This document shows, one piece after another, positions 1 through 64,000 of a stretch of 64,000 nt of DNA. Positions within the stretch are counted from its first letter, which is position 1. The number at the start of each line of letters is the position of its first letter. Source of the stretch: Catalinimonas alkaloidigena (GTDB taxonomy: Bacteria > Bacteroidota > Bacteroidia > Cytophagales > Cyclobacteriaceae); NCBI RefSeq assembly GCF_029504655.1, contig NZ_JAQFIL010000001.1:6143001-6207000 (forward strand). The letters are read 5' to 3'. The position numbers were made by a program, and so were the translations under genes. A model generated the notes under the pieces. It ran no database searches. It worked only from the letters and a program-made list of their open reading frames with translations, and had not been told where the DNA came from.

Positions 1-22
1 AATCATCATTCAATTTAGAACG

Positions 23-38
23 TTCAACTTTCCCGCCA
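23..38 (-). promoter_or_regulatory. Sigma-54-like promoter for a gene beyond the left edge
   Basis: On the minus strand this reads TGGCGGGAAAGTTGAA, with the -24 GG and the -12 GA separated by exactly ten bases as in sigma-54 promoters (the -12 is GA instead of GC). The same element, TGGCGAAGAAGTTGAA, lies upstream of the FtsX-type permease at 16539-16554, and the flanking sequence is similar too. I infer that a second permease of this family starts just outside the window. No rpoN gene is in the window. Confidence 0.5.
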
Positions 39-112
39 GACAAGATTCATATTTATAAGTCACTGAATTTCAGTTTATTCACCCTTCATTAATCATCATT
101 CATTAAAAAGAC

Positions 113-152
113 TGTATCGTTTTCGTGACACCCAGTGTTTGCTTTCGTGACA
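113..152. promoter_or_regulatory. Tandem enhancer-type palindromes (UAS), left locus
   Basis: Two imperfect palindromes lie 22-23 bp apart: TGTATCGTTTTCGTGACA (113-130) and TGTTTGCTTTCGTGACA (136-152). The 20-mer at 111-130 recurs identically at 16627-16646 beside the NtrC-type regulator gene. The first palindrome is centred about 97 bp from the -12 element at 23-38, the same distance as in the second locus. This looks like a binding site for a bacterial enhancer-binding protein, probably the regulator at 16731. Confidence 0.5.
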
Positions 153-174
153 TCTGATGAGCTATATTTATCCA

Positions 175-1239
175 ATGAAAAGCTTTTTCCCTTACTTTCT
201 CCTGAGTTTTTTGCTGTGGCAATGTCAACAATCTCAGAAGCAGTCCGAAAAACCTGAGACAAAAGCTGCTTCCTTTTCTTTTCAGTGGCAACACTTGAAC
301 ACTCCTACCCAAGCCAGCCTGCGGGGGCTATCGGCTGTAAGTGAAAAAATAGCCTGGGTCAGTGGCAGTGAAGCTGCTTGTATCATGACTACCGATGGAG
401 GACAAACATGGCAAAGCTTTTCCTTTGAAGTGCCCGACTCTCTGCAATTTAGGGACATAGAAGCTTTTGATGCGCAAACTGCCTACCTCCTCAGTGCAGG
501 CTCTCCCGCCCTGATTTATAAAACGACCAATGGCGGTCAAAACTGGACACTACAGTATGAGAATACTAATCCAGACATTTTTCTGGATGGCATGGCTTTC
601 TGGGATCAGCAGCATGCTCTGGTGATGGGTGATCCGCTGGAGGGTTATTTTACAATCTTGCGTACTGAAGATGGTGGTGAAAACTGGAGTCGTATCCTTT
701 CAGAAGACCTGCCCAAGCCCAAAGAAGGAGAAGCGGGCTTCGCCGCCAGCGGTACCAATATTGTGGTTAAGGGAGAAGCTTTTGCCTGCTTTGCCAGCGG
801 CGGAGGTGCTTCCCGGGTTTTTTACTCGGTAGATGGCGGACAATACTGGCAGTTTAGCAAAACACCCATGAAACAAGGTGAACCCTCACAAGGAATTTTT
901 TCTATGGCCTTTGCCGATACCCTGAGCGGTGTAGCGGTAGGCGGTGACTATCTCATTCCTGATGATACCTCTCGTATCGCCTGCTATACGGTAGACGGGG
1001 GCAGGAGTTGGCAACTGGCGGAGCAGATGCCCGGTGGCTATCGTTCGGGCGTGGCTTACTTTCCTGAAGATCAGCTTTTCATTGCTGTAGGTACCAATGG
1101 TTCTGATTACTCCACTGATTTCGGCAAAAGCTGGACACCCTTAGATAGCATAGCTTACCATAGCATACAAGCTGTAGCGGGTACATCCACTGCCTGGCTG
1201 AGCGGAAGTGATGGAAGGGTGGCAAAGCTGAGTTGGTAG
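175..1239 (+). CDS. Exported YCF48/BNR-repeat lipoprotein
   Basis: This protein of about 354 residues has an N-terminal lipoprotein signal ending in LLWQC (Cys about residue 17), so it is probably anchored in an envelope membrane. The mature part carries at least five Asp-box/BNR-type repeats of the form DGGxxW (TDGGQTW, TNGGQNW, EDGGENW, VDGGQYW, VDGGRSW). These mark a beta-propeller of the YCF48/photosystem II stability-factor-like or sialidase-like fold; no catalytic set is evident. An in-frame ATG at 157 exists, but 175 puts the basic residue and hydrophobic stretch in the proper signal-peptide order. The upstream enhancer-like palindromes may belong to the divergent gene outside the window. 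Its function is unknown; such proteins are common orphans in Bacteroidota. Confidence 0.85.
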   Translation: MKSFFPYFLLSFLLWQCQQSQKQSEKPETKAASFSFQWQHLNTPTQASLRGLSAVSEKIAWVSGSEAACIMTTDGGQTWQSFSFEVPDSLQFRDIEAFDAQTAYLLSAGSPALIYKTTNGGQNWTLQYENTNPDIFLDGMAFWDQQHALVMGDPLEGYFTILRTEDGGENWSRILSEDLPKPKEGEAGFAASGTNIVVKGEAFACFASGGGASRVFYSVDGGQYWQFSKTPMKQGEPSQGIFSMAFADTLSGVAVGGDYLIPDDTSRIACYTVDGGRSWQLAEQMPGGYRSGVAYFPEDQLFIAVGTNGSDYSTDFGKSWTPLDSIAYHSIQAVAGTSTAWLSGSDGRVAKLSW

Positions 1240-1298
1240 AGCACAAATAAATCCCAGCAGTGAAAATATACTATTTCTAAAGGTGGGATAAAGGCTGA

Positions 1299-1859
1299 TT
1301 AATAAAAGTAAAAGCTGCGGCAAAAGTAGCAATGTATGATAGTGTATTTGTGCACTAAGCCAACTGCCTGCAATGCATTTTCTAAATTCACACCGGCTTG
1401 GAAGCGCCTGTTACGGATGGTTAACACATCAAAGTTAGTATAATTAGCATAAGCACCGGGCACATTTTTACCACTACTTAGGATTGCCTCCTTGGCCTTT
1501 ACTATATTTTTAGCCGTTTCCTGATAAGTTTGAATTGACTCGTACGTCTCATTAGCCTTGTTATGCTTTCCCTGATATTTGGTGAGATCATAATTGTAGC
1601 ATTTTTTACCTTGGGTGATTAGTTCTTGCTTCTTATTGATATTTCCACCCCCTATGAAAGTATCAATACCTTCATCATATGTTGCATCTCCATGTTCTGA
1701 ATAAAACTGTAATGCTCCATACGGGACCGTAAATTCTGGAGAGCGTGTTTTTCTGATTCCACCATGTGCTGAGATGACTAAACTTGTAGCATAGACACTC
1801 TCATCTCCGGAACCAAGAAAAAGATACATATTGTCGCTATCACCAATAGACCGCATCAT
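1299..1859 (-). CDS. Hypothetical protein, possibly Stv-like putative adhesin domain
   Basis: This is a 186-residue protein without a signal peptide. The N-terminal third contains LVISAHGGI followed by a conserved-looking TVPYGALQFYSEHG stretch, which reminds me of the putative adhesin Stv domain seen in polymorphic-toxin and secreted-effector contexts. The middle is lysine- and asparagine-rich. The C-terminus ends in an unusual Cys/Phe/Tyr-rich tail, which could mean that the original stop was lost. No toxin or immunity partner is next to it. The domain call is from memory of the family and is weak; that it is a coding region is more secure because of its length and codon pattern. Confidence 0.55.
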   Translation of the reverse strand: MMRSIGDSDNMYLFLGSGDESVYATSLVISAHGGIRKTRSPEFTVPYGALQFYSEHGDATYDEGIDTFIGGGNINKKQELITQGKKCYNYDLTKYQGKHNKANETYESIQTYQETAKNIVKAKEAILSSGKNVPGAYANYTNFDVLTIRNRRFQAGVNLENALQAVGLVHKYTIIHCYFCRSFYFY

Positions 1860-2263
1860 AAGACTTTAGTTTTTACTTAAAATAGTAAAAAAACCAATCT
1901 GATGGATGTAAATAATGAAATTAGTAAGATATATTCATCTATCCATAAGTTAACCTAATGCTGAATAGATCGCTTCTTATTCCCAACGTAAAGTCAAGCA
2001 TTACGCTCAACACCCGGAAATAGTAGTTGAAATTCCATTTACCGTTTCTTCTCAGCTTGCGTATCTATTTTACAAGCAATGGGAACGATTTGCCGGGTGG
2101 TAATCGAGATATCATTACTCATTGCAGAATACCAGGACGACATATTGTTAACTAGCCTTTAAGCTTCCTGATAAACATCTTCATACGTGAAGTGCTTCAT
2201 GGTATTATACCTGATATGTCAACGGCATTTTTTTCTTTGTACTGGTCTGGCCAGGCCGAACCT
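1860..2263. other. Intergenic stretch, no confident gene
   Basis: About 400 bp separate the Stv-like gene from polyphosphate glucokinase. A 34-codon minus-strand ORF (2039-2143, beginning MSSWYSAMSN) and a short downstream reading HFTYEDVYQEA look like pieces of a degraded gene, but I cannot assign a family. No terminator, RNA gene or repeat was seen. Confidence 0.4.
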
Positions 2264-3019
2264 TTAGCCGGGCAGGGTGTGCAGGGTTTCAGCATGCATG
2301 GCAGCACCTATGATTCCGGCATTATTTCTGGCTTCCGCTACTATTATGGGAATATCTACGGTCAGATAGTCTTTAAACTTATCGTACTTTTTACTGATCC
2401 CGCCTCCCAGAATAAAGTAATCGGGTGAGCATATGCGTACCATGTGGTGCAGGTAGTAGTCAAAGCGACCGGCCCACTCTTTCATAGACAGGTCTTCCTT
2501 TTTACGGGCAGAGTCCGCGGCATAGTACTCTACCGGCTCACCATCTTTATACAATATCCTGCCCAGTTCCATATTGGGGATAAGCTGGCCATTGTAGAAC
2601 ATACCGGTGCCGAGACCCGTACCAATGGTAATCATCATCACTTTACCCATCAGCCCCTTGCCCGCTCCCAGTTTCATTTCGGCCACACCCGCCAGGTCGG
2701 CATCGTTGGCCAGGTAAAAGCTGAGGCCTTCGCAATGCTCACTGAACAGTTCATCAGCCTGCATGCCTATCCATTTTTTGCTGATGTTGCCTGCTGTCAT
2801 GGATCTACCCTTGATGATCACTGCCGGAAAGCTGCATCCTACGATACCTTTCCAGCCAAAGTGCTCCACGATTTTGCTGACCGTTTTGGCCACCCGCACA
2901 GGCTTTGAGGGTTGGGGGGTATCCAGCCGATACCTTTCAGATATTAGTTCACCTTTGACAGTGTCTACAATAGCTCCTTTGATTCCTGAGCCGCCTACAT
3001 CCAGACCTAAAATCTCCAT
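2264..3019 (-). CDS. ppgK: Polyphosphate glucokinase (ROK family)
   Basis: This 251-residue cytosolic ROK-family sugar kinase most resembles polyphosphate-dependent glucokinase (EC 2.7.1.63), which makes glucose 6-phosphate from glucose and polyphosphate (or ATP). The N-terminal phosphate-1 motif is GLDVGGSGIKGA, the catalytic Asp lies in LANDADLAGVAE (about residue 105), and TIGTGLGTG forms the phosphate-2 loop. The polyP-type family is about 250 residues long and lacks the usual ROK zinc-binding cysteine cluster, as here. It sits alone with no sugar operon beside it. Strict polyP use is inferred; an ATP glucokinase is the alternative. Confidence 0.85.
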   Translation of the reverse strand: MEILGLDVGGSGIKGAIVDTVKGELISERYRLDTPQPSKPVRVAKTVSKIVEHFGWKGIVGCSFPAVIIKGRSMTAGNISKKWIGMQADELFSEHCEGLSFYLANDADLAGVAEMKLGAGKGLMGKVMMITIGTGLGTGMFYNGQLIPNMELGRILYKDGEPVEYYAADSARKKEDLSMKEWAGRFDYYLHHMVRICSPDYFILGGGISKKYDKFKDYLTVDIPIIVAEARNNAGIIGAAMHAETLHTLPG

Positions 3020-3264
3020 ATTATTTAGTCATTGTTAACAGGGCGTAAGTATAACAAAAAAATCGTAGAGGTGCAGATAGCCGAGAAAGTCTGTGCATTA
3101 CTAAAAATTTGTATGTCCACCCTAAAAAGAAGAAAAATACAGCATTGGTAAAGACTGCTTTTTGAGCCCAAAATGCTATTTTGACACAAATGTCATAAGA
3201 ATGACGCAGGGCTGACACAGGGAGATGAGGGTAGCGTAGCTAGTTTTAGGAAAACTTAAAAATT

Positions 3265-3852
3265 ATGGAAAGTAAACCTATTTTATCCGAAAGAATACGC
3301 CAGAGAAGATTACAGAAAGGCTACTCTCAGGAATTTCTGGCTGATAGCGCTAAAGTCAGCATCCGCACCCTGCAAAGAATTGAAGGCGGACAAACCGAGC
3401 CTCGCGGACATACGCTGATCGCTCTGGCGGATGCCCTGGACGTAGCTATTGAAGACCTGATGGACTTTACCAAAAAAAGTGACCGCTCTGTCCTGCATCT
3501 GATCAATCTTTCTGCGCTCTCTTATTTTGTTTTGCCCCTGGGCAATATTATTCTTCCCCTCATCATCTGGATTTTATATAAGGATAAGGTGGAGGGAGCG
3601 AATCAGTTTGGGAAGAGGCAAGTTTTCATTCAAATTGGTTGGACTATGTTGATATTCTTTTCTATCATACTTTGGATTTTCTCTCCATATCTAAATAATG
3701 AATGGGGAGTTAATATCAATTCCACCTTCGCGAATACTTTGCCTCTTACTGGTACTTTTTTGTTTTATGTTCTGGATGCCATCTACATCATCATCGTATC
3801 TATACTGATAGCTAAAAACAAGAAGGTGTCCTTTTTAGGATTGGAACGATAA
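3265..3852 (+). CDS. XRE-family regulator with C-terminal membrane domain
   Basis: Residues 8-62 form a helix-turn-helix of the XRE/Cro type (IRQRRLQKGYSQEFLADSAK, then SIRTLQRIEGGQTEPR). The C-terminal half has three hydrophobic segments (about 80-100, 115-140 and 160-180) resembling a DUF4870-like membrane module, so the DNA-binding domain would be tethered to the cytoplasmic membrane. Such proteins are frequent in Bacteroidota; their signals and targets are mostly unknown. The gene stands alone, divergent from ppgK with a 245-bp gap, and is followed by a hairpin terminator. Confidence 0.85.
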   Translation: MESKPILSERIRQRRLQKGYSQEFLADSAKVSIRTLQRIEGGQTEPRGHTLIALADALDVAIEDLMDFTKKSDRSVLHLINLSALSYFVLPLGNIILPLIIWILYKDKVEGANQFGKRQVFIQIGWTMLIFFSIILWIFSPYLNNEWGVNINSTFANTLPLTGTFLFYVLDAIYIIIVSILIAKNKKVSFLGLER

Positions 3853-3889
3853 GCATTTTTGGAAGGAAGCAGGCAGGGTTATAAAAAGT

Positions 3890-3909
3890 AAGGCGCCCTT
3901 GAGCGCCTT
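3890..3909 (+). terminator. Hairpin after the XRE gene
   Basis: A perfect 7-bp stem AAGGCGC/GCGCCTT with a six-base loop lies 38 bp after the XRE stop. The T-tract only follows about 18 bases later (ATTTTTT), so termination efficiency is uncertain. Confidence 0.5.
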
Positions 3910-3989
3910 ATAATAGAGTCTATTCTAATTTTTTACAGCTTGTATCATTGAAAGAAGAAAAAACATTTTTCAGGTACCACTGCGTCAGT

Positions 3990-4236
3990 CGCCCAGACGG
4001 GGTCGCCCAGACGGGGTCGCCCAGACGGGGTCGCCCAGACGGGGTCGCCCAGACGGGGTCGCCCAGACGGGGTCGCCCAGACGGGGTCGCCCAGACGGGG
4101 TCGCCCAGACGGGGTCGCCCAGACGGGGTCGCCCAGACGGGGTCGCCCAGACGGGGTCGCCCAGACGGGGTCGCCCAGACGGGGTCGCCCAGACGGGGTC
4201 GCCCAGACGGGGTCGCCCAGACGGGGTCGCCCAGAC
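3990..4236. repeat. Perfect 14-bp tandem repeat, 17.6 copies
   Basis: The unit CGCCCAGACGGGGT is repeated 17 times without a single mismatch (3990-4227), followed by a 9-base partial copy to 4236. Because 14 is not a multiple of three, each strand stays open in several frames and gives spurious ORFs of over 100 codons with a 14-residue period; I treat these as artefacts. Identity of all copies points to recent slippage or amplification. The array lies between the convergent XRE and DUF2911 genes. Confidence 0.97.
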
Positions 4237-4289
4237 CAACACCGGTGGATCACCCTTCCGGCATCCTGACCGGGAATCGCCATTCCGGG

Positions 4290-4382
4290 TCATCCCGCAG
4301 TGGCGACTGCCGTCAGGGATCTTATGCGTTATGCAAGCCATGGATATGCAGGGCTAAGATTCCTCCGCAAGCTACGGAATGA
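4290..4382. repeat. Imperfect palindromic interspersed element
   Basis: The segment starts TCATCCCG and ends CGGAATGA, with an inner inverted pair GGATCTTA/TAAGATTCC, forming a long imperfect palindrome of about 93 bp. The sequence just before it (4255-4289) has further inverted pieces such as GGAATCGCCATTCC. It has the look of a non-coding REP/MITE-like element. Confidence 0.45.
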
Positions 4383-4385
4383 ACT

Positions 4386-4445
4386 CGCAGGGAAGCCTGT
4401 CGCAGGGACGCCTGTCGCAGGGCAGCCAGTCGCAGAGACACCTAT
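4386..4445. repeat. Degenerate 15-bp tandem repeat, 4 copies
   Basis: Four consecutive 15-mers begin CGCAGGGAAGCCTGT, CGCAGGGACGCCTGT, CGCAGGGCAGCCAGT and CGCAGAGACACCTAT. They share a CGCAG-GG-GCC core and lie just downstream of the DUF2911 gene stop. Confidence 0.8.
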
Positions 4446-4470
4446 CGGTCAGAATATCCTCTAACTTCAG

Positions 4471-5619
4471 TTAAAGTCTTCTCCCTTCTGCAAAGTTTTC
4501 TACTGCTGCCTGCATGCTATCCTTGTTGAGTTGATCGGGAGCTTCTGTGGCCGCCATTTTTGCGTACTTGATGGCTTTTTTATAATCGCCGGTAGCGGAA
4601 TAGCCACGGGCCAGGCCTACATTGACCGGCCAGGTATCAGGGTATTTTTTGGCATTCAGCTGAAAGATTTCCAGCGCCTTTTCTTTCTCTCCCTGGCTGA
4701 TCAACTGTCTGCCATAGGCATGAATCTGAAGCGGCGTAGCTGTAGGGTGATTAATCGCCTGCATCATGATCTCATCAGCCTCACTTCCCCTTTCAAGCTT
4801 ACTCAGTATACCTGCTTTGGTTTGTAAGGTAGTGAAGTTCTCCTGGCCAATGTAAGGCATGCTCACCGCATTTTCTGCCCACTCCAGGGCTTCTTCCAGA
4901 TGGGTATCATTCATCAGGCAGTAAGTGGCGGCCTGGTTCCAGCCCTGCCAGCTAAAGCCGGCGGTAGATTGCAGCTCTTTGCGCATATTGTCTACATACA
5001 GCTTCTTCATGTCGGGCACGCTGATCGTAAACGGTACTTTCACATTTTCCCACATCAGGGCTAGGGTAGTCTGATCAGGCTGGCGGTCCATGAACTCATA
5101 AGTCAGCCACTCATGGAATTCGGATTCCTCAGGTTTTATTTCTACCCGCAGGGCATCCTCACTTTCATCATAGAAATAACTTCCCCAGGCCGAAGCGTTT
5201 CTGGAAAGGATCAGTACCCAGGGCTGGTTTTCTTCCACAATCATATGCAGGCCATAGGTACCGGCAGCAATGCTTTTGCCTTCCACCTCCATAGCGTGCG
5301 AAAAGGTAATGGTGGTATTTTCATTGGCACCGGCTCTCCAGGGAGCCGCCTCAGCGCTACCGAAGCCTAAGTTCGTCAGGCCATAGGGTACGAGCTGTCC
5401 CCAAACTTTCCCGGTACGGTCTTCACCATTGGGTGCGGTTACGTCAGGACTATTATACTGGATGGTGACATGGGCCAGTGAGCCTATGTATTGGGTGGTT
5501 AAGCTTTTCTGGTTGTCACCGCTGGGAGGCAAGGTAACAGACTGGGCGAGTAAGCCGGGGCTGGTTGCCAGCCATACAAAGCTGATGGCCAGCAGAGGGT
5601 AAAGGAGCTTTTTCATCAT
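4471..5619 (-). CDS. DUF2911 protein with C-terminal TPR repeats
   Basis: This 382-residue exported protein has a signal peptide of about 25 residues (hydrophobic core, then SPGLLAQ). Residues 35-190 match the DUF2911 pattern common in Bacteroidota (YNSPDVT, then GKVWGQLVPYG, WRAGANENTTITFSH, and AAGTYGLHMI). The C-terminal 150 residues hold TPR-like helices, including EKALEIFQLNAKKYPDTW and a second copy with GDYKKAIKYAKMA. The biochemical role of DUF2911 is unknown; the TPRs suggest protein contacts in the periplasm. It is a single gene facing the repeat block. Confidence 0.88.
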   Translation of the reverse strand: MMKKLLYPLLAISFVWLATSPGLLAQSVTLPPSGDNQKSLTTQYIGSLAHVTIQYNSPDVTAPNGEDRTGKVWGQLVPYGLTNLGFGSAEAAPWRAGANENTTITFSHAMEVEGKSIAAGTYGLHMIVEENQPWVLILSRNASAWGSYFYDESEDALRVEIKPEESEFHEWLTYEFMDRQPDQTTLALMWENVKVPFTISVPDMKKLYVDNMRKELQSTAGFSWQGWNQAATYCLMNDTHLEEALEWAENAVSMPYIGQENFTTLQTKAGILSKLERGSEADEIMMQAINHPTATPLQIHAYGRQLISQGEKEKALEIFQLNAKKYPDTWPVNVGLARGYSATGDYKKAIKYAKMAATEAPDQLNKDSMQAAVENFAEGRRL

Positions 5620-5706
5620 TCTCAGAATTTGGGTTAGGGATACTCCTTCAATTTAAAACAATTCCCCTGTCACACCTAAAAGCAAAGCCTTCACTTTCAC
5701 CCTGAC

Positions 5707-5732
5707 AAAAAAATTCCCGCAATTTGCGGGAA
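5707..5732 (-). terminator. Intrinsic terminator downstream of DUF433 gene
   Basis: On the minus strand a perfect hairpin TTCCCGC-AAATT-GCGGGAA is followed directly by TTTTTTT. It lies about 67 bp past the DUF433 stop codon and is a good Rho-independent terminator. Confidence 0.8.
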
Positions 5733-5798
5733 GGAATTATATTATTTTTATGAGCGCTAGCTATCTCTCAGTATCTGAGCCGGCTGTTTATTCACAGC

Positions 5799-6002
5799 TT
5801 AATTGATTCCTAAGTTAAAGTATGCAAAAACAGCTTGAATGCCTTCTTTCTTCAGGTGGGGGTAAGATCGCAATATTTTGTCCTCTGTCCAGCCATTTGA
5901 CAACCTCTCCAGGATAAACTCAACTGATATTCTGGTACCCTTGATGATAGGTTTACCTAACAAAATATTTTTATCTGATACTATATGTTCCTGCCAGTTC
6001 AT
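5799..6002 (-). CDS. DUF433 antitoxin-like protein
   Basis: This 67-residue protein of the DUF433 family has the typical order: GKPIIKGTRISVEFILERLSNG, then ILRSYPHLKKEGIQAVFAY. DUF433 proteins usually act as DNA-binding antitoxins paired with a DUF5615 PIN-like toxin directly downstream. Here nothing codes for such a toxin before the terminator at 5732, so this is an orphan. Remains of another toxin-antitoxin pair lie immediately upstream (6094-6358). Confidence 0.85.
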   Translation of the reverse strand: MNWQEHIVSDKNILLGKPIIKGTRISVEFILERLSNGWTEDKILRSYPHLKKEGIQAVFAYFNLGIN

Positions 6003-6093
6003 AGTTAAACTTACGAAAATTCAGAAAAAGTTGTTCAGGGCTATCTTAAGAAGAGCTTGAAGCCAGAAGCGCTCAGTGATTTCATTTCTGTCG

Positions 6094-6165
6094 CTAATAC
6101 GATTGCTTCTGCTCTAGTTTTGGAAGAGAGATAATCGGTGTGGTATTGGATACAACCTTAGACAT
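6094..6165 (-). pseudogene. N-terminal remnant of a PIN-domain (VapC/DUF3368-like) toxin
   Basis: A 23-codon ORF begins MSKVVSNTTPIISLPKLEQK. VVSNTTPII is the standard N-terminus of PIN-domain toxins of the DUF3368 type, where the first Asp/Asn belongs to the catalytic acidic cluster. A stop follows at once and the rest of the roughly 150-residue toxin is missing. The start overlaps the end of the upstream antitoxin-like ORF (6158), as in intact TA operons. Confidence 0.55.
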
Positions 6166-6358
6166 TTATAATATCTTCATTCAAATCATCAATATCATAT
6201 TCACCAGGAAGTGAAACATTGTATCTGGCAAGCAACTCCTGACGAGACTTTAGCAAGTTCATAAAGCTTTATTAAAGCACTGTTTTCATTTCTGATTCAA
6301 AATCTTCATTACGTTTCAAAGTGTTAGCTGAATACGCTGGATATTCTGTATTTATCAT
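6158..6358 (-). pseudogene. Broken small antitoxin-like ORF
   Basis: Two in-frame pieces, 28 codons (from 6358) and 34 codons (from 6262), are separated by two consecutive TAA codons. Joined, they read as one small acidic protein ending PGEYDIDDLNEDIINV. Its stop overlaps the PIN-toxin remnant by a few bases, so it is most simply the antitoxin of a dead type II toxin-antitoxin pair. The antitoxin family was not recognised. Confidence 0.45.
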
Positions 6359-6444
6359 TCCTTTCACCTCATCTTTTATTCTTTTACATTAAAAAGCGAA
6401 ATCACTGCCGATTTGAAGGTTAGGATGTGTCTTTTTTTATGTTT

Positions 6445-6502
6445 AGTAACGGTTCAGCATAAAAGCAGTAGCAGATTATATGTTTTATAGCTTTTGTTTG
6501 CC
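6445..6502 (-). other. attC-like recombination site 1
   Basis: On the plus strand the order is AGTAAC, GGTTC, stem AGCATAAAA, an 18-base loop, complementary stem TTTTATAGC, TTTT, GTTTGCC. This is the R''-spacer-L''-L'-spacer-R' plan of integron attC sites, with AAC and GTT ends. It lies 55 bp downstream of the stop of the NTF2-like gene on the minus strand, the usual cassette position. R boxes match the classical RYYYAAC/GTTRRRY consensus only at AAC/GTT, so the call rests on architecture shared with the sites at 7053, 10825 and 13033. Confidence 0.45.
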
Positions 6503-6556
6503 AGTTGTAGGGTCTTTTGTCCGAACCTCATCCGTGACTTCTAGCTTTAATGTTTA

Positions 6557-7012
6557 CTATTCAACTTTAATAATCGTTGCTTGTCGCGCGATTATACTCC
6601 AACTATTATTGGAGTACTGCCATACATGTGTAAACCTCCTTGTCACAACTTTACCCGCATTCATCTGCTTACCTTGTGGTTTAATCACTTCTCCTCCCAT
6701 TACAATTGCTACGTTATCGTTAAACAAGATTCTCTCAATATTCCTTTCAAAGGATAAGTAATTAAGATCACCAGATCTAAAATGGGTTTTAGTTCCTTCA
6801 ACTGTCCCTACCACATTGGCCGGAGTATTTACTATCATTTTTGACGACCAAATTTTGTCAAATAGTGCAAGCGAGTCACCATTTAATACCGATTCTCTTT
6901 CAAGTTTTTCCAATCGTCTTATTTCAGATTCTCGTGAGTCCTGCGCCAATGCAACATGAGACACTCCTGTCACACAAGCTAAAATTGTTAGGAACTGTAT
7001 AATGTGTTTCAT
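6557..7012 (-). CDS. Exported NTF2-like (DUF4440/SnoaL-like) protein
   Basis: This protein of about 151 residues starts MKHIIQFLTILACVTG with a signal peptide ending VALAQ. The mature part has the NTF2-like fold signature of DUF4440: an N-terminal helix with EIRRLEKLERESVLNGDSL, then IWSSKMIVNTPANVV, a central NVAIVMGGEVIKP strand, and a C-terminal TRRFTHVWQYSNNSWSIIAR. The function is unknown, and such proteins are frequent integron-cassette cargo. A longer reading to 7156 exists, but 7012 gives a proper signal sequence. It is flanked on both sides by attC-like palindromes. Confidence 0.85.
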   Translation of the reverse strand: MKHIIQFLTILACVTGVSHVALAQDSRESEIRRLEKLERESVLNGDSLALFDKIWSSKMIVNTPANVVGTVEGTKTHFRSGDLNYLSFERNIERILFNDNVAIVMGGEVIKPQGKQMNAGKVVTRRFTHVWQYSNNSWSIIARQATIIKVE

Positions 7013-7052
7013 AATTTTTATCTCTAAGGTTATCATGTCAGACCCTATAGAT

Positions 7053-7111
7053 GCCAACGGTTCGCACATATGACGGCCGACGAATAGGAGGCTGGCCATT
7101 ATGTGCTTTGT
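7053..7111 (-). other. attC-like recombination site 2 (split by group II intron)
   Basis: Plus-strand order: GCCAAC (7053-7058), GGTTC, GCACATA (7064-7070), a loop, TATGTGC (7100-7106), TTTGT. Joining 7111 to 9090 across the intron restores the second half as TTT-GTTATCG. The site shares GCCAAC-GG(T/C)TC with site 4. The intron sits after the stem-loop and a TTTGT stretch, resembling how class C introns of the attC lineage insert (after a hairpin and TTGTT). Confidence 0.5.
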
Positions 7112-7276
7112 GTGTGCCTTGAATGGTAAATATAGTTCTTTAAAAGGATGTCCCAAAGGGTGAAAGCCGCCGGGGCCCGGTCCTGTAGGCGGGGGAGTCG
7201 TTACCCCAAGCTAAGCAAGTGGCAAGGTGGTTTGGAGTGATCCATGCACTGAAGTAATCGGACCGATTTCTATGAT

Positions 7277-8286
7277 TTACACAAGTGTGTACTCATAATT
7301 TTTGTCATATTTCTGGTTATTTCTCACGACGGCAAATATGCGTAAGACCAGTTTGTTTCTTACGGCATTGATTACTGACATTTTGTTCTTCCCCTGGGCT
7401 ACTTTGCGTTGATAATAATCGCGTAATTCTTCACAATGGTTAATCGCCGAGAGCGCAGACATATGCAGAAGAGTTTTGACTGTTTTATTAGCCAAGTGAG
7501 ACACGCGGTCCTTGCCCCTGATACTAGTGCCTGATCTGTACTGGAAAGGTACAACTCCAGCATAGCAAGCGTACTTTTTGGCATCAGTGAAGGCCTTAAA
7601 CTCATTAGTGGTGATGATTACTTCTCTGGCTGTCACTGTCCCAATGCCCTCTACGCTGGTAACCAGATTGAACAACCGGTTGAGTTCCTCGTCCGAGCGG
7701 ATCAGTTCATCCAGTTGCTTGTTGACCTGGACCAGGTCTTTCTCTAAAGCCTTTAGTGAGTGCTGACAGCACCGTTGCATTTTCTTTTGCAAAGCTTTAC
7801 CTAAAAACTCCCCGCTCTCTTGCAGTGAGGACTTAAGCTGCTTTTTAGCATTGATGAGCCGGGTGCGAAGTGCTGTCAGTATTTTGAGTTCTTTGATGAT
7901 CGGACGCGTAGCTTGCCAAAGCTTTACACTGTCTTGGTTCCTGTATGCATAAAAGGCAATACGTTCCGCATCTACTTTGTCATTCTTACCACGTTGTAAG
8001 CCGACTGAGTGCTTAATGCGTAGAGCCGATTCAAGCGGGGCTTCCCAAGCCAAATAGCCGTGTTTTTCTCTGAAAAATAGTCTAGCAGAGGGTAGTTGTA
8101 AATTCCGGTATGCTCCATACAAAACAGGCTCTCCTCTAGCTTACAACCAGACTGCTTGACAAAGTTTTTGACACCTTTACTATTGTTTTCTGTCTGGAGA
8201 TGTAGAACTACCTTTCCTGCGCTTATCAGACAGAAATCTAGTGTACTTTTTGAGACATCAATACCGATAAAATATTTAAAATGCAT
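7277..8286 (-). pseudogene. IS110-family transposase, frameshifted
   Basis: The N-terminal DEDD RuvC-like part starts MHFKYFIGIDVSKSTLDFCL at 8286 and contains the second acidic segment (LFCMEHTGIYNY). It is read in one frame down to about 8045. The rest, from EAPLESALRIKHSVGLQRGK with the motif NDKVDAERIA through the C-terminal transposase_20 domain (SVEGIGTVTAREVI, then YAGVVPFQYRSGTS with the serine nucleophile region), is in another frame. A single indel near 8030-8060 would restore a protein of about 335 residues. This is either a true inactivation or an assembly error; programmed frameshifting is not known for this family. Confidence 0.8.
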
Positions 8287-8560
8287 AGCTTTATGTTCAA
8301 CAGTTCCACATAGCGAGTCAATACGCTTGTCCACCTTCAATACCTTACTAGTAGGTCATGAGCCTAAATTTCTATTTGAAGTCTTAGGGCAAGCAATCCA
8401 GCAGAGGATTAAATCGGTCCATAGGTCTTTAATCCTGGCCGAGACGATAAAGTGCCTCTGTGGTAATGGCTCTTTCTAAGTGTGCAAATATGCATAACTC
8501 TATTGAGTTACACACATTCGCACACTTTAGTAGTAACAACTGCTTTCTTTGAATTTTAAT
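8287..8560 (-). ncRNA. Possible bridge-RNA region of the IS110 element
   Basis: IS110-group elements encode a structured bridge RNA between the left end and the transposase start. This 270-bp leader has no ORF and ends in a long hairpin (8478-8527) whose arms begin AAGTGTGC and end GCACACTT, with 19 of 23 positions paired around a TATT loop. I cannot identify the target- and donor-binding loops by eye, so the assignment is by position only. Confidence 0.3.
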
Positions 8561-9235
8561 ACTCTACAAATCTAAAGGCCGAGCGGCCAGACTGCGGTGT
8601 CTGTACTGACGAACAGAGACTACATATTGAGGCTACGAGACCGGATGAGGTAGCACATCATACCGAAGTCCAAAACCTCGCAAGAGGATAGTGTTGAAAT
8701 AGTAGATGTAGCAATGATAGGCACAAGCCGACGCGGCGCGGGGTATTTACCTTACCAAGGGAGGTCTCAAGTTCCACTATTGGATTCTTGAGAAGTCACA
8801 GCGTCGGCTGCCGACAGAGGTCATAGTAGCTGGAGGAACGAGCAGGGATTGCTAATACCATACCCCTGAAGTCTCACAGAACAGTGAAGGACCGAATGTT
8901 AAATTCGTCCTAAATGTAATCGGGAGGTTTACAGATTAAGAGTCTGCCAGCCTTGTCTTAGAATGGGCGGAGAGAAACCTCTCAATCTCAGCGAACCGCT
9001 GGTTACGCGATCGCGCCACGATGGCCCGTACGACCAGTGGTATGTGAGGCGCACCAGTGAGCTACAAGCTCACTGGCCGTCTACACGATTATCGGCTGCC
9101 TTTCATTAATCATTCTTTTTCAGGATTTTTTACAACTCACGAATTCAGTTTCACTTCTTAACCCAAGTCAATGAAATTGGGATTCAACCAGATTAATTTT
9201 ACTTCTATAATTATTTAACCAATAAAGTAGAAATT

Positions 9236-10168
9236 ATGAAAGCAATAGAATGTTTAAAGTATGGTGATGCGGAAAACCTTGTTTTAAGTAATGTTGAAAA
9301 ACCAACACCAAATGATAATGAAGTACTTATAAAGATACGTGCTACTTCAGTAACCACAAGTGACGTTCTTATTCGTGGACTGAATGAACCTCTGATTCCC
9401 AGATTCATACTCCAACTCATATTTGGTTTTGGAAGTCCAAGAAATCCTGTTTTGGGGATGGTAACATCAGGGATTGTAGAGAGTAAAGGTAAAGATGTGA
9501 CATTGTTTGACGTAGGGGATGAGATTTTTGCTTATGGTTCTATTTCACCTACCAACCGCCGTTTTGGTTCTTATGGAGAATATATATGTTTACCAGAAGA
9601 TTGGAATCTTGCACTAAAACCTGCGAATCTTAGTTTTGAAGAAGCCGCAGCAATTCCATATGGAGGTTTGCTAGCTTCTCATTTGTTAAAGAAGACATCT
9701 ATAAAAGAAGGAGACAAAATTCTCATTTATGGAGCTTCAGGAAGCATAGGTACTATGGCGATACAATTGGCGAAAAATACGGGTGCCCATGTCACTGGTG
9801 TATGCAGTCTTCGGAACTTTGACTTAGTCAAATCCCTGGGCTGTGATCAGATGATTGACTACACAGCAGAAAATGCTGAAAAACAATTGGAAACTTATAA
9901 ATATGTTATTGACGCTGTAGGCAATTCAAAATCATCGGCACTAAAAGAGAAGAGTAAAAAAACACTCACTCCGAACGGTAAATATATCTCCATAGATCAT
10001 GGGACTCCTTTAACGACCAGAGAAGCTTTTTTTAATTTAAAATCGTTGGCAGAACAAGGGAAGATTAAACCTGTAATTGATAGTGTTTATCCTTTGGAAA
10101 GAATGGTCGAAGCCCATAAATATGTAGAAAAGGGACACAAAAGAGGAAACGTTATTATTACTGTTTAG
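9236..10168 (+). CDS. NAD(P)-dependent alcohol dehydrogenase / quinone oxidoreductase (MDR family)
   Basis: This is a 310-residue medium-chain dehydrogenase/reductase. The N-terminal GroES-like domain (MKAIECLKYGDAENLVLSNV, then PTPNDNEVLIKIRATSVT) has no catalytic or structural zinc cysteines, so it belongs to the zinc-free quinone oxidoreductase/enoyl-reductase side of the family. The Rossmann domain carries the NADP loop ILIYGASGSIGTMAIQLAK at about residue 165. It probably reduces a quinone or an alpha,beta-unsaturated carbonyl. Codon use is AT-rich compared with the housekeeping genes. It is the only plus-strand gene in the cassette-like region, converging on the Crp-type regulator 20 bp away. 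Confidence 0.85.
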   Translation: MKAIECLKYGDAENLVLSNVEKPTPNDNEVLIKIRATSVTTSDVLIRGLNEPLIPRFILQLIFGFGSPRNPVLGMVTSGIVESKGKDVTLFDVGDEIFAYGSISPTNRRFGSYGEYICLPEDWNLALKPANLSFEEAAAIPYGGLLASHLLKKTSIKEGDKILIYGASGSIGTMAIQLAKNTGAHVTGVCSLRNFDLVKSLGCDQMIDYTAENAEKQLETYKYVIDAVGNSKSSALKEKSKKTLTPNGKYISIDHGTPLTTREAFFNLKSLAEQGKIKPVIDSVYPLERMVEAHKYVEKGHKRGNVIITV

Positions 10169-10188
10169 GATAATCCAACTATAAAGGA

Positions 10189-10770
10189 TTAATCAGTATT
10201 TGAAGCGATTCGTTTTCTAATGCGACTCAAAGATTCTGGTTGTATCCCTAAATAACTTGCAAGTTGATATTGGGGTACCCGCTGTATTAGGCCCGGCCTT
10301 GATTTTATTAATTTCAGATAGCGCTGTTCAGGTGAATCTGTGTAATAGGAAGACAAAGCTTCTTTTTGCTCTAGAAATGCAGCTTCCATGATGGTTCGTG
10401 ATATGGTCTCAAATCTGGGAAATCGTTTGAATAGTGCCTGGGCTTGTTGCTCGTCTCCCACAACTACAGTCGTTTCTTCAACACAAACCCAATTATGCTT
10501 TGCAGTATTATCTGTGGCAAAGTTATTTAATGAAATTGCCCATTGCTCTTCCGTAAAGAAATTAGTCGTTTTTTCATCACCTTCTGTTAATATATACTCT
10601 CTAACGCAGCCTTCCAGAATAAAATATGTATTTGCTGAAATTTGTCCTTCTTGTAATAAATAAGCTCCTTTTTTGAAATATTTTGTTTGCATGCTTTCAG
10701 CTATAGCTTCTGACTCTTCTTTGGAGAGAGGTGATATTTTTGAAAAATAACTTACAAATTTGTTTCCCAC
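10189..10770 (-). CDS. Crp/Fnr-family transcriptional regulator
   Basis: This 193-residue protein has a cyclic-nucleotide-binding-like domain (residues 25-120; KKGAYLLQEGQISANTYFIL, then EGCVREYILTEGDEKTTNFF) and a C-terminal winged HTH (YQLASYLGIQPESLSRIRKR). The cAMP-contacting RxS motif is not evident, as is usual for this Bacteroidota subgroup, so the ligand is unknown. It is convergent with the dehydrogenase at 9236 and has an attC-like palindrome 55 bp upstream of its start. It may control the dehydrogenase, but this is only proximity. Confidence 0.88.
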   Translation of the reverse strand: MGNKFVSYFSKISPLSKEESEAIAESMQTKYFKKGAYLLQEGQISANTYFILEGCVREYILTEGDEKTTNFFTEEQWAISLNNFATDNTAKHNWVCVEETTVVVGDEQQAQALFKRFPRFETISRTIMEAAFLEQKEALSSYYTDSPEQRYLKLIKSRPGLIQRVPQYQLASYLGIQPESLSRIRKRIASNTD

Positions 10771-10824
10771 AATAAATTCACATTTTCTATCGATTTACCT
10801 ATATCACCATCTCGCATACAGGTT

Positions 10825-10896
10825 GCCGACGGTCTCGGGTATGACAAGTGCAGGATTTCGGATCTGATTTCTTGTTCGTCTACCGCAAAGTTATTT
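10825..10896 (-). other. attC-like recombination site 3
   Basis: Plus-strand order: GCCGAC, GGTCTCG, stem GGTATGACAAG (10838-10848), a 22-base loop, stem CTTGTTCGTCTACC (10871-10884), GCAAA, GTTATTT. The stem pairs as GGTA/TACC and ACAAG/CTTGT with an unpaired bulge between, as in attC sites with extrahelical bases. Confidence 0.42.
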
Positions 10897-10931
10897 AAGT
10901 TGTAATGTTTTCATTTTTAAGCAGTCAGCCC

Positions 10932-10956
10932 GCATTTGCTATAGCCTTTGTTGGCA
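10932..10956 (-). other. Half of an attC-like site downstream of the VOC gene
   Basis: On the minus strand TGCCAAC is followed by AAAGG and CTATAGCAAATGC, the typical first half (R'' and L'') of the sites described here. It lies about 42 bp after the VOC stop codon. I could not find the complementary second half, so it may be truncated. Confidence 0.25.
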
Positions 10957-10997
10957 ACTGGCTTTTCTCACATGATTTCGTGTAGTTCACATTTTTG

Positions 10998-11372
10998 TCA
11001 TTTTAAATGTGCTAATAAATTGATAGTTACACCGTTAGGATCTTTTACAAAAAATCGTCTTACTCCCCAAGTTTCGTCAGTAATTGGATATACTATTTCA
11101 ATATTTTGTTTTTTAGCTCGTTCATACCAATCATCAATGTCCGTAACCTCAATTGATAAAAATATTGCTGTATTATCTAATGTTTTATTTTTTTCGTTTT
11201 GAAAAATCGATACTTGCGCAGTTGAGTTTTCTTTGGAAACAAAGGTCAATATCCATTCCATATCCATCGCCAATTCCATCTCTAAAAATTCGGTATAGAA
11301 TTGCTTGCTTTTTTCTATGTCATTTGAATAAATATTGGGAACAATTCTTCGAATGGCCAATTTGTTTTTCAT
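10998..11372 (-). CDS. VOC-family (glyoxalase/bleomycin resistance-like) protein
   Basis: This 124-residue single-domain vicinal-oxygen-chelate protein has an N-terminal RRIVPNIYSNDIEKSKQFYT strand-helix and a C-terminal RRFFVKDPNGVTINLLAHLK, both standard for the family. A metal-binding Glu/His set is not clearly complete. Substrate unknown; members range from glyoxalases to antibiotic-binding proteins and are common integron cargo. An IS110-family element starts just upstream of its start codon and has probably displaced its native promoter. Confidence 0.85.
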   Translation of the reverse strand: MKNKLAIRRIVPNIYSNDIEKSKQFYTEFLEMELAMDMEWILTFVSKENSTAQVSIFQNEKNKTLDNTAIFLSIEVTDIDDWYERAKKQNIEIVYPITDETWGVRRFFVKDPNGVTINLLAHLK

Positions 11373-11399
11373 TATAATAATTGCTTTTTTTTCAGCTTC

Positions 11400-13010
11400 T
11401 GACTAACGTAAAATTTAGTGTTGATTATCAAGTAGTTACTATTCCTAATTCTTCATTAGTTAATCCAAATTTATCAATTTGCTTTCTGATCCTTTTGACC
11501 AAGCCCAGCTTTCTTTTCTGATCCAAGTAAAGGTATCCTTCCGGATTGACATAAGGCGCTCCTTTCACCACCATATTCCAGATAATTACCGCCAGTTTCC
11601 TGGCTGTGGCACTAATAGCTGATACTCTTCCTTTTCTGAAGTTAATGCGCTGAAAAAAGTCTCTTAATGGTGTAGAGTCCTTGAGATTTCCTATGGCATT
11701 AGCTGCATTCCGCAGGGCTATTTTCAGTCTGTTACTTCCTTTAGGAACTTTGCTGGATAGCAACTTTCCCCCACTCACTTTATTGTTCGGGGCTAGCCTC
11801 AACCAACTGGCGAAATGCTTAGCTGTGGGAAACTTTTTGATCCCTTCCAATCCTACTTCGCTCATCAGTGACAGTACAGTAGAATAACTCATGCCTTCAA
11901 TAGCCAGTAAATCTGTGCCCTCAAACATCTGGTAGGATTTTAGATTCAGGTCAATGTCTTTCGGGGTATTCTTATTTATTCTTTTATGAGGTTTGGGTTC
12001 AATATGATGCTCTCTTTTATGGTCATCACTGCCTATGATCTCATCTAACTTTGCTGCTATCATTTTATCACATTCCTCAATCTTGAGTTGAAGATGGTCA
12101 TACATTTCCAGTTCCTGCTGAAGGGCAAAAAGATAATCCTTCCTGCCATTGGACTGCAAAGCCCTGGCAATTTCCTCTTCACTCTTTCTGCAATTTCCAT
12201 GGCGTAGGGAGGCAAGATTTTTAGGATTTGTTTCTCCAGCACAGACAGAGCGGATAATCAGCAGACCTGTAAGACCGCAGATGTCCTTCACCACTACATC
12301 AAGTCTAAGATTAAGCAGCCTTAGGTATTTCTGCATCTTCTTAGAGGTAGAAGCCGCTGAATGAAGCAAGTTGGCACGATGACGACAATAAGTTCTGAGT
12401 TCTTCAGTCTGACCATCTGGAAGAAAACTGCTGGTGAGTAACCCCAATGTATGAAGCTTCTGTATCCATTGGCAGTCTTTGATATCAGTTTTTTTGCCTT
12501 TAATATTCTTGGTGAACTTCCCATTGCAAAGGATGACGTGGAATCCCTTTGAAATTAGAACCGCATATAGATTTTGCCAGTAAGTTCCGGTACTTTCCAT
12601 TGCAATAGTCTTAACAAGATTATCTTTTAACCACTCTGCCATTGCGAAAAGGTCCTGATTGTAGACCCCAAATTCCCGAACATCTTGTTCGGATTGACCA
12701 ATAGCCACCCAGTGGGAGCGACTGCCAACGTCAACACCCGCAGCTTGGGGGTTGACGACTTCCATAGAGATTGATTCCTGTTCCATGATATAGAATTTTT
12801 TTGAGCTCTAAGGAGATGTGCTTTTGGCAAGAAAATATTCTGAACGGGGTTGCTGTAACCAGCACCGCCACTGAAGTAATCGCAAGCATCTCAACCAGGA
12901 TTGCACCCGTGCTTCCAAATGGAGCAACAGTTTAAAAATCGGCCTTACAAAGAGCTTTACCAATTTAAGAAAAAGTTGGATAGCGTACTCGTTAGCTTTA
13001 GAAGTAAATG
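11400..13010 (-). mobile_element. Second IS110-family element (approximate limits)
   Basis: It consists of an intact transposase gene (11428-12786) and a noncoding leader upstream (12787 to about 13010) where the bridge RNA of an IS110-group element would lie. It is inserted between the VOC gene and attC-like site 4. The two IS110-type transposases in this window differ strongly, so they represent separate lineages. The ends are estimates because no terminal repeats are visible. Confidence 0.6.
11428..12786 (-). CDS. IS110-family transposase
   Basis: This 452-residue transposase appears intact. The N-terminal DEDD/RuvC-like domain begins AAGVDVGSRSHWVAIGQ with the first catalytic Asp, followed by IAMESTGTYWQNLY (Glu) and KTDIKDCQWIQKLHTLGLL (the DxxD pair). 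The C-terminal transposase_20 domain has FEGTDLLAIEGMSYSTVLSL and WLRLAPNNKVSGGKLLS, where the nucleophilic Ser is expected. IS110 enzymes use a bridge RNA to choose targets. At 452 residues it is longer than the family average because of an insert between the domains (about 225-290). Confidence 0.93.
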   Translation of the reverse strand: MEQESISMEVVNPQAAGVDVGSRSHWVAIGQSEQDVREFGVYNQDLFAMAEWLKDNLVKTIAMESTGTYWQNLYAVLISKGFHVILCNGKFTKNIKGKKTDIKDCQWIQKLHTLGLLTSSFLPDGQTEELRTYCRHRANLLHSAASTSKKMQKYLRLLNLRLDVVVKDICGLTGLLIIRSVCAGETNPKNLASLRHGNCRKSEEEIARALQSNGRKDYLFALQQELEMYDHLQLKIEECDKMIAAKLDEIIGSDDHKREHHIEPKPHKRINKNTPKDIDLNLKSYQMFEGTDLLAIEGMSYSTVLSLMSEVGLEGIKKFPTAKHFASWLRLAPNNKVSGGKLLSSKVPKGSNRLKIALRNAANAIGNLKDSTPLRDFFQRINFRKGRVSAISATARKLAVIIWNMVVKGAPYVNPEGYLYLDQKRKLGLVKRIRKQIDKFGLTNEELGIVTT

Positions 13011-13032
13011 TTTCAATATATAAAGGATTGTC

Positions 13033-13097
13033 GCCAACGGCTCGTGTAACTGCAGTGTGAAGCGATTAGCGAACATTGTCAGCTACGCATTGTTCTC
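13033..13097 (-). other. attC-like recombination site 4
   Basis: Plus-strand order: GCCAAC, GGCTC, stem GTGTAACTG (13044-13052), a 27-base loop, stem CAGCTACGC (13080-13088), ATT, GTTCTC. The outer parts nearly equal site 2. It lies 38 bp downstream of the cupin stop codon on the minus strand. Confidence 0.45.
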
Positions 13098-13134
13098 TAC
13101 TGGCTTCCATTTAGATTTTAGAAATAGTTTCAAC

Positions 13135-13590
13135 TTAAAGCGGTGGACCAACAAACTCTTGTCCGTGTTTGGCAGATATTTGAGCCATTTTGTCCATAGT
13201 GAATTCCCCTGTGGCTAAAGCATTATGGAATTCCCGAAACATCTCTTCAATGGTCTGTGCCGGAGAAAAGATATAACGTAATCTTCCGGGAGTACCCCCC
13301 ACATTTTTAAAGGCATGAAGTGTTCCCCTTGGAATAAAGGCTACATCACCGGGCTTAAATTCATACATTTGACCTCCTACTTCGGCGATAAATTTTCCTT
13401 CCAAAAAGAAAAAAGTTTCATCCTGATGGCGGTGAACATGTCTGCCCGGACCAACTCCCGGCTCAACAATATCTTCAAATATTGCCTGGTTGCCATTAGT
13501 TTGCTTACCTGAAAGAAGAATTTTCAAGGTGATCGCATCTGGAAAAATAAGTGTTTCAGCAGAATCATATTTACTGTGTACTGGATTCAT
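13135..13590 (-). CDS. Cupin-domain protein
   Basis: This 151-residue single cupin has motif 1 GPGRHVHRHQDETFFFLEG (two His, Glu and a partly shifted third position) and motif 2 FKPGDVAFIPRGTLHAFKNV with the last metal-binding His. The C-terminal helix is about 35 residues long (TIEEMFREFHNALATGEFTM). It is cytosolic, and the metal and substrate are unknown; similar stand-alone cupins are often dioxygenase- or isomerase-like. A remnant of a membrane protein gene lies just upstream on the same strand. Confidence 0.9.
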   Translation of the reverse strand: MNPVHSKYDSAETLIFPDAITLKILLSGKQTNGNQAIFEDIVEPGVGPGRHVHRHQDETFFFLEGKFIAEVGGQMYEFKPGDVAFIPRGTLHAFKNVGGTPGRLRYIFSPAQTIEEMFREFHNALATGEFTMDKMAQISAKHGQEFVGPPL

Positions 13591-13612
13591 ATTGCTTATT
13601 TTATGATTGTAA

Positions 13613-13708
13613 TTATTGTATTTCTTTTTCTTCCTGCTTGCAGAGCACTATAGTTGCAATATATATTGCTGCTATACCCATAATACACAAAGCAATATAA
13701 GCATATCC
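13613..13708 (-). pseudogene. C-terminal remnant of a membrane transporter-like gene
   Basis: Thirty-one codons without a start read GYAYIALCIMGIAAIYIATI and end VLCKQEEKEIQ, typical of the last transmembrane helix and charged tail of an MFS-type carrier. The stop lies 23 bp before the cupin start, so an ancestral transporter-cupin operon is likely. The rest of the gene is gone. Confidence 0.35.
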
Positions 13709-13967
13709 CTATAAACTCCCTTAGCTATTTCGTGAATTGATAAGGCTTTGCTCTTATGCTTGGCAAGTGTTTCCCAACATCTGTGTATGATGAAGAAGAT
13801 TGGGTGTTAAGCTGCTTCATAGAGGCAAATCCCTGAAATCTGTTGCTTATCCATCATAGCGGTGTATGATCCTTAGCGCATAGGCAACCAAGCATAATTT
13901 CCTTAACAAATAGCTAGAGATAATTATAAGTTAGTACAGAGAAGAACCTATCATAACTCCTTCAATT

Positions 13968-14057
13968 GTCATTTTGAGCGTTAGCGAAAACTCTTTTCTA
14001 TTTAATAGGCTTATATTTTCAAAAACGGAAAGGATGCTTCCCTGCACTCAGCATGAC
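13968..14057. repeat. Imperfect inverted-repeat element in a 400-bp gap
   Basis: The ends GTCATTTTGAG and CTCAGCATGAC pair over 9 of 11 bases and enclose about 68 bp with inner partial pairing. This resembles dispersed palindromic elements of Bacteroidota genomes. The remainder of the interval 13709-14116 shows nothing I can assign. Confidence 0.45.
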
Positions 14058-14116
14058 TTATAAGACAGGCTTACGGTTTACAAAATAATCCCAGACATTA
14101 CTTTGCTCATTGTTTA

Positions 14117-16510
14117 TCAATCATTCCTCAGCGCCTGCGCGGGATTGGTACGGGCAGCCTGCAAGGATCGGTAGGTAATGGTAGTCAGGGCAATCAGTAG
14201 CGTAATCAGTATACCTGCGGCAAACAATCCTATACCCAGATCAATCTTGTACTCAAAGTTTTGCAGCCACAAGCGCATCACATAATAAGCCAAGGGTGCT
14301 GCTACCACAAAAGCAATCAGGATCAGCTTCAAAAACTCTACCGAAAAAAGCCTGACGATGCTGCTCACTGATGCGCCCAGTACCTTGCGTATGCCCACTT
14401 CTTTGGTTTTCTGCTCTGCCATAAAGGTGATCAATCCGTACAAGCCCAGACAGCCGATGAAAATCACAACCAGAGAGGCTATGGAAAGGATGACCGACAT
14501 ATTGCGTTCGCCTTCATAAAACTCAGCAATGGCTTCATCTATAAAACTGTAATCAAAAGTATATTCAGGATAGATCGCTTTCCAGCGACTTTCAACTTCT
14601 GCCAGAGTATTGCTTATATTATTGGTGTTGATCAGCACATGCGCCTGACGGAAGTTACTGGCATCTATCAGGACAGTAGGCTCAATCGTATTTCTCAGCG
14701 ATACGGTATGGAAATCTTTCATCACGCCTACGATGGGCAATGTTCTGCCCCAGATGTCTACCTGTCGTTCCAGGGCTTCCTCAGGTGAGCTAATACCTAC
14801 TTTGCTAAGAAACCTCTCATTGACCACCAGCCGGGTGATGCTATCCGATTCAATGAGCCCTGTACCGGCCAGCAGTTGCAGTCCATACACATCTACGTAA
14901 TCTTCATCTACATATTTCACCTGGGTATGATAGGTGGTCTCATCACCATCAATGGTAAAGGAAGTGACGGATACTGAGCCGGAAGAAGGGCTGCTGTAGG
15001 CCAGACTGACATTTTCTACCGTATTGATACGAAGCAGCTCATGCTTTAAAGTCTTTTTGCTTTGCGTATCTTCTCCCGGTAGGAATACTGATACGATGCC
15101 CTTTTGATTAAAACCCAGATCGGCCTGCCTCAGATAACGGGTCTGGCTGATCAGCACCAGCGTACCGATGATGAAAGCCTGGGCAATGACGAACTGAAAA
15201 ATCACCAGAGCTCGGCGGAGGTTATAGCCTTTTTGGTTAGAAAGTGACATGCTCGTTTTGAGCACTTTGCTGGGCTCAAAGCGCGTCAGCACCCAGGAGG
15301 GATAGGCGCCCGAAAGCAAGCTGACAACCAGCAGTACGACAAACAGAAAGATGAACAGGGAAACATCCTGCAGTAAGTCCATTTGCAGATCAAGCTCCAG
15401 AAAGTCGTTCATCCTGATCAGCAAAAGTTCTGCCGCACCCAGAGCCACCAGTACGGAGATGAAAGTGATGATGACAGCTTCGCCCATAAAAATGCGCATG
15501 AGCTGAGTGCGAGAACTGCCTAAAGCTTTGCGTACGCCTACTTCCTTGGCCCGCTTGGTAGCGATAGCGGTCGCCAGATTGACAAAATTAATGCAGGCAA
15601 TCAGCACCATAAAGGCTGCTATTATGCTCAGGGAATAAATGACAGGCATAGGAATGGTCCCGAAACTGTAGGCAGATCTGCTTTCGTCAAAATGCACTTC
15701 CTGAAGAGGCTGTAAAGATAAGATTACCTGCATTCCCTCCATTTGCATGTCATCATACTTGCTCATAAAATCAGGCAGCCTTTCATTGACTAAGGCAGGT
15801 GACTGCTCTTCGGCCAGCAACATAAAAAGCTGATTATCACTGTCAATGCTCCCCCAGCCACCATCTTCCAGCATGGCATCTTTTACTGTGGCATAAGAGA
15901 TAAGCATCTCAAAAGGCAGGTCGGTATTCTCGGGATGATCTTTGGCAATGCCGGTAATTTTCAGCTCAGTTTCTTTGTTGAGAGTAACACTTTGCCCCAC
16001 AATCTCCAGCTCCTGCCATTGCTTGCCAAAATATTTCTCAGCCATAGATTCGGATAGCACTACCTCATTAGGATCATCAAGCGCGGTAGCCGGATTACCC
16101 TGCACAAGCGGACGGTCAAATATTTTGAAGTAAGTGGGTTCAATATACACCAGCCCCTCTTCTTCCTGAAAGTTTTTCGCTTCATCGCTTCCGCCATTGA
16201 TTGTTATCAGTCCACGTCCAAAATACGACATGAATACCGCTTCTTCTATGTCCGAAAAATCTGTGCGCAAAGCATCCGGCAAGGGCACGGGCACGCCTCC
16301 GGTATGGTCGGTATTTCCCTGATAGGTGGTGGTGCGTACCAGCCGATAGATGCGATCTGCTTTACTGTGGTAAGTATCAAAGCTCAGCCAGAAACGAATC
16401 AACAGGAACAATACAATGCTGCAGGTAATGCCCAATGAAAGCCCCAGCACATTGATGGTAGTGTGGCTCTTATTTTTCCAGAGGTTACGCAGAGAGCTTT
16501 TGTACATCAT
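14117..16510 (-). CDS. FtsX/MacB-type ABC transporter permease
   Basis: This 797-residue inner-membrane permease has the duplicated MacB/FtsX layout: TM at about 18-42, a periplasmic MacB core (45-270), a FtsX domain with three TMs (about 290-420; KRAKEVGVRKALGSSRTQLM), a second TM and core (435-650), and a final FtsX domain (680-790; EQKTKEVGIRKVLGASVSSI). No ATPase is adjacent; in Bacteroidota these long permeases often sit away from their ATPase. The gene has a sigma-54-like promoter and enhancer pair in front and diverges from an NtrC-type regulator. Such systems export or sense envelope-active compounds, but the substrate here is unknown. Confidence 0.92.
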   Translation of the reverse strand: MMYKSSLRNLWKNKSHTTINVLGLSLGITCSIVLFLLIRFWLSFDTYHSKADRIYRLVRTTTYQGNTDHTGGVPVPLPDALRTDFSDIEEAVFMSYFGRGLITINGGSDEAKNFQEEEGLVYIEPTYFKIFDRPLVQGNPATALDDPNEVVLSESMAEKYFGKQWQELEIVGQSVTLNKETELKITGIAKDHPENTDLPFEMLISYATVKDAMLEDGGWGSIDSDNQLFMLLAEEQSPALVNERLPDFMSKYDDMQMEGMQVILSLQPLQEVHFDESRSAYSFGTIPMPVIYSLSIIAAFMVLIACINFVNLATAIATKRAKEVGVRKALGSSRTQLMRIFMGEAVIITFISVLVALGAAELLLIRMNDFLELDLQMDLLQDVSLFIFLFVVLLVVSLLSGAYPSWVLTRFEPSKVLKTSMSLSNQKGYNLRRALVIFQFVIAQAFIIGTLVLISQTRYLRQADLGFNQKGIVSVFLPGEDTQSKKTLKHELLRINTVENVSLAYSSPSSGSVSVTSFTIDGDETTYHTQVKYVDEDYVDVYGLQLLAGTGLIESDSITRLVVNERFLSKVGISSPEEALERQVDIWGRTLPIVGVMKDFHTVSLRNTIEPTVLIDASNFRQAHVLINTNNISNTLAEVESRWKAIYPEYTFDYSFIDEAIAEFYEGERNMSVILSIASLVVIFIGCLGLYGLITFMAEQKTKEVGIRKVLGASVSSIVRLFSVEFLKLILIAFVVAAPLAYYVMRLWLQNFEYKIDLGIGLFAAGILITLLIALTTITYRSLQAARTNPAQALRND

Positions 16511-16538
16511 GTTTATTAATCATTGTTCATTAAAACCG

Positions 16539-16554
16539 TTCAACTTCTTCGCCA
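16539..16554 (-). promoter_or_regulatory. Sigma-54-like promoter of the FtsX-type permease
   Basis: The minus strand reads TGGCGAAGAAGTTGAA, with the -24 GG and -12 GA separated by ten bases. Transcription would start near 16528, about 18 bases before the permease ATG at 16510. The same element with the same surroundings occurs at 23-38. Confidence 0.55.
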
Positions 16555-16628
16555 ATCGTTATATCATTCTATAATTAATTGATTATCAGATCATTCATTC
16601 ATTATTAATCATTCCTCACCTGAAAAAC

Positions 16629-16669
16629 TGTATCGTTTTCGTGACAGTGGATTGTCCGCTGGCAGCACA
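16629..16669. promoter_or_regulatory. Tandem enhancer-type palindromes (UAS), right locus
   Basis: TGTATCGTTTTCGTGACA (16629-16646) is identical to the first palindrome at 113-130. A weaker copy, TGTCCGCTGGCAGCACA (16653-16669), follows with about 23-bp centre spacing. The first is centred about 97 bp from the -12 element of the permease promoter, a normal distance for NtrC-type activators, and it lies between the permease and the NtrC-type regulator gene. Confidence 0.55.
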
Positions 16670-16730
16670 TAAATGCACATCTGTTTTATATGATAGCTTT
16701 TTATTAGCTTTAAATAAAGAAACTAGAACA

Positions 16731-18089
16731 TTGGAGAAGCAGGACAAGAAAATACTGATCATAGATGATGATACGGACGTGCTGGGAACGGCCCGCATGT
16801 TTCTCAAACAATTCTTCTCACAGGTAGATACGGAACAAAATCCCGCTAACATCAACAGCATTGTTTCGCGTGGAGATTATCATGTCATTCTGCTGGATAT
16901 GAATTTTCGCAGAGGTGAGCATGACGGACGGGAAGGTTTGTACTGGCTGGAACGCATACTCACCATTGCTCCGCAAACCGCGGTAGTACTCATCACTGCC
17001 TATGGAGATATAGAACTGGCGGTAGAAGCGATGAAGCAGGGCGCTGCCGACTTCGTACTCAAACCCTGGAAGAACAGCAAACTGCTGGATACTATCTATA
17101 AAGCTCTGAGCAAAGGAGGACAGCATGCACCTTCGAAAGATAACACTGAAGCTTTACAGGCACCACAGATGATCGGTCAGTCTGCAGTTATGCAAAAGGT
17201 ATATGATATGATTGACAGAGTGGCTGAAACCAATGCCAATGTATTGATTTTGGGAGAAAATGGTACCGGCAAAGAGATGGTCGCCCGTTTGCTCCATCTG
17301 AAGTCAGGGAGAAGGAATAAGCCTTTTGTAAAAGTAGACATGGGGGCCATTACCAACAGTCTGATGGAAAGCGAGCTCTTCGGACATCAGAAAGGGGCCT
17401 TCACTGATGCCTATCAGGACAAAGCCGGTAAGTTTGAACTGGCCAGCGAAGGCACACTTTTTCTGGACGAAATTGGTAATTTGTCTAGCTCTCAACAAGC
17501 TAAATTGTTAAGTGTGCTGCAAAATCGTACACTAAGCCGGGTGGGCAGCAATGAAGAAATCCATCTCAACATCCGCCTGATCTGCGCCACCAATATACCT
17601 TTATACGAGATGGCAGACCGTAAAGATGATGGATTTCGACAGGATTTACTCTATCGTATTAATACCGTAGAGATTGTGGTACCTCCCTTGCGCGAGCGTA
17701 AAGACGACCTCCTCAGGCTAGCAGAACATTTTCTGGATATCTATGGAAAAAAATACAACAAGCCCGGGCGCCAGCTTAGTAAATCAGCTTTAAAAAAGCT
17801 GGAGCATTATCACTGGCCGGGAAATGTGCGGGAACTACAACATGCCGTAGAGCGGTCTGTTATCCTGAGCCAGCACGACACTTTGCAGCCGGAAGACTTT
17901 GCTTTCAGCGAGGGTAATATCCTTAGCCATCAGCCGAAGGAGGAAGAGGCGCTTACACTGGATGAAAATGAAAAGCTGTTCATCCAACGAGCCCTGGAAC
18001 GCCACCAGGGCAACGTAACCCGCACTGCTCAGGCACTGGGCCTGACCCGCACCGCTCTTTATCGGAGGTTGGATAAGTATGGCTTGTAA
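16731..18089 (+). CDS. NtrC/AtoC-type sigma-54-dependent response regulator
   Basis: The three-domain enhancer-binding protein has a receiver domain (about 1-125; ILIIDDD, phospho-acceptor in VILLDM), an AAA+ sigma-54 activation domain (about 140-370; Walker A GENGTGKE, the sigma-54 contact loop GAFTDA, Walker B GTLFLDEIG) and a C-terminal Fis-type HTH (NVTRTAQALGLTRTALYRRL). I chose the TTG at 16731 because it puts ILIIDDD near the N-terminus. A GTG at 16641 would overlap the enhancer palindrome, and no ATG is available before the receiver domain. Its partner kinase is at 18817. The likely target is the sigma-54-like promoter of the divergent permease. Confidence 0.93.
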   Translation: MEKQDKKILIIDDDTDVLGTARMFLKQFFSQVDTEQNPANINSIVSRGDYHVILLDMNFRRGEHDGREGLYWLERILTIAPQTAVVLITAYGDIELAVEAMKQGAADFVLKPWKNSKLLDTIYKALSKGGQHAPSKDNTEALQAPQMIGQSAVMQKVYDMIDRVAETNANVLILGENGTGKEMVARLLHLKSGRRNKPFVKVDMGAITNSLMESELFGHQKGAFTDAYQDKAGKFELASEGTLFLDEIGNLSSSQQAKLLSVLQNRTLSRVGSNEEIHLNIRLICATNIPLYEMADRKDDGFRQDLLYRINTVEIVVPPLRERKDDLLRLAEHFLDIYGKKYNKPGRQLSKSALKKLEHYHWPGNVRELQHAVERSVILSQHDTLQPEDFAFSEGNILSHQPKEEEALTLDENEKLFIQRALERHQGNVTRTAQALGLTRTALYRRLDKYGL

Positions 18090-18096
18090 AATATAC

Positions 18097-18129
18097 AGAT
18101 CTGGTAAATTTCAAAGATTTGTCAGATCT
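18097..18129. repeat. REP-like palindrome A
   Basis: AGATCTGGTAAATTT and AGATTTGTCAGATCT form an imperfect hairpin. It flanks the RAYT gene on the left and belongs to the same family as the copies at 18777, 39681 and 42653. It overlaps an in-frame upstream extension of the RAYT ORF, which argues for the later start. Confidence 0.75.
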
Positions 18130-18145
18130 CCTAAAAACTCTAAAG

Positions 18146-18733
18146 ATGAGTACCAAAGACGATATCAGCATTTCCCTTGAACCGGAAACGTTCTATCATA
18201 TATTCAACCGTGGAAATGATGGCATTCCCATCTTTTACCGCCAGCATAATTACCTCTATTTTCTACAAAAATATGATAGCTATATGTCTAATTATGTAGA
18301 CACCTATGCCTACTGCTTACTCCCCAACCATTTTCATTTGCTGATTAGAGTAAAAAAATGGGAAGATGTATTTCAAGCAGCCAAAGCTGATTTTAAGAAC
18401 ATAAGTCATATTCCACCGCATATCCTGGTAAGTGAAAAACTAAGGCGTTTCTTTCTAGCTTATGCTAAAGCCATTAACAAGCAGGAAGAGAGAAAAGGAA
18501 GTTTGTTTCAGAAAACGTTCAGAAGAAAGAAAGTCTCTGACGATGACTATTTTACAAGTCTGATCTGGTATATTCACCATAACCCTTCGCATCACAAAAT
18601 ATCTGATGACATAGAAAATCACCCTTGGAGTTCTTACCCAAGATTGGTACTTGAAACTGCAAATAGGTTAAAGAAAGCAGAGTTATTTACCTGGTTTGCT
18701 AGTAAATGGCAATTTGTAGATTTCCATAAATAA
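18146..18733 (+). CDS. REP-associated tyrosine transposase (RAYT, Y1/HUH family)
   Basis: This protein of about 195 residues has the Y1_Tnp fold: a YHIFNRGNDG N-terminus, the HUH motif in CLLPNHFHLLIRV, a catalytic-helix region with KAINKQEERKGSLFQKTFRR, and the C-terminal HHNPSHH and HPWSSYPRLV blocks typical of RAYTs. HUH nucleases of this group cut single-stranded REP palindromes and are usually single-copy domesticated genes. Related palindromes lie on both sides (18097 and 18777). It is placed between a response regulator and its kinase on the same strand, so it must at least be transcribed with them. The start at 18146 is chosen because the longer form reads through the palindrome. Confidence 0.85.
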   Translation: MSTKDDISISLEPETFYHIFNRGNDGIPIFYRQHNYLYFLQKYDSYMSNYVDTYAYCLLPNHFHLLIRVKKWEDVFQAAKADFKNISHIPPHILVSEKLRRFFLAYAKAINKQEERKGSLFQKTFRRKKVSDDDYFTSLIWYIHHNPSHHKISDDIENHPWSSYPRLVLETANRLKKAELFTWFASKWQFVDFHK

Positions 18734-18776
18734 AATTTTGCTGTAAATAAGATTAAGCATTTACTAACGGAGTAGC

Positions 18777-18809
18777 AGATCTGGCAGATTTTTGAAATCT
18801 GTCAGATCT
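18777..18809. repeat. REP-like palindrome B
   Basis: AGATCTGGCAGATTT-TTG-AAATCTGTCAGATCT pairs at 14 of 15 arm positions. It lies right of the RAYT gene and only 8 bp before the histidine kinase start. Confidence 0.85.
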
Positions 18810-18816
18810 ATTTACC

Positions 18817-20202
18817 ATGAAGTCATTCGCCCTAAATACCAGCATACGTGTAGCGCTGCTACTGATCACCATGATAGGCTTTGCCTTTATCTTGGGCAGA
18901 GCTGATTTGTTATTCAACCATATTATTCTGGGGGCACTACTCATCATACAGGTATACGAACTCATCCGTTATGTCAACCTTACTAATCGTGAATTGGCTA
19001 AGCTTTTACTTTCTATCCGCAATAGTGATTTCACCATCAGTTTCAGCAGCCAAAAGGGAGGCAGGCAGTTTCGTGAATTGAACGATGCCTTCAAAGAGAT
19101 CATTGAAGCTTATAAGCAGGTGAAGATAGAGAAGGAAGCACAGTTTGAATACCTTAAGCTGATCGTCAAGCATATCAAAATCGGTATCATTTCTATCAGA
19201 GGAGATGAGGAGATAGCACTGATCAACCAGCCGGCGCTGGACATGCTGCAAACCGGCCGCTATCACTACTGGCGTAATCTAATGCTCAGCCATCCACGTT
19301 TTGTGGAGGAAGTAGAACAGCTCCGGGAAAATGAAAGTAAGCTGATTGAAATCCCCGTCAAAGGTGAAAACAAGCGCCTCTCAGTGCATGTTAGTTCTGC
19401 CATTCTGCTGAAACAACCTTATAAGATCATCACCTTTCAGGATATAGAAAAAGAGATTAACCAGAGTGAGATTGATGCCTGGCACAAGCTCATCCGCATT
19501 CTCACCCATGAGATCATGAATTCCGTCACGCCCATTTCCTCTTTAACTGAAACCATGCTGATGCTACTGGAGAATCCCGAAGGACAGCTGAAAACACCCG
19601 GCCAGGTAGATGAGAGCTTGCTGGAAGACCTGGCTTTTTCGCTGCGCACCATACAAAAGCGGAGTGATGGACTCATGGGCTTTGTGGAAGACTACCGTAA
19701 GCTTGCCAGAATACCCCAACCTCAAAAAGAAATTTTTCAGGTAAAAGAACTCTTTGAAACCATCCACCGACTCATGCGTGCCGAATTGCAAAAGCAGGGG
19801 GTTCAACTAGACACTAGCGTCTTTCCTGCTAATCTACACCTTAGTGCCGACAGGAAGCAGGTAGAACAAATACTGATTAACCTGCTCTCCAACAGCATTC
19901 AGGCTTTGGAGCATGCCAAAAATCCTGAGGTGAGCCTGAAGGCCTACGAAGAACTGACCCAAATTATAGTAGAAGTAACTGATAATGGATTTGGCATAGA
20001 AGAAGACAAGCTTGACCAGATATTCGTCCCTTTCTTTTCTACCAAAGAGAAAGGTTCCGGCATTGGCCTCAGCCTTTCACGCAATATTATGAACATGCAT
20101 GGAGGCACCATCAAAGCCAGCTCAAACAGAAATGAGCAAACTACTTTTTCTCTGTTTTTTCCCAAAACTTCTGAAATAATACCTGCTACTTCCGACAACT
20201 GA
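18817..20202 (+). CDS. Sensor histidine kinase (NtrY-like), partner of the NtrC-type regulator
   Basis: This 461-residue membrane kinase has two N-terminal TMs (about 8-25 and 30-50) with almost no periplasmic loop, so it probably senses a membrane or cytoplasmic cue. A linker and PAS-like region (60-215) is followed by an H-box LIRILTHEIMNSVTPISSL with the phospho-acceptor His, then the HATPase_c domain with the N box (EQILINLLSNSIQAL), G1 (DNGFGIEEDKLDQIF) and G2 (KGSGIGLSL). It is downstream of the response regulator on the same strand, interrupted by the RAYT gene and a palindrome placed just before its start. Confidence 0.93.
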   Translation: MKSFALNTSIRVALLLITMIGFAFILGRADLLFNHIILGALLIIQVYELIRYVNLTNRELAKLLLSIRNSDFTISFSSQKGGRQFRELNDAFKEIIEAYKQVKIEKEAQFEYLKLIVKHIKIGIISIRGDEEIALINQPALDMLQTGRYHYWRNLMLSHPRFVEEVEQLRENESKLIEIPVKGENKRLSVHVSSAILLKQPYKIITFQDIEKEINQSEIDAWHKLIRILTHEIMNSVTPISSLTETMLMLLENPEGQLKTPGQVDESLLEDLAFSLRTIQKRSDGLMGFVEDYRKLARIPQPQKEIFQVKELFETIHRLMRAELQKQGVQLDTSVFPANLHLSADRKQVEQILINLLSNSIQALEHAKNPEVSLKAYEELTQIIVEVTDNGFGIEEDKLDQIFVPFFSTKEKGSGIGLSLSRNIMNMHGGTIKASSNRNEQTTFSLFFPKTSEIIPATSDN

Positions 20203-20217
20203 TAACCAAATAGACTT

Positions 20218-21105
20218 ATGTCCCTAATCCGAATGCTGTTTCTGTTCCTGATCATTTCGCCCCTATGTGCACAGGAGCAGCTTGACAATCCTTTCTTTGT
20301 CTTTAACAATGGCCTAAAAGATGCACAGTATGACAGTCCGGAAGCACAGGTACAACTGCTGCTGGACAATGGGTATGATGGTATGGAAAAAGAAGGACTG
20401 GAGAACTTTGAGGAGGTGTTAAATGAATTACATGAGAATGATCTCAAGCTCTTTACCATTTACATCAATGTGAATCTGGATAATCCTGAGCAGCCCTATG
20501 ATCCGCGCTTGGAGGAAGTATTTCAAAAAATTCAAGGCACAGGCGCTATGCCCTGGCTGTACGTTACCGGTAAGCAACATCCCTCCTCTTCTCCTGAATA
20601 CGACCAAATTGCCATACCCATTTTACAGCAGATTGCCGATATGGCACAACAGTACGGCACCAAAGTGATGCTCTATCCGCATATGTATTACTGGGTAGAG
20701 TGCATAGAAGATGCCATGCGGGTAGCAGCCAAAGTAGATCGTCCTAACCTGGGCTATACCTTTAACCTGTGTCATTTTCTGGCGCATAAAAACCGGGAAG
20801 GAGTAGACCCTGTGCAGGCTTACCCTCTTTTGGCCAAACAGTCCATGCCCAGGCTTTTTGCCATTAGTGTCAATGGAGCGGATATACATGCTTCTGATCC
20901 CGATAACATCTGGCAATCTTATATTCAACCGCTGGGAGAAGGTAATTTTGATACCTACCAGTTTGTAAAAACTTTTGTTGATTTAGGTTTTAATGGTCCT
21001 GTGGGATTGCAATGCTATAACATTAAAGAAGACAAAGCTGTACATCTCCAGAAGTCTATGCAGAGCTGGAGGAAATATCAGCAAAGGATGTCTTCTTCAC
21101 GTTAG
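20218..21105 (+). CDS. Exported xylose isomerase-like TIM-barrel protein
   Basis: This 295-residue AP endonuclease 2/sugar phosphate isomerase-epimerase fold protein has a signal peptide (MSLIRMLFLFLIISPLCAQ). Recognisable barrel elements are LLLDNGYDGMEKEG, LKLFTIYINVNL, GTKVMLYPHMYYWV with a putative metal ligand His, LGYTFNLCHFLAH, and LGFNGPVGLQCYNI. The canonical Glu/Asp/His/Glu metal set is only partly visible. It probably acts on a sugar or inositol derivative in the periplasm. It starts 15 bp after the kinase stop and may be co-transcribed with it. Confidence 0.85.
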   Translation: MSLIRMLFLFLIISPLCAQEQLDNPFFVFNNGLKDAQYDSPEAQVQLLLDNGYDGMEKEGLENFEEVLNELHENDLKLFTIYINVNLDNPEQPYDPRLEEVFQKIQGTGAMPWLYVTGKQHPSSSPEYDQIAIPILQQIADMAQQYGTKVMLYPHMYYWVECIEDAMRVAAKVDRPNLGYTFNLCHFLAHKNREGVDPVQAYPLLAKQSMPRLFAISVNGADIHASDPDNIWQSYIQPLGEGNFDTYQFVKTFVDLGFNGPVGLQCYNIKEDKAVHLQKSMQSWRKYQQRMSSSR

Positions 21106-21129
21106 CCTATTGTTAACCTAGACTTAAAG

Positions 21130-21153
21130 AGGCAATAGGAAATATTATTGCCT
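21130..21153 (+). terminator. Weak hairpin after the TIM-barrel gene
   Basis: AGGCAATA and TATTGCCT form a perfect 8-bp stem with an 8-base loop. The following AATTCCGTATTTT is a poor U-tract. Confidence 0.35.
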
Positions 21154-21185
21154 AATTCCGTATTTTAACAATAAATTTCAACCTT

Positions 21186-21773
21186 ATGCAAAAGGAAAGG
21201 TCTGTAGACCAAACCATCAACAAAGTATTCGGACTGTTTGATAAATACGGTCATGATGAGTATGGAGAATCAATCACTCAGCTGGAACACGCGGTGCAGA
21301 GCGCCCAACTCGCTTCCAGAGAAGGATATGAGGACGAAGTTATCCTGGCAGCTTTATTCCATGACATCGGACACCTGGCAGCTAACGAAAAGGAGGACAA
21401 AAGCTTTATGGGTGATTACGGAGCAATGAGCCATGATAAGATCGGTGGAGATTATCTCCGGCACTTAGGCTTTTCTGAACGTATGGCGCAGCTGGTAGAA
21501 AACCATGTGCAAGCCAAAAGATATCTGACTTTTAAAGAAGCAGATTATTACAACAAGCTTTCCGAAGCCAGCAAGCAAACATTGGAATACCAGGGAGGTA
21601 GAATGAATGCTGAGGAAGCAGCAGCTTTTGAGCAGGATGATCTGTTTAAACTGAGTCTGCGTATGAGGCACTGGGATGAAAAAGCAAAAGAAATTGGTAT
21701 GCCTACTCCTGATCTTGCTCCTTATCAGGACATATGCAGGCAATATTTGATGAAAAAAAATACACAAGTGTAG
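21186..21773 (+). CDS. PhnZ-like HD-domain diiron oxygenase
   Basis: This 195-residue HD protein resembles PhnZ/TmpB, mixed-valent diiron oxygenases that split the C-P bond of hydroxylated phosphonates. All metal ligands can be placed: H35 in TQLEHAVQ, H59-D60 and H63 in LFHDIGHL, H83 in MSHDKIGG, H107 in ENHVQAKRYL (with K111, the phosphonate-binding lysine) and D164 in MRHWDEK. The lid motif reads EYGE where PhnZ has YIGE, so the Tyr is shifted by one. No PhnY-type hydroxylase or phosphonate transporter is nearby, so the real substrate is open. The usual annotation would be simply HD-domain protein. Confidence 0.85.
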   Translation: MQKERSVDQTINKVFGLFDKYGHDEYGESITQLEHAVQSAQLASREGYEDEVILAALFHDIGHLAANEKEDKSFMGDYGAMSHDKIGGDYLRHLGFSERMAQLVENHVQAKRYLTFKEADYYNKLSEASKQTLEYQGGRMNAEEAAAFEQDDLFKLSLRMRHWDEKAKEIGMPTPDLAPYQDICRQYLMKKNTQV

Positions 21774-21935
21774 CGATTTTGCGTTCACAGTGTGTAATGT
21801 GTGGGGAAAAAGATTCTACACTTTTTATTCCTCAATAAGCATATACCCCTTTAAAAATCCTTTTTCAGCCTATTTAAAGGTAGTGGTACGATTTTTTCAC
21901 TTTATCTAGCAGGTAATTTTAGAAAAGGAGGATTT

Positions 21936-22335
21936 ATGAAATTCATGCAATTTTTTTTCTTGGTGAGTGTGGTGTCCATCACCGGCTTTGTGTTGGTCTG
22001 AAGATAAGATCACCGCCTCAGATTTTTACCAGAATTATCTGCATAGCGATGCGCAAGTGATTGAAAAAGATGCGGAACTTAAGCCTATCAACGCATCTGA
22101 ATTACCTTCTAAAGTGATGGAAAGCTTTGCGAATAGTCCTTTTGGGAAGCATACTATTTCACAAGTGTACCTCATTCCTGCAAAAGAAACTTCTGACCTG
22201 ATCTCGCAGATCGTGAGCTACTCATTGCAGGACACTTCTGAAGAAACTTATTTATTGTCGCTGAAGGGCAAAGAAGTTGAAACACAATTGCGCTTCAGCA
22301 AAAGTGGAAAGCTGATTCACGTTATTTCAGCCTAG
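21936..22335 (+). pseudogene. Small exported protein interrupted by a frameshift
   Basis: A strong ribosome site AGGAGG precedes ATG at 21936, which opens a signal peptide (MKFMQFFFLVSVVSITGFVL) that stops at TGA soon after. The mature part (SEDKITASDFYQNYLHSDAQ onward, about 110 residues) continues in the next frame to 22335, so one extra base lies between about 21967 and 22004. It may be a real frameshift or a sequencing error. The family was not recognised; the C-terminal half (LSLKGKEVETQLRFSKSGKL) resembles PepSY/BLIP-like periplasmic repeats only vaguely. Confidence 0.6.
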
Positions 22336-22359
22336 TAAGATTTTACCAAAACCAAACCT

Positions 22360-22382
22360 GCGGACTTTTGTCCGCTTTTTTT
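22360..22382 (+). terminator. Rho-independent terminator
   Basis: GCGGAC-TTTT-GTCCGC is followed directly by TTTTTTT. It ends the transcript of the small exported gene and lies just before the convergent ceramidase stop at 22388. Confidence 0.88.
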
Positions 22383-22387
22383 ATGTC

Positions 22388-23746
22388 CTATCGTGTAGCC
22401 TCTGTCATCAGCTGGCTAAACCTGTTCATCACTTCTGTCATATAGCTTCCGGTATAAGGGCCAAACCAGTTCATTTCCCTGGCTTCCCGATGCTTCTCAC
22501 CATAGTGGCTGTCGGGAATCACATAGCCAATGTAGCTGCCATTAAAACTTGTGACGATCAACTGTGCCTCTTCCGCACTCAATTGCTCATACAGCATACC
22601 TGAATAGTCCGCTGGCGTTCCCATCATTAGAATATTCCCCAGCTTTATTCCACTGATCTGAGGGTAAAGTTCTCCCAATACCGCATTAAAAAGCCATGAA
22701 CGCACACTCCAGTTATCATTAAGCTTAAGCTGAGGCTTTCCCAGGTGAAATGGAATATCCGCATAAATCAGCTGCGCTGTAAACTCAGTTTCTATACTAT
22801 CCACATTTTGTATTAGAGGCTGGGCCAGTTGCTGTGCGTAAGCATGCATTTTTTCATAGGTGAACTCTCCTTTCCGTATTGGGCTATGGCTTCCTACTGC
22901 CCCGGCAGCATAGGCGACAAAATCTATGGCAGTATTCTGTTCCAGTATTTCTACCAAAGCAGATGGATAATCAGCTGACAGATCCATGCGCTTGCTGTTA
23001 AGAAAAGTCGCATGAGCGGCATAAGTACAAATCAGAGCGGTATTACCTCCTTCCTGCTCCAGCTTTATTACTCTCAGATACGGATCTATCTCTCCTCCTT
23101 TCACTAATCGGTTACGCACCAACTCAGGAACAGCAAACGCTTCATACCCTACTTTTACAGGACTACGGCTAGCATATGCTTCCTGTATGGCATCAAGGGT
23201 TTGCTTCACGATATAGTCTACCAATGCTGAATTATATCCTCCGGCAGTCAGCTTTCCTCCAAAGCCCCGGGCCCATTCCCCAAAACCATTGTGGGTATGC
23301 ACAGCGGTAAAATACAGATGTTGAACAGGGAACTGTGCCGTATCTACCGCATAGCGTATGGCATCGGCCAGATCAGGATGCACAATCATCAGTTCATAAG
23401 TGAGCCAGGCTACCGTTTCCTGCTGACTGGAAAATACCACTGCCCGTACATGCAGAGAATCATGCACCCTTTCATACTCCCCTTTCCAGCCATAGCCCAT
23501 CAGGCTGACCGGCTCCCTAGGAGTAATATTTTTTGCACTCCAGCCAGCCTGAACTGTATCGGCTTGGGTTCCTTCAGAAGAGGCCAGTGCATTCTTCAGG
23601 CTATCCAGCGCGCCCAGTGTAGCCTTATAATAGGCTTGCTCCTGATAGGGAGAGTCATCAATGGGGGCTATACTTATCATCAATATGGCCCCCAAGAGGA
23701 TCAAGAAGATCAGTAGGAGGCGGACAACTTTCTTCAGCACATTCAA
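22388..23746 (-). CDS. Neutral/alkaline ceramidase-like hydrolase
   Basis: This 452-residue protein has one N-terminal membrane anchor (about 8-28) and the N-terminal domain of neutral/alkaline non-lysosomal ceramidase. Motifs include AGWSAKNITPREPVSLMGYG, LYFTAVHTHNGFGEWARGFG with zinc-ligand histidines, and ICTYAAHATFLNSKRMDLSADYP. Bacteroidota make sphingolipids, so it could act on host or own ceramides, though many relatives of this length act on other substrates. It lacks the C-terminal beta-sandwich domain of full-length ceramidases. It is a single gene convergent with the frameshifted ORF. Confidence 0.82.
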   Translation of the reverse strand: MNVLKKVVRLLLIFLILLGAILMISIAPIDDSPYQEQAYYKATLGALDSLKNALASSEGTQADTVQAGWSAKNITPREPVSLMGYGWKGEYERVHDSLHVRAVVFSSQQETVAWLTYELMIVHPDLADAIRYAVDTAQFPVQHLYFTAVHTHNGFGEWARGFGGKLTAGGYNSALVDYIVKQTLDAIQEAYASRSPVKVGYEAFAVPELVRNRLVKGGEIDPYLRVIKLEQEGGNTALICTYAAHATFLNSKRMDLSADYPSALVEILEQNTAIDFVAYAAGAVGSHSPIRKGEFTYEKMHAYAQQLAQPLIQNVDSIETEFTAQLIYADIPFHLGKPQLKLNDNWSVRSWLFNAVLGELYPQISGIKLGNILMMGTPADYSGMLYEQLSAEEAQLIVTSFNGSYIGYVIPDSHYGEKHREAREMNWFGPYTGSYMTEVMNRFSQLMTEATR

Positions 23747-23939
23747 TCTATTCAGTCGGGACTTAAGTGTTTCTTAAAACTAACAACTTAACTGGATTAT
23801 GTCATCATATAAGATAATTCGTCGTGAAAAGGGCCTCACAAATATCAGTTTTTCATAACCCTAGCAGTACGAAGCTGTTGTAACTAGGTGAACATTTTTT
23901 TGATCAGAACGATCTTTTACACTTGATATAAAATTGATT

Positions 23940-24800
23940 ATGAAAACCAAAACAATAAACGCTGCTGCCGCTGGTACTTTTAGCTTAGGTAGCGATATCA
24001 CTATCAACCGACTAGGCTATGGAGCCATGCGCATTACCGGAGAAGGTATCTGGGGCCCTCCTAAAGATAAAGCTGAGGCTATACGAGTGCTTAAAGCCAC
24101 CCAGGATTTAGACATCAACTTCATAGATACCGCCGACAGTTATGGCCCCTACGTATCAGAAGAGCTGATTGCCGAAGCGCTTCATCCCTACCCTGAAAGT
24201 TTGCTGATCGCTACCAAAGGAGGTTTGGAACGCGGCGGACCCAACCAGTGGTCGGTCAACGGACGTCCTGAGCATCTTGAAGAAGCCCTGAAGGGCAGTT
24301 TGAAACGCCTGAAGGCAGAGCGCATTGACTTATATCAACTACACCGCTTTGACGAAAAAGTACCTGCTGATGAATTTCTGGGAAAGCTAAAGGAGCTTCA
24401 GGGACAGGGATATATTCGCCATCTTGGCCTCTCTGAGGCAAGTGTAGATCAGATCAAACAGGCGCAGGAATATTTTGAGGTCGTCAGTGTGCAGAACAAG
24501 TTTAGCCTGACCGATCGTAAGTGGCAGGATGAAGTAGAATGGACACAAGCACAGGACATAGGTTTCATCCCCTGGTATCCGCTGGATTCGGGAGCAGTAG
24601 ACAATGATACGCTCCAGTCTATCGCCAAGAAGCATGATGCTTCGGTATACCAGATTGCGCTGGCATGGTTGCTGGCTCACAGCGACAATATTTTACCCAT
24701 CCCCGGTACCAGTTCGGTAGAACACCTAAAAGATAATACCGGAGCCGCGCACATTAAGCTTGAGCAGGATGATATGAAGCAGTTAAACGACTTGGCTTGA
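23940..24800 (+). CDS. Aldo/keto reductase
   Basis: This protein of about 286 residues is an NADPH-dependent aldo/keto reductase. The catalytic tetrad is visible as D in INFIDTADSYGPYVSEELI (Asp and Tyr), K in LLIATKGG, and H in DLYQLHRFDEKVP. The C-terminal cofactor loop is LPIPGTSSVEHLKDN. It has the size and the GYGAMRITGEGIWGPP start of the oxidoreductase YdbC/Tas-like group. I chose the ATG at 23940 over the in-frame TTG at 23934. It is a single gene followed by a strong bidirectional hairpin. Confidence 0.92.
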   Translation: MKTKTINAAAAGTFSLGSDITINRLGYGAMRITGEGIWGPPKDKAEAIRVLKATQDLDINFIDTADSYGPYVSEELIAEALHPYPESLLIATKGGLERGGPNQWSVNGRPEHLEEALKGSLKRLKAERIDLYQLHRFDEKVPADEFLGKLKELQGQGYIRHLGLSEASVDQIKQAQEYFEVVSVQNKFSLTDRKWQDEVEWTQAQDIGFIPWYPLDSGAVDNDTLQSIAKKHDASVYQIALAWLLAHSDNILPIPGTSSVEHLKDNTGAAHIKLEQDDMKQLNDLA

Positions 24801-24828
24801 AAGCCATCATAAACCAGCACATAAGCAA

Positions 24829-24858
24829 AGAGGCTTGATGAAATTTCATCAAGCCTCT
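24829..24858. terminator. Bidirectional terminator between aldo/keto reductase and susD
   Basis: AGAGGCTTGATGAAA and TTTCATCAAGCCTCT form a perfect stem of up to 14 bp with T-rich flanks on both sides, placed between convergent genes. Confidence 0.8.
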
Positions 24859-24993
24859 CTTTATTAAACCAGCTATTAAACATTATTTCAAATAATAAAT
24901 TCCGGACGGTCGCCGTGCGATTGAAGATTTGCAAACCACTAACTATAGGCTTTTAATAAGTTTTTAACCTATAATCTTCAAGCTGTAACCCTA

Positions 24994-26505
24994 TTAATAC
25001 CCGGGGTTTTGCGGTCTGAGATTAGGGTTTACATCAAGGTCAGTTTGTAGCAACGGCATAAGATAATCACGGTTAGGATCAAAATTTGGGTGTGGTTCTA
25101 ATGAACCGGGTTCAGTAAATACCTCTTCACCCAATCTCCTACGCTTGATGTCATACCACCTTTTATACTCAAAAGACAATTCAAGACGCCTTTCTTCCAG
25201 TACCAAATCAATAAAATCATCCTTAGTCAAACCCAAAGAAACATCTTCGGGAAAGCTGGTCATTTCTCCCTCCCAGTTTCTTGCTCTGGCTCGTATTTGA
25301 TTTACATAACCAACGGCTTCAGCATTAGGTCCACTGACTTCCGCCAGAGCTTCCGCGGCAATTAACAGGACCTCCGCATAACGCATGGCTGAATAATTAT
25401 TGTCTGAGTCTCTGGTATCGCCACTAGCAGTACCTGGAAAACGGTTATACTTGGCGATGTGAGGCCTTTGTGTATTATCAAATTCAGTATAAGGCACCAA
25501 AACCGAACTCTCAAAAGTAGAGTCTTCAAAACTTACTTCCTTACGGTAATCGCGATCATCCCAGGTATTATACACCTCCATAGAAGGGACCAGTACACTC
25601 CATCCTACCTTGTCACTTCCCCTGATTCCTGTCATAGGCCCCATGATGTCATCATCAGCACCATCTGAGCCATCTTGCAATCCCAAAAAATCAATGGCGA
25701 ATATGTGCTCCTGGAGATTATCTGCTATTTCTGCTCTGAACAGATCCTGATAGTCAGCTTCAAGTGCATACCCAAATCTGTCTTTATTATCAATCACCCA
25801 CTTAGCTTCGTCATACGCACTTTGGTAATCTTCCAGGGTAAGGTAAACTGAGGCCAGATAAGATGCCGCCGTCCCTTTTGTTGCTCTGGATCTTATTCCT
25901 CCGTCCTGGGTGTCAGGCAGCCATTCTTTAGCGAATTCCAGATCTTCAATGATTCCGGTATATACATCAGAAGCCGGTGTCTTTGAAATATCCTGAACAA
26001 CATCAGGGTCAGTAATAAAAAAATCAATATAAGGGATATCACCAAATACCCTTACCAAATGATAATAACTGAAAGCCCTGATGAATCTGGCTTCGGCGAT
26101 CAGAGGATTAATTTCACTTTCTGATACGTCCAGGGTTTCTGCACCGGCAATGGCAGCATTGGCAGCACCAATAGTCTGGTACCAGTAGGGCCAGAATCTG
26201 CTCACCATGCCATTATTAGAGTCCATATTAAAATCATTGACCTGTTGCCTTTCTGCTGGGGTCCCCCGGTCTCCAATATCTACCATATCACCTCTGAGCA
26301 TGAGGGCAGATACAAATTGTCTTCCATAAAGACGCTCGGTTGATATCCATCCATAGGCACCAAAGATGGCTATTTCTACATCCCCGGGAGTACTAAAAAG
26401 TGTTTCAGGCGATAGCAGCCCTACCGGTTTTTCCTCCAGATCAGCACAGCCACTAAAGCTGATGATCAGAGCAACAATCAAAGTTTTATTAAAAAGAGTT
26501 TTCAT
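24994..26505 (-). CDS. SusD/RagB-family nutrient-binding outer-membrane lipoprotein
   Basis: This 503-residue lipoprotein has lipobox SFSGC near residue 20. It carries the N-terminal SusD-like domain (LLSPETLFSTPGDVEIAIFG), the TPR-rich core (LIAEARFIRAFSYYHLVRVF, the usual signature), and the C-terminal RagB part (YAEVLLIAAEALAE, then LEERRLELSFEYKRWYDIKR). It forms the lid over the SusC barrel and binds a glycan or similar polymer at the cell surface. It is the last gene of the four-gene set sigma-fecR-susC-susD on the minus strand, 18 bp after susC. No hydrolase follows, so the substrate cannot be read from the context. Confidence 0.95.
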   Translation of the reverse strand: MKTLFNKTLIVALIISFSGCADLEEKPVGLLSPETLFSTPGDVEIAIFGAYGWISTERLYGRQFVSALMLRGDMVDIGDRGTPAERQQVNDFNMDSNNGMVSRFWPYWYQTIGAANAAIAGAETLDVSESEINPLIAEARFIRAFSYYHLVRVFGDIPYIDFFITDPDVVQDISKTPASDVYTGIIEDLEFAKEWLPDTQDGGIRSRATKGTAASYLASVYLTLEDYQSAYDEAKWVIDNKDRFGYALEADYQDLFRAEIADNLQEHIFAIDFLGLQDGSDGADDDIMGPMTGIRGSDKVGWSVLVPSMEVYNTWDDRDYRKEVSFEDSTFESSVLVPYTEFDNTQRPHIAKYNRFPGTASGDTRDSDNNYSAMRYAEVLLIAAEALAEVSGPNAEAVGYVNQIRARARNWEGEMTSFPEDVSLGLTKDDFIDLVLEERRLELSFEYKRWYDIKRRRLGEEVFTEPGSLEPHPNFDPNRDYLMPLLQTDLDVNPNLRPQNPGY

Positions 26506-26523
26506 AATTCAATGCTTATTTGC

Positions 26524-29500
26524 TTAAAAACCAATATTTAACCCCACTGTATAAGACTTGGCGTTGGGATAACTTCCGTAATCCAAGCCAAGGTTACGAT
26601 TCCCGTTTTGCTCACCTGCGGTTCCATAGTTTACTTCCGGGTCATATCCGGGATAATCAGTAATGGTAAAAATGTTCTGTGCGCTCACATATACCCTTAG
26701 CTTGCTGATATTTAAGCTTTCCAACAGGCTTGCTGGCAAAGTATAGCCTAATGCGAGATTTTTCAGGCGCACATAACTGCCATCGTAAATCCAGCGGGTA
26801 GAAACTCGACGGGTACGACCATTAAATGCTTTAGGCACATCCGTATTGGTATTGCTGGGTGTCCAGCGGTTCAAGGCCTCAGTAGTAGCATTATTGATAC
26901 CGGACATCAGATTGAGCTCCATCAGCGTATAGCTTAGGATATCATTGCCCTGAGAACCCTGAAAGAAAATATTCAGGTCAAAGTTTTTCCATTTAAAATC
27001 ATTATTGAACCCCCAGATAAAATCGGGATGAGGGTTACCAATAATGGCTCTGTCATCACTGTTAAGCGTACCATCAGGTGTTTCCGTCAGATTGCCTTGT
27101 TCATCCCGGCTGGCGATATCCCTGAATTTCTCTCCTCCGGCTTCCTGCTCAAATCCCCCGCCTTCCAGAAAATCATCACCTTCCTGATATACACCATCAT
27201 AGATCCATCCGTAGTATGTTCCTACCGAGTATCCTTCGCGCAAAATTTGGGTATCACCCAGTCCTACCATATGCCCTGGGCCTGAGCCATAAAATATATC
27301 ATTACCATCAGGCAAAGAAAGCACTTCATTACGGTTGGCTGAGATGTTGAAGTTAGTCGTCCATTGGAATTCTCCGGTCAGGTTCCTTGAAGAAATCATG
27401 GCTTCCCATCCTTTATTTTCAACTTTTCCCAGGTTTCTTAACTGTTCCGGATAACCCGAATACTGAGGCAAACGAACATCAAAAAGCAGGTCAGTAGTTA
27501 CCATGCGGTAATAATCTACGGTCAGATTGATCCTGTCATCCAGGAACCCAATGTCGGCTCCTATGTCAAGCTGTGCGGTAGTTTCCCAGCTTAGGTTTTC
27601 ATTGGCAACCTCGGTGGGTCGGGCGGCATTGACTGCCTGTCCTCCGATTACCGAGTACACGCTGGAAAACCTGGCAAGTGTCTGATAGGGAGATATTGCC
27701 TGATTACCTGTCAAACCATAGCTTACACGCCATTTCCAGAAACTCAGCCAGTTAACATCATCCATAAACTGCTCTTCTTTCATATTCCAGGCAAATGCCC
27801 CCGAAGGAAAAAATGCCCACTTATTGTTTTTACTAAAGTTAGATGCACCATCATAACGGGCGTTGAAAGTAAGCAGGTAACGATCTAATAATGAATAGTT
27901 TAAGCGACCATAGTAAGACTCTATCTGCCATTCTGTGAGTCCGGAGTATGGTGCCTGGTACACTGAAGCTGACCCAAGCCCCCAGAATGAGAAGGAGTCA
28001 TTAATAAAAGACTGGCTCCTGCCCGCCCAGCCTTCAGAAGAAGAAGACTGAAAAGAATATCCTGCCATCACTGATAGGTTATGCATTTGCCCGAACGATT
28101 TGCTATAAGTCAAATAGTTTTCATTCAACAGCAAGGTGTTCTTGCTTCCATCTACACGTGCATCACCTCCTCCGGCATTTCTACCTTCCTGAAGTGTGGT
28201 TGGTGAATATCTTCCTCTTCTGCCGCTGTTGGTAGTAGCCCCAAAAGTTGTTCTGAACTTGAGGTTTTTGAAAATATCATATTCAGCATAAATATTAGCC
28301 TGAAAGCGGTCATTGATAGACTCATCCTGTAATTGGGTAGCGATCGCATAAGGATTGTCAATTGGGTCATTCAGGCGTGCAATGGTAAAGGTGCCATCTG
28401 GATTATATATGTTTCTGTCTGGCTCAAATTTGAAAGTAGATGAAACCACTCCGGGGGTTAACCCACCAGATCCTTCCTGCGTCCTGACACCATCCGTAGT
28501 ATTTCTTTGTGCAAATAGGTTGACACCCAGATTAAATCTTTCTGAAGCGTTGATGTCGACATTACTGGTCAGCGAAAAACGGTCAAAGGCTGAATTAATA
28601 ATAACGCCTTTCTGGTCAAAGTAAGAACCGGATACGTAATAGTTAACCGCCTCATTACCACCGGAAACTGATAGTTGGTAATTCTGAATGGCGCCAGTTC
28701 GGAAAATTTCATCCTGCCAATCCGTTTCACCTTCACCTGCAGCAATGCTCGGCCTTGCCTCCTGTATATAATCAGTAAATTGATCGGCATTCAAAAGATC
28801 CAGCCGGTTAATTTCATTCTGGGCAGAGTATGAAGTATTAAAATCAATTTTGACATCACCTGATTTACCACGTTTGGTGGTAACCATGATCACTCCGTTA
28901 GCTCCCCGAGAACCATAGATCGCAGTAGCTGAGGCGTCTTTCAATACCTCAATTGATTCAATATCTTCTGGTGGAGGGAGCGCTGCCCCTACAAAACCAT
29001 CTACAACATAAATAGGATCGCTGCTGGCGTTGATGGAAGTACCACCACGAATTCTTACTTTTAAATCTGCACCCGGGGCACCATTATTAGATTGAATGTT
29101 TACTCCGGCCGCGCGTCCCTGTAGTGCCTGCACTGTTCCCTGAGCGGGATAAGCGGTAAGTTCTTCAGATTTTACGGAAGATACAGAGCCGGTAAGGTCA
29201 CTTTTTTTCACCGTACCGTAACCTACCACCACTACTTCCGATAGGGATTGAATATCAGGAGATAGTGCCAGATTAATGGTACTCCTGCCATTGATGGTCA
29301 CTTCCTCAGTACTATAACCTATTGATGAAAAAACCAAAGTAGTAACATCGTCGGCTACCGTAAGCCTGTAGTTGCCATCCAGGTCAGAAACAGTACCAGT
29401 AGTTGTATTTTTAGCCAGAATATTGACGCCTGGTAGCGCTTCACCGCTTTCCAGATCAGTAACTTTTCCACTAATGCTCTGCTCGTACTGTTGAATGAGA

Positions 29501-29994
29501 ATACGCTTCATCTCCTGACCCTTGACCTTGTTCAGTACCAGCTGGTGATTTGCCTCCGGTACTGATAAACTTTGGGGAAGTAGTTTCTGAGGCTGCGCTG
29601 TAGTTTGAGGGACAATGATAAAGTTATCTCCTTCAAACTCTTCAAAATTGAGCTTATAGTCATCCAACACCTCACGCATCTTGGCAGATAACTTCTCCTT
29701 CTGCGTTTGAAGCAGATCATCTACTTTTTTACGGTTTACAAATTTGTTATCCAGCACATCAGACTCATAGTTGACTGATATCCTGAATTTCTTTTCCAGC
29801 AGATTACATAGCTCGTACAAAGCTACCTGCTTTTCATCCTGAATGTATACAGGGCTTGCAGTAGGCTGATTTGCTGTCTGTATACTGGCAGTCATGTTTT
29901 GTGCCAGTGCCGGACTACATACTAGTGCCATTCCCACTAAGCAAAAAATGCTTATTCGGAAACAGGCTTTTAGATTGAGTACATCCTTGTTCAT
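26524..29994 (-). CDS. SusC/RagA TonB-dependent transporter with STN signalling domain
   Basis: This 1156-residue outer-membrane transporter has a signal peptide ending CSPALAQ and an STN domain (about 55-120; LEKKFRISVNYESDVL). A carboxypeptidase-like beta-sandwich (about 170-255) and a plug with VVVGYGTVKKSDLTGSVSSV, LQGRAAGVNIQSNNG and PIYVVDG follow, then a 22-strand barrel to a C-terminal Phe. The STN domain shows that it signals to the adjacent FecR anti-sigma factor when substrate binds. It is the main import protein of the operon, 30 bp after fecR. Confidence 0.96.
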   Translation of the reverse strand: MNKDVLNLKACFRISIFCLVGMALVCSPALAQNMTASIQTANQPTASPVYIQDEKQVALYELCNLLEKKFRISVNYESDVLDNKFVNRKKVDDLLQTQKEKLSAKMREVLDDYKLNFEEFEGDNFIIVPQTTAQPQKLLPQSLSVPEANHQLVLNKVKGQEMKRILIQQYEQSISGKVTDLESGEALPGVNILAKNTTTGTVSDLDGNYRLTVADDVTTLVFSSIGYSTEEVTINGRSTINLALSPDIQSLSEVVVVGYGTVKKSDLTGSVSSVKSEELTAYPAQGTVQALQGRAAGVNIQSNNGAPGADLKVRIRGGTSINASSDPIYVVDGFVGAALPPPEDIESIEVLKDASATAIYGSRGANGVIMVTTKRGKSGDVKIDFNTSYSAQNEINRLDLLNADQFTDYIQEARPSIAAGEGETDWQDEIFRTGAIQNYQLSVSGGNEAVNYYVSGSYFDQKGVIINSAFDRFSLTSNVDINASERFNLGVNLFAQRNTTDGVRTQEGSGGLTPGVVSSTFKFEPDRNIYNPDGTFTIARLNDPIDNPYAIATQLQDESINDRFQANIYAEYDIFKNLKFRTTFGATTNSGRRGRYSPTTLQEGRNAGGGDARVDGSKNTLLLNENYLTYSKSFGQMHNLSVMAGYSFQSSSSEGWAGRSQSFINDSFSFWGLGSASVYQAPYSGLTEWQIESYYGRLNYSLLDRYLLTFNARYDGASNFSKNNKWAFFPSGAFAWNMKEEQFMDDVNWLSFWKWRVSYGLTGNQAISPYQTLARFSSVYSVIGGQAVNAARPTEVANENLSWETTAQLDIGADIGFLDDRINLTVDYYRMVTTDLLFDVRLPQYSGYPEQLRNLGKVENKGWEAMISSRNLTGEFQWTTNFNISANRNEVLSLPDGNDIFYGSGPGHMVGLGDTQILREGYSVGTYYGWIYDGVYQEGDDFLEGGGFEQEAGGEKFRDIASRDEQGNLTETPDGTLNSDDRAIIGNPHPDFIWGFNNDFKWKNFDLNIFFQGSQGNDILSYTLMELNLMSGINNATTEALNRWTPSNTNTDVPKAFNGRTRRVSTRWIYDGSYVRLKNLALGYTLPASLLESLNISKLRVYVSAQNIFTITDYPGYDPEVNYGTAGEQNGNRNLGLDYGSYPNAKSYTVGLNIGF

Positions 29995-30024
29995 AAAAAA
30001 AAATTTAGATTGAATCTATATGAT

Positions 30025-31086
30025 TTAGTGACCCATTCGGATCGTATTGCCTTCTTGCCGGACCGGCACCTGGTAGATCGCACTAAGCATTTGCAGTAGT
30101 GCCGACATATCATCTTTGGGTGGTGAACCACTAAACTTTCTGTCTTTGAGCGAAGCTTCAGTGATTTCTACTTCCAGCCCGTAATATTCAGTAATGGATT
30201 TTGCCACTTCCTCTAATGGAGTATCCCGAAAAGACCAGCGTTGCTCTGTCCAGGTAGTATATTCATCCACTTTCACTTTGCTGATGGCAATCTTTTGGTT
30301 TGCCAGGAGGCGAGCATGTTCACCGGGCCGCATCACTACTTCTTCTGCTGTCTCTACTGCGCTGAGTAGCTTTATTTTTCCTTCCCTAAGGGTAACTTCA
30401 GTCTGCCCATCCCGATTTCTCACGTTGAATTCGGTTCCCAGCACTTCTACATTCAATTGGGTAGCGTGTACTACAAACTTTCTTTTCTTCGCGGAAGCGT
30501 CTTCATTTATGATTTCCTGCTTACTTACCTTGAAAAGTGCCTCTCCTTCCAGCCAGACCTCACGATCCTCCTGCTTCTCCCAATCCCTGGGATAGCGGAG
30601 CAAGGAGTTGGCATTGAGGGTAACTTCGGAGCTATCCGGAAGTATGATGGATTTGGTTTCGCCATAAGCGGTGGTCACAGTATTATAAGTATCCTGAAAT
30701 ACGCTTAGCAGAAAGTAGGTGAAGACAGTCAGGACCACAATAGCAGCAGCATAACGCATGTATAGGAGAGCAGGGCTGTGCGATGCGGATGAACTTACCG
30801 GCTGCACGTCATCTTCTCCGATGGAAGCAGCAATGCGTGCCTGAAGTACACGCTTCTCGGTACCGGAAAGTGATGCTTTATGAAACGAAAGAGAAAGAAG
30901 GATGCTTCGAGCTTCTTCCACTATCTCCTGCCGCTTGACATCAGTACCCATCCAGGCTTGCCAGTAGGAATCTAAGTCCGGAGAAGGATGCCTGATCCAA
31001 TCTACGAATGCATCATCGGAGAGTAGCTGATCCAGTAAGGAGTCATCCAAATTCATTGGTAGTTTCGGTTGTTGTATTAGTTTCAC
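30025..31086 (-). CDS. FecR-family anti-sigma factor
   Basis: This 353-residue protein has a cytoplasmic N-terminal region, one TM at about 110-130 (YAAAIVVLTVFTYFLLSVF), the periplasmic FecR domain (TAYGETKSIILPDSSEVTLN, then WLEGEALFKVS, and LNVEVLGTEFNVRNRDGQTE) and a C-terminal DUF4974 domain (FRDTPLEEVAKSITEYYGLE). It would hold the upstream sigma factor until the STN domain of SusC contacts it. A second in-frame ATG at 31056 is possible. Confidence 0.94.
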   Translation of the reverse strand: MKLIQQPKLPMNLDDSLLDQLLSDDAFVDWIRHPSPDLDSYWQAWMGTDVKRQEIVEEARSILLSLSFHKASLSGTEKRVLQARIAASIGEDDVQPVSSSASHSPALLYMRYAAAIVVLTVFTYFLLSVFQDTYNTVTTAYGETKSIILPDSSEVTLNANSLLRYPRDWEKQEDREVWLEGEALFKVSKQEIINEDASAKKRKFVVHATQLNVEVLGTEFNVRNRDGQTEVTLREGKIKLLSAVETAEEVVMRPGEHARLLANQKIAISKVKVDEYTTWTEQRWSFRDTPLEEVAKSITEYYGLEVEITEASLKDRKFSGSPPKDDMSALLQMLSAIYQVPVRQEGNTIRMGH

Positions 31087-31187
31087 TTACTAAGAGACAT
31101 ACCAATAGAAAACCTTCCCTACCAAGAGGAAAAAATTTTTAACTTTTACAGAACGTTCATTATTTGAACGCAATAAATGTAAAGTCG

Positions 31188-31814
31188 CTAAATAATAAGG
31201 GGGTTTATTAAATGAATCAACAACACAAAAGAGTGTACAGCTTTTTCGTGGAGTAAAAGTTTGAGCGATTTCAGTGCTTTGGTCATCAGCTTGTAGAGTG
31301 ACTCAACGCTTATTCCCATAATTCCGGAAATTTCTTCATAGCTGAAGTTATCGTAATATTTCAGGAAGACTACTTCTCTCTGGCGAGCCGACAATTGTTT
31401 GATAGCGCTTTTCAGAAGAGACGATTTTTGAGAACGCTCCTGCTGAAATATGAGAACGCTTTCATGAGAGCCTGTTGAGAAAAGCTCAAACATGGATTCG
31501 TCACAAAAGGACTCCAGATTTCTTTTTTTCAGGGTGCGCAGCATTTTTCTGCGTAGAGAAGCATAGAGGTAAAACTGTATGGATTGCACCTTAGCCAGAT
31601 GAATTCTCTTCTCCCAAAGATTGACAAAAAGATCGTGCAGGCAATCCTTAACAAGTTCGCGATCGGCATGTATTTTATACCCGTAGTTATATAGCTCATC
31701 TACATACTCCTGATAGATCTGGAAGTAGGCCTGCTTACTTCCTTTACAAAATGCCTCCCACAAAAGATCAGTTTGATGAATAGGCTTCAAATATGTATTT
31801 CGCTGTTCAGACAT
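31188..31814 (-). CDS. ECF RNA polymerase sigma-70 factor
   Basis: This 208-residue ECF sigma factor has region 2 (about 30-95; ELVKDCLHDLFVNLWEKRIH) and region 4 (about 135-185; LSARQREVVFLKYYDNFSYE and the HTH around GISVESLYKLMTKALKSL). It ends in a hydrophobic tail (FVLLIHLINPLII), which is uncommon. It is the first gene of the sigma-FecR-SusC-SusD set and is expected to drive that operon upon transport signalling. Confidence 0.93.
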   Translation of the reverse strand: MSEQRNTYLKPIHQTDLLWEAFCKGSKQAYFQIYQEYVDELYNYGYKIHADRELVKDCLHDLFVNLWEKRIHLAKVQSIQFYLYASLRRKMLRTLKKRNLESFCDESMFELFSTGSHESVLIFQQERSQKSSLLKSAIKQLSARQREVVFLKYYDNFSYEEISGIMGISVESLYKLMTKALKSLKLLLHEKAVHSFVLLIHLINPLII

Positions 31815-32072
31815 TGCTTCTCCCTTATTCCACTTTTCTTAATAATACTCGCATTAATTTTAATTTTTTCAAAACGTATGCATTATTAATCCCTTAAAGT
31901 AGATAAAATTAACCAGGAAGGTTCATTCCATGCACTTTTTAGCCAAAAAACATCACCCACTATGGTTTAAAGAACTATTTCAAAAAAGCTCCTAACAACT
32001 GCCAAGGCTATTTTAACAAATGCACGCTCACAGCCAGTGGTTGATTTGTGAGTAATTTAAGGATGCATAGAA

Positions 32073-33344
32073 TCAGCGACTATACTGTGTCTCCTGCTTT
32101 GCTTTTCTTCGGGCCAGCCTTCCATAGACAGCTACCACCAGAAAGCAGAAAAGTGGTACCAGATAGGCAAGGTGTATACTACCTGTAATGTCAGATACCT
32201 GACCTTGCACTGAAGTAATCACTGCACCTCCCAGGATCGCCATGATCAGTCCTGACCCTCCTACTTTGGTATCATCACCCAGACCTCTCACTGCCAGGCC
32301 GTAGATGGTAGGAAACATCAATGACATACAGCCTGAAATTCCTACCAGCGCATATACGCCTACATAACCGTTTCCTATCACAACAATGAGTGTACAGGCT
32401 ACTGCCAGGATAGAAAGCAGCGCCAGCAGGTTACCGGGTTTGATTACCTTCATCAGGGCTGTGCAGATAAAACGGCTGACGGTAAATAATACCAGGGCAG
32501 CCAGATAGTAAGATGCAGCTTCATCTTCATCTACCTGCAGTTCAAGCATTACATAGCGTATGGTATAAGACCAGACGCCAATTTGCGCCCCCACATAAAA
32601 AAACTGGGCGATCACCCCCCACACATAGTTTGGGTTTTTAATCAATCGCTTAAAAGTTGGCCCCAGATTCAAGCTTTCATCTGCGTCTGAAGCCTTCGGC
32701 ATTTTTACAATGGCAATGGTCAGCCAGAGTGCTAACAAAAGAACGGCCACGCCCACATAAGGCCCCATCACTGCTGCAAGTTCTTCTGCCTGTATGTTCT
32801 TCAATTCATCGGGAGTCATGCCGGCCCTTACTTCAGCACTGGCAGCATTCAGTTTAGAAAGGATAAACACTTTACTCAGTAATACTCCTATAATAGAACC
32901 TATCGGATTAAAGGACTGCGCCAGATTTAGTCTACGCGTACCTGTGTCTTCCGGCCCCATGGCGATGATGTAAGGGTTAGCAGAAGTTTCAAGAATAGAT
33001 AAACCGCCTGCCAGGATGAATAGAGAAGCCAGAAAATGGCCATATACCATCGTCTGACTTGCCGGGTAAAATAAAAGAGAACCGGCAATAAACATTCCCA
33101 GCCCTAAAAGCACTCCTGTCTTATAGGTAAACTTCTTGATCAGAATCGCCGCCGGCAGTGCAAGACAAAAGTAAGAACCATAAAAGGCAATCTGTATCCA
33201 GCTGGTCTGGAAATCTGACATGCTCATGATCTTCTTGAAAGCTGCCAATAAAGTATCGGTCATATTATTGGCCAGTCCCCACATCAGAAACAAGCTCGTA
33301 ATTAAGATAAAGGGAAGAAGGGGAGTTTTAGAGGGATTGCTCAT
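32073..33344 (-). CDS. FucP-type sugar:proton symporter (MFS)
   Basis: This 423-residue protein with about 12 TMs belongs to the L-fucose/glucose/galactose permease family of MFS (SLFLMWGLANNMTDTLLAAF at the N-terminus is the family signature; FILAGGLSILETSANPYI follows). It imports monosaccharides by proton symport across the inner membrane. It is on the same strand as, and 250 bp downstream in coordinates from, the sigma factor, so it is transcribed toward the SusCD operon but probably from its own promoter. It may take up the product of that system. Confidence 0.93.
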   Translation of the reverse strand: MSNPSKTPLLPFILITSLFLMWGLANNMTDTLLAAFKKIMSMSDFQTSWIQIAFYGSYFCLALPAAILIKKFTYKTGVLLGLGMFIAGSLLFYPASQTMVYGHFLASLFILAGGLSILETSANPYIIAMGPEDTGTRRLNLAQSFNPIGSIIGVLLSKVFILSKLNAASAEVRAGMTPDELKNIQAEELAAVMGPYVGVAVLLLALWLTIAIVKMPKASDADESLNLGPTFKRLIKNPNYVWGVIAQFFYVGAQIGVWSYTIRYVMLELQVDEDEAASYYLAALVLFTVSRFICTALMKVIKPGNLLALLSILAVACTLIVVIGNGYVGVYALVGISGCMSLMFPTIYGLAVRGLGDDTKVGGSGLIMAILGGAVITSVQGQVSDITGSIHLAYLVPLFCFLVVAVYGRLARRKAKQETQYSR

Positions 33345-33508
33345 TCGGTTTTTGTATTAGCTAAAGTATTCTTTCAAATTTAAGATTTATATGAATTATG
33401 TCAGCATAATCAAAAAGCAAATAGATAAATTTATCCCAGCATCACTACATCAATCTTTACCGATGCTTGACTCTATCTTTCTTTCCTACACTGTCCGGGA
33501 GCTTAATA

Positions 33509-33694
33509 TTACAGCGAAGCCATTACTTTAATCACTCCCGATTCAGGTTCAAGCCAAGTATTTAACTGATTTTTCCTTTCTTCAAAGCTGACTTGCCTCT
33601 GCTGATAAATATCAGGCTGATCGGTAGGGAACCGCTTATACTCATCGGTTAGGTCTGATGCGGATATATGCTTTGCTGATTCCAAATCCAGGGC
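33509..33694 (-). pseudogene. C-terminal remnant of an unrecognised gene
   Basis: Sixty-one codons bounded by an in-frame stop and without a start read like real protein (AKHISASDLTDEYKRFPTDQ, and near the end NTWLEPESGVIKVMASL). Family not recognised. It lies in the 840-bp gap 33345-34185, the rest of which holds the hairpin cluster at 33893 and no ORF I would support. Confidence 0.35.
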
Positions 33695-33892
33695 TTAAGT
33701 TATTCATTTAAAAATGATATTACTATGCTTTATTTTCATGTTTTTGTCCAAACTGGCAATAGTCAAAACTAGTACGAAAGTAAACTGAATTATTTGCTGT
33801 AAATAGTTGAAGACTATTTCATACTTCATCGGATTTATACCCTTTGCGAATAACTAAGTATGAAGATTTATTTACATTAAACTAAAAACTGG

Positions 33893-33975
33893 TTTCAGTC
33901 TTCAAGACTGAAATCATGAATGAGGGCAAAGTCTGAGACTTTGCTTCATTTGTCCACTTCAGTTAGAAACTGAAG
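33893..33975. repeat. Cluster of three consecutive perfect hairpins
   Basis: TTTCAGTCTT-C-AAGACTGAAA (33893-33913), GCAAAGTC-TGA-GACTTTGC (33926-33944) and CTTCAGTT-AGA-AACTGAAG (33957-33975) follow each other with 12-base spacers. Stems one and three share a CTTCAGT-type core. A weaker fourth, TTGCT/AGCAA, follows near 33985. It is a noncoding structured block or a mobile palindromic element. Confidence 0.8.
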
Positions 33976-34185
33976 CGAGTATCTTGCTACAAAGCAATGA
34001 TTTAAACTAATAGTGTCACCTTACTTATCTCCTCTAACCTTCGATCATTAAAGATAAAGCACAAAAAAAAGGTGCAGCTTTTCACTACACCTGGGGCAAT
34101 AAACTCTAAAAGTTTATTGAGGAAGCCACATCTAGCGTGTTTTACATCTCACACGGTAACAGCTGCCTTTCATCAATATCACGAT

Positions 34186-35154
34186 TTAATCATTCTTGAT
34201 CTGGATAATGATCGGTTCCACTGCTTCGGTCGCATTGCCTGCCAGATCGGCTGGAAGGTTATTGATCGATACAGAAGCCAACTCATTGGCACCATCTTCC
34301 GGCTCAAACACGTATGTCCAGGTAATACCGTCCTGGGTAATCATATTTGCATCGGTAACATAGGCAGCATCAGTAGTAATCCCATTGACAGATACCTTTA
34401 CGGTGTCAGAAGTGCTGAGCGCTTCACTAAAGACTGCTGACAAGGTCACCGCCATGTCATCGCTAACCGGCGTTTGTGAGGCCATAAGTTCGCCGGTGGC
34501 TGAGGTATTATCTACCTTGTATACATCAAAGGTCATGACGGTATCCATCGTTACAGAACCGTAGAATTCGGTAGATACGGCTTGCACTACGCTGACCTGA
34601 TCAATGCCATCCCCCGTGCCGGCGGTATAGGCTACCTGAAAAGTACGGTCATCCACCTTTTCTACCGCACCGAGGGTACCGCCTGCCAGTTTATCTACCT
34701 CTACCATACTGACTTCGGGAGCGCTGGCAATATCCTGGTCAAAAGAAATTAGCACGTTAGCAGTCTCACCTTCAGATAATACTACTCCACTATCCAGCGC
34801 TATGCTAGCCTCCGGCGCAGAAGTAAGCACATCTACTGCCTTAGTACCGTTAATTCCGCGAGCAGCTACGCTGATTTCGCCACCTCCGGCGGCGGTAAAT
34901 GTAACTGTAACCACCGGAGTGTCCTCACCACTGGTCACAGTTGCCCCTGCGGGTACCGTCCAGCTATAAGTTTCATTTTCGTAACGATCAGTGATATAGG
35001 TAGCGGTGTCACCGGGAGATACTTCTTCAGGACCCAATATGGTTAGTTCAGTAGGTTCATAAACCGTCACTTCATCATCTTCACAAGAAGAGATAAGTAA
35101 TACTACTAGGCATAGCATACTTAAAGTTACTTTAATGGACAAGCATGTTTTCAT
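34186..35154 (-). CDS. Ig-like domain lipoprotein
   Basis: This 322-residue acidic lipoprotein (lipobox LLISSC, about residue 24, then CEDDE) probably lies at the cell surface. A PKD-like domain (about 35-110; YSWTVPAGATVTSGEDTPVV) is followed by two Ig-like/SwmB-like domains (about 115-215; VLSEGETANVLISFDQDIAS, and 225-320; VTLSAVFSEALSTSDTVKVS). No catalytic motif is present. Such proteins are found as accessory binding or adhesion proteins. It stands alone between two AT-rich gaps. Confidence 0.85.
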   Translation of the reverse strand: MKTCLSIKVTLSMLCLVVLLISSCEDDEVTVYEPTELTILGPEEVSPGDTATYITDRYENETYSWTVPAGATVTSGEDTPVVTVTFTAAGGGEISVAARGINGTKAVDVLTSAPEASIALDSGVVLSEGETANVLISFDQDIASAPEVSMVEVDKLAGGTLGAVEKVDDRTFQVAYTAGTGDGIDQVSVVQAVSTEFYGSVTMDTVMTFDVYKVDNTSATGELMASQTPVSDDMAVTLSAVFSEALSTSDTVKVSVNGITTDAAYVTDANMITQDGITWTYVFEPEDGANELASVSINNLPADLAGNATEAVEPIIIQIKND

Positions 35155-35584
35155 TGGTTATTGTTATAGAGTAAGAAATATTATTTTGATTGTTTTCCCA
35201 CAAATATATAAACATAAACCGCTTAATTGACTAAAAAATACTTATTCATGCGTTGATTTATTTGTTTTTTGGTACATCATCCAATGTGAAAATATCTTTT
35301 AAAAAAATCATAATAATTACAATAGCTTGTAATTCAATGATTAATTATATGAGAATATGTGAGCAATGCATACATATTACTTTGAATATTTTCTCATTGA
35401 AATATAATTATATCTATTTTGTGAAATTTGCATATCTACCTGAACTTCATCTCTGGCAAGCTATTCCCTAACCAAAAGCAGTGATAGCCGAGCGATTTTC
35501 TTGAAAAAGTGGGAGTTAAGTACATAAAAACATGAAGCATCACTGAAATTTTAATACTTTAAGGTTTTAAAAACGAACTGACTA
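35155..35584. other. AT-rich intergenic region without recognisable features
   Basis: This 430-bp stretch is markedly AT-rich and separates the Ig-like lipoprotein from the divergent serine hydrolase. A 72-codon plus-strand ORF (35253-35471) has the composition of chance translation of AT-rich DNA. No terminators or repeats seen. Confidence 0.5.
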
Positions 35585-36877
35585 ATGAAAAACAACCTAC
35601 TAAACTGCCTATGCTTTTTCATTGCTTTTACGGCAATGGCCCAAACCAAGTCTCTCCAAAAATCCCCACCCCTTACTGAAGCGTCTCCTGCCAGCGTAGA
35701 TATGTCGGCCGAACGCCTGCAAAGAATAGACGCTATGTGCCAGGAAGCCATTGAAGAGGGGCAGGTGCCGGGCATTGTAGCTCTGGTAGCCCGTAAGGGA
35801 AAGATTGTCTACCACAAGGCTTTTGGCCATGCCAATATTGCTACTGATAAAGCGATGGAAAAGGATGCGATCTTCCGCATTGCTTCCCAGAGTAAAGCCA
35901 TTACCTCTACGGCCGTGATGATGTTATGGGAAGAAGGGCATTTCCAGCTGGATGATCCTGTCTCCAAGTACATCCCTGAATTCAAAAACCCTCAGTTGCT
36001 GAAAAACTTTCGGTATAGTGATACGACTTATACCACTGAACCTGCTGAGCGGGAGATCACCATACGTCATCTGCTCACCCACACTTCCGGCCTGGGTTAT
36101 GGCATGATAGACGGCGACGAGCGCTTTAAGATGATGTACCAGAAAGCGGGCGTCACGGACTTGTTTACTACCGAAGACATTACCATAGAGGAAAGCGTAA
36201 AACGACTGGCCCAGCTTCCGCTTCATCATAATCCGGGGGATGCCTATACTTACAGCGAAGGGCTGGATGTATTAGGCTATTTCATTGAAGTAATCTCCGG
36301 AATGCCTTTTGACGAGTTTTTACAGGAGCGTCTTTTTGATCTGCTGGGCATGGATGATACTGGTTTTTATCTGCCTGATAGCAAAGCCGACCGCCTTGTA
36401 GCAGTACAGCACAAAGTGGATGGAGCGTGGGAACCTTTGCCTGTCACTTTTTACGATCCTGAATATCCCATCAAAGGAGCTAAGACTTTCTTCTCCGGTG
36501 GTGCCGGTCTATCCAGTACGGCCAGAGATTACGCCACCTTCTTACAGATGTATATTAATGGAGGCGAGCTAAACGGCACACGCTTCCTGAGCCGCACCAC
36601 TATCCAATCTATGATGGCCAACCAGATCGGTGACCTGTGGGAAGGTACTGGTCGCCATTATGGCCTTGCTTTCGGTGTACTTAATAAAGAAGGAGAAGCA
36701 ATGGGAGGCCGAGGTAGCAGTGGCACTTTTGACTGGGGCGGCTATTTCAACACCCAATATTTCGCTGATCCGGTAGAAGACATCATCGGCATCATCATGA
36801 AGCAAACCCGCGGGCCTGTGGATGACCAGACAGGCTGGAAATTCCGACTGCTGGTAGGTCAGGCCGTGGATAACTAA
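35585..36877 (+). CDS. Exported serine hydrolase (class C beta-lactamase-like)
   Basis: This 430-residue protein has a signal peptide (MKNNLLNCLCFFIAFTAMAQ). It belongs to the beta-lactamase-related serine hydrolases: the SxxK nucleophile motif is in FRIASQSKAITSTAV (about residue 100), the second motif is YSEG instead of the usual YSN (about 220), and the C-terminal block RGSSGTFDWGGYFNTQYF replaces the HTG-type triad. It may be a D-alanyl-D-alanine carboxypeptidase, an esterase or a peptidase. There is no evidence for antibiotic resistance. It is a single gene. Confidence 0.9.
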   Translation: MKNNLLNCLCFFIAFTAMAQTKSLQKSPPLTEASPASVDMSAERLQRIDAMCQEAIEEGQVPGIVALVARKGKIVYHKAFGHANIATDKAMEKDAIFRIASQSKAITSTAVMMLWEEGHFQLDDPVSKYIPEFKNPQLLKNFRYSDTTYTTEPAEREITIRHLLTHTSGLGYGMIDGDERFKMMYQKAGVTDLFTTEDITIEESVKRLAQLPLHHNPGDAYTYSEGLDVLGYFIEVISGMPFDEFLQERLFDLLGMDDTGFYLPDSKADRLVAVQHKVDGAWEPLPVTFYDPEYPIKGAKTFFSGGAGLSSTARDYATFLQMYINGGELNGTRFLSRTTIQSMMANQIGDLWEGTGRHYGLAFGVLNKEGEAMGGRGSSGTFDWGGYFNTQYFADPVEDIIGIIMKQTRGPVDDQTGWKFRLLVGQAVDN

Positions 36878-37308
36878 AACTTACGACAAGCCTTTTATGA
36901 AAGCCTTACTTATTAGCTGTTGTCTTACACTCTGTTTTAATTCATCTGAAACCCTAACGGTAAGCTGACTATTCATAAAGTCATTTCAGACAGCATAACG
37001 CACCAGATTATTTCAAGCGGTAAGACAGCTGGTAAATAGCAGGCTTTTCCCAATACCTGTTGTTTGTAGCATGGTGATATTGGGGCTGCCTTTTACGCAG
37101 GTCATAATATCAGGATGGCAGATCTACTATCTTCTCTTCGGTTATTGTTCCGCATGATGTTTCACGAAATTCAATACGTTTTTTGCGGAAAAAAAAGGGC
37201 GCCACAGCAAAATATTTTTAGCTTCATATTCAATAAAATATTTTTTACTCAGTTAAGGATGCTTTTTTATGGCTTTGACGTATACTTTCTGAAAAATGGC
37301 TACGCCTT
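36878..37308. other. Intergenic region with a truncated signal-peptide ORF
   Basis: ATG at 36897 opens 19 codons (MKALLISCCLTLCFNSSETL) that look like the signal peptide of a lost exported protein and stop at 36956. An inverted pair CCCAATA/TATTGGG lies around 37050-37085. Nothing else can be assigned. Confidence 0.4.
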
Positions 37309-38253
37309 ATGCTCACTGACGTATTACTGATTGTCGTTTCTTTGATTTTACTTTACTTCGGGGCAAGCTGGCTGGTAAACGGCGCCAGTGCTTTAGCGAC
37401 TCGTTTAGGCGTAACACCCCTGATCATTGGTCTGACAGTAGTTGCTTTCGGTACCAGTACCCCTGAACTTATCGTCAGCATACAGGCTGCCTTGCAGGGA
37501 AATGGTGGTATATCTATCGGGAATGTGGTAGGTTCCAACATTTTTAACATAGGCGTGATTTTGGGAGTTTCCGCGCTTTGTTATCCCATTAAAGTCAAAG
37601 CAGAAGTACTCCGCCTGGATGTGCCGGTGATGTTGCTGACAGCCCTGCTATTCTTTGTTTTCTTTTTGAACTACGAACTGAGCCGCCTGGAAGGAATGGT
37701 ATTGCTGATCGGCAGCATAGGCTATACTTTGTTTAATGTCCGTAAAGCCCGGCAGGCAAATGCTGAAGTACAGGAAGAATTTCAGGAAGCCATGCCTAAA
37801 ACTTCCCGGCACTGGGCCATAGAAGTACTCTTCATATTGCTGGGCCTGGGCGTATTGATCTTTGGCTCAGATCTGCTGGTCAATCATGCTGTCAGCCTGG
37901 CCAAACGTTTTCAGGTCAGCGATGTAGTGATTGGCCTGACCATCGTGGCAGCAGGTACAAGTATGCCGGAACTGGCGACTTCGGTAGTGGCAGCCATCAA
38001 AAAGCAGTCGGATATCGCTTTGGGAAATGTGGTTGGTTCTAATATTTATAATATTCTGATCATTCTGGGAGTCTCTACCCTGATTACCCCCATCAAAGCG
38101 CCGGACATTGCCCTGGTGGATAGCCTGGTGATGGTAGGCATTTCTGTTCTTTTGATCCCCCTGGTCAAAACAGGATTTATCCTGAAACGCTGGGAAGGGG
38201 CACTCTTGCTAGGCGTATATGGGGCTTATCTGTTCTATCTTTTGGCAGTTTAA
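37309..38253 (+). CDS. Calcium/sodium antiporter (CaCA family, YrbG-like)
   Basis: This 314-residue inner-membrane protein has ten predicted TMs in two inverted halves. Each half has the alpha repeat: VVAFGTSTPELIVSIQAAL with GNVVGSNIFNIGVILGV, and VAAGTSMPELATSVVAAI with GNVVGSNIYNILIILGV. These Glu and Asn positions bind the exchanged Ca2+ and Na+. It extrudes Ca2+ (or related cations) against Na+ or H+. It is a single gene. Confidence 0.95.
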   Translation: MLTDVLLIVVSLILLYFGASWLVNGASALATRLGVTPLIIGLTVVAFGTSTPELIVSIQAALQGNGGISIGNVVGSNIFNIGVILGVSALCYPIKVKAEVLRLDVPVMLLTALLFFVFFLNYELSRLEGMVLLIGSIGYTLFNVRKARQANAEVQEEFQEAMPKTSRHWAIEVLFILLGLGVLIFGSDLLVNHAVSLAKRFQVSDVVIGLTIVAAGTSMPELATSVVAAIKKQSDIALGNVVGSNIYNILIILGVSTLITPIKAPDIALVDSLVMVGISVLLIPLVKTGFILKRWEGALLLGVYGAYLFYLLAV

Positions 38254-38437
38254 GTGTTGATAAAATCTAAGCCGTATCTCATCTGCTGGCGTTTAGCTTT
38301 GGTGTAACGTGTGCCTTGCTGTAGCGTTTTTTACTACACTTTTATATCAAAATTGCTGCATAGAAAGCTGTAGTGAACTTGCTGTAGGTAAGTGGAGAGA
38401 GCGTTATCTGTTCTAAAATGTTTGTTTATACTGTAAT

Positions 38438-39244
38438 CTAATAGATAGAAGAACTAGAAATTTTCCAATCGTTATATCGTGAAGGCGTGCATTTCAGCTT
38501 AGTCGTTGCCCAAATGAATGTCATAATTCGTACAATCATATTAGGTGCTACTCCCCCTGTGTCAACTAAAATAGAAACAGGTTTTTCAAGAGTAGTTGTT
38601 AAGATATCAATAGAATAATATCCTTGATCAGAAATTCCAGAAACATATAATGAATCAATACTAGGAAGATCAACTCTGTGAATCATTGAGTTGAGAATAT
38701 TCATTTCACTTTGATCTAAAGAACATATACTGAAGAGTGTATCCTCGTTTTGGGTTAACTCGCTAAAATATACTTCACCATTATCATTAAGTTGAATCTT
38801 AAATATCTCTGTTTCACCAGGATACGAATTTTTTGTAAGAGTTATTGATTTAATAATATTTTGTTCAACAGGAGGTCTTCTATAAAAAATTACTTCTGTA
38901 GAATCTTCGTTGAAAACAGTGCTTTTCAACACTAAAGAATCACGATAATAACCTGTTATAAAATAATTAACCCATAAGGAATCCGATTCACTCTCAATAT
39001 CATATAGTTGAATTTTATCGTCCGTAAATTTCCAATTTGAGAATAGATAAAAACTCAATGGTAAAACAACCGAATCTTTAAACAATAAAAATTCTTCTTC
39101 ATTTTTACTTGACCACTCGCCAATTAAATCTTTCTTATTAATCTCAATTGTATTGTCAGTGGTTTTTTCGGTACATGAAATGGTGAAAAATATGATTATA
39201 AACGAAACAACAAATATGCGACTCATATAAAAATTTGTAATCAT
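38438..39244 (-). CDS. Hypothetical lipoprotein with DUF6438-like C-terminus
   Basis: This lipoprotein of about 268 residues has a signal ending FFTISC. The N-terminal part (KDLIGEWSSKNEEEFLLFKD) is lipocalin-like, as in many Bacteroidota stress lipoproteins. The C-terminal half (KSITLTKNSYPGETEIFKIQ, then LNDNGEVYFSEL) resembles DUF6438. It is clearly more AT-rich than its neighbours, as are the two next genes. An upstream extension to 39256 is possible, and ATG at 39226 also gives a signal peptide. Confidence 0.7.
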   Translation of the reverse strand: MITNFYMSRIFVVSFIIIFFTISCTEKTTDNTIEINKKDLIGEWSSKNEEEFLLFKDSVVLPLSFYLFSNWKFTDDKIQLYDIESESDSLWVNYFITGYYRDSLVLKSTVFNEDSTEVIFYRRPPVEQNIIKSITLTKNSYPGETEIFKIQLNDNGEVYFSELTQNEDTLFSICSLDQSEMNILNSMIHRVDLPSIDSLYVSGISDQGYYSIDILTTTLEKPVSILVDTGGVAPNMIVRIMTFIWATTKLKCTPSRYNDWKISSSSIY

Positions 39245-39358
39245 CTTTATACCCACTGGTTAAAAACCTTGCCATTTTCTTCAAAGATTTTCACATCTTC
39301 CTCAGACCAGACTGATACCTCTTTGATTTTCTCTCCCGCCGGACCGCCTCTGCCTGAC

Positions 39359-39598
39359 TCATAGATGATACTTTTTTCTGAAGTTAGCCATCACTTCGGC
39401 ATGAGGTTTCCCCTGGCCTTGCTCCAGTTGTGCTAAACCTTCTTCTATGGCAGCTTTCTCGGCTTCAGATAAAGTATCCCATGGTTTGGCCTCAGGATTG
39501 GCAAGATGTGTAATCATGCCATACAGCTTTTGTAGCTCACTTTCTGGTAGTTGATCTACCATTCTAAAGATGTCTAGTTTTAATTCTGCTACGCCCAT
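39359..39598 (-). CDS. Addiction-module antitoxin-like small protein
   Basis: This 79-residue protein, MGVAELKLDIFRMVDQLPES onward, ends with AEVMANFRKKYHL. It resembles small putative addiction-module antitoxins of Bacteroidota that pair with RelE/ParE toxins: the first half is a helical dimerisation segment, and the second a flexible EGLAQLEQGQGKPHAEV toxin-binding tail. No RelE-like ORF follows. Instead, a 39-codon fragment in another frame without a start codon (ending KIFEENGKVFNQWV at 39247) abuts it, so the toxin seems lost. Confidence 0.65.
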   Translation of the reverse strand: MGVAELKLDIFRMVDQLPESELQKLYGMITHLANPEAKPWDTLSEAEKAAIEEGLAQLEQGQGKPHAEVMANFRKKYHL

Positions 39599-39680
39599 AA
39601 CGCATTGCTTTTCTCAAAGAGAACGATTTTCCAGTCTTATAGATTCTAGGAAAAGTCTGATAAATAATTTGAGGCTCAGA

Positions 39681-39713
39681 AGATCTACCAAATTTTAGAA
39701 ATTTGGCAGATCT
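39681..39713. repeat. REP-like palindrome C
   Basis: AGATCTACCAAATTT-TAG-AAATTTGGCAGATCT pairs at 14 of 15 arm positions and matches the palindromes flanking the RAYT gene 20 kb away. It lies 80 bp upstream of the antitoxin-like gene. Confidence 0.85.
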
Positions 39714-39767
39714 ATCCTTATTATTTTGAATTATCAAACACAATCTAGTCCTAGTGTTAAAAAATTA

Positions 39768-40184
39768 TTATTGCTTTTTAACAAATACGGGCAGATATAA
39801 ATCGTAAAAATCTACACCAAATTTAAATCCATCACCTAATACCATAGAGTGTATTCTTGACTTAATAAACTGATCCAAATTAAGAACAACTTCTTCTTCA
39901 GAGGAACAGCTCGTTTTTGTCTCAATGTATTCTACACTTCCATTTTTATATAATCTGAACCCAAGAAAAAGCTTACATTCTTTCTTAAAAGAAAAACTTT
40001 CTTTTACATCCAAAATCAGCTTCTCAATACTTGGATAGATTAACATTTTAACCTCACCTTCAATCTCAGACTCAAGACTATGTTTTATAATAGATACTGA
40101 ATCAGCCCTATAGGCGTCTACTTGCCCAATTACTGAATTCCACATAAAAAGGTTAATTATTAATAATGCTATTGGCTTTGACAT
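39768..40184 (-). CDS. Hypothetical exported protein
   Basis: This 138-residue AT-rich gene has a signal peptide (MSKPIALLIINLFMWNSVIG). The mature part has no motif I recognise; KKECKLFLGFRLYKNGSVEY and a Cys in TKTSCSSEEE suggest a TonB-C/energy-transducer-like C-terminal domain at best. It belongs with the AT-rich orphan genes at 38438 and 39359. Confidence 0.6.
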   Translation of the reverse strand: MSKPIALLIINLFMWNSVIGQVDAYRADSVSIIKHSLESEIEGEVKMLIYPSIEKLILDVKESFSFKKECKLFLGFRLYKNGSVEYIETKTSCSSEEEVVLNLDQFIKSRIHSMVLGDGFKFGVDFYDLYLPVFVKKQ

Positions 40185-40499
40185 TATAGAGTATTTAGCT
40201 CTTGGTGATTTGCTAGTGAGTTAAGATAACTGAGACATTAACATATCCTCACTGTGTTTACTTTACAGAACATTTTTTATACCAAAACTGCTCCATAAAA
40301 AAACTCTAACAGTAGAATCCACCCTCTCAAACCAAAAACAAAAGCATGTAGACTGCTTCATCCACGCAGAATGAAGCTTCATCCCTTTTCACTTGTCGGA
40401 TAAGGCTGGAAAGAGCATTCCTAGGCTTATTGTACTGTATTTGAAGTCAGAATTTTGCACTACAGGGGAGTGAAGGAGGGTAAAGGAGCCTCAAAGTGA

Positions 40500-40830
40500 A
40501 CTGAGAGGTTTTGTAAAGGCGTTTTATTCCGTCAAAGACGACAACATTTCTTCGTAAGCTGCTTAAATAGCTCATGAAGTGCTTTACAATTTGATGTCAT
40601 GCGCATTCTGAACAATAAATGCTCTTTACATTTTATGGTAATCCGTTTTATCGCAATAAAAGCGCTTTACATTTCTTCGTAATGCGGATTATCGCAATAA
40701 ATGCACATTACAAAATATTGTAAGCTGCTTCTTAAGCGATAAAAGTGCGCTACAAAATGATGTAAAGCACTTTGACGCAATATCTGCATCCTACAAAACT
40801 TATAGCTGCGCTTTGAAGGAAGAAACCACC
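40500..40830. repeat. Degenerate 41-42-bp noncoding tandem array, about 8 copies
   Basis: Copies begin at about 40500, 40542, 40584, 40626, 40667, 40708, 40750 and 40791, giving steps of 42, 42, 42, 41, 41, 42 and 41 bp. A typical copy starts TTACATTTCTTCGTAATGCG and continues with TTATCGCAATAAATGCAC. Most copies contain a small dyad TTACA-N(4-6)-GTAA. No ORF spans it. The surrounding gap (40185-40932) has nothing else. Confidence 0.85.
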
Positions 40831-40932
40831 TTCAAGCGATAATTTGAGGGAATAAAAAGCTTTTTAGCAGGCCAATGGGCCACAGCCATGGGGTTTAGGA
40901 TATGCTCATACTTTTCTGACTCATTATTATTT

Positions 40933-42579
40933 TCACTTCTTCCTTATCAGCAATATCCAGTCCTCGGGACCGGGAGCGGTGAGGGTCATTTCTCCTCCCC
41001 GGCTGTCAGAGCCATATACCCAGGCTCCGGAGTCGGGATCAAACCAGCTTGGAGTATAGGTGCCTCTGGGCAAAGTCATACTTACCGAGGGAGCTTCCAG
41101 ACTAGGATGATCTGTACCAGGTTCGGTACCGCTGGGATTAGCCAGATAGATGATGTAAGTGCTATCGTCGTGGGCACATTTCCACCGATAAGGGTCACTG
41201 CCTACCAACGCGTCATCCGGCTCCATGCCTGCCAGCGTCAGGCCGGTCTGCTCAAAAAAGGTATGGATGTGGCGGAAATCATGCCCTCCCTGTGAGAGTA
41301 TGCCTTTCCGGTTAGCGTCAAAGTAGCCGGATACTCCATAATCCCTGCCCTGGTGTGGCTCATAGCTGACCTCCACTGCACGCTCATTGCCAATGTAAGA
41401 CTGACCGTCATAGGGCAGGTAAGTCTTCAGGCCACCGTAGGTAGCATGGCCTCCGGAGAGTAACGAAGCCCACATGAGCCTGCGAAAATAATACCTGCTG
41501 TGCGCCGGATAGCGGTAGAGTTCGTAGCGGTCTTCATCCAGCACGACGGGCTGCTTCCTCTTCTGGCGGTATTCCAGAATCAGTTCTCCTCCTACCTGGT
41601 CAAGGTCTTCCAGCGTAATCAAATCCGACCAGGGCTCATCCACATGATCATAGCCTTTGAAGCGTGATTGATGATTGGTGAGCAGCGTGCCCCAGGCTTC
41701 CCGTTCCGCCATGTCCTTACCCATTTGATTGATGATTTCGTAGTGTACCTGCCTGCCGCTCAGGCTATCACTTCGGCTGATCTCCCGGTCGTTGGTGATG
41801 GTCCACTGCACATTGGGAAAGGCCGACCAACGTGCCTGCGCGTACTCTGCCAGCAGTTGAGCCGCCTCATCTCCTTCACCATACTTTCTGATCAGTTCGG
41901 TATCTTCCGCATAAGGAATTAGCTGTAAATTAATGTGTGGGTGGTGATGAAGCGTGTACAAAATCCTTCGCTCAATTTCTTTCCAGTAATAGAGCGCCAG
42001 GTCTTTCTGATTGTTTGTAAAGAGGTTATTGACTGTCCCTCTGTCCATAGCAAACCAGGTGCGGATTTTGGTCGCTCCCATCTCACTGGCCTGGTCAATA
42101 TACTCCTGCCAATAGGGTTCGGAAGCTACCACAAAACGATAACCGGTATCGCCGATGTGGAGAAACCAATCGCCATTGTCGTAGGCAAACTGATAAGGGT
42201 CATCCGGATGAATACGGAGTTTTCCTCGCAGATTGGAAGGCAGTACTTCAAAAGTTCCTTCCTGCCCATCCAGTCCAGGATTGTTGGAAGCAGATTGCCA
42301 CTGCCATGTTCCGGGCTGATCGCAGTAAGCCCGGGCTTTGAAAGATAATCCACCATCATAAAAGCCATCTACCGGCACTTCGGTACCATCGGGTTTTGTA
42401 AAAGTGACCGTACATTGTATATCGTAATAAGGATTTTCATCCGTAGGACTGGCGCTCAGGATAACTTCATAGACTCCCCGATGCTGGGCAGTAGAAGTAT
42501 TTTCAGACAAGACCTCCTGCGCATAAGTAACGTGATGTAGTATGATAAATATAAAAATGAATGCAAGCGTTTTGAGCAT
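40933..42579 (-). CDS. DUF5060/DUF4038 glycoside hydrolase-like protein
   Basis: This exported protein of about 548 residues has the signal MLKTLAFIFIFIILHHVTYA. DUF5060 (beta-sandwich, about 25-110; HRGVYEVILSASPTDENPYY, GTWQWQSAS) leads into a DUF4038 TIM barrel (about 125-440; FLHIGDTGYRFVVASEPYW, YGEGDEAAQLLAEYAQARWS, TITNDREISRSDSLSGRQVH) and a C-terminal collagen-binding-type domain (YIIYLANPSGTEPG). The family includes GH140-like apiosidases and related enzymes; Glu/Asp catalytic residues cannot be assigned with certainty. I chose the start at 42579 for the signal peptide. It is the last gene of the minus-strand operon from 50764. Confidence 0.88.
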   Translation of the reverse strand: MLKTLAFIFIFIILHHVTYAQEVLSENTSTAQHRGVYEVILSASPTDENPYYDIQCTVTFTKPDGTEVPVDGFYDGGLSFKARAYCDQPGTWQWQSASNNPGLDGQEGTFEVLPSNLRGKLRIHPDDPYQFAYDNGDWFLHIGDTGYRFVVASEPYWQEYIDQASEMGATKIRTWFAMDRGTVNNLFTNNQKDLALYYWKEIERRILYTLHHHPHINLQLIPYAEDTELIRKYGEGDEAAQLLAEYAQARWSAFPNVQWTITNDREISRSDSLSGRQVHYEIINQMGKDMAEREAWGTLLTNHQSRFKGYDHVDEPWSDLITLEDLDQVGGELILEYRQKRKQPVVLDEDRYELYRYPAHSRYYFRRLMWASLLSGGHATYGGLKTYLPYDGQSYIGNERAVEVSYEPHQGRDYGVSGYFDANRKGILSQGGHDFRHIHTFFEQTGLTLAGMEPDDALVGSDPYRWKCAHDDSTYIIYLANPSGTEPGTDHPSLEAPSVSMTLPRGTYTPSWFDPDSGAWVYGSDSRGGEMTLTAPGPEDWILLIRKK

Positions 42580-42652
42580 GATTACTACATTTGTTATTCT
42601 TATGAACCTAGGAGTATAAAGGGTCAATTGGTCAGCGAATTCATTTGTTAGG

Positions 42653-42685
42653 AGCTCTGCCAGATTTCCAAAACCTGGCAGAGCT
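42653..42685. repeat. REP-like palindrome D
   Basis: AGCTCTGCCAGATTT and AACCTGGCAGAGCT form an imperfect hairpin with the same GCCAGATTT core as copies A-C. It lies 14 bp after the stop of the haem-c dehydrogenase gene, inside the operon. Confidence 0.75.
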
Positions 42686-42698
42686 TGCCTAACACCGG

Positions 42699-45440
42699 TT
42701 ACTTCTTCTGCTGAGCAAGAAAGTTAACCAGGGAGGCAAATTCCTCAAAAGAGAGTGAATTGGCCAGGCCGGGAGGCATCATGGAAGTTTCCAGTTCTTC
42801 CCGGGTTTCAATATCTTCTTTGTTGACATTGAAGACCTGTCCGGTGATATTGCGTACTACCATTTTTTCTGCCGACTCTTCCGACACAAAGCCGGTGATG
42901 TTTTTTCCATCTTTTGTCTTGATATATACCGAGGCAAAGCCCTGGGAAATAGAGGCGTTAGGCTTAAGAATAGACTCTGCGATCTGTTCACGGGTCATGA
43001 TAGAGCCGATCTGACCCATAAAAGGGCCTTTCATGGTTTCATTGGTACTGATGCTATGACAGGCCACACAGCCTTGCTTGGTAAAGAGTGTTTTACCCAG
43101 TTCTGGATCTCCTTTCACCTCATCTAAAGCCAGCATGATATCTTCAATAGAACTTTTGCCGATCTGCCCTTTCTCATTGCTGATTTTGGCCAGGTCAACC
43201 TTCACTTCTTCTTCCTTGGCAGCCACCACTTCTTCTCCGCCAAATTCGCTAATGCCCATGCGGTGCTTAGCATTGAGGCCGGCAAAGAATACTTTACCCT
43301 GAGCGTTGACTTTATTTCTTTCCTTCACCAACAGCGCTTTGATCTCAGGGGAAGCTTCCCAGCTTTCAGCCTTGTAATAGGGGCCGTGCGTATCGGGACG
43401 GGTGCTCCACCACCAGGAGCCATCGTAAGGGGCCTCTTTTTGGTAGAGACGAGACAAGGTGGTAAGGATTTCTTTTTTCAGCGCATCTCCGCTATTAGAG
43501 GAGTTACTTGTGGAAACCAATTCATTATTTAGACTAATGTCATCAGCGGCTTCGTAGGCAGCAATCAAGCCTTCTACCGCTTTAGGTTCGTGCATGTAGC
43601 GCAGCGCCCAAAGTGCAAGTGTACTATTTTCTGTTCCTATGGCATCCACACAGGCGTCAACCGCATTCAGTGCTACCAAAGCACGCACTGCAAGGTGGGC
43701 AGGAACAATCGCGGCATTAGGGGAGGCATGCGGACCTTCTGTGCCCTTAGCGGGGGCTACGAAAGAATCAGGAACGGGAATCTCCAGGAGTGCCCGGGCA
43801 GCTTCTTTATGTCCTAAGCGGCCAAGCCCGACAATAGCAGCAGCCTGTATACGCACAGAAGTATCTTTCAGACTTTGTACAAAAGGCTCCAGCGGCACAT
43901 TTTCTACATAAGGTTTACGATCAGCGAGGGCACGCAGGGCAAACTCTTTTACATCCCTGTCAGAAACGAGATTTACCAGATTATCCACACCCTCTTCTCC
44001 GGCGACCTGTGCATAGGTAAAGATTCCTGCCACCCGGGCGTAAAGAGGGATACTTTGGTTTGCCGCAACGTTCCAGGCCGCTTCAGCGGCATCTTCTTTC
44101 GGACGTGTCAACAGTTCCTGCTGGGCATGCAGACGAGCCACCGCGCTTTCTGAGTTCAGGAGCGAAGCCAGTTGTTTCTCTGAAGCTTCTTTGATGTCAG
44201 GGAAAGGGGTATACTCCCAGTCTTTGGGAACGGTGCGCACAATAAAGCCTTTGCTGGAATCTCCTTTGTAACCCGCGCCATCCCAGGCAGATAGAAAAAG
44301 CCGGCCGGAACCATCAATGTCCAGGTCGGTAATCTGCGGCAGGCTGATAAACTCCTCCTGCTCCTGGGTAAAACTGGCACCATCCTCGGTGACACGATGA
44401 ATGTACAACTGATTTCTCCCCCAGTCGGCCATCATCGGCACCTGATTGTACTTTTGAGGCCAGTGCGGATCGTCCATAAACAATGAACCTGTCCCTGAGC
44501 CACCTCCCACATCTACCAGGGCAGGGATGATCTCCTCGGTAAAATGTTTGAATAATACCGGATAGCCGTATTCACCGGATTGGATCTGATGCGAAAAACG
44601 AATGTTCCAGCCCCCGCCATCATTGGTATTACCGCGGGCAAAGATATTCATATAAGGGTCAATGGCCACATCGTAAATGTTACGCATACCGTGGGTGTAG
44701 ACTTCCATCTCTTTACCATCAGGACGTACCCTGACTATGCCACCACCCAGCATGGTCATTTTCTTTCCTGAGCGATCCATGGCCTCGTGAAAGCCAAAAT
44801 CACCTACGGCTATGTAAATCCAGCCATCAATGCCCATACGGATGCCATTGGTAGCATGGTCAGTACCACGGTCTTGCAGGAACTTGGGAGAGCTTATGTT
44901 TTGGATAAGTGGCTCAGAAGGACCATCGGCCACACCATCATGATCAGTATCCTTGAAAACGACCAGGTCCATGCCGCTGGCTTTGCCGGTTTCTTTAGAG
45001 AAGGTGGTATGTAGCACAAAAACCTGATCACCTATGGGAATAATTCCACGAGGATTATCCACTTTGGCAAATTCGGTATGGCTATCAGCAACCCCGTCAT
45101 GATTGCAGTCTACCAGTTTGATGATAGCTCCTTTATCGGGATCTTTCCCCAGCGACCCCATCATATCCACACCCGCAAAAACTTCTCCCGTAGGGGCTAC
45201 TGCCAGGCAGGCGGGACTTGGCGTAATATCAGGACCGGCAAAATAAGTCAGTTCCAGCTCCTCCGGCCATTTCAATGACTGGGTAAGAGAGTCTGTGATC
45301 CTCATCGCTTCAGTAGTATCCACGCCCTCACAGGGAGGTACTTGCTCCCCACAGCCTATCAGAAGTAAGAAGCAGAACAAACTTAAGCTGCTTCTGAGAA
45401 GCATGAAAGGCTTGGTAGTATTCGTTAATTTGGCACTCAT
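42699..45440 (-). CDS. PVC-type haem-c dehydrogenase lipoprotein with HEAT repeats
   Basis: This 913-residue lipoprotein (lipobox LLIGC) has three parts. A six-bladed sugar-dehydrogenase-like propeller (about 50-400) contains ATNGIRMGIDGWIYIAVGDF and EMEVYTHGMRNIYDVAIDPY. HEAT-like repeats (about 430-640) include RIQAAAIVGLGRLGHKEAAR. A C-terminal cytochrome c domain has a haem site CVACH at about residue 790 and the axial Met in TSMMPPG. Family knowledge: these proteins are thought to oxidise sugars or sugar alcohols in the periplasm and pass electrons to the haem. It follows the epimerase in the operon. Confidence 0.92.
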   Translation of the reverse strand: MSAKLTNTTKPFMLLRSSLSLFCFLLLIGCGEQVPPCEGVDTTEAMRITDSLTQSLKWPEELELTYFAGPDITPSPACLAVAPTGEVFAGVDMMGSLGKDPDKGAIIKLVDCNHDGVADSHTEFAKVDNPRGIIPIGDQVFVLHTTFSKETGKASGMDLVVFKDTDHDGVADGPSEPLIQNISSPKFLQDRGTDHATNGIRMGIDGWIYIAVGDFGFHEAMDRSGKKMTMLGGGIVRVRPDGKEMEVYTHGMRNIYDVAIDPYMNIFARGNTNDGGGWNIRFSHQIQSGEYGYPVLFKHFTEEIIPALVDVGGGSGTGSLFMDDPHWPQKYNQVPMMADWGRNQLYIHRVTEDGASFTQEQEEFISLPQITDLDIDGSGRLFLSAWDGAGYKGDSSKGFIVRTVPKDWEYTPFPDIKEASEKQLASLLNSESAVARLHAQQELLTRPKEDAAEAAWNVAANQSIPLYARVAGIFTYAQVAGEEGVDNLVNLVSDRDVKEFALRALADRKPYVENVPLEPFVQSLKDTSVRIQAAAIVGLGRLGHKEAARALLEIPVPDSFVAPAKGTEGPHASPNAAIVPAHLAVRALVALNAVDACVDAIGTENSTLALWALRYMHEPKAVEGLIAAYEAADDISLNNELVSTSNSSNSGDALKKEILTTLSRLYQKEAPYDGSWWWSTRPDTHGPYYKAESWEASPEIKALLVKERNKVNAQGKVFFAGLNAKHRMGISEFGGEEVVAAKEEEVKVDLAKISNEKGQIGKSSIEDIMLALDEVKGDPELGKTLFTKQGCVACHSISTNETMKGPFMGQIGSIMTREQIAESILKPNASISQGFASVYIKTKDGKNITGFVSEESAEKMVVRNITGQVFNVNKEDIETREELETSMMPPGLANSLSFEEFASLVNFLAQQKK

Positions 45441-45537
45441 TATTAGTTGTTATCTGATTATTTTCGTCACTCGCATTATCCTAGAGCAATTTCTAAAAAC
45501 AAGCTGTAGAAGTTTGATAGGGGGCTATAAATATAAT

Positions 45538-45569
45538 GGCAGAGTATCTTTACAGCAAGACACTCTGCC
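45538..45569. repeat. Intergenic inverted repeat
   Basis: GGCAGAGTATCTT and AAGACACTCTGCC pair at 12 of 13 positions between two operon genes. The CTCTGCC half-site is shared with palindrome D, so it may be a diverged member of that family or an intra-operon RNA hairpin. Confidence 0.45.
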
Positions 45570-45612
45570 AAAGTTTATTAAACATTAATTTTCCTGGTGC
45601 TTTGAAAAAACA

Positions 45613-46464
45613 CTAAAGTCCGTGCTTTTCCTTCATTTTATGGATAAAGGCATAGCCTTTTTCGGCTATATCCCAGGGTTGGGAGAATTCGCGCCACACC
45701 CCTATGCCATTGGCAAAGTCGGGATCATTGCGAGAAAATGCTTCAATGGTTAGCCAACCGTCATATTTAATTTCCGCCAATGCTGAGAAAGCATCATCCC
45801 AGGGCACATGCCCATCACCGGGCGTACCTCGGTCGTTTTCGCTGATATGCACATGGGCCAGCATAGGGGCTATGGTACGGATAGCATCAGAAAGCTTTTT
45901 CTCCTCAATATTGGCATGATGCGTATCAAACATGGCTTTGATATTAGGATGATCTACCGCCTTAAGCAATCTTGTCATCTGCTGCATGGTATTGCACAAA
46001 TAGCATTCAAAACGGTTAACCGCCTCCAGGGCGAAGGTAATATCCGCCTGGGCGGCATAATCGCCAGCGGCATGCAAAACTTCCGCTGCCCAGCCATATT
46101 CTTCATCCTGTGGGGCGTGCTGCTTAAAATGCGCATGCGCTGAATGGAGAGGACCACAAAGCGTTTTGGCATGCATATCATGCCCGCGGTCAATGACCCA
46201 CTTGAGGCGGTCCAATGCTTTTTCTCTTACGGCGACTGAGGAATCTATGGGGTTCATGTCCGGGCTAAGGACGGAGACCACGGTAGTTTCCATGCCCAGA
46301 CTTTTTACGTAATCACCTATCCGTTTATAGGCAGCCTCATCGGGTGAGCCTATAAAAAACTCTACACCATCATAGCCTATTTCTTTTAACCTGTCAATGA
46401 TTGGCATCATTTCGTCGGACATCACAGCCGACCAGACCAGTACGTCAAATCCTACTTTAGTCAT
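45613..46464 (-). CDS. Sugar phosphate isomerase/epimerase (D-tagatose 3-epimerase-like)
   Basis: This 283-residue cytosolic TIM barrel has the expected metal ligands: Glu in FALEAVNRFECYLCN, Asp and His in AMFDTHHANIEEK, His in LAHVHISENDRGTPG and Glu in GWLTIEAFSR. The C-terminal GDGHVPWDDAFSALAEI is typical of the D-psicose/D-tagatose 3-epimerase group. It likely interconverts a keto-sugar released by the operon's oxidative enzymes. It is flanked by ThuA upstream (30 bp) and the haem-c dehydrogenase downstream. Confidence 0.92.
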   Translation of the reverse strand: MTKVGFDVLVWSAVMSDEMMPIIDRLKEIGYDGVEFFIGSPDEAAYKRIGDYVKSLGMETTVVSVLSPDMNPIDSSVAVREKALDRLKWVIDRGHDMHAKTLCGPLHSAHAHFKQHAPQDEEYGWAAEVLHAAGDYAAQADITFALEAVNRFECYLCNTMQQMTRLLKAVDHPNIKAMFDTHHANIEEKKLSDAIRTIAPMLAHVHISENDRGTPGDGHVPWDDAFSALAEIKYDGWLTIEAFSRNDPDFANGIGVWREFSQPWDIAEKGYAFIHKMKEKHGL

Positions 46465-46494
46465 GGATTGTTGTGTTTTTAGATTTCCAGATTA

Positions 46495-47544
46495 TTATTT
46501 TAAAACAAAATCAGAGGGTTTCAAACCTTTCTGATGATCGCCAAAGCCAAACATGGTAGGTTCATACTCTCCTACATACTCTACATTAGCTTCTTCAGGT
46601 ATCTGGTCTTCCATCTCCATGGTCCAGAAGCAGGCATTGACCATCATTCTACGTAAATCCTCGCTCTGCAAATCTATTGAAGCCCCCATTGTGGTGGTGA
46701 AAACACGGGCAGTTTTGCCGCTTTCGCTTTGGTAACTTTTTGTCCATGCCACTGGCATTACTGATTTTTCGTAGCTCAGGGGAGCATCGGCACTCATGCC
46801 TTTCGTAGTCTGGCCCCACAGCAATACCTCAGCATCTTCTGTCAGGTCACGGATAGTGTATACATCGGTAGGCCCCCAGATATCTTGTACACTCTTTAGT
46901 ATAGGATGAGCAGCATGCAGCCCGTTGATCAATCCACGAGTACCTTCCTTGCCATGCTTACCATGATGGGCCACCCAGGTCTCACCCAGTACCTGTCTGC
47001 CGTAGCCTTCTCTCCAGCCTTCTACCTTACTGTCAGAACTGTATCTGGCATAAGGGCTCTGCTCATCGCTATCATACTTAAAGGCATGGGTAGAGGTGCG
47101 CATCGCGACTACTGGCTTACCGGCTTTGGTATAAGCGTCTATGTACTTCATTTGCTCGGCAGGCAGATGTCTCCAACGGGTGAAAAGCACCATCAGATCG
47201 GCAGTTTCCAGATGCTCAAGACCGGGAATATTGGTGTTATATTCCGGATCAATCTCACCGTTTTCAGGGTCAATGGCAAAGAGCACGGTAGTCTTAAAGC
47301 CATGATGTTTAGCCAGAATTTTAGCCAACATTGGCAGTGCTTCTTCAGAGCGGTACTCTTCATCGCCACTTACCAATACAATGTATTTCCCATTGCCAGG
47401 GCCATTTTCAGGTTCGTAAGTAACCCATTTTTCCCCTTCCTGGGCATGCACGATTTGTGTACTTAAAATCAAACTTAAGGAGCCAAAACAAAAAGCTTTC
47501 AGCAGGGGGTAGATAAGTTTTTTTACTTGGTTAATGGTTTTCAT
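46495..47544 (-). CDS. ThuA-domain protein
   Basis: This 349-residue exported protein (signal to about residue 34, then AQEGEKW) has a trehalose-utilisation ThuA-like, glutamine-amidotransferase-like fold: KYIVLVSGDEEYRSEEALPM, VLFTRWRHLPAEQMKYIDAY, KPVVAMRTSTHAFKY and the C-terminal FTTTMGASIDLQSEDLRRMM. ThuA is linked to 3-keto-disaccharide formation, consistent with the oxidative sugar context here. The GATase nucleophile Cys is absent, as in other ThuA proteins. It is the second gene of the operon. Confidence 0.92.
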   Translation of the reverse strand: MKTINQVKKLIYPLLKAFCFGSLSLILSTQIVHAQEGEKWVTYEPENGPGNGKYIVLVSGDEEYRSEEALPMLAKILAKHHGFKTTVLFAIDPENGEIDPEYNTNIPGLEHLETADLMVLFTRWRHLPAEQMKYIDAYTKAGKPVVAMRTSTHAFKYDSDEQSPYARYSSDSKVEGWREGYGRQVLGETWVAHHGKHGKEGTRGLINGLHAAHPILKSVQDIWGPTDVYTIRDLTEDAEVLLWGQTTKGMSADAPLSYEKSVMPVAWTKSYQSESGKTARVFTTTMGASIDLQSEDLRRMMVNACFWTMEMEDQIPEEANVEYVGEYEPTMFGFGDHQKGLKPSDFVLK

Positions 47545-47581
47545 TATTTGGTTGTCTAAATAATATGTAGTGTTAATTTAT

Positions 47582-50500
47582 TTATTCTTCAATCGGGTGC
47601 TGCCTGAGTAATTCTTCAGGAGAATAAAAGCCTGTTTTATCTTCAATGGAAGCTCTCACTTCTTTCACTTTTTCCGGAGCAATGGGAGAGGCTTCATTTC
47701 CAAAAGAATTGCGCACATAGGTAAGTACAGCAGCCACTTCTTCATCTTTCAGCATACCGCCAAAAGGTGTCATCGGCACCTGTCCGGGATATTCTTTGTC
47801 CAAGACTTCAATAGGTCCTTGTAGTCCTTTCAGCACCAGTTTGATCAGGCGCTCCTCATTACCTATTACCCACTGCGTTTGGGCAAGGGGAGGAAAGCCA
47901 GAAGGATCCAGTCCTTTTCCATCTGCCTGATGACAGGTACTGCAAAAACCTTCGCGATTGTAGATTTCCTGTCCTGCAATGAAAAGATCACGATCAGCAC
48001 CTGTGAGCTTTGTTGCCACTTTCTCCTCCGTTTTCTCCTGCACAGATTTCCCGTTAAGATGGGCTACTGCTGTTTCATAAGCTTCGGTCATCCAGTCGTC
48101 AATAGGATACTTACCTGCTTCTTCCACAATAGGCAGGCCCATTTCTTTGGGCAACCAGGAGGCGGCAACAATGGCTTCCAGGCGCACGCGACCATGGTTA
48201 TCCTGGGCTGCCTGCATCAGCAGTTCAGACTGATCGGCTATCTGATGTCCATTATAGCGCAAAGCCCTCACAGCAGCTGAGCGTACGTGAAAGTCTTCTG
48301 ATTTAAGTAGCTGACGAAGTAGTGATTCATCTACCTGATTAAGCCCCCAGCTCACCCATAGAGCTTCCAGCAAATGATGTTCATAAAGGGGATCTTCCTG
48401 ATCCAGATTGTCTATCCAGCTATACAACTGATTCTTCACCTCAGCGGCATCATGTCCTCTCAACTCACGACGGGAGCGATAGCGGGTGCGAAATTCGGGT
48501 AGTTTCAGATTGTCCAGCAGTTCGCTAATACTGGCTCCTGCTACTTTGGCAGGTTCTACCAGCGGACGAGAAGGATAAGTAATGCGATAAATACGTCCAT
48601 GAACATGGTCGCGCAGCGGGTCACGGGCGTTGTGCTGCATATGGCCGATCAGCACATTGTGCCAGTCTACCAGATAGAGAGAGCCATCGGGCGCAAACTC
48701 CATATCTACCGGACGGAAGTTTTTATCATCACTCCACACCAGATCCTGACGATGCTCACTGTGGTAGCCGGTACCATCATCTACCAACATATGCTGCTTG
48801 GTACCCAAAAAGCCAATGGTATTATTAATGAGTAAATCGCCTTGTACATCATCAGGAAAGTGGCGGCTGGAAACGAATTCCATACCTGAGGTGGGACGCA
48901 CCCTATGTGCATCTTCAATCAGGTTTCTGGACTTGGGGGTAGCTACGCCGTAGCGAGGTTTTACTTCGCCGGGCATCATCCAGTGGACATCCGGCCCGGA
49001 AGTATCGGCGAAGAAATCCTGCCCCCACGCATCAAAGGCAATACCCCAGGGGTTAGGAATCGGAAGCTGAGCTACTCGTTCCAGGCGGCGGCGATTCGGG
49101 TTATAGCGGTAAAATCCGCCATTGGTAGCCCTTACCGGCCCATAAGAAGTCTCTACATTGGTATGCAGGAAAACGCCCTCTCCCATATAGATAGCCCCCG
49201 AAGGATCGGCCGTATAAGCACTATGTGCATGGTGGGTGTCGTGATCGTCAAATCCGCTGAGAAGAATCTGTTGTTGGTCTGCCTGATCATCACCGTCGGT
49301 ATCGGTATACAGCATCAGGTTAGTGCCCTGAGAGATATAAACACCTTCCGGGGCAATCTCAAAACCTACAGGAAGATGTAGGCTGTCAGCAAAAGTGGTC
49401 TGCTTATCGGCTTTGCCATCTCCATCCGTATCTTCCAGAATGATAATTTTGTCGTTTGGTTTTGCATCTCCCGGCTTATAATGAGGATAGCTAGGCATGG
49501 TGGCTATCCAGAGCCTTCCTTTATTATCAAAGGATAGCTGTACCGGGTTGGCGAGGTCCGTAAATTCTTCTTCAGAAGCAAAGAGCTCTATCTTATAGCC
49601 GGGAGCTACGTGCAATTTGTCCAGGGCATCCTGTCCGTAAAGGTATTCAGTCATACCGTTTTTACTGCTAGGCTCATAGTTGGTCTGTACAGGAGGCAGC
49701 TTTCTGGTTTTTTCGTCAGCCGCTTTTATATCCATCTTTTCTCCACCCACGGCCTTCCAGATCGCCTCATCCCGGATAGCGGTCATCTCACGGATTTTCT
49801 CAATTTCAAAGGGGTAATTATCCGGACCAAAAGGATCATAGCGACGGCCATACGCATGTACCCCATTGGGTATTTTATAATCATTGTGCCACATCCAGTT
49901 TTTCTCCATTACAGCATCATGCACCAGCGAACGATGCGCCTCCACCGCTTCCTTTACGTCCCTCTTACCAAATACTTTATCGGCCAGTAAGGTAGCAAAG
50001 CGGGCATACCCCTCATCCGTGAGTTGGGAGCCATCAATGGTAAGGGCATCGTCAGCTTCAAACCAGACTTTGGTAGGCCTGAACACATCTATGAAAGGCA
50101 CATCATTTTGCGCAGCGACCTCTCTCATTGCTGCTGAATACAAGCCCAGATTGGCATTTACCTGCTCACCATCCGGAAGGTCGTAGCGATCAGAAAGGTC
50201 TTCAAAGGCAATGGGAGACACGATAGCCAGCCGGGGAGGAACAGTATCTCCATTGTAGCGCTGGCTCAGCGTATGCTTGATAAAAGCATCAAGTTCTGCC
50301 TTATAGTTTTCCAGCCCTGCCTCTCCCTGATAAGATTCGTTGAAGCCAAAAAAAGCCAGGATCACATCAGCTTCCAGGTGAGTAAGCCATTCATCGGGTG
50401 CAGGAAAATGCCCTTCGCTTCCCGAATCAGTAGCCAGTTCGGATTGGAATTCCTCCGCACCCGGAAATGCCCAGGGAGAATTACGGCTGGAATGTGGTCT

Positions 50501-50764
50501 GAAGCCGGGTGTATTTCCGGGATCACTCATATTACGGATAAACAGCAGGCTATCTGGATAACGAAGCTGCATTTCTGTCTCAAAATGGCCAAAGTTCATC
50601 ATTCTGGACCCCAGGTTGTTACCAATCAAGACAATGTGATCGTCTTTGTAAATCTCCAGCGCACCTGGCTCAGAGCTCGAACATTGGAATAAACAAAAGC
50701 CAACTGCTATTATGCTAAAGGCCCGCGCTAATATTTTGCTAATCTTTCTTAAGGTTGTTATCAT
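47582..50764 (-). CDS. PVC-type haem-c dehydrogenase fused to an SGNH hydrolase
   Basis: This 1060-residue lipoprotein has a signal ending VGFCLFQC. Residues about 35-260 form an SGNH/GDSL-like domain (DDHIVLIGNNLGSRMMNFGH, then ILAFFGFNESYQG and SQLTDEGYARFATLLADKVF). Here the first block shows GNNLG where GDSxT is usual, so the Ser nucleophile may be missing. A propeller dehydrogenase region (about 390-700; VAPGYKIELFASEEEFTDLA, PTSGMEFVSSRHF), HEAT-like repeats, and a terminal cytochrome c with CSTCH at about residue 935 follow. It is the first gene of the five-gene operon. Confidence 0.9.
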   Translation of the reverse strand: MITTLRKISKILARAFSIIAVGFCLFQCSSSEPGALEIYKDDHIVLIGNNLGSRMMNFGHFETEMQLRYPDSLLFIRNMSDPGNTPGFRPHSSRNSPWAFPGAEEFQSELATDSGSEGHFPAPDEWLTHLEADVILAFFGFNESYQGEAGLENYKAELDAFIKHTLSQRYNGDTVPPRLAIVSPIAFEDLSDRYDLPDGEQVNANLGLYSAAMREVAAQNDVPFIDVFRPTKVWFEADDALTIDGSQLTDEGYARFATLLADKVFGKRDVKEAVEAHRSLVHDAVMEKNWMWHNDYKIPNGVHAYGRRYDPFGPDNYPFEIEKIREMTAIRDEAIWKAVGGEKMDIKAADEKTRKLPPVQTNYEPSSKNGMTEYLYGQDALDKLHVAPGYKIELFASEEEFTDLANPVQLSFDNKGRLWIATMPSYPHYKPGDAKPNDKIIILEDTDGDGKADKQTTFADSLHLPVGFEIAPEGVYISQGTNLMLYTDTDGDDQADQQQILLSGFDDHDTHHAHSAYTADPSGAIYMGEGVFLHTNVETSYGPVRATNGGFYRYNPNRRRLERVAQLPIPNPWGIAFDAWGQDFFADTSGPDVHWMMPGEVKPRYGVATPKSRNLIEDAHRVRPTSGMEFVSSRHFPDDVQGDLLINNTIGFLGTKQHMLVDDGTGYHSEHRQDLVWSDDKNFRPVDMEFAPDGSLYLVDWHNVLIGHMQHNARDPLRDHVHGRIYRITYPSRPLVEPAKVAGASISELLDNLKLPEFRTRYRSRRELRGHDAAEVKNQLYSWIDNLDQEDPLYEHHLLEALWVSWGLNQVDESLLRQLLKSEDFHVRSAAVRALRYNGHQIADQSELLMQAAQDNHGRVRLEAIVAASWLPKEMGLPIVEEAGKYPIDDWMTEAYETAVAHLNGKSVQEKTEEKVATKLTGADRDLFIAGQEIYNREGFCSTCHQADGKGLDPSGFPPLAQTQWVIGNEERLIKLVLKGLQGPIEVLDKEYPGQVPMTPFGGMLKDEEVAAVLTYVRNSFGNEASPIAPEKVKEVRASIEDKTGFYSPEELLRQHPIEE

Positions 50765-51054
50765 CTAATCATCTTTAGAGCATAAAATGTAGGCGATTTT
50801 TCAAAAAAAACTACCCTGAACTATCCTGCCTTTTTGTAAAAACTATACTAAGGCAAAATAAGTATCAAAGATTACAATTAATTGCCAATAATGGAGCTAC
50901 AAAAAGAACCCTCCCAAAATATAGACATAAATAGATAAAAAAAAACTTCATGTGTGGCCACAGAAACCTGACATTTCGTGTAGATCGCCTATGCTATTTG
51001 CCCTAATTTTTCTAAATACACTTATATTAGATTCAATCATGAACTGCTATCGGA

Positions 51055-51312
51055 ATGGAAGAAAATAAAGAGCTCATACTTCGTGATATACTGGCGATTG
51101 AAAGGACCAAAATGGCCAATGAAAGAACATTTCTGGCTTACTTCAGAACGGCTGTAGCCTTGTTTGGCGCAGGGGTAGGTATTGTAGAGATAGACTATTT
51201 TAAAGAGTATAGACTATTGGGTTTCATTCTGTTAGTAGCAGCGGTGATTATCCTGTTGATAGGAATCATCAGAATATTTCAGGTAAAGAAAGCAATCAGA
51301 AAAGCTCAGTAA
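51055..51312 (+). CDS. DUF202 (YidH-like) small membrane protein
   Basis: This 85-residue protein has the DUF202 signature LAIERTKMANERTFLAYFRT followed by two TMs (about 33-52 and 57-78). YidH-type proteins are small inner-membrane proteins of unknown function. It starts 21 bp before the LacI-type regulator and could share its transcript. Confidence 0.9.
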   Translation: MEENKELILRDILAIERTKMANERTFLAYFRTAVALFGAGVGIVEIDYFKEYRLLGFILLVAAVIILLIGIIRIFQVKKAIRKAQ

Positions 51313-51333
51313 GTTTTCTCTCAACACTAAGCT

Positions 51334-52362
51334 ATGAGTAAATACCAGAGCACCGTAGATATTGCCCGGGCACTCAAATTATCCCCTTCCACGGTCTCGC
51401 GAGCCCTGAATGATCATTACTCGATTAGCGAAAAAACCAAGCTAAGGGTGCTGGCTTATGCCCATGAAGTAGGCTTCAGGAAGAATCTCAATGCTTCCCG
51501 CCTGATTCAGCGTAAAACTTTTACCCTGGGTATACTGATGCCTGAAGTAGTCAGCCATACTTTTTCTACCCTGGCCCAGGGTATCAACGATGTACTGGAG
51601 CCCGTGGGTTATGATATGCTGATCATGAACGCTTCGGAGCAGTATAAGAAAGAAGTACATATGCTCAACTATCTGGCTTCTATCAGGGTGGATGGAATCA
51701 TCTTTTCGCCTACACAGCAGACCAAAGACTACGCCCACCTGCAAAGCCTACTCAAGAATAAAATTCCTTTCGTCAATATTGACCGTGGGCTCACCAATGT
51801 AGATTGCCATCAGATATTGCTGGACGACGAAGAAGGAGCTTTTCAGGCGGTGCAGCACCTGGTTAACCTAGGTTGCCGAAGCATTGCCCATATCGCGGGT
51901 CCGCCGGAGGCGCTCAACTCCAGAAACCGAATAATAGGGTACCGCAAGGCGCTGGAAGCTGGTGGGCTGGCTTTTGATGCGTCGCTGCTCACTTATTCTG
52001 ACTTTATCATTGGTAACAGCATGGAAGCGGTCAGGAGTTTATTTGAAAGAGATAACATTCCCGAGGGGATCTTTGCGGTGAATGATGAGATCGTTTTAGG
52101 CTGTCTGCAAATGGCTGCCCAGAAAGGCATACAAGTTCCTGAACAACTGGCACTGGTAGGCTTTGACGATGAGGTATATAGTCGTTTTTTTCGCCCTTCT
52201 ATCTCCACAGTCAGGAGCCCTATCCGGGAGATGGGGCAGAAAGCTGCTCAGCTCTGCCTGAATATGATAGACGATTATGAGAGCTTTCCTCCCAAAACCC
52301 AGTTGCTGACTCCCCAACTCATCATCAGAAGTTCATCCAGAAAAGAGTGGCGTAAGGAGTGA
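51334..52362 (+). CDS. LacI-family transcriptional regulator
   Basis: This 342-residue regulator has the N-terminal HTH and hinge (VDIARALKLSPSTVSRALND, about 5-55) and a periplasmic-binding-protein-like effector domain (60-335) with GFDDEVYSRFFRPSISTV. Its gene precedes the symporter and inositol oxygenase genes on the same strand. A 14-bp near-palindrome with a central CG pair lies between them at 52504. It probably represses the inositol locus and releases upon binding a polyol or its breakdown product; this is inference from position. Confidence 0.93.
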   Translation: MSKYQSTVDIARALKLSPSTVSRALNDHYSISEKTKLRVLAYAHEVGFRKNLNASRLIQRKTFTLGILMPEVVSHTFSTLAQGINDVLEPVGYDMLIMNASEQYKKEVHMLNYLASIRVDGIIFSPTQQTKDYAHLQSLLKNKIPFVNIDRGLTNVDCHQILLDDEEGAFQAVQHLVNLGCRSIAHIAGPPEALNSRNRIIGYRKALEAGGLAFDASLLTYSDFIIGNSMEAVRSLFERDNIPEGIFAVNDEIVLGCLQMAAQKGIQVPEQLALVGFDDEVYSRFFRPSISTVRSPIREMGQKAAQLCLNMIDDYESFPPKTQLLTPQLIIRSSSRKEWRKE

Positions 52363-52503
52363 AGGGAAGCACCTGGTCTGTACTCAGGCTATCTTATCAT
52401 TACCATAGGATTAAAAAAAATGACAGCGTCGTACCTGAAGTCCAAAATAGTAATCACCAAGCTACGCACTCCGGCGAGCCCCTGGCGACTGAAGATAATT
52501 CAG

Positions 52504-52517
52504 CGCAAACGTGTGCG
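52504..52517. promoter_or_regulatory. Candidate LacI-type operator
   Basis: CGCAAACGTGTGCG is palindromic at 12 of 14 positions around a central CG step, the hallmark of LacI/GalR-family operators. It lies 142 bp after the LacI gene stop and 88 bp before the symporter start. Confidence 0.45.
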
Positions 52518-52605
52518 TAAATAAATTCCTGATAAATTGCTACCCTTATACTTCGTTAATAAATTGTACGACCTTTTTGACTAATACTTTGACTAATACA
52601 ACAAC

Positions 52606-54183
52606 ATGCAAACCCTTCTGTCTTTCGTGGGCTTCACGGCTTTCGTTGCTTTTTACTCATGGTACAAACTTCGTAAAGATCCGCTGTCCTCAAGAGACGG
52701 GTATTTTCTGGGGGGAAGGAGCCTGACCGGAATTGTCATTGCCGGTTCCATGCTACTCACTAACATTTCTACCGAGCACCTGATCGGACTGAACGGATCA
52801 TCTTACAAAAACGGGTTTATCATCATTGCCTGGGAGGTCACATCTGCCCTGGCCCTTATCGTAGCAGCGACTTACTTTATACCGACCTATTTGAAGATGG
52901 GGTTGACTACCATACCGCAGTACCTGGAGTCTCGCTTTGACAGCGGCACCCGTACGCTGGTAGCTTTCTTTCTCATGATATCCTTTGTGGTGACCCTGCT
53001 GCCCATCGTCCTGTTTACCGGAGCCATCAATCTGGAAAGCATTTTTAATGTTTCTGAAGTGCTGAATGTTACTCAGAGCGAAGGGCTATGGATCACAGTA
53101 GTAGCCATTGGGATGATTGGCTCCTGCTACGCGATCTTTGGTGGACTTAAAGCCGTGGCTTATTCTGATACCATCAATGGAATTGGCCTCTTTATTGGCG
53201 GGTTAGCGGTACCCATCTTAGCGCTCTGGGATATTGGCGATGGCAATGTACTGACCGGACTTTCCAAGGTGTACGAAAACAGTCCTGAGAAATTTAATGT
53301 CATTGGTGCTCCGGATTCGGTTTTGCCTTTCAGCACCTTGTTTACCGGCCTGGTGATCAACCAGCTTTACTTCTGGGGGATGAACCAGACTATTATACAA
53401 CGAGCCCTTGGAGCCAAAAACCTGGTAGAAGCACAAAAGGGACTTCTGTATACCGGAGCCTTGAAAGTGTTTGTGCCTATCATTATTGTCTTGCCGGGAG
53501 TTATCGGTTTTTATTATTTCGGGGATTCGCTCTATGAAAATCAGGACATGATCTACCCTGAACTCATCAAAAAAGTATTACCCTTGAGTTTTGTTGGTTT
53601 CTTTGCGGCCGTAGTAATGGGGGCAGTACTCAGTACCTTCAACAGTGTACTTAACAGTACAGCTACCATTTTTAGCGTAGGCATTTATAAGCGACTGATT
53701 GACAAGGACGCCACCGACAGACAGTTGGTAAGGGCAGGAAAAATAAGCTCCACCGTACTGGCGATTGTAGCCATCATGGCAGCCCCACTGGTAGCCAGTG
53801 CTCCCGAAGGATTGTACCAGCTTTTACAGCAGCTGAATGGCATTTTCTTTATCCCCATTGCCTCTATCATGATTGCAGGGCTGTTCATTCCGCAGATTTC
53901 TGCCGCCGGAGCTAAAGCCGCGCTTTTCGTTGGGCTGGCGTTTTACATCACCGCTACTTTCATCCTGGAGATAGACATCCACTTTGTACATATATGGGGG
54001 ATAGAATTTGTACTCAACTTATTGGTGATGTTTGTTGTTTCTAGATTTTACCCCAATACCGAACGTTTTCAGCCTTCTGATTTTGGGGAGCTAGAGTTGA
54101 ACCAATGGAAATATACCAAACCATTTAGCATCATCCTTACGCTGATCATCATAGGAATATACATCTGGTTAGGAAATTTTTAA
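52606..54183 (+). CDS. Sodium:solute symporter (SSS family), probable inositol importer
   Basis: This 525-residue protein has 13-14 TMs of the SSS (SGLT) family. It begins LSFVGFTAFVAFYSWYKLRK, with the signature SSRDGYFLGGRSLTGIVIAG, and the Na+-site region STEHLIGLNGSSYKNGF follows. Helix 8 region TFNSVLNSTATIFSVGIYKR is typical. SSS members carry sugars, inositol and other polyols with Na+. Position directly before inositol oxygenase (24 bp) makes myo-inositol the best guess. Confidence 0.9.
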   Translation: MQTLLSFVGFTAFVAFYSWYKLRKDPLSSRDGYFLGGRSLTGIVIAGSMLLTNISTEHLIGLNGSSYKNGFIIIAWEVTSALALIVAATYFIPTYLKMGLTTIPQYLESRFDSGTRTLVAFFLMISFVVTLLPIVLFTGAINLESIFNVSEVLNVTQSEGLWITVVAIGMIGSCYAIFGGLKAVAYSDTINGIGLFIGGLAVPILALWDIGDGNVLTGLSKVYENSPEKFNVIGAPDSVLPFSTLFTGLVINQLYFWGMNQTIIQRALGAKNLVEAQKGLLYTGALKVFVPIIIVLPGVIGFYYFGDSLYENQDMIYPELIKKVLPLSFVGFFAAVVMGAVLSTFNSVLNSTATIFSVGIYKRLIDKDATDRQLVRAGKISSTVLAIVAIMAAPLVASAPEGLYQLLQQLNGIFFIPIASIMIAGLFIPQISAAGAKAALFVGLAFYITATFILEIDIHFVHIWGIEFVLNLLVMFVVSRFYPNTERFQPSDFGELELNQWKYTKPFSIILTLIIIGIYIWLGNF

Positions 54184-54207
54184 CAAGAAATACGTAAATT
54201 AATACTT

Positions 54208-55068
54208 ATGGAAAATGTAAAAAAACAGTTGGATATCGAGGATCTTTGGGAGGAAGATCTTCGCGAACGTTATCCTGAAAATGGAGAAAAAGAAAAGACT
54301 AAGGAAGAATTCAGAAATTATGATAATCCCGGGCGGGATACGGTGAAAGAATTTTATCGCCAGAACCACCTGCATCAGTCTTATGATTTTGTGATGCAGA
54401 AAGAAGCAGAATATAAGAAGCTGGACAAGAAAAAGATGACCTTATGGGAAGCCGTAGAGTTTCTCAATACTTTGGTAGATGATTCTGACCCGGATATTGA
54501 TCTTGACCAGACGCAACACCTGCTGCAAACCTCGGAAGCCATGCGTGCCGACGGTCAGCCCGACTGGATGGTTCTGACCGGATTTTTGCATGACCTGGGT
54601 AAAATCCTCTGCCTCTTTGGTGAGCCCCAATGGGCAGTAGTGGGCGATACTTTCCCCGTAGGCTGCAAATATTCTAACAAGATCGTATACCCTGAGTTTT
54701 TCAAAGATAACCCGGACTACCATGATGAGCGCTTCAATACCAAATATGGTATTTATGAGCCTAACTGCGGTCTGAACAATGTGCATATGTCATGGGGACA
54801 TGATGAGTACCTGTATACGGCCATGAAGGATTATCTGCCCGAACCGGCGCTTTATATCATCCGCTATCATTCATTCTATGCGCAGCATAAGGAGGAAGCT
54901 TATAACCACCTGATGAATGAGCACGACCATGAGATGTTTAAGTGGGTAAGAGCGTTCAACCCTTACGACCTATATACCAAGTCGCCTAAGGCTCCCAATG
55001 TGAAAGAACTGCGTCCTTATTACGAAGATCTGGCAGCCAAGTATCTTCCTAAGGAGATCGCTTTCTAG
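54208..55068 (+). CDS. Inositol oxygenase (MIOX)
   Basis: At 286 residues it matches the length of eukaryotic MIOX, which converts myo-inositol and O2 to D-glucuronate using a mixed-valent diiron centre (EC 1.13.99.1). Ligands are visible in order: His in DQTQHLLQTSEAMR, His-Asp in GFLHDLGK (with the substrate-binding Lys), His in HMSWGHDEYLY, His in IIRYHSFYAQH and Asp in FNPYDLYTKS. The glucuronate pathway genes are not in the window. It lies in a symporter-MIOX-dehydrogenase-nitrilase run with gaps of 24, 4 and 12 bp. Confidence 0.94.
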   Translation: MENVKKQLDIEDLWEEDLRERYPENGEKEKTKEEFRNYDNPGRDTVKEFYRQNHLHQSYDFVMQKEAEYKKLDKKKMTLWEAVEFLNTLVDDSDPDIDLDQTQHLLQTSEAMRADGQPDWMVLTGFLHDLGKILCLFGEPQWAVVGDTFPVGCKYSNKIVYPEFFKDNPDYHDERFNTKYGIYEPNCGLNNVHMSWGHDEYLYTAMKDYLPEPALYIIRYHSFYAQHKEEAYNHLMNEHDHEMFKWVRAFNPYDLYTKSPKAPNVKELRPYYEDLAAKYLPKEIAF

Positions 55069-55072
55069 TGTA

Positions 55073-56089
55073 ATGTCTCAGAAAATAAATGTCTGCATCC
55101 TAGGCTTGGGCAGGGCCGGAATGTTCCACTTACGCTCTGTAAGTTCACTGAATTTGTTCAGGCTTAAATATGTGGTAGACCCTGGTCTTAGCCAAGAGGA
55201 TGAAATTGTGAAGGCGCATGATTTCATCCTCCTGCAACATATAGAAGCTGCTCTTTCTGATCCTACGCTTGATGCTGTCATCATATCTACTCCTACCCAG
55301 TCTCATTATGCCAATATCATACGTGCTTTAGAAGCCGGCAAGCATGTATTTACTGAGAAACCACTGGGAAAAGCAGTAGAAGAGATCAAACACTGCTATG
55401 AGCTGGCAAAAGAAAAAAAGTTAGCCCTTCATCTGGGTTTTCAGAGGCGGTATGATGAAAACTTTGTTGCGCTGAAAGCGAGTCTGGCAGACATAGGCAA
55501 GATCAGGACCATCAAGACCAGTTCCCGGGATAACCCTAAACCCTCGCTGGATTATCTGAAAATTTCCGGCAATATCTTTCATGATATGCTCATCCATGAT
55601 TTTGATATGCTGATCTATCTGCTGGGCATGCGTATCCCCCAGTCAATTTATGCCATAGGGCACGCTTATGATCAGGAGATTGCCAATATTCCGGATTTTG
55701 ACACTGTGCTAGTCACTTTACAATATGCTGAAGGGTTGATCTGTGCCATAGATACCAGCAGAATAGCCACCTATGGCTATGACCAACGTATTGAACTTTT
55801 TGGAGAGCATGGCATGGCTATCGCTGAAAATCAGAAGCAAAACAGTGTTCGACTGCATACTGCTGAGGGTATGCATCTGTCTCCCATACAGTACTCATTT
55901 CCTCAACGCTATCAGAAAGCCTATGCCAAAGAGATGAGGTCCTTTGGAGAAGGTATTCTAAACAATCAGCTACATAATGTGAGCCTTGAGGAATGTATTT
56001 TAGCACACCTCATTGCCGATGCAGCCCATACCTCGGCGACACAGCGGCAGGTGATTGACTTTCAAACATTTTATCATCAGTTTAGCTGA
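55073..56089 (+). CDS. Gfo/Idh/MocA-family oxidoreductase (inositol 2-dehydrogenase-like)
   Basis: This 338-residue NAD(P)-dependent dehydrogenase has the N-terminal Rossmann motif ILGLGRAGMFHLR, the conserved EKP in HVFTEKPLGKAVEE, and the catalytic region GNIFHDMLIHDFDMLIYLLG with Asp and His. Within the family this arrangement fits myo-inositol 2-dehydrogenase (IolG), which forms scyllo-inosose. In this locus it may instead feed an inositol isomer to MIOX by epimerisation. It overlaps closely with MIOX (4-bp gap), so it is surely co-transcribed. Confidence 0.9.
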   Translation: MSQKINVCILGLGRAGMFHLRSVSSLNLFRLKYVVDPGLSQEDEIVKAHDFILLQHIEAALSDPTLDAVIISTPTQSHYANIIRALEAGKHVFTEKPLGKAVEEIKHCYELAKEKKLALHLGFQRRYDENFVALKASLADIGKIRTIKTSSRDNPKPSLDYLKISGNIFHDMLIHDFDMLIYLLGMRIPQSIYAIGHAYDQEIANIPDFDTVLVTLQYAEGLICAIDTSRIATYGYDQRIELFGEHGMAIAENQKQNSVRLHTAEGMHLSPIQYSFPQRYQKAYAKEMRSFGEGILNNQLHNVSLEECILAHLIADAAHTSATQRQVIDFQTFYHQFS

Positions 56090-56101
56090 AAATCGTTTCC
56101 A

Positions 56102-57058
56102 TTGGCAAAAATAAAAGTAGGCATAGTACAGGATAGTCCGGTCTTTTTTGACAAAGAAGCCTGCCTTCAAAAGGTAGAATCAATTACAAAAAAGTATGCC
56201 CGTGAAGGCTGTCAGCTACTCGTCTTTCCCGAATCTTTTATCCCCGGCTATCCTCGGGCTTTTGCTTTTGGCACTAAAGTAGGAAGCCGCAGCGAAGCGG
56301 GACGTAAACTCTATGCCAAATACCACCAAAATGCTGTGGATGTAGAAAGTAATGATCTCCTCAGGCTTGAAAAACTTGCTAAAGAACAGCAGGTTTATCT
56401 GGCTGTAGGCCTTACTGAGAAAAATAACCGAAATGGAAGTTTGTATTGCTCACTTCTGTATATCTCTCCCAAAGTGGGGCTGATGGGTGTGCATCGCAAA
56501 ATCAAGCCTACCGGACAGGAAAGAGTAATCTGGGCCGAGGCGGGCGGAGAATCCCTCATCAGTATGCAAACCCGGATCGGCAGAATAGGAGGATTGATCT
56601 GCTGGGAAAATTATATGCCGCTGGCACGCATGAGTATGTACCGGCAAGGGGTAGAAATTTATATTGCGCCTACTGCTGATGCACGCCCGGGATGGCAGGC
56701 GACAATGCAGCATATCGCGCTGGAAGGCCGCTGTTTTGTCCTGGCCAGCAATCAGTATTTCAAGAGAAGCATGTATCCGGAAGCCTATCAGGAATTGGTA
56801 GAAAGTGAGGAAGAGGTGCTGTGCAGAGGGGGCAGTGTCATCATCTCTCCTATGGGTGAAATACTGGCCGGACCATTATACGATCAGGCGGGTGTGCTAA
56901 GCGCGGAAATTACTTTAGAAGATATTATCTCTGCCAAACTCGACTTTGATGTGGACGGACATTATGCTCGTCCCGATATTTTTGAGTTGAATATCCAGAA
57001 CCAATTGGAGATAATACAGGAAGACGAATTGCTTTCAAAACTGAATAAAGAGAAGTAA
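56102..57058 (+). CDS. Nitrilase (carbon-nitrogen hydrolase)
   Basis: This 318-residue protein has the complete Glu-Lys-Cys triad: Glu in LVFPESFIPGYPRAF, Lys in HRKIKPTGQERVIWAEAGG and Cys in GGLICWENYMPLARM. The CWENYMPL context is that of true nitrilases (nitrile to acid plus ammonia, EC 3.5.5) rather than amidases. It starts at TTG (56102), 12 bp after the dehydrogenase. Why a nitrilase belongs with inositol genes is not clear; it may be a separate function carried on the same transcript. Confidence 0.9.
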   Translation: MAKIKVGIVQDSPVFFDKEACLQKVESITKKYAREGCQLLVFPESFIPGYPRAFAFGTKVGSRSEAGRKLYAKYHQNAVDVESNDLLRLEKLAKEQQVYLAVGLTEKNNRNGSLYCSLLYISPKVGLMGVHRKIKPTGQERVIWAEAGGESLISMQTRIGRIGGLICWENYMPLARMSMYRQGVEIYIAPTADARPGWQATMQHIALEGRCFVLASNQYFKRSMYPEAYQELVESEEEVLCRGGSVIISPMGEILAGPLYDQAGVLSAEITLEDIISAKLDFDVDGHYARPDIFELNIQNQLEIIQEDELLSKLNKEK

Positions 57059-57076
57059 GCTTCTCTCAAGGAAAAA

Positions 57077-57823
57077 TTACTTTCGCCTCCACTGCAACTT
57101 CCCATTGAAACTGGCCTGCTCCTCGCCTTGGCGGTAACCGCTGATCAGGAACTTTTCTGCCTGTATTTCATGCCTGTAAATTTCTACACTGTCCCCTTCT
57201 CTCAGTTCAGATTGAAAATTGATCTGCAAGGTTTGTAATTCGTGTTGAGAGAAAAAGTCCAGCGGAAAACTATTGAGCATCCAGCTTACATAGCGAATGT
57301 TGTTCACATGCTGGTTGTGATCCAGCTCGGTGTACCTGGCAATTTCCGTATAACTAAGCTTTGCTTTTGTACTCTCCAGTTTCTCTATCGGCTCATCTAT
57401 TGCGTGTGCTTCATGCTTCAATCGGGCAAAGAAGCTATCCGGGCGAACAGGGCGACGGCTATTAGCATTCAGCATCAGCCAGTAAGAAGTAGCCTGAATG
57501 AGTATTTCACCCTGCCCATTACGTACTACAAAATCTCGCAGGGCAAAGAGGCGGTCGGTGCCCTTGGCCCAGGTCTCAATGATAATTTCCTCATGCCACC
57601 TTGGAAGCTTTGTGATTTGTAAGAGGAGGCGGGATAGCACCCAGAATAGCTGCTGCTCATCCAGTTGTTGGTATCCTACGCCCAGCTTAAGCGCATGCTC
57701 ACTGGCTACCTCCTGAAAGAAGCCGCACAGCACATCTGTACGTAAGTGGCGCTGAAAATCCACATCATAAGAGCGTACTGTAAAATGTTGCTGATGCACC
57801 AGAGAGGGCGTTGATAAAGGCAT
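57077..57823 (-). CDS. Acyl-ACP thioesterase-like protein
   Basis: This protein of about 248 residues has a tandem hot-dog fold of the FatA/FatB-like acyl-ACP thioesterase group: HFTVRSYDVDFQRHLRTDVL, ETWAKGTDRLFALRDFVV, and the second half with the YTELDHNQHVNNIRYVSWML motif (catalytic Asn/His region). It would release free fatty acids from ACP. I chose the ATG at 57823 because the longer form to 57916 overlaps pabC and has no conserved sequence. It is the last of three minus-strand genes. Confidence 0.88.
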   Translation of the reverse strand: MPLSTPSLVHQQHFTVRSYDVDFQRHLRTDVLCGFFQEVASEHALKLGVGYQQLDEQQLFWVLSRLLLQITKLPRWHEEIIIETWAKGTDRLFALRDFVVRNGQGEILIQATSYWLMLNANSRRPVRPDSFFARLKHEAHAIDEPIEKLESTKAKLSYTEIARYTELDHNQHVNNIRYVSWMLNSFPLDFFSQHELQTLQINFQSELREGDSVEIYRHEIQAEKFLISGYRQGEEQASFNGKLQWRRK

Positions 57824-57875
57824 GATATTTTTATTAAGGCCAAAAATTAAATTTTCAGACAAATATAAGAAGCCC

Positions 57876-58475
57876 TTAGAAAATCCGGCTGATCGGCTGT
57901 GAAGGGGATAGATCAAATGGGTTCAAAGCATTGACGAATTTGAAATGGCTGTACTGCCCTAAATCTTTCTCCAAAATCTGTTTTTCTTTCACGGTTCCCT
58001 GATCCAGCAGAAACTGTCTCTGTACGCCGTTCAGCAAAGGCTGCTCTGAGGTATACCACCGGCCTCCCTGGCTAAAAAGGATATTGGCAAAATAAGTATC
58101 CGTCACCACATCTTTTTTGATGATCAGAATATCATCGCACTCTCCTTTTTGTTGAAATAGTGAAGTCAGCGACTCTCGCTCAGCATATTTATAAGTATAG
58201 TCAACCTCATGACTGTATACTTTCTTAAGACTATTAATCTGGGGACGCTGGTAAGGCACAAACTCTAGCTGCTTAACCTCATGCTGGTAGAGCACTCTAC
58301 ATTTGTATAAACCCTGAGCATATTTGCTGAGCAAAGGAGAAATGATTCCCGATAGGCTAATTTCCTTATTGAGGCCCCATAAATCTTTACGGCTGCGGTT
58401 CATGCGCTGCTCATGATAGTGGAGCAGTTGGACTTCTCCATTTTCTACGCAGATAGATTCAAGCAAAAGGCACAT
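57876..58475 (-). CDS. pabC: Aminodeoxychorismate lyase-like aminotransferase class IV
   Basis: This protein of about 199 residues is of the PLP-dependent class IV fold, though shorter than the typical 270. It starts near MCLLLESICVENGEVQLLHY. LHYHEQRMNRSRKDLWG provides the conserved Arg, and DILIIKKDVVTDTYFANILF the expected Thr/Asn region. The PLP lysine is probably in YTYKYAERESL. It would form p-aminobenzoate from aminodeoxychorismate. It overlaps the end of pabB by 17 bp, a strong sign of a functional pair. A start at 58487 is also possible. Confidence 0.82.
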   Translation of the reverse strand: MCLLLESICVENGEVQLLHYHEQRMNRSRKDLWGLNKEISLSGIISPLLSKYAQGLYKCRVLYQHEVKQLEFVPYQRPQINSLKKVYSHEVDYTYKYAERESLTSLFQQKGECDDILIIKKDVVTDTYFANILFSQGGRWYTSEQPLLNGVQRQFLLDQGTVKEKQILEKDLGQYSHFKFVNALNPFDLSPSQPISRIF

Positions 58476-59457
58476 ACACTTTGTCAATTAGCTCCTGATA
58501 TTCGGTTTCCGCCCGGCTGCGCGCAGTGATGCCCCCTCCACTTTTATACACATACTGCCTCCCCTGCTTTTCTATGAAACGAATCATCACAGCACTGTCT
58601 ACATTCTGTCCATCAAAAATACCCATCACACCGCTATAGTGGCCACGCTCATAGCCTTCCGCTTCGCGGATGATTTCCAGTGTCTTAGGCTTAGGGGCGC
58701 CACTGATAGAACCGGCCGGAAGCATGCTCATCAAAATATCTCCTAATTGCTCACGATAATTTTCAGCAAGCTGTCCACAAATCTCCGAGCTCACCTGCAA
58801 AAGTTTACCTCTGTAAGTCTCTACTTCTTCCACATAGCGAAAGCGCTTCACCTGGACATCACTGGCAAAATAGCTCATATCATTCCGGATAAGGTCCACG
58901 ATGGTCACATGCTCCGCCATCTCTTTAGGGTCTGACAGCAGTTTTTCCTGGGCATTGGGGATGCTACTGTCAATCGTTCCTTTCATGGGATAGGAGGAAA
59001 TTTCTCTGCCTCTGATTTTGATAAAAGACTCAGGGGAGAAAACCACGAACTGATCTTTGTACCACAACTTATAGCGTGCCTTGCTTTGGTAAAAGACCTC
59101 TACCAAGCTACGGTTGATCGCGATGGGCGTAGGCAAAGTTAAGTTGACCAGAAAAGAATTCCCCGCTTTCAGATGATGCATTACCGTGTTAAAAGAACGC
59201 TGATACGTAGCAAAGTCAACCGGAAATTTCTCAAAAACAAGCGGTTTCAATTCCGTAGCGGCAGATGAATGAGAAGCGTTGGTACGACCGTCAAAATTAT
59301 AAAGTAGTTGGCCCCTATCAATTTCCTGCAATGGAATTATGATAGGTTTCTTGATCAGGAAATCAATCGCAAAGAGAAAGGGCGTACCATTTGCCCCCAG
59401 GGTATTCATCCGCTGCCTGCACCGCTGCTTTTCTTCATGATACATTTGCTTAACCAT
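58459..59457 (-). CDS. pabB: Aminodeoxychorismate synthase component I
   Basis: This 332-residue chorismate-utilising enzyme has the conserved blocks FVVFSPESFIKIRGREISSY, PMKGTIDSS, EMAEHVTIVDLIRNDMSYFA, MLPAGSISGAPKPKTLEIIR, and YKSGGGITARSRAETEYQEL. It aminates chorismate for folate synthesis. It lacks an N-terminal extension, the short form common in Bacteroidota. A later start at 59409 is also plausible. It overlaps pabC; the glutamine amidotransferase subunit (PabA) is not in the window. Confidence 0.93.
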   Translation of the reverse strand: MVKQMYHEEKQRCRQRMNTLGANGTPFLFAIDFLIKKPIIIPLQEIDRGQLLYNFDGRTNASHSSAATELKPLVFEKFPVDFATYQRSFNTVMHHLKAGNSFLVNLTLPTPIAINRSLVEVFYQSKARYKLWYKDQFVVFSPESFIKIRGREISSYPMKGTIDSSIPNAQEKLLSDPKEMAEHVTIVDLIRNDMSYFASDVQVKRFRYVEEVETYRGKLLQVSSEICGQLAENYREQLGDILMSMLPAGSISGAPKPKTLEIIREAEGYERGHYSGVMGIFDGQNVDSAVMIRFIEKQGRQYVYKSGGGITARSRAETEYQELIDKVYVPFA

Positions 59458-59562
59458 TGCGCCTCTTTATCAAATTGGTACACAAAATTAGCAAGATCAC
59501 AGCAAACATCCTTTAGCTCCCGGCTATTATCCATTTATATTGCTTGCTAAACTTCTCTGATT

Positions 59563-60330
59563 ATGTTAGGTGCTATTGCCGGAGACATCATAGGCTCAGT
59601 CTATGAAGCTGCTCCTATCAAACGAACAGATTTTCCGCTTTTTCAGCCTGCCTCCACTTTCACTGATGATACGGTGCTGACGGTAGCTGTAGCGGATTGC
59701 CTCCTTAATGATAAGGATTATACGGCTAGCTTGCAGGAATACGGGCGCAAATATCCGGATGCCGGATATGGAGGCAACTTTATGCATTGGATTTTTGACA
59801 AAGATCCTCAGCCTTACAACAGCTGGGGCAATGGCTCCGCCATGCGGGTAAGTCCGATAGGCTGGGCATTTGATAAACTGGATCAGGTATTAGAGGAAGC
59901 CCAAAAAAGCGCGGCGGTTACGCATAATCATCCCGAAGGCATCAAAGGCGCACAAGCCACTGCAACAGCGATCTTTCTTGCCAGAAAAGGCAATAGCAAA
60001 TCCGAAATCAAAGCTTATATTGAGGAAAACTTTGGCTACGATCTGGGCACAACGCTGGTAGAAATCAGACCACAGTATCATTTTGATGTAAGTTGCCAGG
60101 GTTCTGTACCGCAAGCGATCATAGCCTTTCTGGAAAGCAAAAGTTTTAAAGAAAGTGTGCGACTGGCGGTTTCGCTGGGAGGCGACAGTGATACCCAGGC
60201 TTGTATTGCCGGGGGTATAGCTGAGGCTTTTTATGGTAGCATACCGGCAGATATTGCCCAGGAAGTTGTGGGTAGGCTTCCAAAAGATTTGAGAAACATT
60301 ACTGAAAAATTTAAGCTACGCAATACATGA
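59563..60330 (+). CDS. ADP-ribosylglycohydrolase (DraG family)
   Basis: This 255-residue cytosolic enzyme has the DraG metal-binding motifs FTDDTVLTVAVADCL (two Asp of the dinuclear Mg site) near the N-terminus and SLGGDSDTQACIAGGIAEAF near the C-terminus, with GDIIGSVYE at the start. It cleaves ADP-ribose from proteins or related substrates. No partner ADP-ribosyltransferase is present. It overlaps the start of the next gene by four bases (ATGA). Confidence 0.93.
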   Translation: MLGAIAGDIIGSVYEAAPIKRTDFPLFQPASTFTDDTVLTVAVADCLLNDKDYTASLQEYGRKYPDAGYGGNFMHWIFDKDPQPYNSWGNGSAMRVSPIGWAFDKLDQVLEEAQKSAAVTHNHPEGIKGAQATATAIFLARKGNSKSEIKAYIEENFGYDLGTTLVEIRPQYHFDVSCQGSVPQAIIAFLESKSFKESVRLAVSLGGDSDTQACIAGGIAEAFYGSIPADIAQEVVGRLPKDLRNITEKFKLRNT

Positions 60331-61493
60331 ATATACCTTGTGTTACCTTCCTCCTACTTATTAGTTTTTCTACTTTTGCTCAGCAATCCTGGAGAATGCA
60401 CACGATTGACAGCACTTCTTTTGGCGCTGATGGCACTAAACTGTATCATGCCAATGAAGATAATTTTGCAGACATCATCTGTGGCTGGGAGCAGGGCAAC
60501 ATTGCCCGCCTGTATCTAAACCCTGCCAATACGGAGCTGGACTGGCCTTTTGTAGAAGTGCCTGCCCCGCAGGTAGAAGATGCCCTGCTCGCCGATCTGG
60601 ATGAAGATGGTTTTGCCGATATTGTTACGTTAAGTGAGGGAAAGCAGCAGCGCATTACTTTTCACTGGGCTCCGGCAGATCAGGTTAAATATGAGCAGAG
60701 CGAATATTGGCGGTCCGTAGATGTACCTTCCACCATCGGCAAAACGCGTTGGATGTTCGGCATGGTGATGGACGTAGATGGTAAAAATGGATTGGACCTG
60801 GTGGTAGGCTCCAAAGATCCGAACGCTACGCTGGGCTGGCTGGAGGCACCTGCTGATCCACGGGATGTAGCGGCCTGGCAGTTTCACGAGATCAGCCCTG
60901 CCGGCTGGATTATGTCTATTCTAAGCCTTGATATGGATAATGACGGCTGGAGAGATGTGCTTATCTCTGACCGCTACGGTGATCACAGAGGCGTGCGTTG
61001 GCTCAAAAATCCTGGAAATACTCAGGCGCTTAAAGCACATTGGAAAAGCCATACGATTGGTTTAGAAGAGGGCGAGCCTATGTTTTTAACACATACAGAA
61101 GCAGGAGGCATTTATGCTCCTGATTTAAAAGCAGGGCTTTTACATTTTCAGCGAAGCGCAGCGGGACGGTGGCAGGCCGATACTATTGCCTATCCGGACA
61201 TAGCCGGAAGCCGGGGCAAAGCTGTGAGTGTAGGAGATATAAATCAGGATGGCACAGAGGATATAGCGCTTAGTTTTGAAGGGGCTGAAAATAAAAATGG
61301 TGTCATTTGGCGAGATGGCAAAACCCAACAGTTTCACCCCATCAGCAGCCTGGAGGGGATCAAGTACGATCTTGTAGTGCTTATTGATATGGATCAGGAT
61401 AGTGATCTTGATGTGCTCACTTCAGAAGAAAATAACAACAGTGCAAGCGAAGGCGGCTTAGGTGTGGTCTGGTATGAAAACCCTACCTACTAA
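60327..61493 (+). CDS. Exported FG-GAP/VCBS-repeat protein
   Basis: This 388-residue protein has a signal peptide (MNIPCVTFLLLISFSTFAQQ) and at least five FG-GAP-type calcium-binding blades: LDEDGFADIV, VDGKNGLDLVVGS, MDNDGWRDVLISD, INQDGTEDIALS and MDQDSDLDVLTSE. It should fold into a beta-propeller outside the cytoplasm, for binding rather than catalysis. It overlaps the cytosolic ADP-ribosylglycohydrolase gene by four bases, so the pair is translationally coupled although the products work in different compartments. Confidence 0.9.
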   Translation: MNIPCVTFLLLISFSTFAQQSWRMHTIDSTSFGADGTKLYHANEDNFADIICGWEQGNIARLYLNPANTELDWPFVEVPAPQVEDALLADLDEDGFADIVTLSEGKQQRITFHWAPADQVKYEQSEYWRSVDVPSTIGKTRWMFGMVMDVDGKNGLDLVVGSKDPNATLGWLEAPADPRDVAAWQFHEISPAGWIMSILSLDMDNDGWRDVLISDRYGDHRGVRWLKNPGNTQALKAHWKSHTIGLEEGEPMFLTHTEAGGIYAPDLKAGLLHFQRSAAGRWQADTIAYPDIAGSRGKAVSVGDINQDGTEDIALSFEGAENKNGVIWRDGKTQQFHPISSLEGIKYDLVVLIDMDQDSDLDVLTSEENNNSASEGGLGVVWYENPTY

Positions 61494-61513
61494 GAAAAGC
61501 TTAAAGGCAATAC

Positions 61514-63499
61514 TTATCCACTTTTAGAGTATGCCTCCAATTCTCCCATCACTTTCTGTCCGATATATTTCTTAAAATATACGACAAACTCCGACCCTTC
61601 TCCTGGCTTACTCCTGACCTCCAGCTTTCCATTATTGCCATGAACAAACTGTTTCACCAGCATCAGCCCTATGCCTGTACCTTTTTCCCGATTAGTGCCT
61701 CTGCTGGAAATGCTTTGGCCGGTTTCCACAAATATTTTATCCAGCTTATCAGAAGGTATGCCCACACCACTATCCTTTACATGTACCGCAAAATAAGTAT
61801 CGTCTTCAGAGTAGAAGAGGTGAATGTCCCTTCCGGCGGGAGTAAACTTGATAGCATTGCCAATAATATTCTGTAAAATAATCTTTACGTGATCCGGGTC
61901 TGCATAAATAAATTTGGAACGGTCTGAGGCGTGCTGAATGCATACCTTCTTCTCATGGGCCAGAATATTTGACACAGCGAGAATACTATCCACTACTACT
62001 GGTAAGTTTACTTTCAGGAATACCGCACTGATTCCTTTTTGCTGACTGTTAGCCCAATACAAAAGGTTATTTAGCATTTCTGAAACACTTGAAACTTTTC
62101 GGTGAAGTTCTTTGAGCACCATTTTTTGTTCTCTAGTATCAAGTAAGCCTTCTCCTATCAATTCAAAGGTTCCCATGATTGAGGCAAAAGGGCTTTTCAG
62201 ATCATGGCTGATAACTGAAAATAGTTGATCTTTGGTATTATTTAAGGCACTTAACTCCTCATTTTGCTCAGCTATTTTTTCTTTTTGCGAAGCGATATCT
62301 GCATTTCTTTCTATCAGCAACTTATTCAACTGGTGCTTTTGCCGATTATTGCGATAAATGAAAGAGGCTGCAATGATGAAGAATAGGCTTACTATGCTGA
62401 TAATGATAATAATGAGTTTGCTCAGACGATTTTCCTGCTGCTGTAATTGGTTTTCGCGCGCGAGTTGCTGGTTTTCTGCTTCTTTCTGCTGTAAGTGCAG
62501 AAAGTTAATTTCCCTTTCCTTAGCCTCGCTGTATAAACTATCACTGTAAGCCTTGTAGAGTGTATGGTAGTGATACGCCTGACCAAAATTTCCCAGGGCA
62601 GCATAGCCATCCGAGAGTATCCGCAATGCTCTTTCCATATCCCACTTGGCATGCATGTCGCGAGCAAATTCGTAGCCTTTTAAGGCATTATTCACACATT
62701 GCTGATACTTTCCCAGCGCGTAATAGGTTTGCCCCGTTCCAGCATAGGCGAAGCTATTTTCCCATTTACTGCGATATGAGGTATCCTGCAAAACTCTCTG
62801 GTAGTAGGCCAGGGCTTCTGTATACTTCTTCATATGGAAATAGATCTCTCCCAGCCTGTTGTGGCTCATGACAATCATGCGGTAATCCCTGATTTTTTTT
62901 GCTATCAGAATTACTTTTTTTACATAAAAAATCGCACTGTCGTAGTTTGAGGTTTCGTCATAGCAAAGCCCTATATTAAAGTAGTTTTTGATAAGCTGGG
63001 CACTGTCCTTTAGCGCAATATTGAGCTCTGCCGCATTAAAGAGTTCTTTAAGAGCGGCACTGTAATTATGCTGCCCGATATAAACCAGGCCGATTGTATT
63101 CAAACCTCTTACATAGCCAGCTTTATCTTTCAGTTCCTTGCTCAACTCCAAAGCCTTGAAATTATTTTCCAAAGCCATGTTATAGGATCCTTTGATATAA
63201 TATGCTTTCCCCAAAACATACAGGACTTTCATTTCACCTATCTTGTACCCTTGTTGTTGAGCCAGTTTCAGAGCTTCTTCGCAAAAAACAAGCGCACTGT
63301 CGGGTTGATCAAACATATACTGCTCAGCAAGTTGCTGAAGAAGCAATACGGAAGTAGTATCAGAGGTAAAATCAGGCTTTAGCTTTTGATTGTTCCACTC
63401 ACTCAAAAGTGACAGCGTATCTTTTTGGGCAAAACTGAAATTATACGATAATATTATGCAAATAATACTGAGCAAGATGTAAAATCTACCAAATGACAT
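61514..63499 (-). CDS. TPR-containing sensor histidine kinase
   Basis: This 661-residue protein has a signal peptide or first TM (MSFGRFYILLSIICIILSYN). About seven TPR repeats in the periplasm (50-320; YNMALENNFKALELSKELKD, TEALAYYQRVLQD) are followed by a TM at about 365-385, a coiled-coil linker, an H-box LFSVISHDLKSPFASIMGTF, and a HATPase domain (VKIILQNIIGNAIKF, DSGVGIPSDKLDKIF, GTGIGLMLVKQF). It has no receiver or HTH, so its response regulator must be encoded elsewhere. The periplasmic TPRs suggest sensing through protein contacts. Confidence 0.93.
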   Translation of the reverse strand: MSFGRFYILLSIICIILSYNFSFAQKDTLSLLSEWNNQKLKPDFTSDTTSVLLLQQLAEQYMFDQPDSALVFCEEALKLAQQQGYKIGEMKVLYVLGKAYYIKGSYNMALENNFKALELSKELKDKAGYVRGLNTIGLVYIGQHNYSAALKELFNAAELNIALKDSAQLIKNYFNIGLCYDETSNYDSAIFYVKKVILIAKKIRDYRMIVMSHNRLGEIYFHMKKYTEALAYYQRVLQDTSYRSKWENSFAYAGTGQTYYALGKYQQCVNNALKGYEFARDMHAKWDMERALRILSDGYAALGNFGQAYHYHTLYKAYSDSLYSEAKEREINFLHLQQKEAENQQLARENQLQQQENRLSKLIIIIISIVSLFFIIAASFIYRNNRQKHQLNKLLIERNADIASQKEKIAEQNEELSALNNTKDQLFSVISHDLKSPFASIMGTFELIGEGLLDTREQKMVLKELHRKVSSVSEMLNNLLYWANSQQKGISAVFLKVNLPVVVDSILAVSNILAHEKKVCIQHASDRSKFIYADPDHVKIILQNIIGNAIKFTPAGRDIHLFYSEDDTYFAVHVKDSGVGIPSDKLDKIFVETGQSISSRGTNREKGTGIGLMLVKQFVHGNNGKLEVRSKPGEGSEFVVYFKKYIGQKVMGELEAYSKSG

Positions 63500-63742
63500 G
63501 AATAGTGAGCAGTTTGGGCAAATCGCTGATACTTATACCAATTAAAATATATCGTTAAAATTATGAAGGGGAACCCAATAAAAACAGAAAAAAAGCACCA
63601 ATACTCTAATCTGTAATGAATGCGCTGATAAAGTAAGTGCTATGCCCAAGAAAGGTACTGAGCTGTGAGGCTTCTTTGTTTGAACCGGAGTATCAAAACG
63701 GATGAATTAATCCATATTCGCGCTCCATTATGAGCTTAAAAT

Positions 63743-63770
63743 AGAAAAAGCGCCCCTCCAGGAGCGCTTT
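63743..63770 (-). terminator. Terminator after the 26-residue ORF
   Basis: On the minus strand AAAGCGC...GCGCTTT forms a 7-bp stem, extended by TCCT/GGGG-type pairs, and runs directly into TTTTTCTATTTT. It lies 27 bp after the stop of the small ORF at 63797. Confidence 0.75.
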
Positions 63771-63796
63771 CAGTATTGTTTTATCAAAATAAAATA

Positions 63797-63877
63797 TCAT
63801 ACAACGCAGTAAGCAGCCCATGCTGCACATACCAACGTCACTTTAATAGCGATTTCAAATCTTCTTTTAGTATCCAT
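63797..63877 (-). CDS. 26-residue small membrane-peptide ORF
   Basis: ATG at 63877 opens MDTKRRFEIAIKVTLVCAAW followed by AAYCVV and TGA. The peptide has a basic N-terminus and a hydrophobic stretch of about 17 residues with two Cys and one Trp, enough for a single membrane segment. It is followed closely by a good terminator on the same strand, so it sits in a discrete short transcript. Purine-rich ACACAAAGTT precedes the start, as is common in Bacteroidota. The family is unknown; a small regulatory membrane peptide or a type I toxin-like peptide are possibilities, and a chance ORF is not excluded. Confidence 0.45.
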   Translation of the reverse strand: MDTKRRFEIAIKVTLVCAAWAAYCVV

Positions 63878-64000
63878 AACTTTGTGTTTTGAATCAGTGT
63901 ATTAAACGAGAATCCCCGAGCACAAAGTTCACTTTTTTACGAATTATTTTATCATAAGCCTATTTTACTGACAATATCCATATCAAAAACCCCTAATATT

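Follow-up and report, generated by a model that had tools for sequence, protein, structure and literature searches.

The stretch of Catalinimonas alkaloidigena DNA analysed here (64,000 nucleotides, hereafter the window) very probably holds a decayed, integrase-less (CALIN-like) cassette array belonging to a family of integrons whose integrases lack the IntI-specific insertion ('patch', roughly 40 residues); four complete-looking members of this family occur in the same genome. The proposal of an earlier sequence-only reading, a divergent cassette array of Bacteroidota type with no integrase close by, is supported as the best reading of the window, because the order and polarity of the elements, the complementarity of cassette starts and ends, a group II intron in the bottom strand of an R'' sequence and the four same-plan arrays elsewhere in the genome all fit it.

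The empty site of the island was found in two sister genomes. The flanks (window positions up to 5735 and from 14108) are only 36 bp apart in sister genome G395, and the matched flanks (to 5547 and from 14121) are 187 bp apart in sister genome G396. The following features were assigned.

5736..14107, no strand: island missing from both sister genomes (flank comparison with the two sister genomes)
6445..6508, minus strand: attC-like site 1, 3' of the NTF2-like gene (sequence and fold)
6557..7012, minus strand: NTF2-like (DUF4440) cassette gene (Pfam PF14534)
7050..7111, minus strand: attC-like site 2, R' side and stem, broken at R'' (sequence and fold)
7112..9092, plus strand: group II intron in site 2, after CTTTGT of the bottom strand (Rfam RF02001)
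7277..8340, minus strand: IS110-family transposase, frameshifted, within the intron (two overlapping ORFs, each Pfam IS110)
9093..9100, minus strand: leftover R'' of site 2 past the intron, resuming at 9093 (CGGCTGCC)
9236..10168, plus strand: zinc-type alcohol dehydrogenase / quinone reductase-like gene, on the opposite strand (Pfam PF13602, PF08240)
10189..10770, minus strand: Crp/Fnr-like regulator (Pfam PF00027)
10822..10896, minus strand: attC-like site 3, core GTC (sequence and fold)
about 10937..10958, minus strand: R''-type half site of the VOC cassette (likeness to site 1, repeat D1)
10998..11372, minus strand: VOC (glyoxalase-like) cassette gene (Pfam PF00903)
11428..12786, minus strand: IS110-family transposase, an insertion within the VOC cassette on its 5' side (Pfam PF01548/PF02371)
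13030..13100, minus strand: attC-like site 4, 3' of the cupin gene (sequence and fold)
13135..13590, minus strand: cupin gene (Pfam PF07883)

All four palindromes described earlier were found at their reported positions. On the minus (gene) strand they share one plan: NNNAAC is followed by a short spacer, two stem arms around a loop, 5-6 nt of which the last is C, and GTT, which is GTC in site 3. The NTF2-like (DUF4440), VOC and cupin identities agree with Pfam, and the NTF2-like gene has 896 homologues at E <=1e-3. The left part of site 2 ends at 7111 (..CTTTGT), directly before the intron; the rest resumes at 9093, a point set by eye, and the previously proposed continuation at 9090-9096 was correct to within 3 nt. 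Two further copies of the IS110 transposase of the VOC cassette, with 95% and 85% identity, occur elsewhere in the genome.

Complementarity of cassette starts and ends was compared with random pairs from the chromosome. The observed score was reached by 130 of 20,000 random pairs for the NTF2 cassette (p about 0.007) and by 656 of 20,000 for both the VOC cassette and the Crp/QOR cassette (p about 0.03 each), the latter value taking the R'' as read across the intron. This R'' reads GTCGGC, the sequence with which that cassette begins at site 3. The VOC half site pairs at 8 of 9 positions with the cassette start at site 4. The mismatched combination of NTF2 start and VOC end scores 8, nearly the 9 of the right one. 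A covariance model trained on 11 sites from the complete arrays, with the window excluded, gave 16.3 bits for site 2 (E 1.1) and 15.0 bits for site 4 (E 2.5), where a random stretch reaches 14.4; sites 1 and 3 were absent from its matches. The 51.1 bits obtained with another model were discounted, since its training set contained site 4 and the score thus proves nothing. The genome-wide model search yielded at least 21 hits, with 150 of 1904 first-look candidates scored. Aligning sites of mixed length, or just the four from the window, with MAFFT was uninformative, and a strict candidate motif for Bacteroidota cassette sites was found in 0 of 395 genomes. The site model alone fails to single out the window sites.

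These model scores would suit ordinary transcription terminators or dispersed repeats, separate from the four arrays. GARCCGTTGGC occurs six times in the genome, and the four copies outside the window are, by eye, without the site plan. Against such palindromes stand the pairing of cassette starts with ends and the match of R'' to its own cassette's unusual GTC start, the position of all four sites on the gene strand, the gene cargo, the empty site in the sister genomes, and an intron whose target and orientation are those seen in the arrays, so that this explanation is very unlikely. With the site model at noise level, it is architecture, intron target and start/end pairing that link the window to the arrays.

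Relatives of the window intron sit at a like target in all four arrays (I1 to I4). Over the window and these arrays, the 5' junction of the intron lies after TTTGT in four cases and after AATGT in one (I4). Insertion was into R'' of the bottom strand, opposite to the cassette genes, the R'' context being judged by eye; this agrees with group IIC-attC introns, for which a position after TTGT is typical. Group IIC-attC introns are described, in the available part of PMC7923331, in the bottom strand of attC R''; the same part names terminator hairpins as further targets of group IIC introns, which leaves the terminator reading some room. The introns studied here resemble group IIC-attC introns in strand, R'', position after (T/A)TGT and orientation; the features seen within them were RF02001 and the reverse transcriptase (RT) and maturase domains. 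RT and maturase domains were found in the copies at I1 and I2; the window copy differs in that no maturase gene was seen. Its RF02001 match (62.3 bits) lies at 8598-8727, and its exact ends (7112 and 9092) were set by eye. At a further intron copy (L060, C1:233 kb) neither chained sites nor the 5' end of the intron could be located, and the search pattern for 5' ends matched two unrelated places as well.

Each of the four complete-looking loci consists, on one strand, of a tyrosine recombinase gene, an attI palindrome about 30-120 bp downstream of it with a short spacer and GTT, and cassettes. Nearly all cassettes comprise one gene and a hairpin site, mostly of about 50-70 or 110-135 nt, and the hairpins, each following one gene, form one-orientation arrays in all four loci. 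The sites run co-directionally with replication. In 40 cassettes, some of them mutual copies, the opening and closing 9 nt are exact reverse complements; the longest ORF lies on the array strand in 39 of these 40, with a median of 94% of cassette length. The site scanner and the 9-nt chain rule were of our own design, not IntegronFinder's model. As a control, 400 kb of chromosome gave 0 pairs at 9/9 and 10 at 8/9; with a looser 8/9 rule, 122 real pairs were obtained over the loci scanned vs 23 in shuffled sequence. A structure-only scan, for which the array spans were chosen by hand, gave 51 sites. Here a perfect match between the outer 6 nt of R' and the R'' of the following site was seen for 30 of 47 neighbours vs 6 of 600 non-neighbours, while 15 of the 47 agreed at no more than 4 of the 6 positions. 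AAC/GTT is required by the chain rule; cassette position 4 was a purine in 39 of 40, positions 5-7 vary, and position 11 was A in 40 of 40 own cassettes and 55 of 56 from other genomes.

Near-identical cassettes were found at different places with their edges at GTT (e.g. 503, 1199 and 878 bp, 100%), and it is this comparison that points to exchange at G|TT. At attI, the first cassette has an exact start in I2 and I4, and a start that differs from R'' by one base in I1 and I3. Exchange of short dif-like sites by the housekeeping recombinases XerC/XerD is an extremely unlikely account of these modules: dif sites look different, and the sites found here form hairpins, have GTT as their core and ends specific to each cassette, and are tied to a dedicated integrase and attI.

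The four tyrosine recombinases match both sides of profile TIGR02249, not its middle, and three of them, scored whole, reached 221.6-233.4 bits (cut-off 265). The stretch from KDR to HxRH measures 58 aa in all four vs 99-100 aa in 11 sequences, which the analysis itself had classed as patched IntI. The recombinases are thus without the patch that marks canonical integrons. Against the XerA-type profile NF040815 ('site-specific tyrosine recombinase/integron integrase') three integrases scored 211.7-224.2 bits, around its cut-off of 220; they resemble this type in score and in a XerA-like fold, and differ in adjoining attI and cassette arrays. A single clade of the Bacteroidota sequences was compatible with the clade test but not established by it.

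The window was earlier said to have no integrase. As matching patchless integrases occur in the genome, this is true only locally, no TIGR02249 match being present in the window. The search for a patch-bearing IntI that had been advised gave none above the TIGR02249 cut-off in the genome, a result that tells against ordinary cassettes moved by a patched IntI of some strains or of a plasmid, with the patchless recombinases as mere neighbours. Such an enzyme is present in the class, where 1 of 395 genomes exceeds the cut-off, intI is reported from the Bacteroidetes/Chlorobi group in the available parts of PMC2426708 and PMC9024848, and CALINs are common according to the accessible text of PMC9668308. 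It is nevertheless very unlikely to be the agent, as arrays often lie directly downstream of patchless recombinases, and I3 and I4 combine closely similar integrases and near-identical attI with different first cassettes, joined at GTT.

Loci from other genomes were nearly all from Bacteroidota (36 loci, one of them, L070, labelled only 'bacterium'); 17 had <2 kb left, so 19 were testable. An attI-type start was present <=400 bp after the patchless integrase in 13 of these 19 and absent in 6. For comparison, 1 of 21 'other' recombinases, 0 of 8 patched IntI and, in the first set, 14 of 362 random anchors had one; the 'other' group took in four loci of Bacteroidota whose genes were truncated or disrupted (L110, L111, L120, L141). 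Among 11 further regions of other genomes, a 9/9 pair on the integrase strand was found in 6 and none in 5. Neither chained pairs nor an attI-type start accompanied the recombinase beside tet(X3) on Acinetobacter plasmids, for which no claim is made, and the same held for L203, a second plasmid from Chryseobacterium.

Mismatches in the L stems, read on the top strand, were A.C in 32 and G.T in 4 cases among 43 own sites, and A.C in 90 and G.T in 8 among 79 sites of other genomes. The top strand thus has an excess of A.C although the site scanner favours G.T, which makes the bottom strand the better hairpin; stems were scored gapless, and bulges (extrahelical bases) could escape. The integrase would fold the bottom strand of attC and cut at G|TT, the cassette would be excised in circular form, its two ends pairing into an extended R stem, and the circle would be inserted at attI. 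The strand choice may be coded by bottom-strand G.T (top-strand A.C) mismatches instead of extrahelical bases read by the patch. Cassettes of the window were probably supplied by these integrases in trans, or the array lost its own integrase; group II intron and IS110 elements would have struck it later. The chances are about even that a second, patch-independent integron lineage extends across the Bacteroidota, with G.T pairs and cassette-specific end pairing together selecting the folded strand; the end pairing would comprise 9-10 bp, then an A.C/G.T mismatch that is conserved at position 11, and a further 2-3 bp.

In canonical attC sites, extrahelical bases set the recombining strand, and the consensus is RYYYAAC for R'' and GTTRRRY for R'. 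The present loci resemble IntI integrons (class 1, Vibrio superintegron) in having an integrase, attI and a one-directional array of mostly single-gene cassettes, hairpin attC sites with AAC/GTT, and exchange edges at GTT. They differ in the patchless integrase, which shares its strand with the cassettes, in an attI with a palindrome, in R' (GTTRKN) and in A.C/G.T mismatches within gapless stems. Co-directionality with replication is a further likeness, according to the part of PMC11023631 available. The window array is CALIN-like in its several attC-like sites without a TIGR02249 match, and departs from a CALIN in the non-significant site model and in the matching integrases elsewhere in the genome.

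IntegronFinder finds integrons via the IntI-specific domain (PMC9668308, available text), so a patch-based profile should miss these integrases. In the accessible portion of PMC8138268 this domain is called essential for integron function, and the insertion 'not fully conserved' in an integron-like subgroup, which means that patchless relatives are not unheard of. For Bacteroidetes, the IntegronFinder 2.0 survey, as far as covered by the available part of PMC9024848, lists nothing but In0 from its earlier round; the second added a single complete integron, that of Salinibacter ruber. No paper on patchless integrons was found in the open-access literature (no preprints, few subscription papers).

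Should the loci prove functional, cassette exchange in a large phylum has so far gone largely unrecorded, a second solution to the rule of bottom vs top strand would be at hand, and the origin of integrons would become testable, the patch having been gained after the array or lost. If the patch-independent lineage is real, integron recombination would not be patch-dependent and may predate the patch, and Bacteroidota 'CALINs' could be complete integrons.

Read on the minus strand, the array in the window has the order cupin gene, site 4, (IS110) VOC gene, half site, site 3, Crp/Fnr and dehydrogenase genes, site 2, NTF2-like gene, site 1; sites 1-4 are attC-like palindromes and the half site is an R''-type end of the VOC cassette. 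The dehydrogenase gene beside the Crp/Fnr gene is read in the opposite direction to the array. One insertion was located within the sites:

7112-9092, plus strand: group II intron, interrupting site 2 and carrying a frameshifted IS110.

This intron has CTTTGT/GTGTGCC as its 5' junction. According to passages of PMC7923331, group IIC-attC introns insert opposite to the cassette genes, into the bottom strand of attC at its R'' (TTGT/T); the window intron is inserted in this manner. Read across the intron, the R'' of site 2 is GTCGGC, as against GTTGGC in its R'; the cassette that this R'' ends begins with that unusual core too, at site 3, some 1.7 kb off.

Sister genome G395 has 36 bp between the sequences that border the island (window positions to 5735, and 14108 onward); in sister genome G396, 187 bp separate the matched flanks (to 5547, and 14121 onward). 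Since the flanks are near-adjacent in both, either the window array was inserted in this lineage or it was deleted from both of the other genomes. Within the island, beyond site 1, lies a 67-aa ORF (5799-6002, minus strand), which presumably resembles a DUF433-type protein. The 14-mer CACTGAAGTAATCG is identical at 7247-7260 and 12869-12882, beside two different IS110 copies. Outside the island, a GC-rich short tandem repeat (SGRPRLGDPVWATP repeats, 3945-4382) is open in several frames. For the DUF4440 cassette protein (6557-7012), 896 homologues were found at E 1e-3 or better. Many of the top 120 are 70-90% identical, and one cluster has 101 members; some come from short contigs (500-800 bp) and may, at a guess, be cassette amplicons.

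The sequence-only reading had described an array lacking an integrase, and a patched IntI was not found: a profile search of the genome with TIGR02249 (integron integrase) gave no match over the cut-off. Four recombinases of the genome match both ends of this model and not its middle, and copies of the window intron sit about 10-14 kb from each of them. The four loci are as follows:

I1, chromosome, 708 kb: recombinase, palindromic attI and array.
I2, chromosome, 1.79 Mb: recombinase, palindromic attI and array.
I3, chromosome, 5.31 Mb: recombinase, palindromic attI and array.
I4, 154-kb contig C3: recombinase, palindromic attI and array.

In all four, a GTT with a palindrome and a spacer before it is found 28-119 bp past the recombinase stop, and the array lies on the recombinase strand. 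The attI sequence is AATAAACACAACTCCG(G/C)TGTGTTTATTCGGAT/GTT in I3 and I4, ATGCACAATATGCATGTTCGGAT/GTT in I1 and GTGGATATAACCGCCATATGGCGTATCCACATTC/GTT in I2. The start of the first cassette matches R'' at 9/9 positions in I2 and I4; in I1 and I3, start GTTGATAGGC and R'' GCCTACAAC differ by a single base. A different tyrosine recombinase, adjoining an IS91-type transposase, is present in two near-identical copies (L015, L016), on the chromosome and C3.

Cassettes in I1-I4 were delimited by 40 pairs of ends, some of them copies of one cassette. In each pair, the first 9 nt of the cassette, beginning with GTT, and its last 9 nt, closing with AAC, are perfectly reverse-complementary. Twenty stretches totalling 400 kb of the chromosome had no such 9/9 pair and 10 pairs at 8/9; over one set of scanned loci, 122 pairs at 8/9 or better were counted versus 23 in their shuffles. 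For 51 sites picked by structure alone within array spans set by hand, the outer 6 nt of R' perfectly matched R'' of the next site in 30/47 cases, of the previous site in 0/47, of other sites in 6/600 and of the same site in 2/51. The array strand carries the longest ORF in 39 of the 40 cassettes; by medians, these 39 ORFs start 19 nt past GTT, end 11 nt before AAC and fill 94%. Stretches of 503, 563, 606, 706, 878 and 1199 bp with GTT edges are repeated elsewhere at 99.7-100% identity, including copies shared between the chromosome and C3. Three of eight I2 cassette proteins scanned against Pfam matched (SMI1/KNR4, DUF7003, ankyrin); five were without match.

In the L stems, top-strand A.C mismatches outnumber G.T by 32 to 4 in 43 sites of this genome within 9/9 pairs, and by 90 to 8 in 79 sites of 15 other loci. 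The scanner does not account for this bias, since its scoring gives a bonus to G.T and a penalty to A.C. As A.C on the top strand is G.T on the bottom strand, the bottom strand forms the better hairpin. With end-to-end pairing, position 11 at the cassette start is A (40/40 own, 55/56 other), the opposite base usually C (34/40 and 39/56), and positions 12-13 are mostly paired again. Twelve short sites, in the first-model alignment, show covariation: 26 cells are changed on either side of the stem, and the score of 0.372 was reached in 0/500 shuffles; slid structures gave 0.110 or less.

A genome search with covariance model R1 yielded at least 21 matches at E 1 or less, with 150 of 1904 candidates scored. 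The 8 chromosomal matches before 2.6 Mb are all plus; the 7 after 3.5 Mb, two with E above 0.1 and one being window site 4, itself part of R1, are all minus; the 6 on C3 are all plus. The sign of the GC skew flips in the region from about 2.8 to 3.4 Mb; L185 and L189 are exceptions among later samples. From both switches it follows that the top strand is co-directional with the replication fork, which makes the bottom strand part of the leading-strand template; passages of PMC11023631 describe this arrangement for sedentary integrons.

Model R2, built without the window sites, scored 14 Rufibacter sites at 27-55 bits. In the window it listed site 2 (E 1.1) and site 4 (E 2.5), and not sites 1 and 3; the window array is therefore assigned to the system not through the model but through its architecture, the target of the intron, the pairing of cassette starts with ends, and the cargo. 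Lone short-type sites away from arrays (chromosome 2507440, 367222, 4547707, 3620384 and 3664124; up to 81 bits with R2) are read as single cassettes or relics.

A recombinase search of genome contigs gave at least 80 loci. Among the matches listed, 36 were patchless, 35 from named Bacteroidota groups and one labelled 'bacterium', and 19 of the 36 were testable (2 kb or more past the gene). An attI-type start, defined as a GTT within 400 bp past the gene whose 9 nt exactly match R'' of a later site, was found among these matches in 13/19 testable patchless loci, 0/8 patched IntI loci and 1/21 'other' recombinases, the one being from Pontibacter, itself Bacteroidota. Random anchors gave 14/362, and 1/147 and 3/397 in two other sets. 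Downstream of the integrase and on its strand, Rufibacter had 13 chained pairs of at least 8/9, Algibacter 8 and Flavobacteriaceae S0862 5. On the strand of the integrase, a 9/9 pair was present in six of 11 further regions of other genomes (L159, L160, L165, L166, L167 and L168, the integrase of the last missed by the ORF filter) and absent from five.

On a plasmid of Chryseobacterium sp. SNU WT5 (L202, 7758-16798), an attI-type start lies 105 bp past the gene of an integrase relative and matches 9/9 a later end, which sits past another site; a second Chryseobacterium plasmid had no attI-type start. The integrase relative of L202 is followed by Crp/Fnr, RidA, IS110 and group II intron genes, a cargo much like that of the window. 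On Acinetobacter plasmids (L200, L201), a recombinase that shares 56% identity with the I4 integrase, over 81% of the latter, is directly upstream of tet(X3); the scan of L200 found neither a chained cassette pair nor an attI-type start.

Because the test for the defining patch was negative, the arrays are not assigned to the IntI integrons. By their sequence organization, the arrays with patchless recombinases look like integrons and should work likewise; they are called here a putative integron-like system, but a variant outside the IntI integrons.
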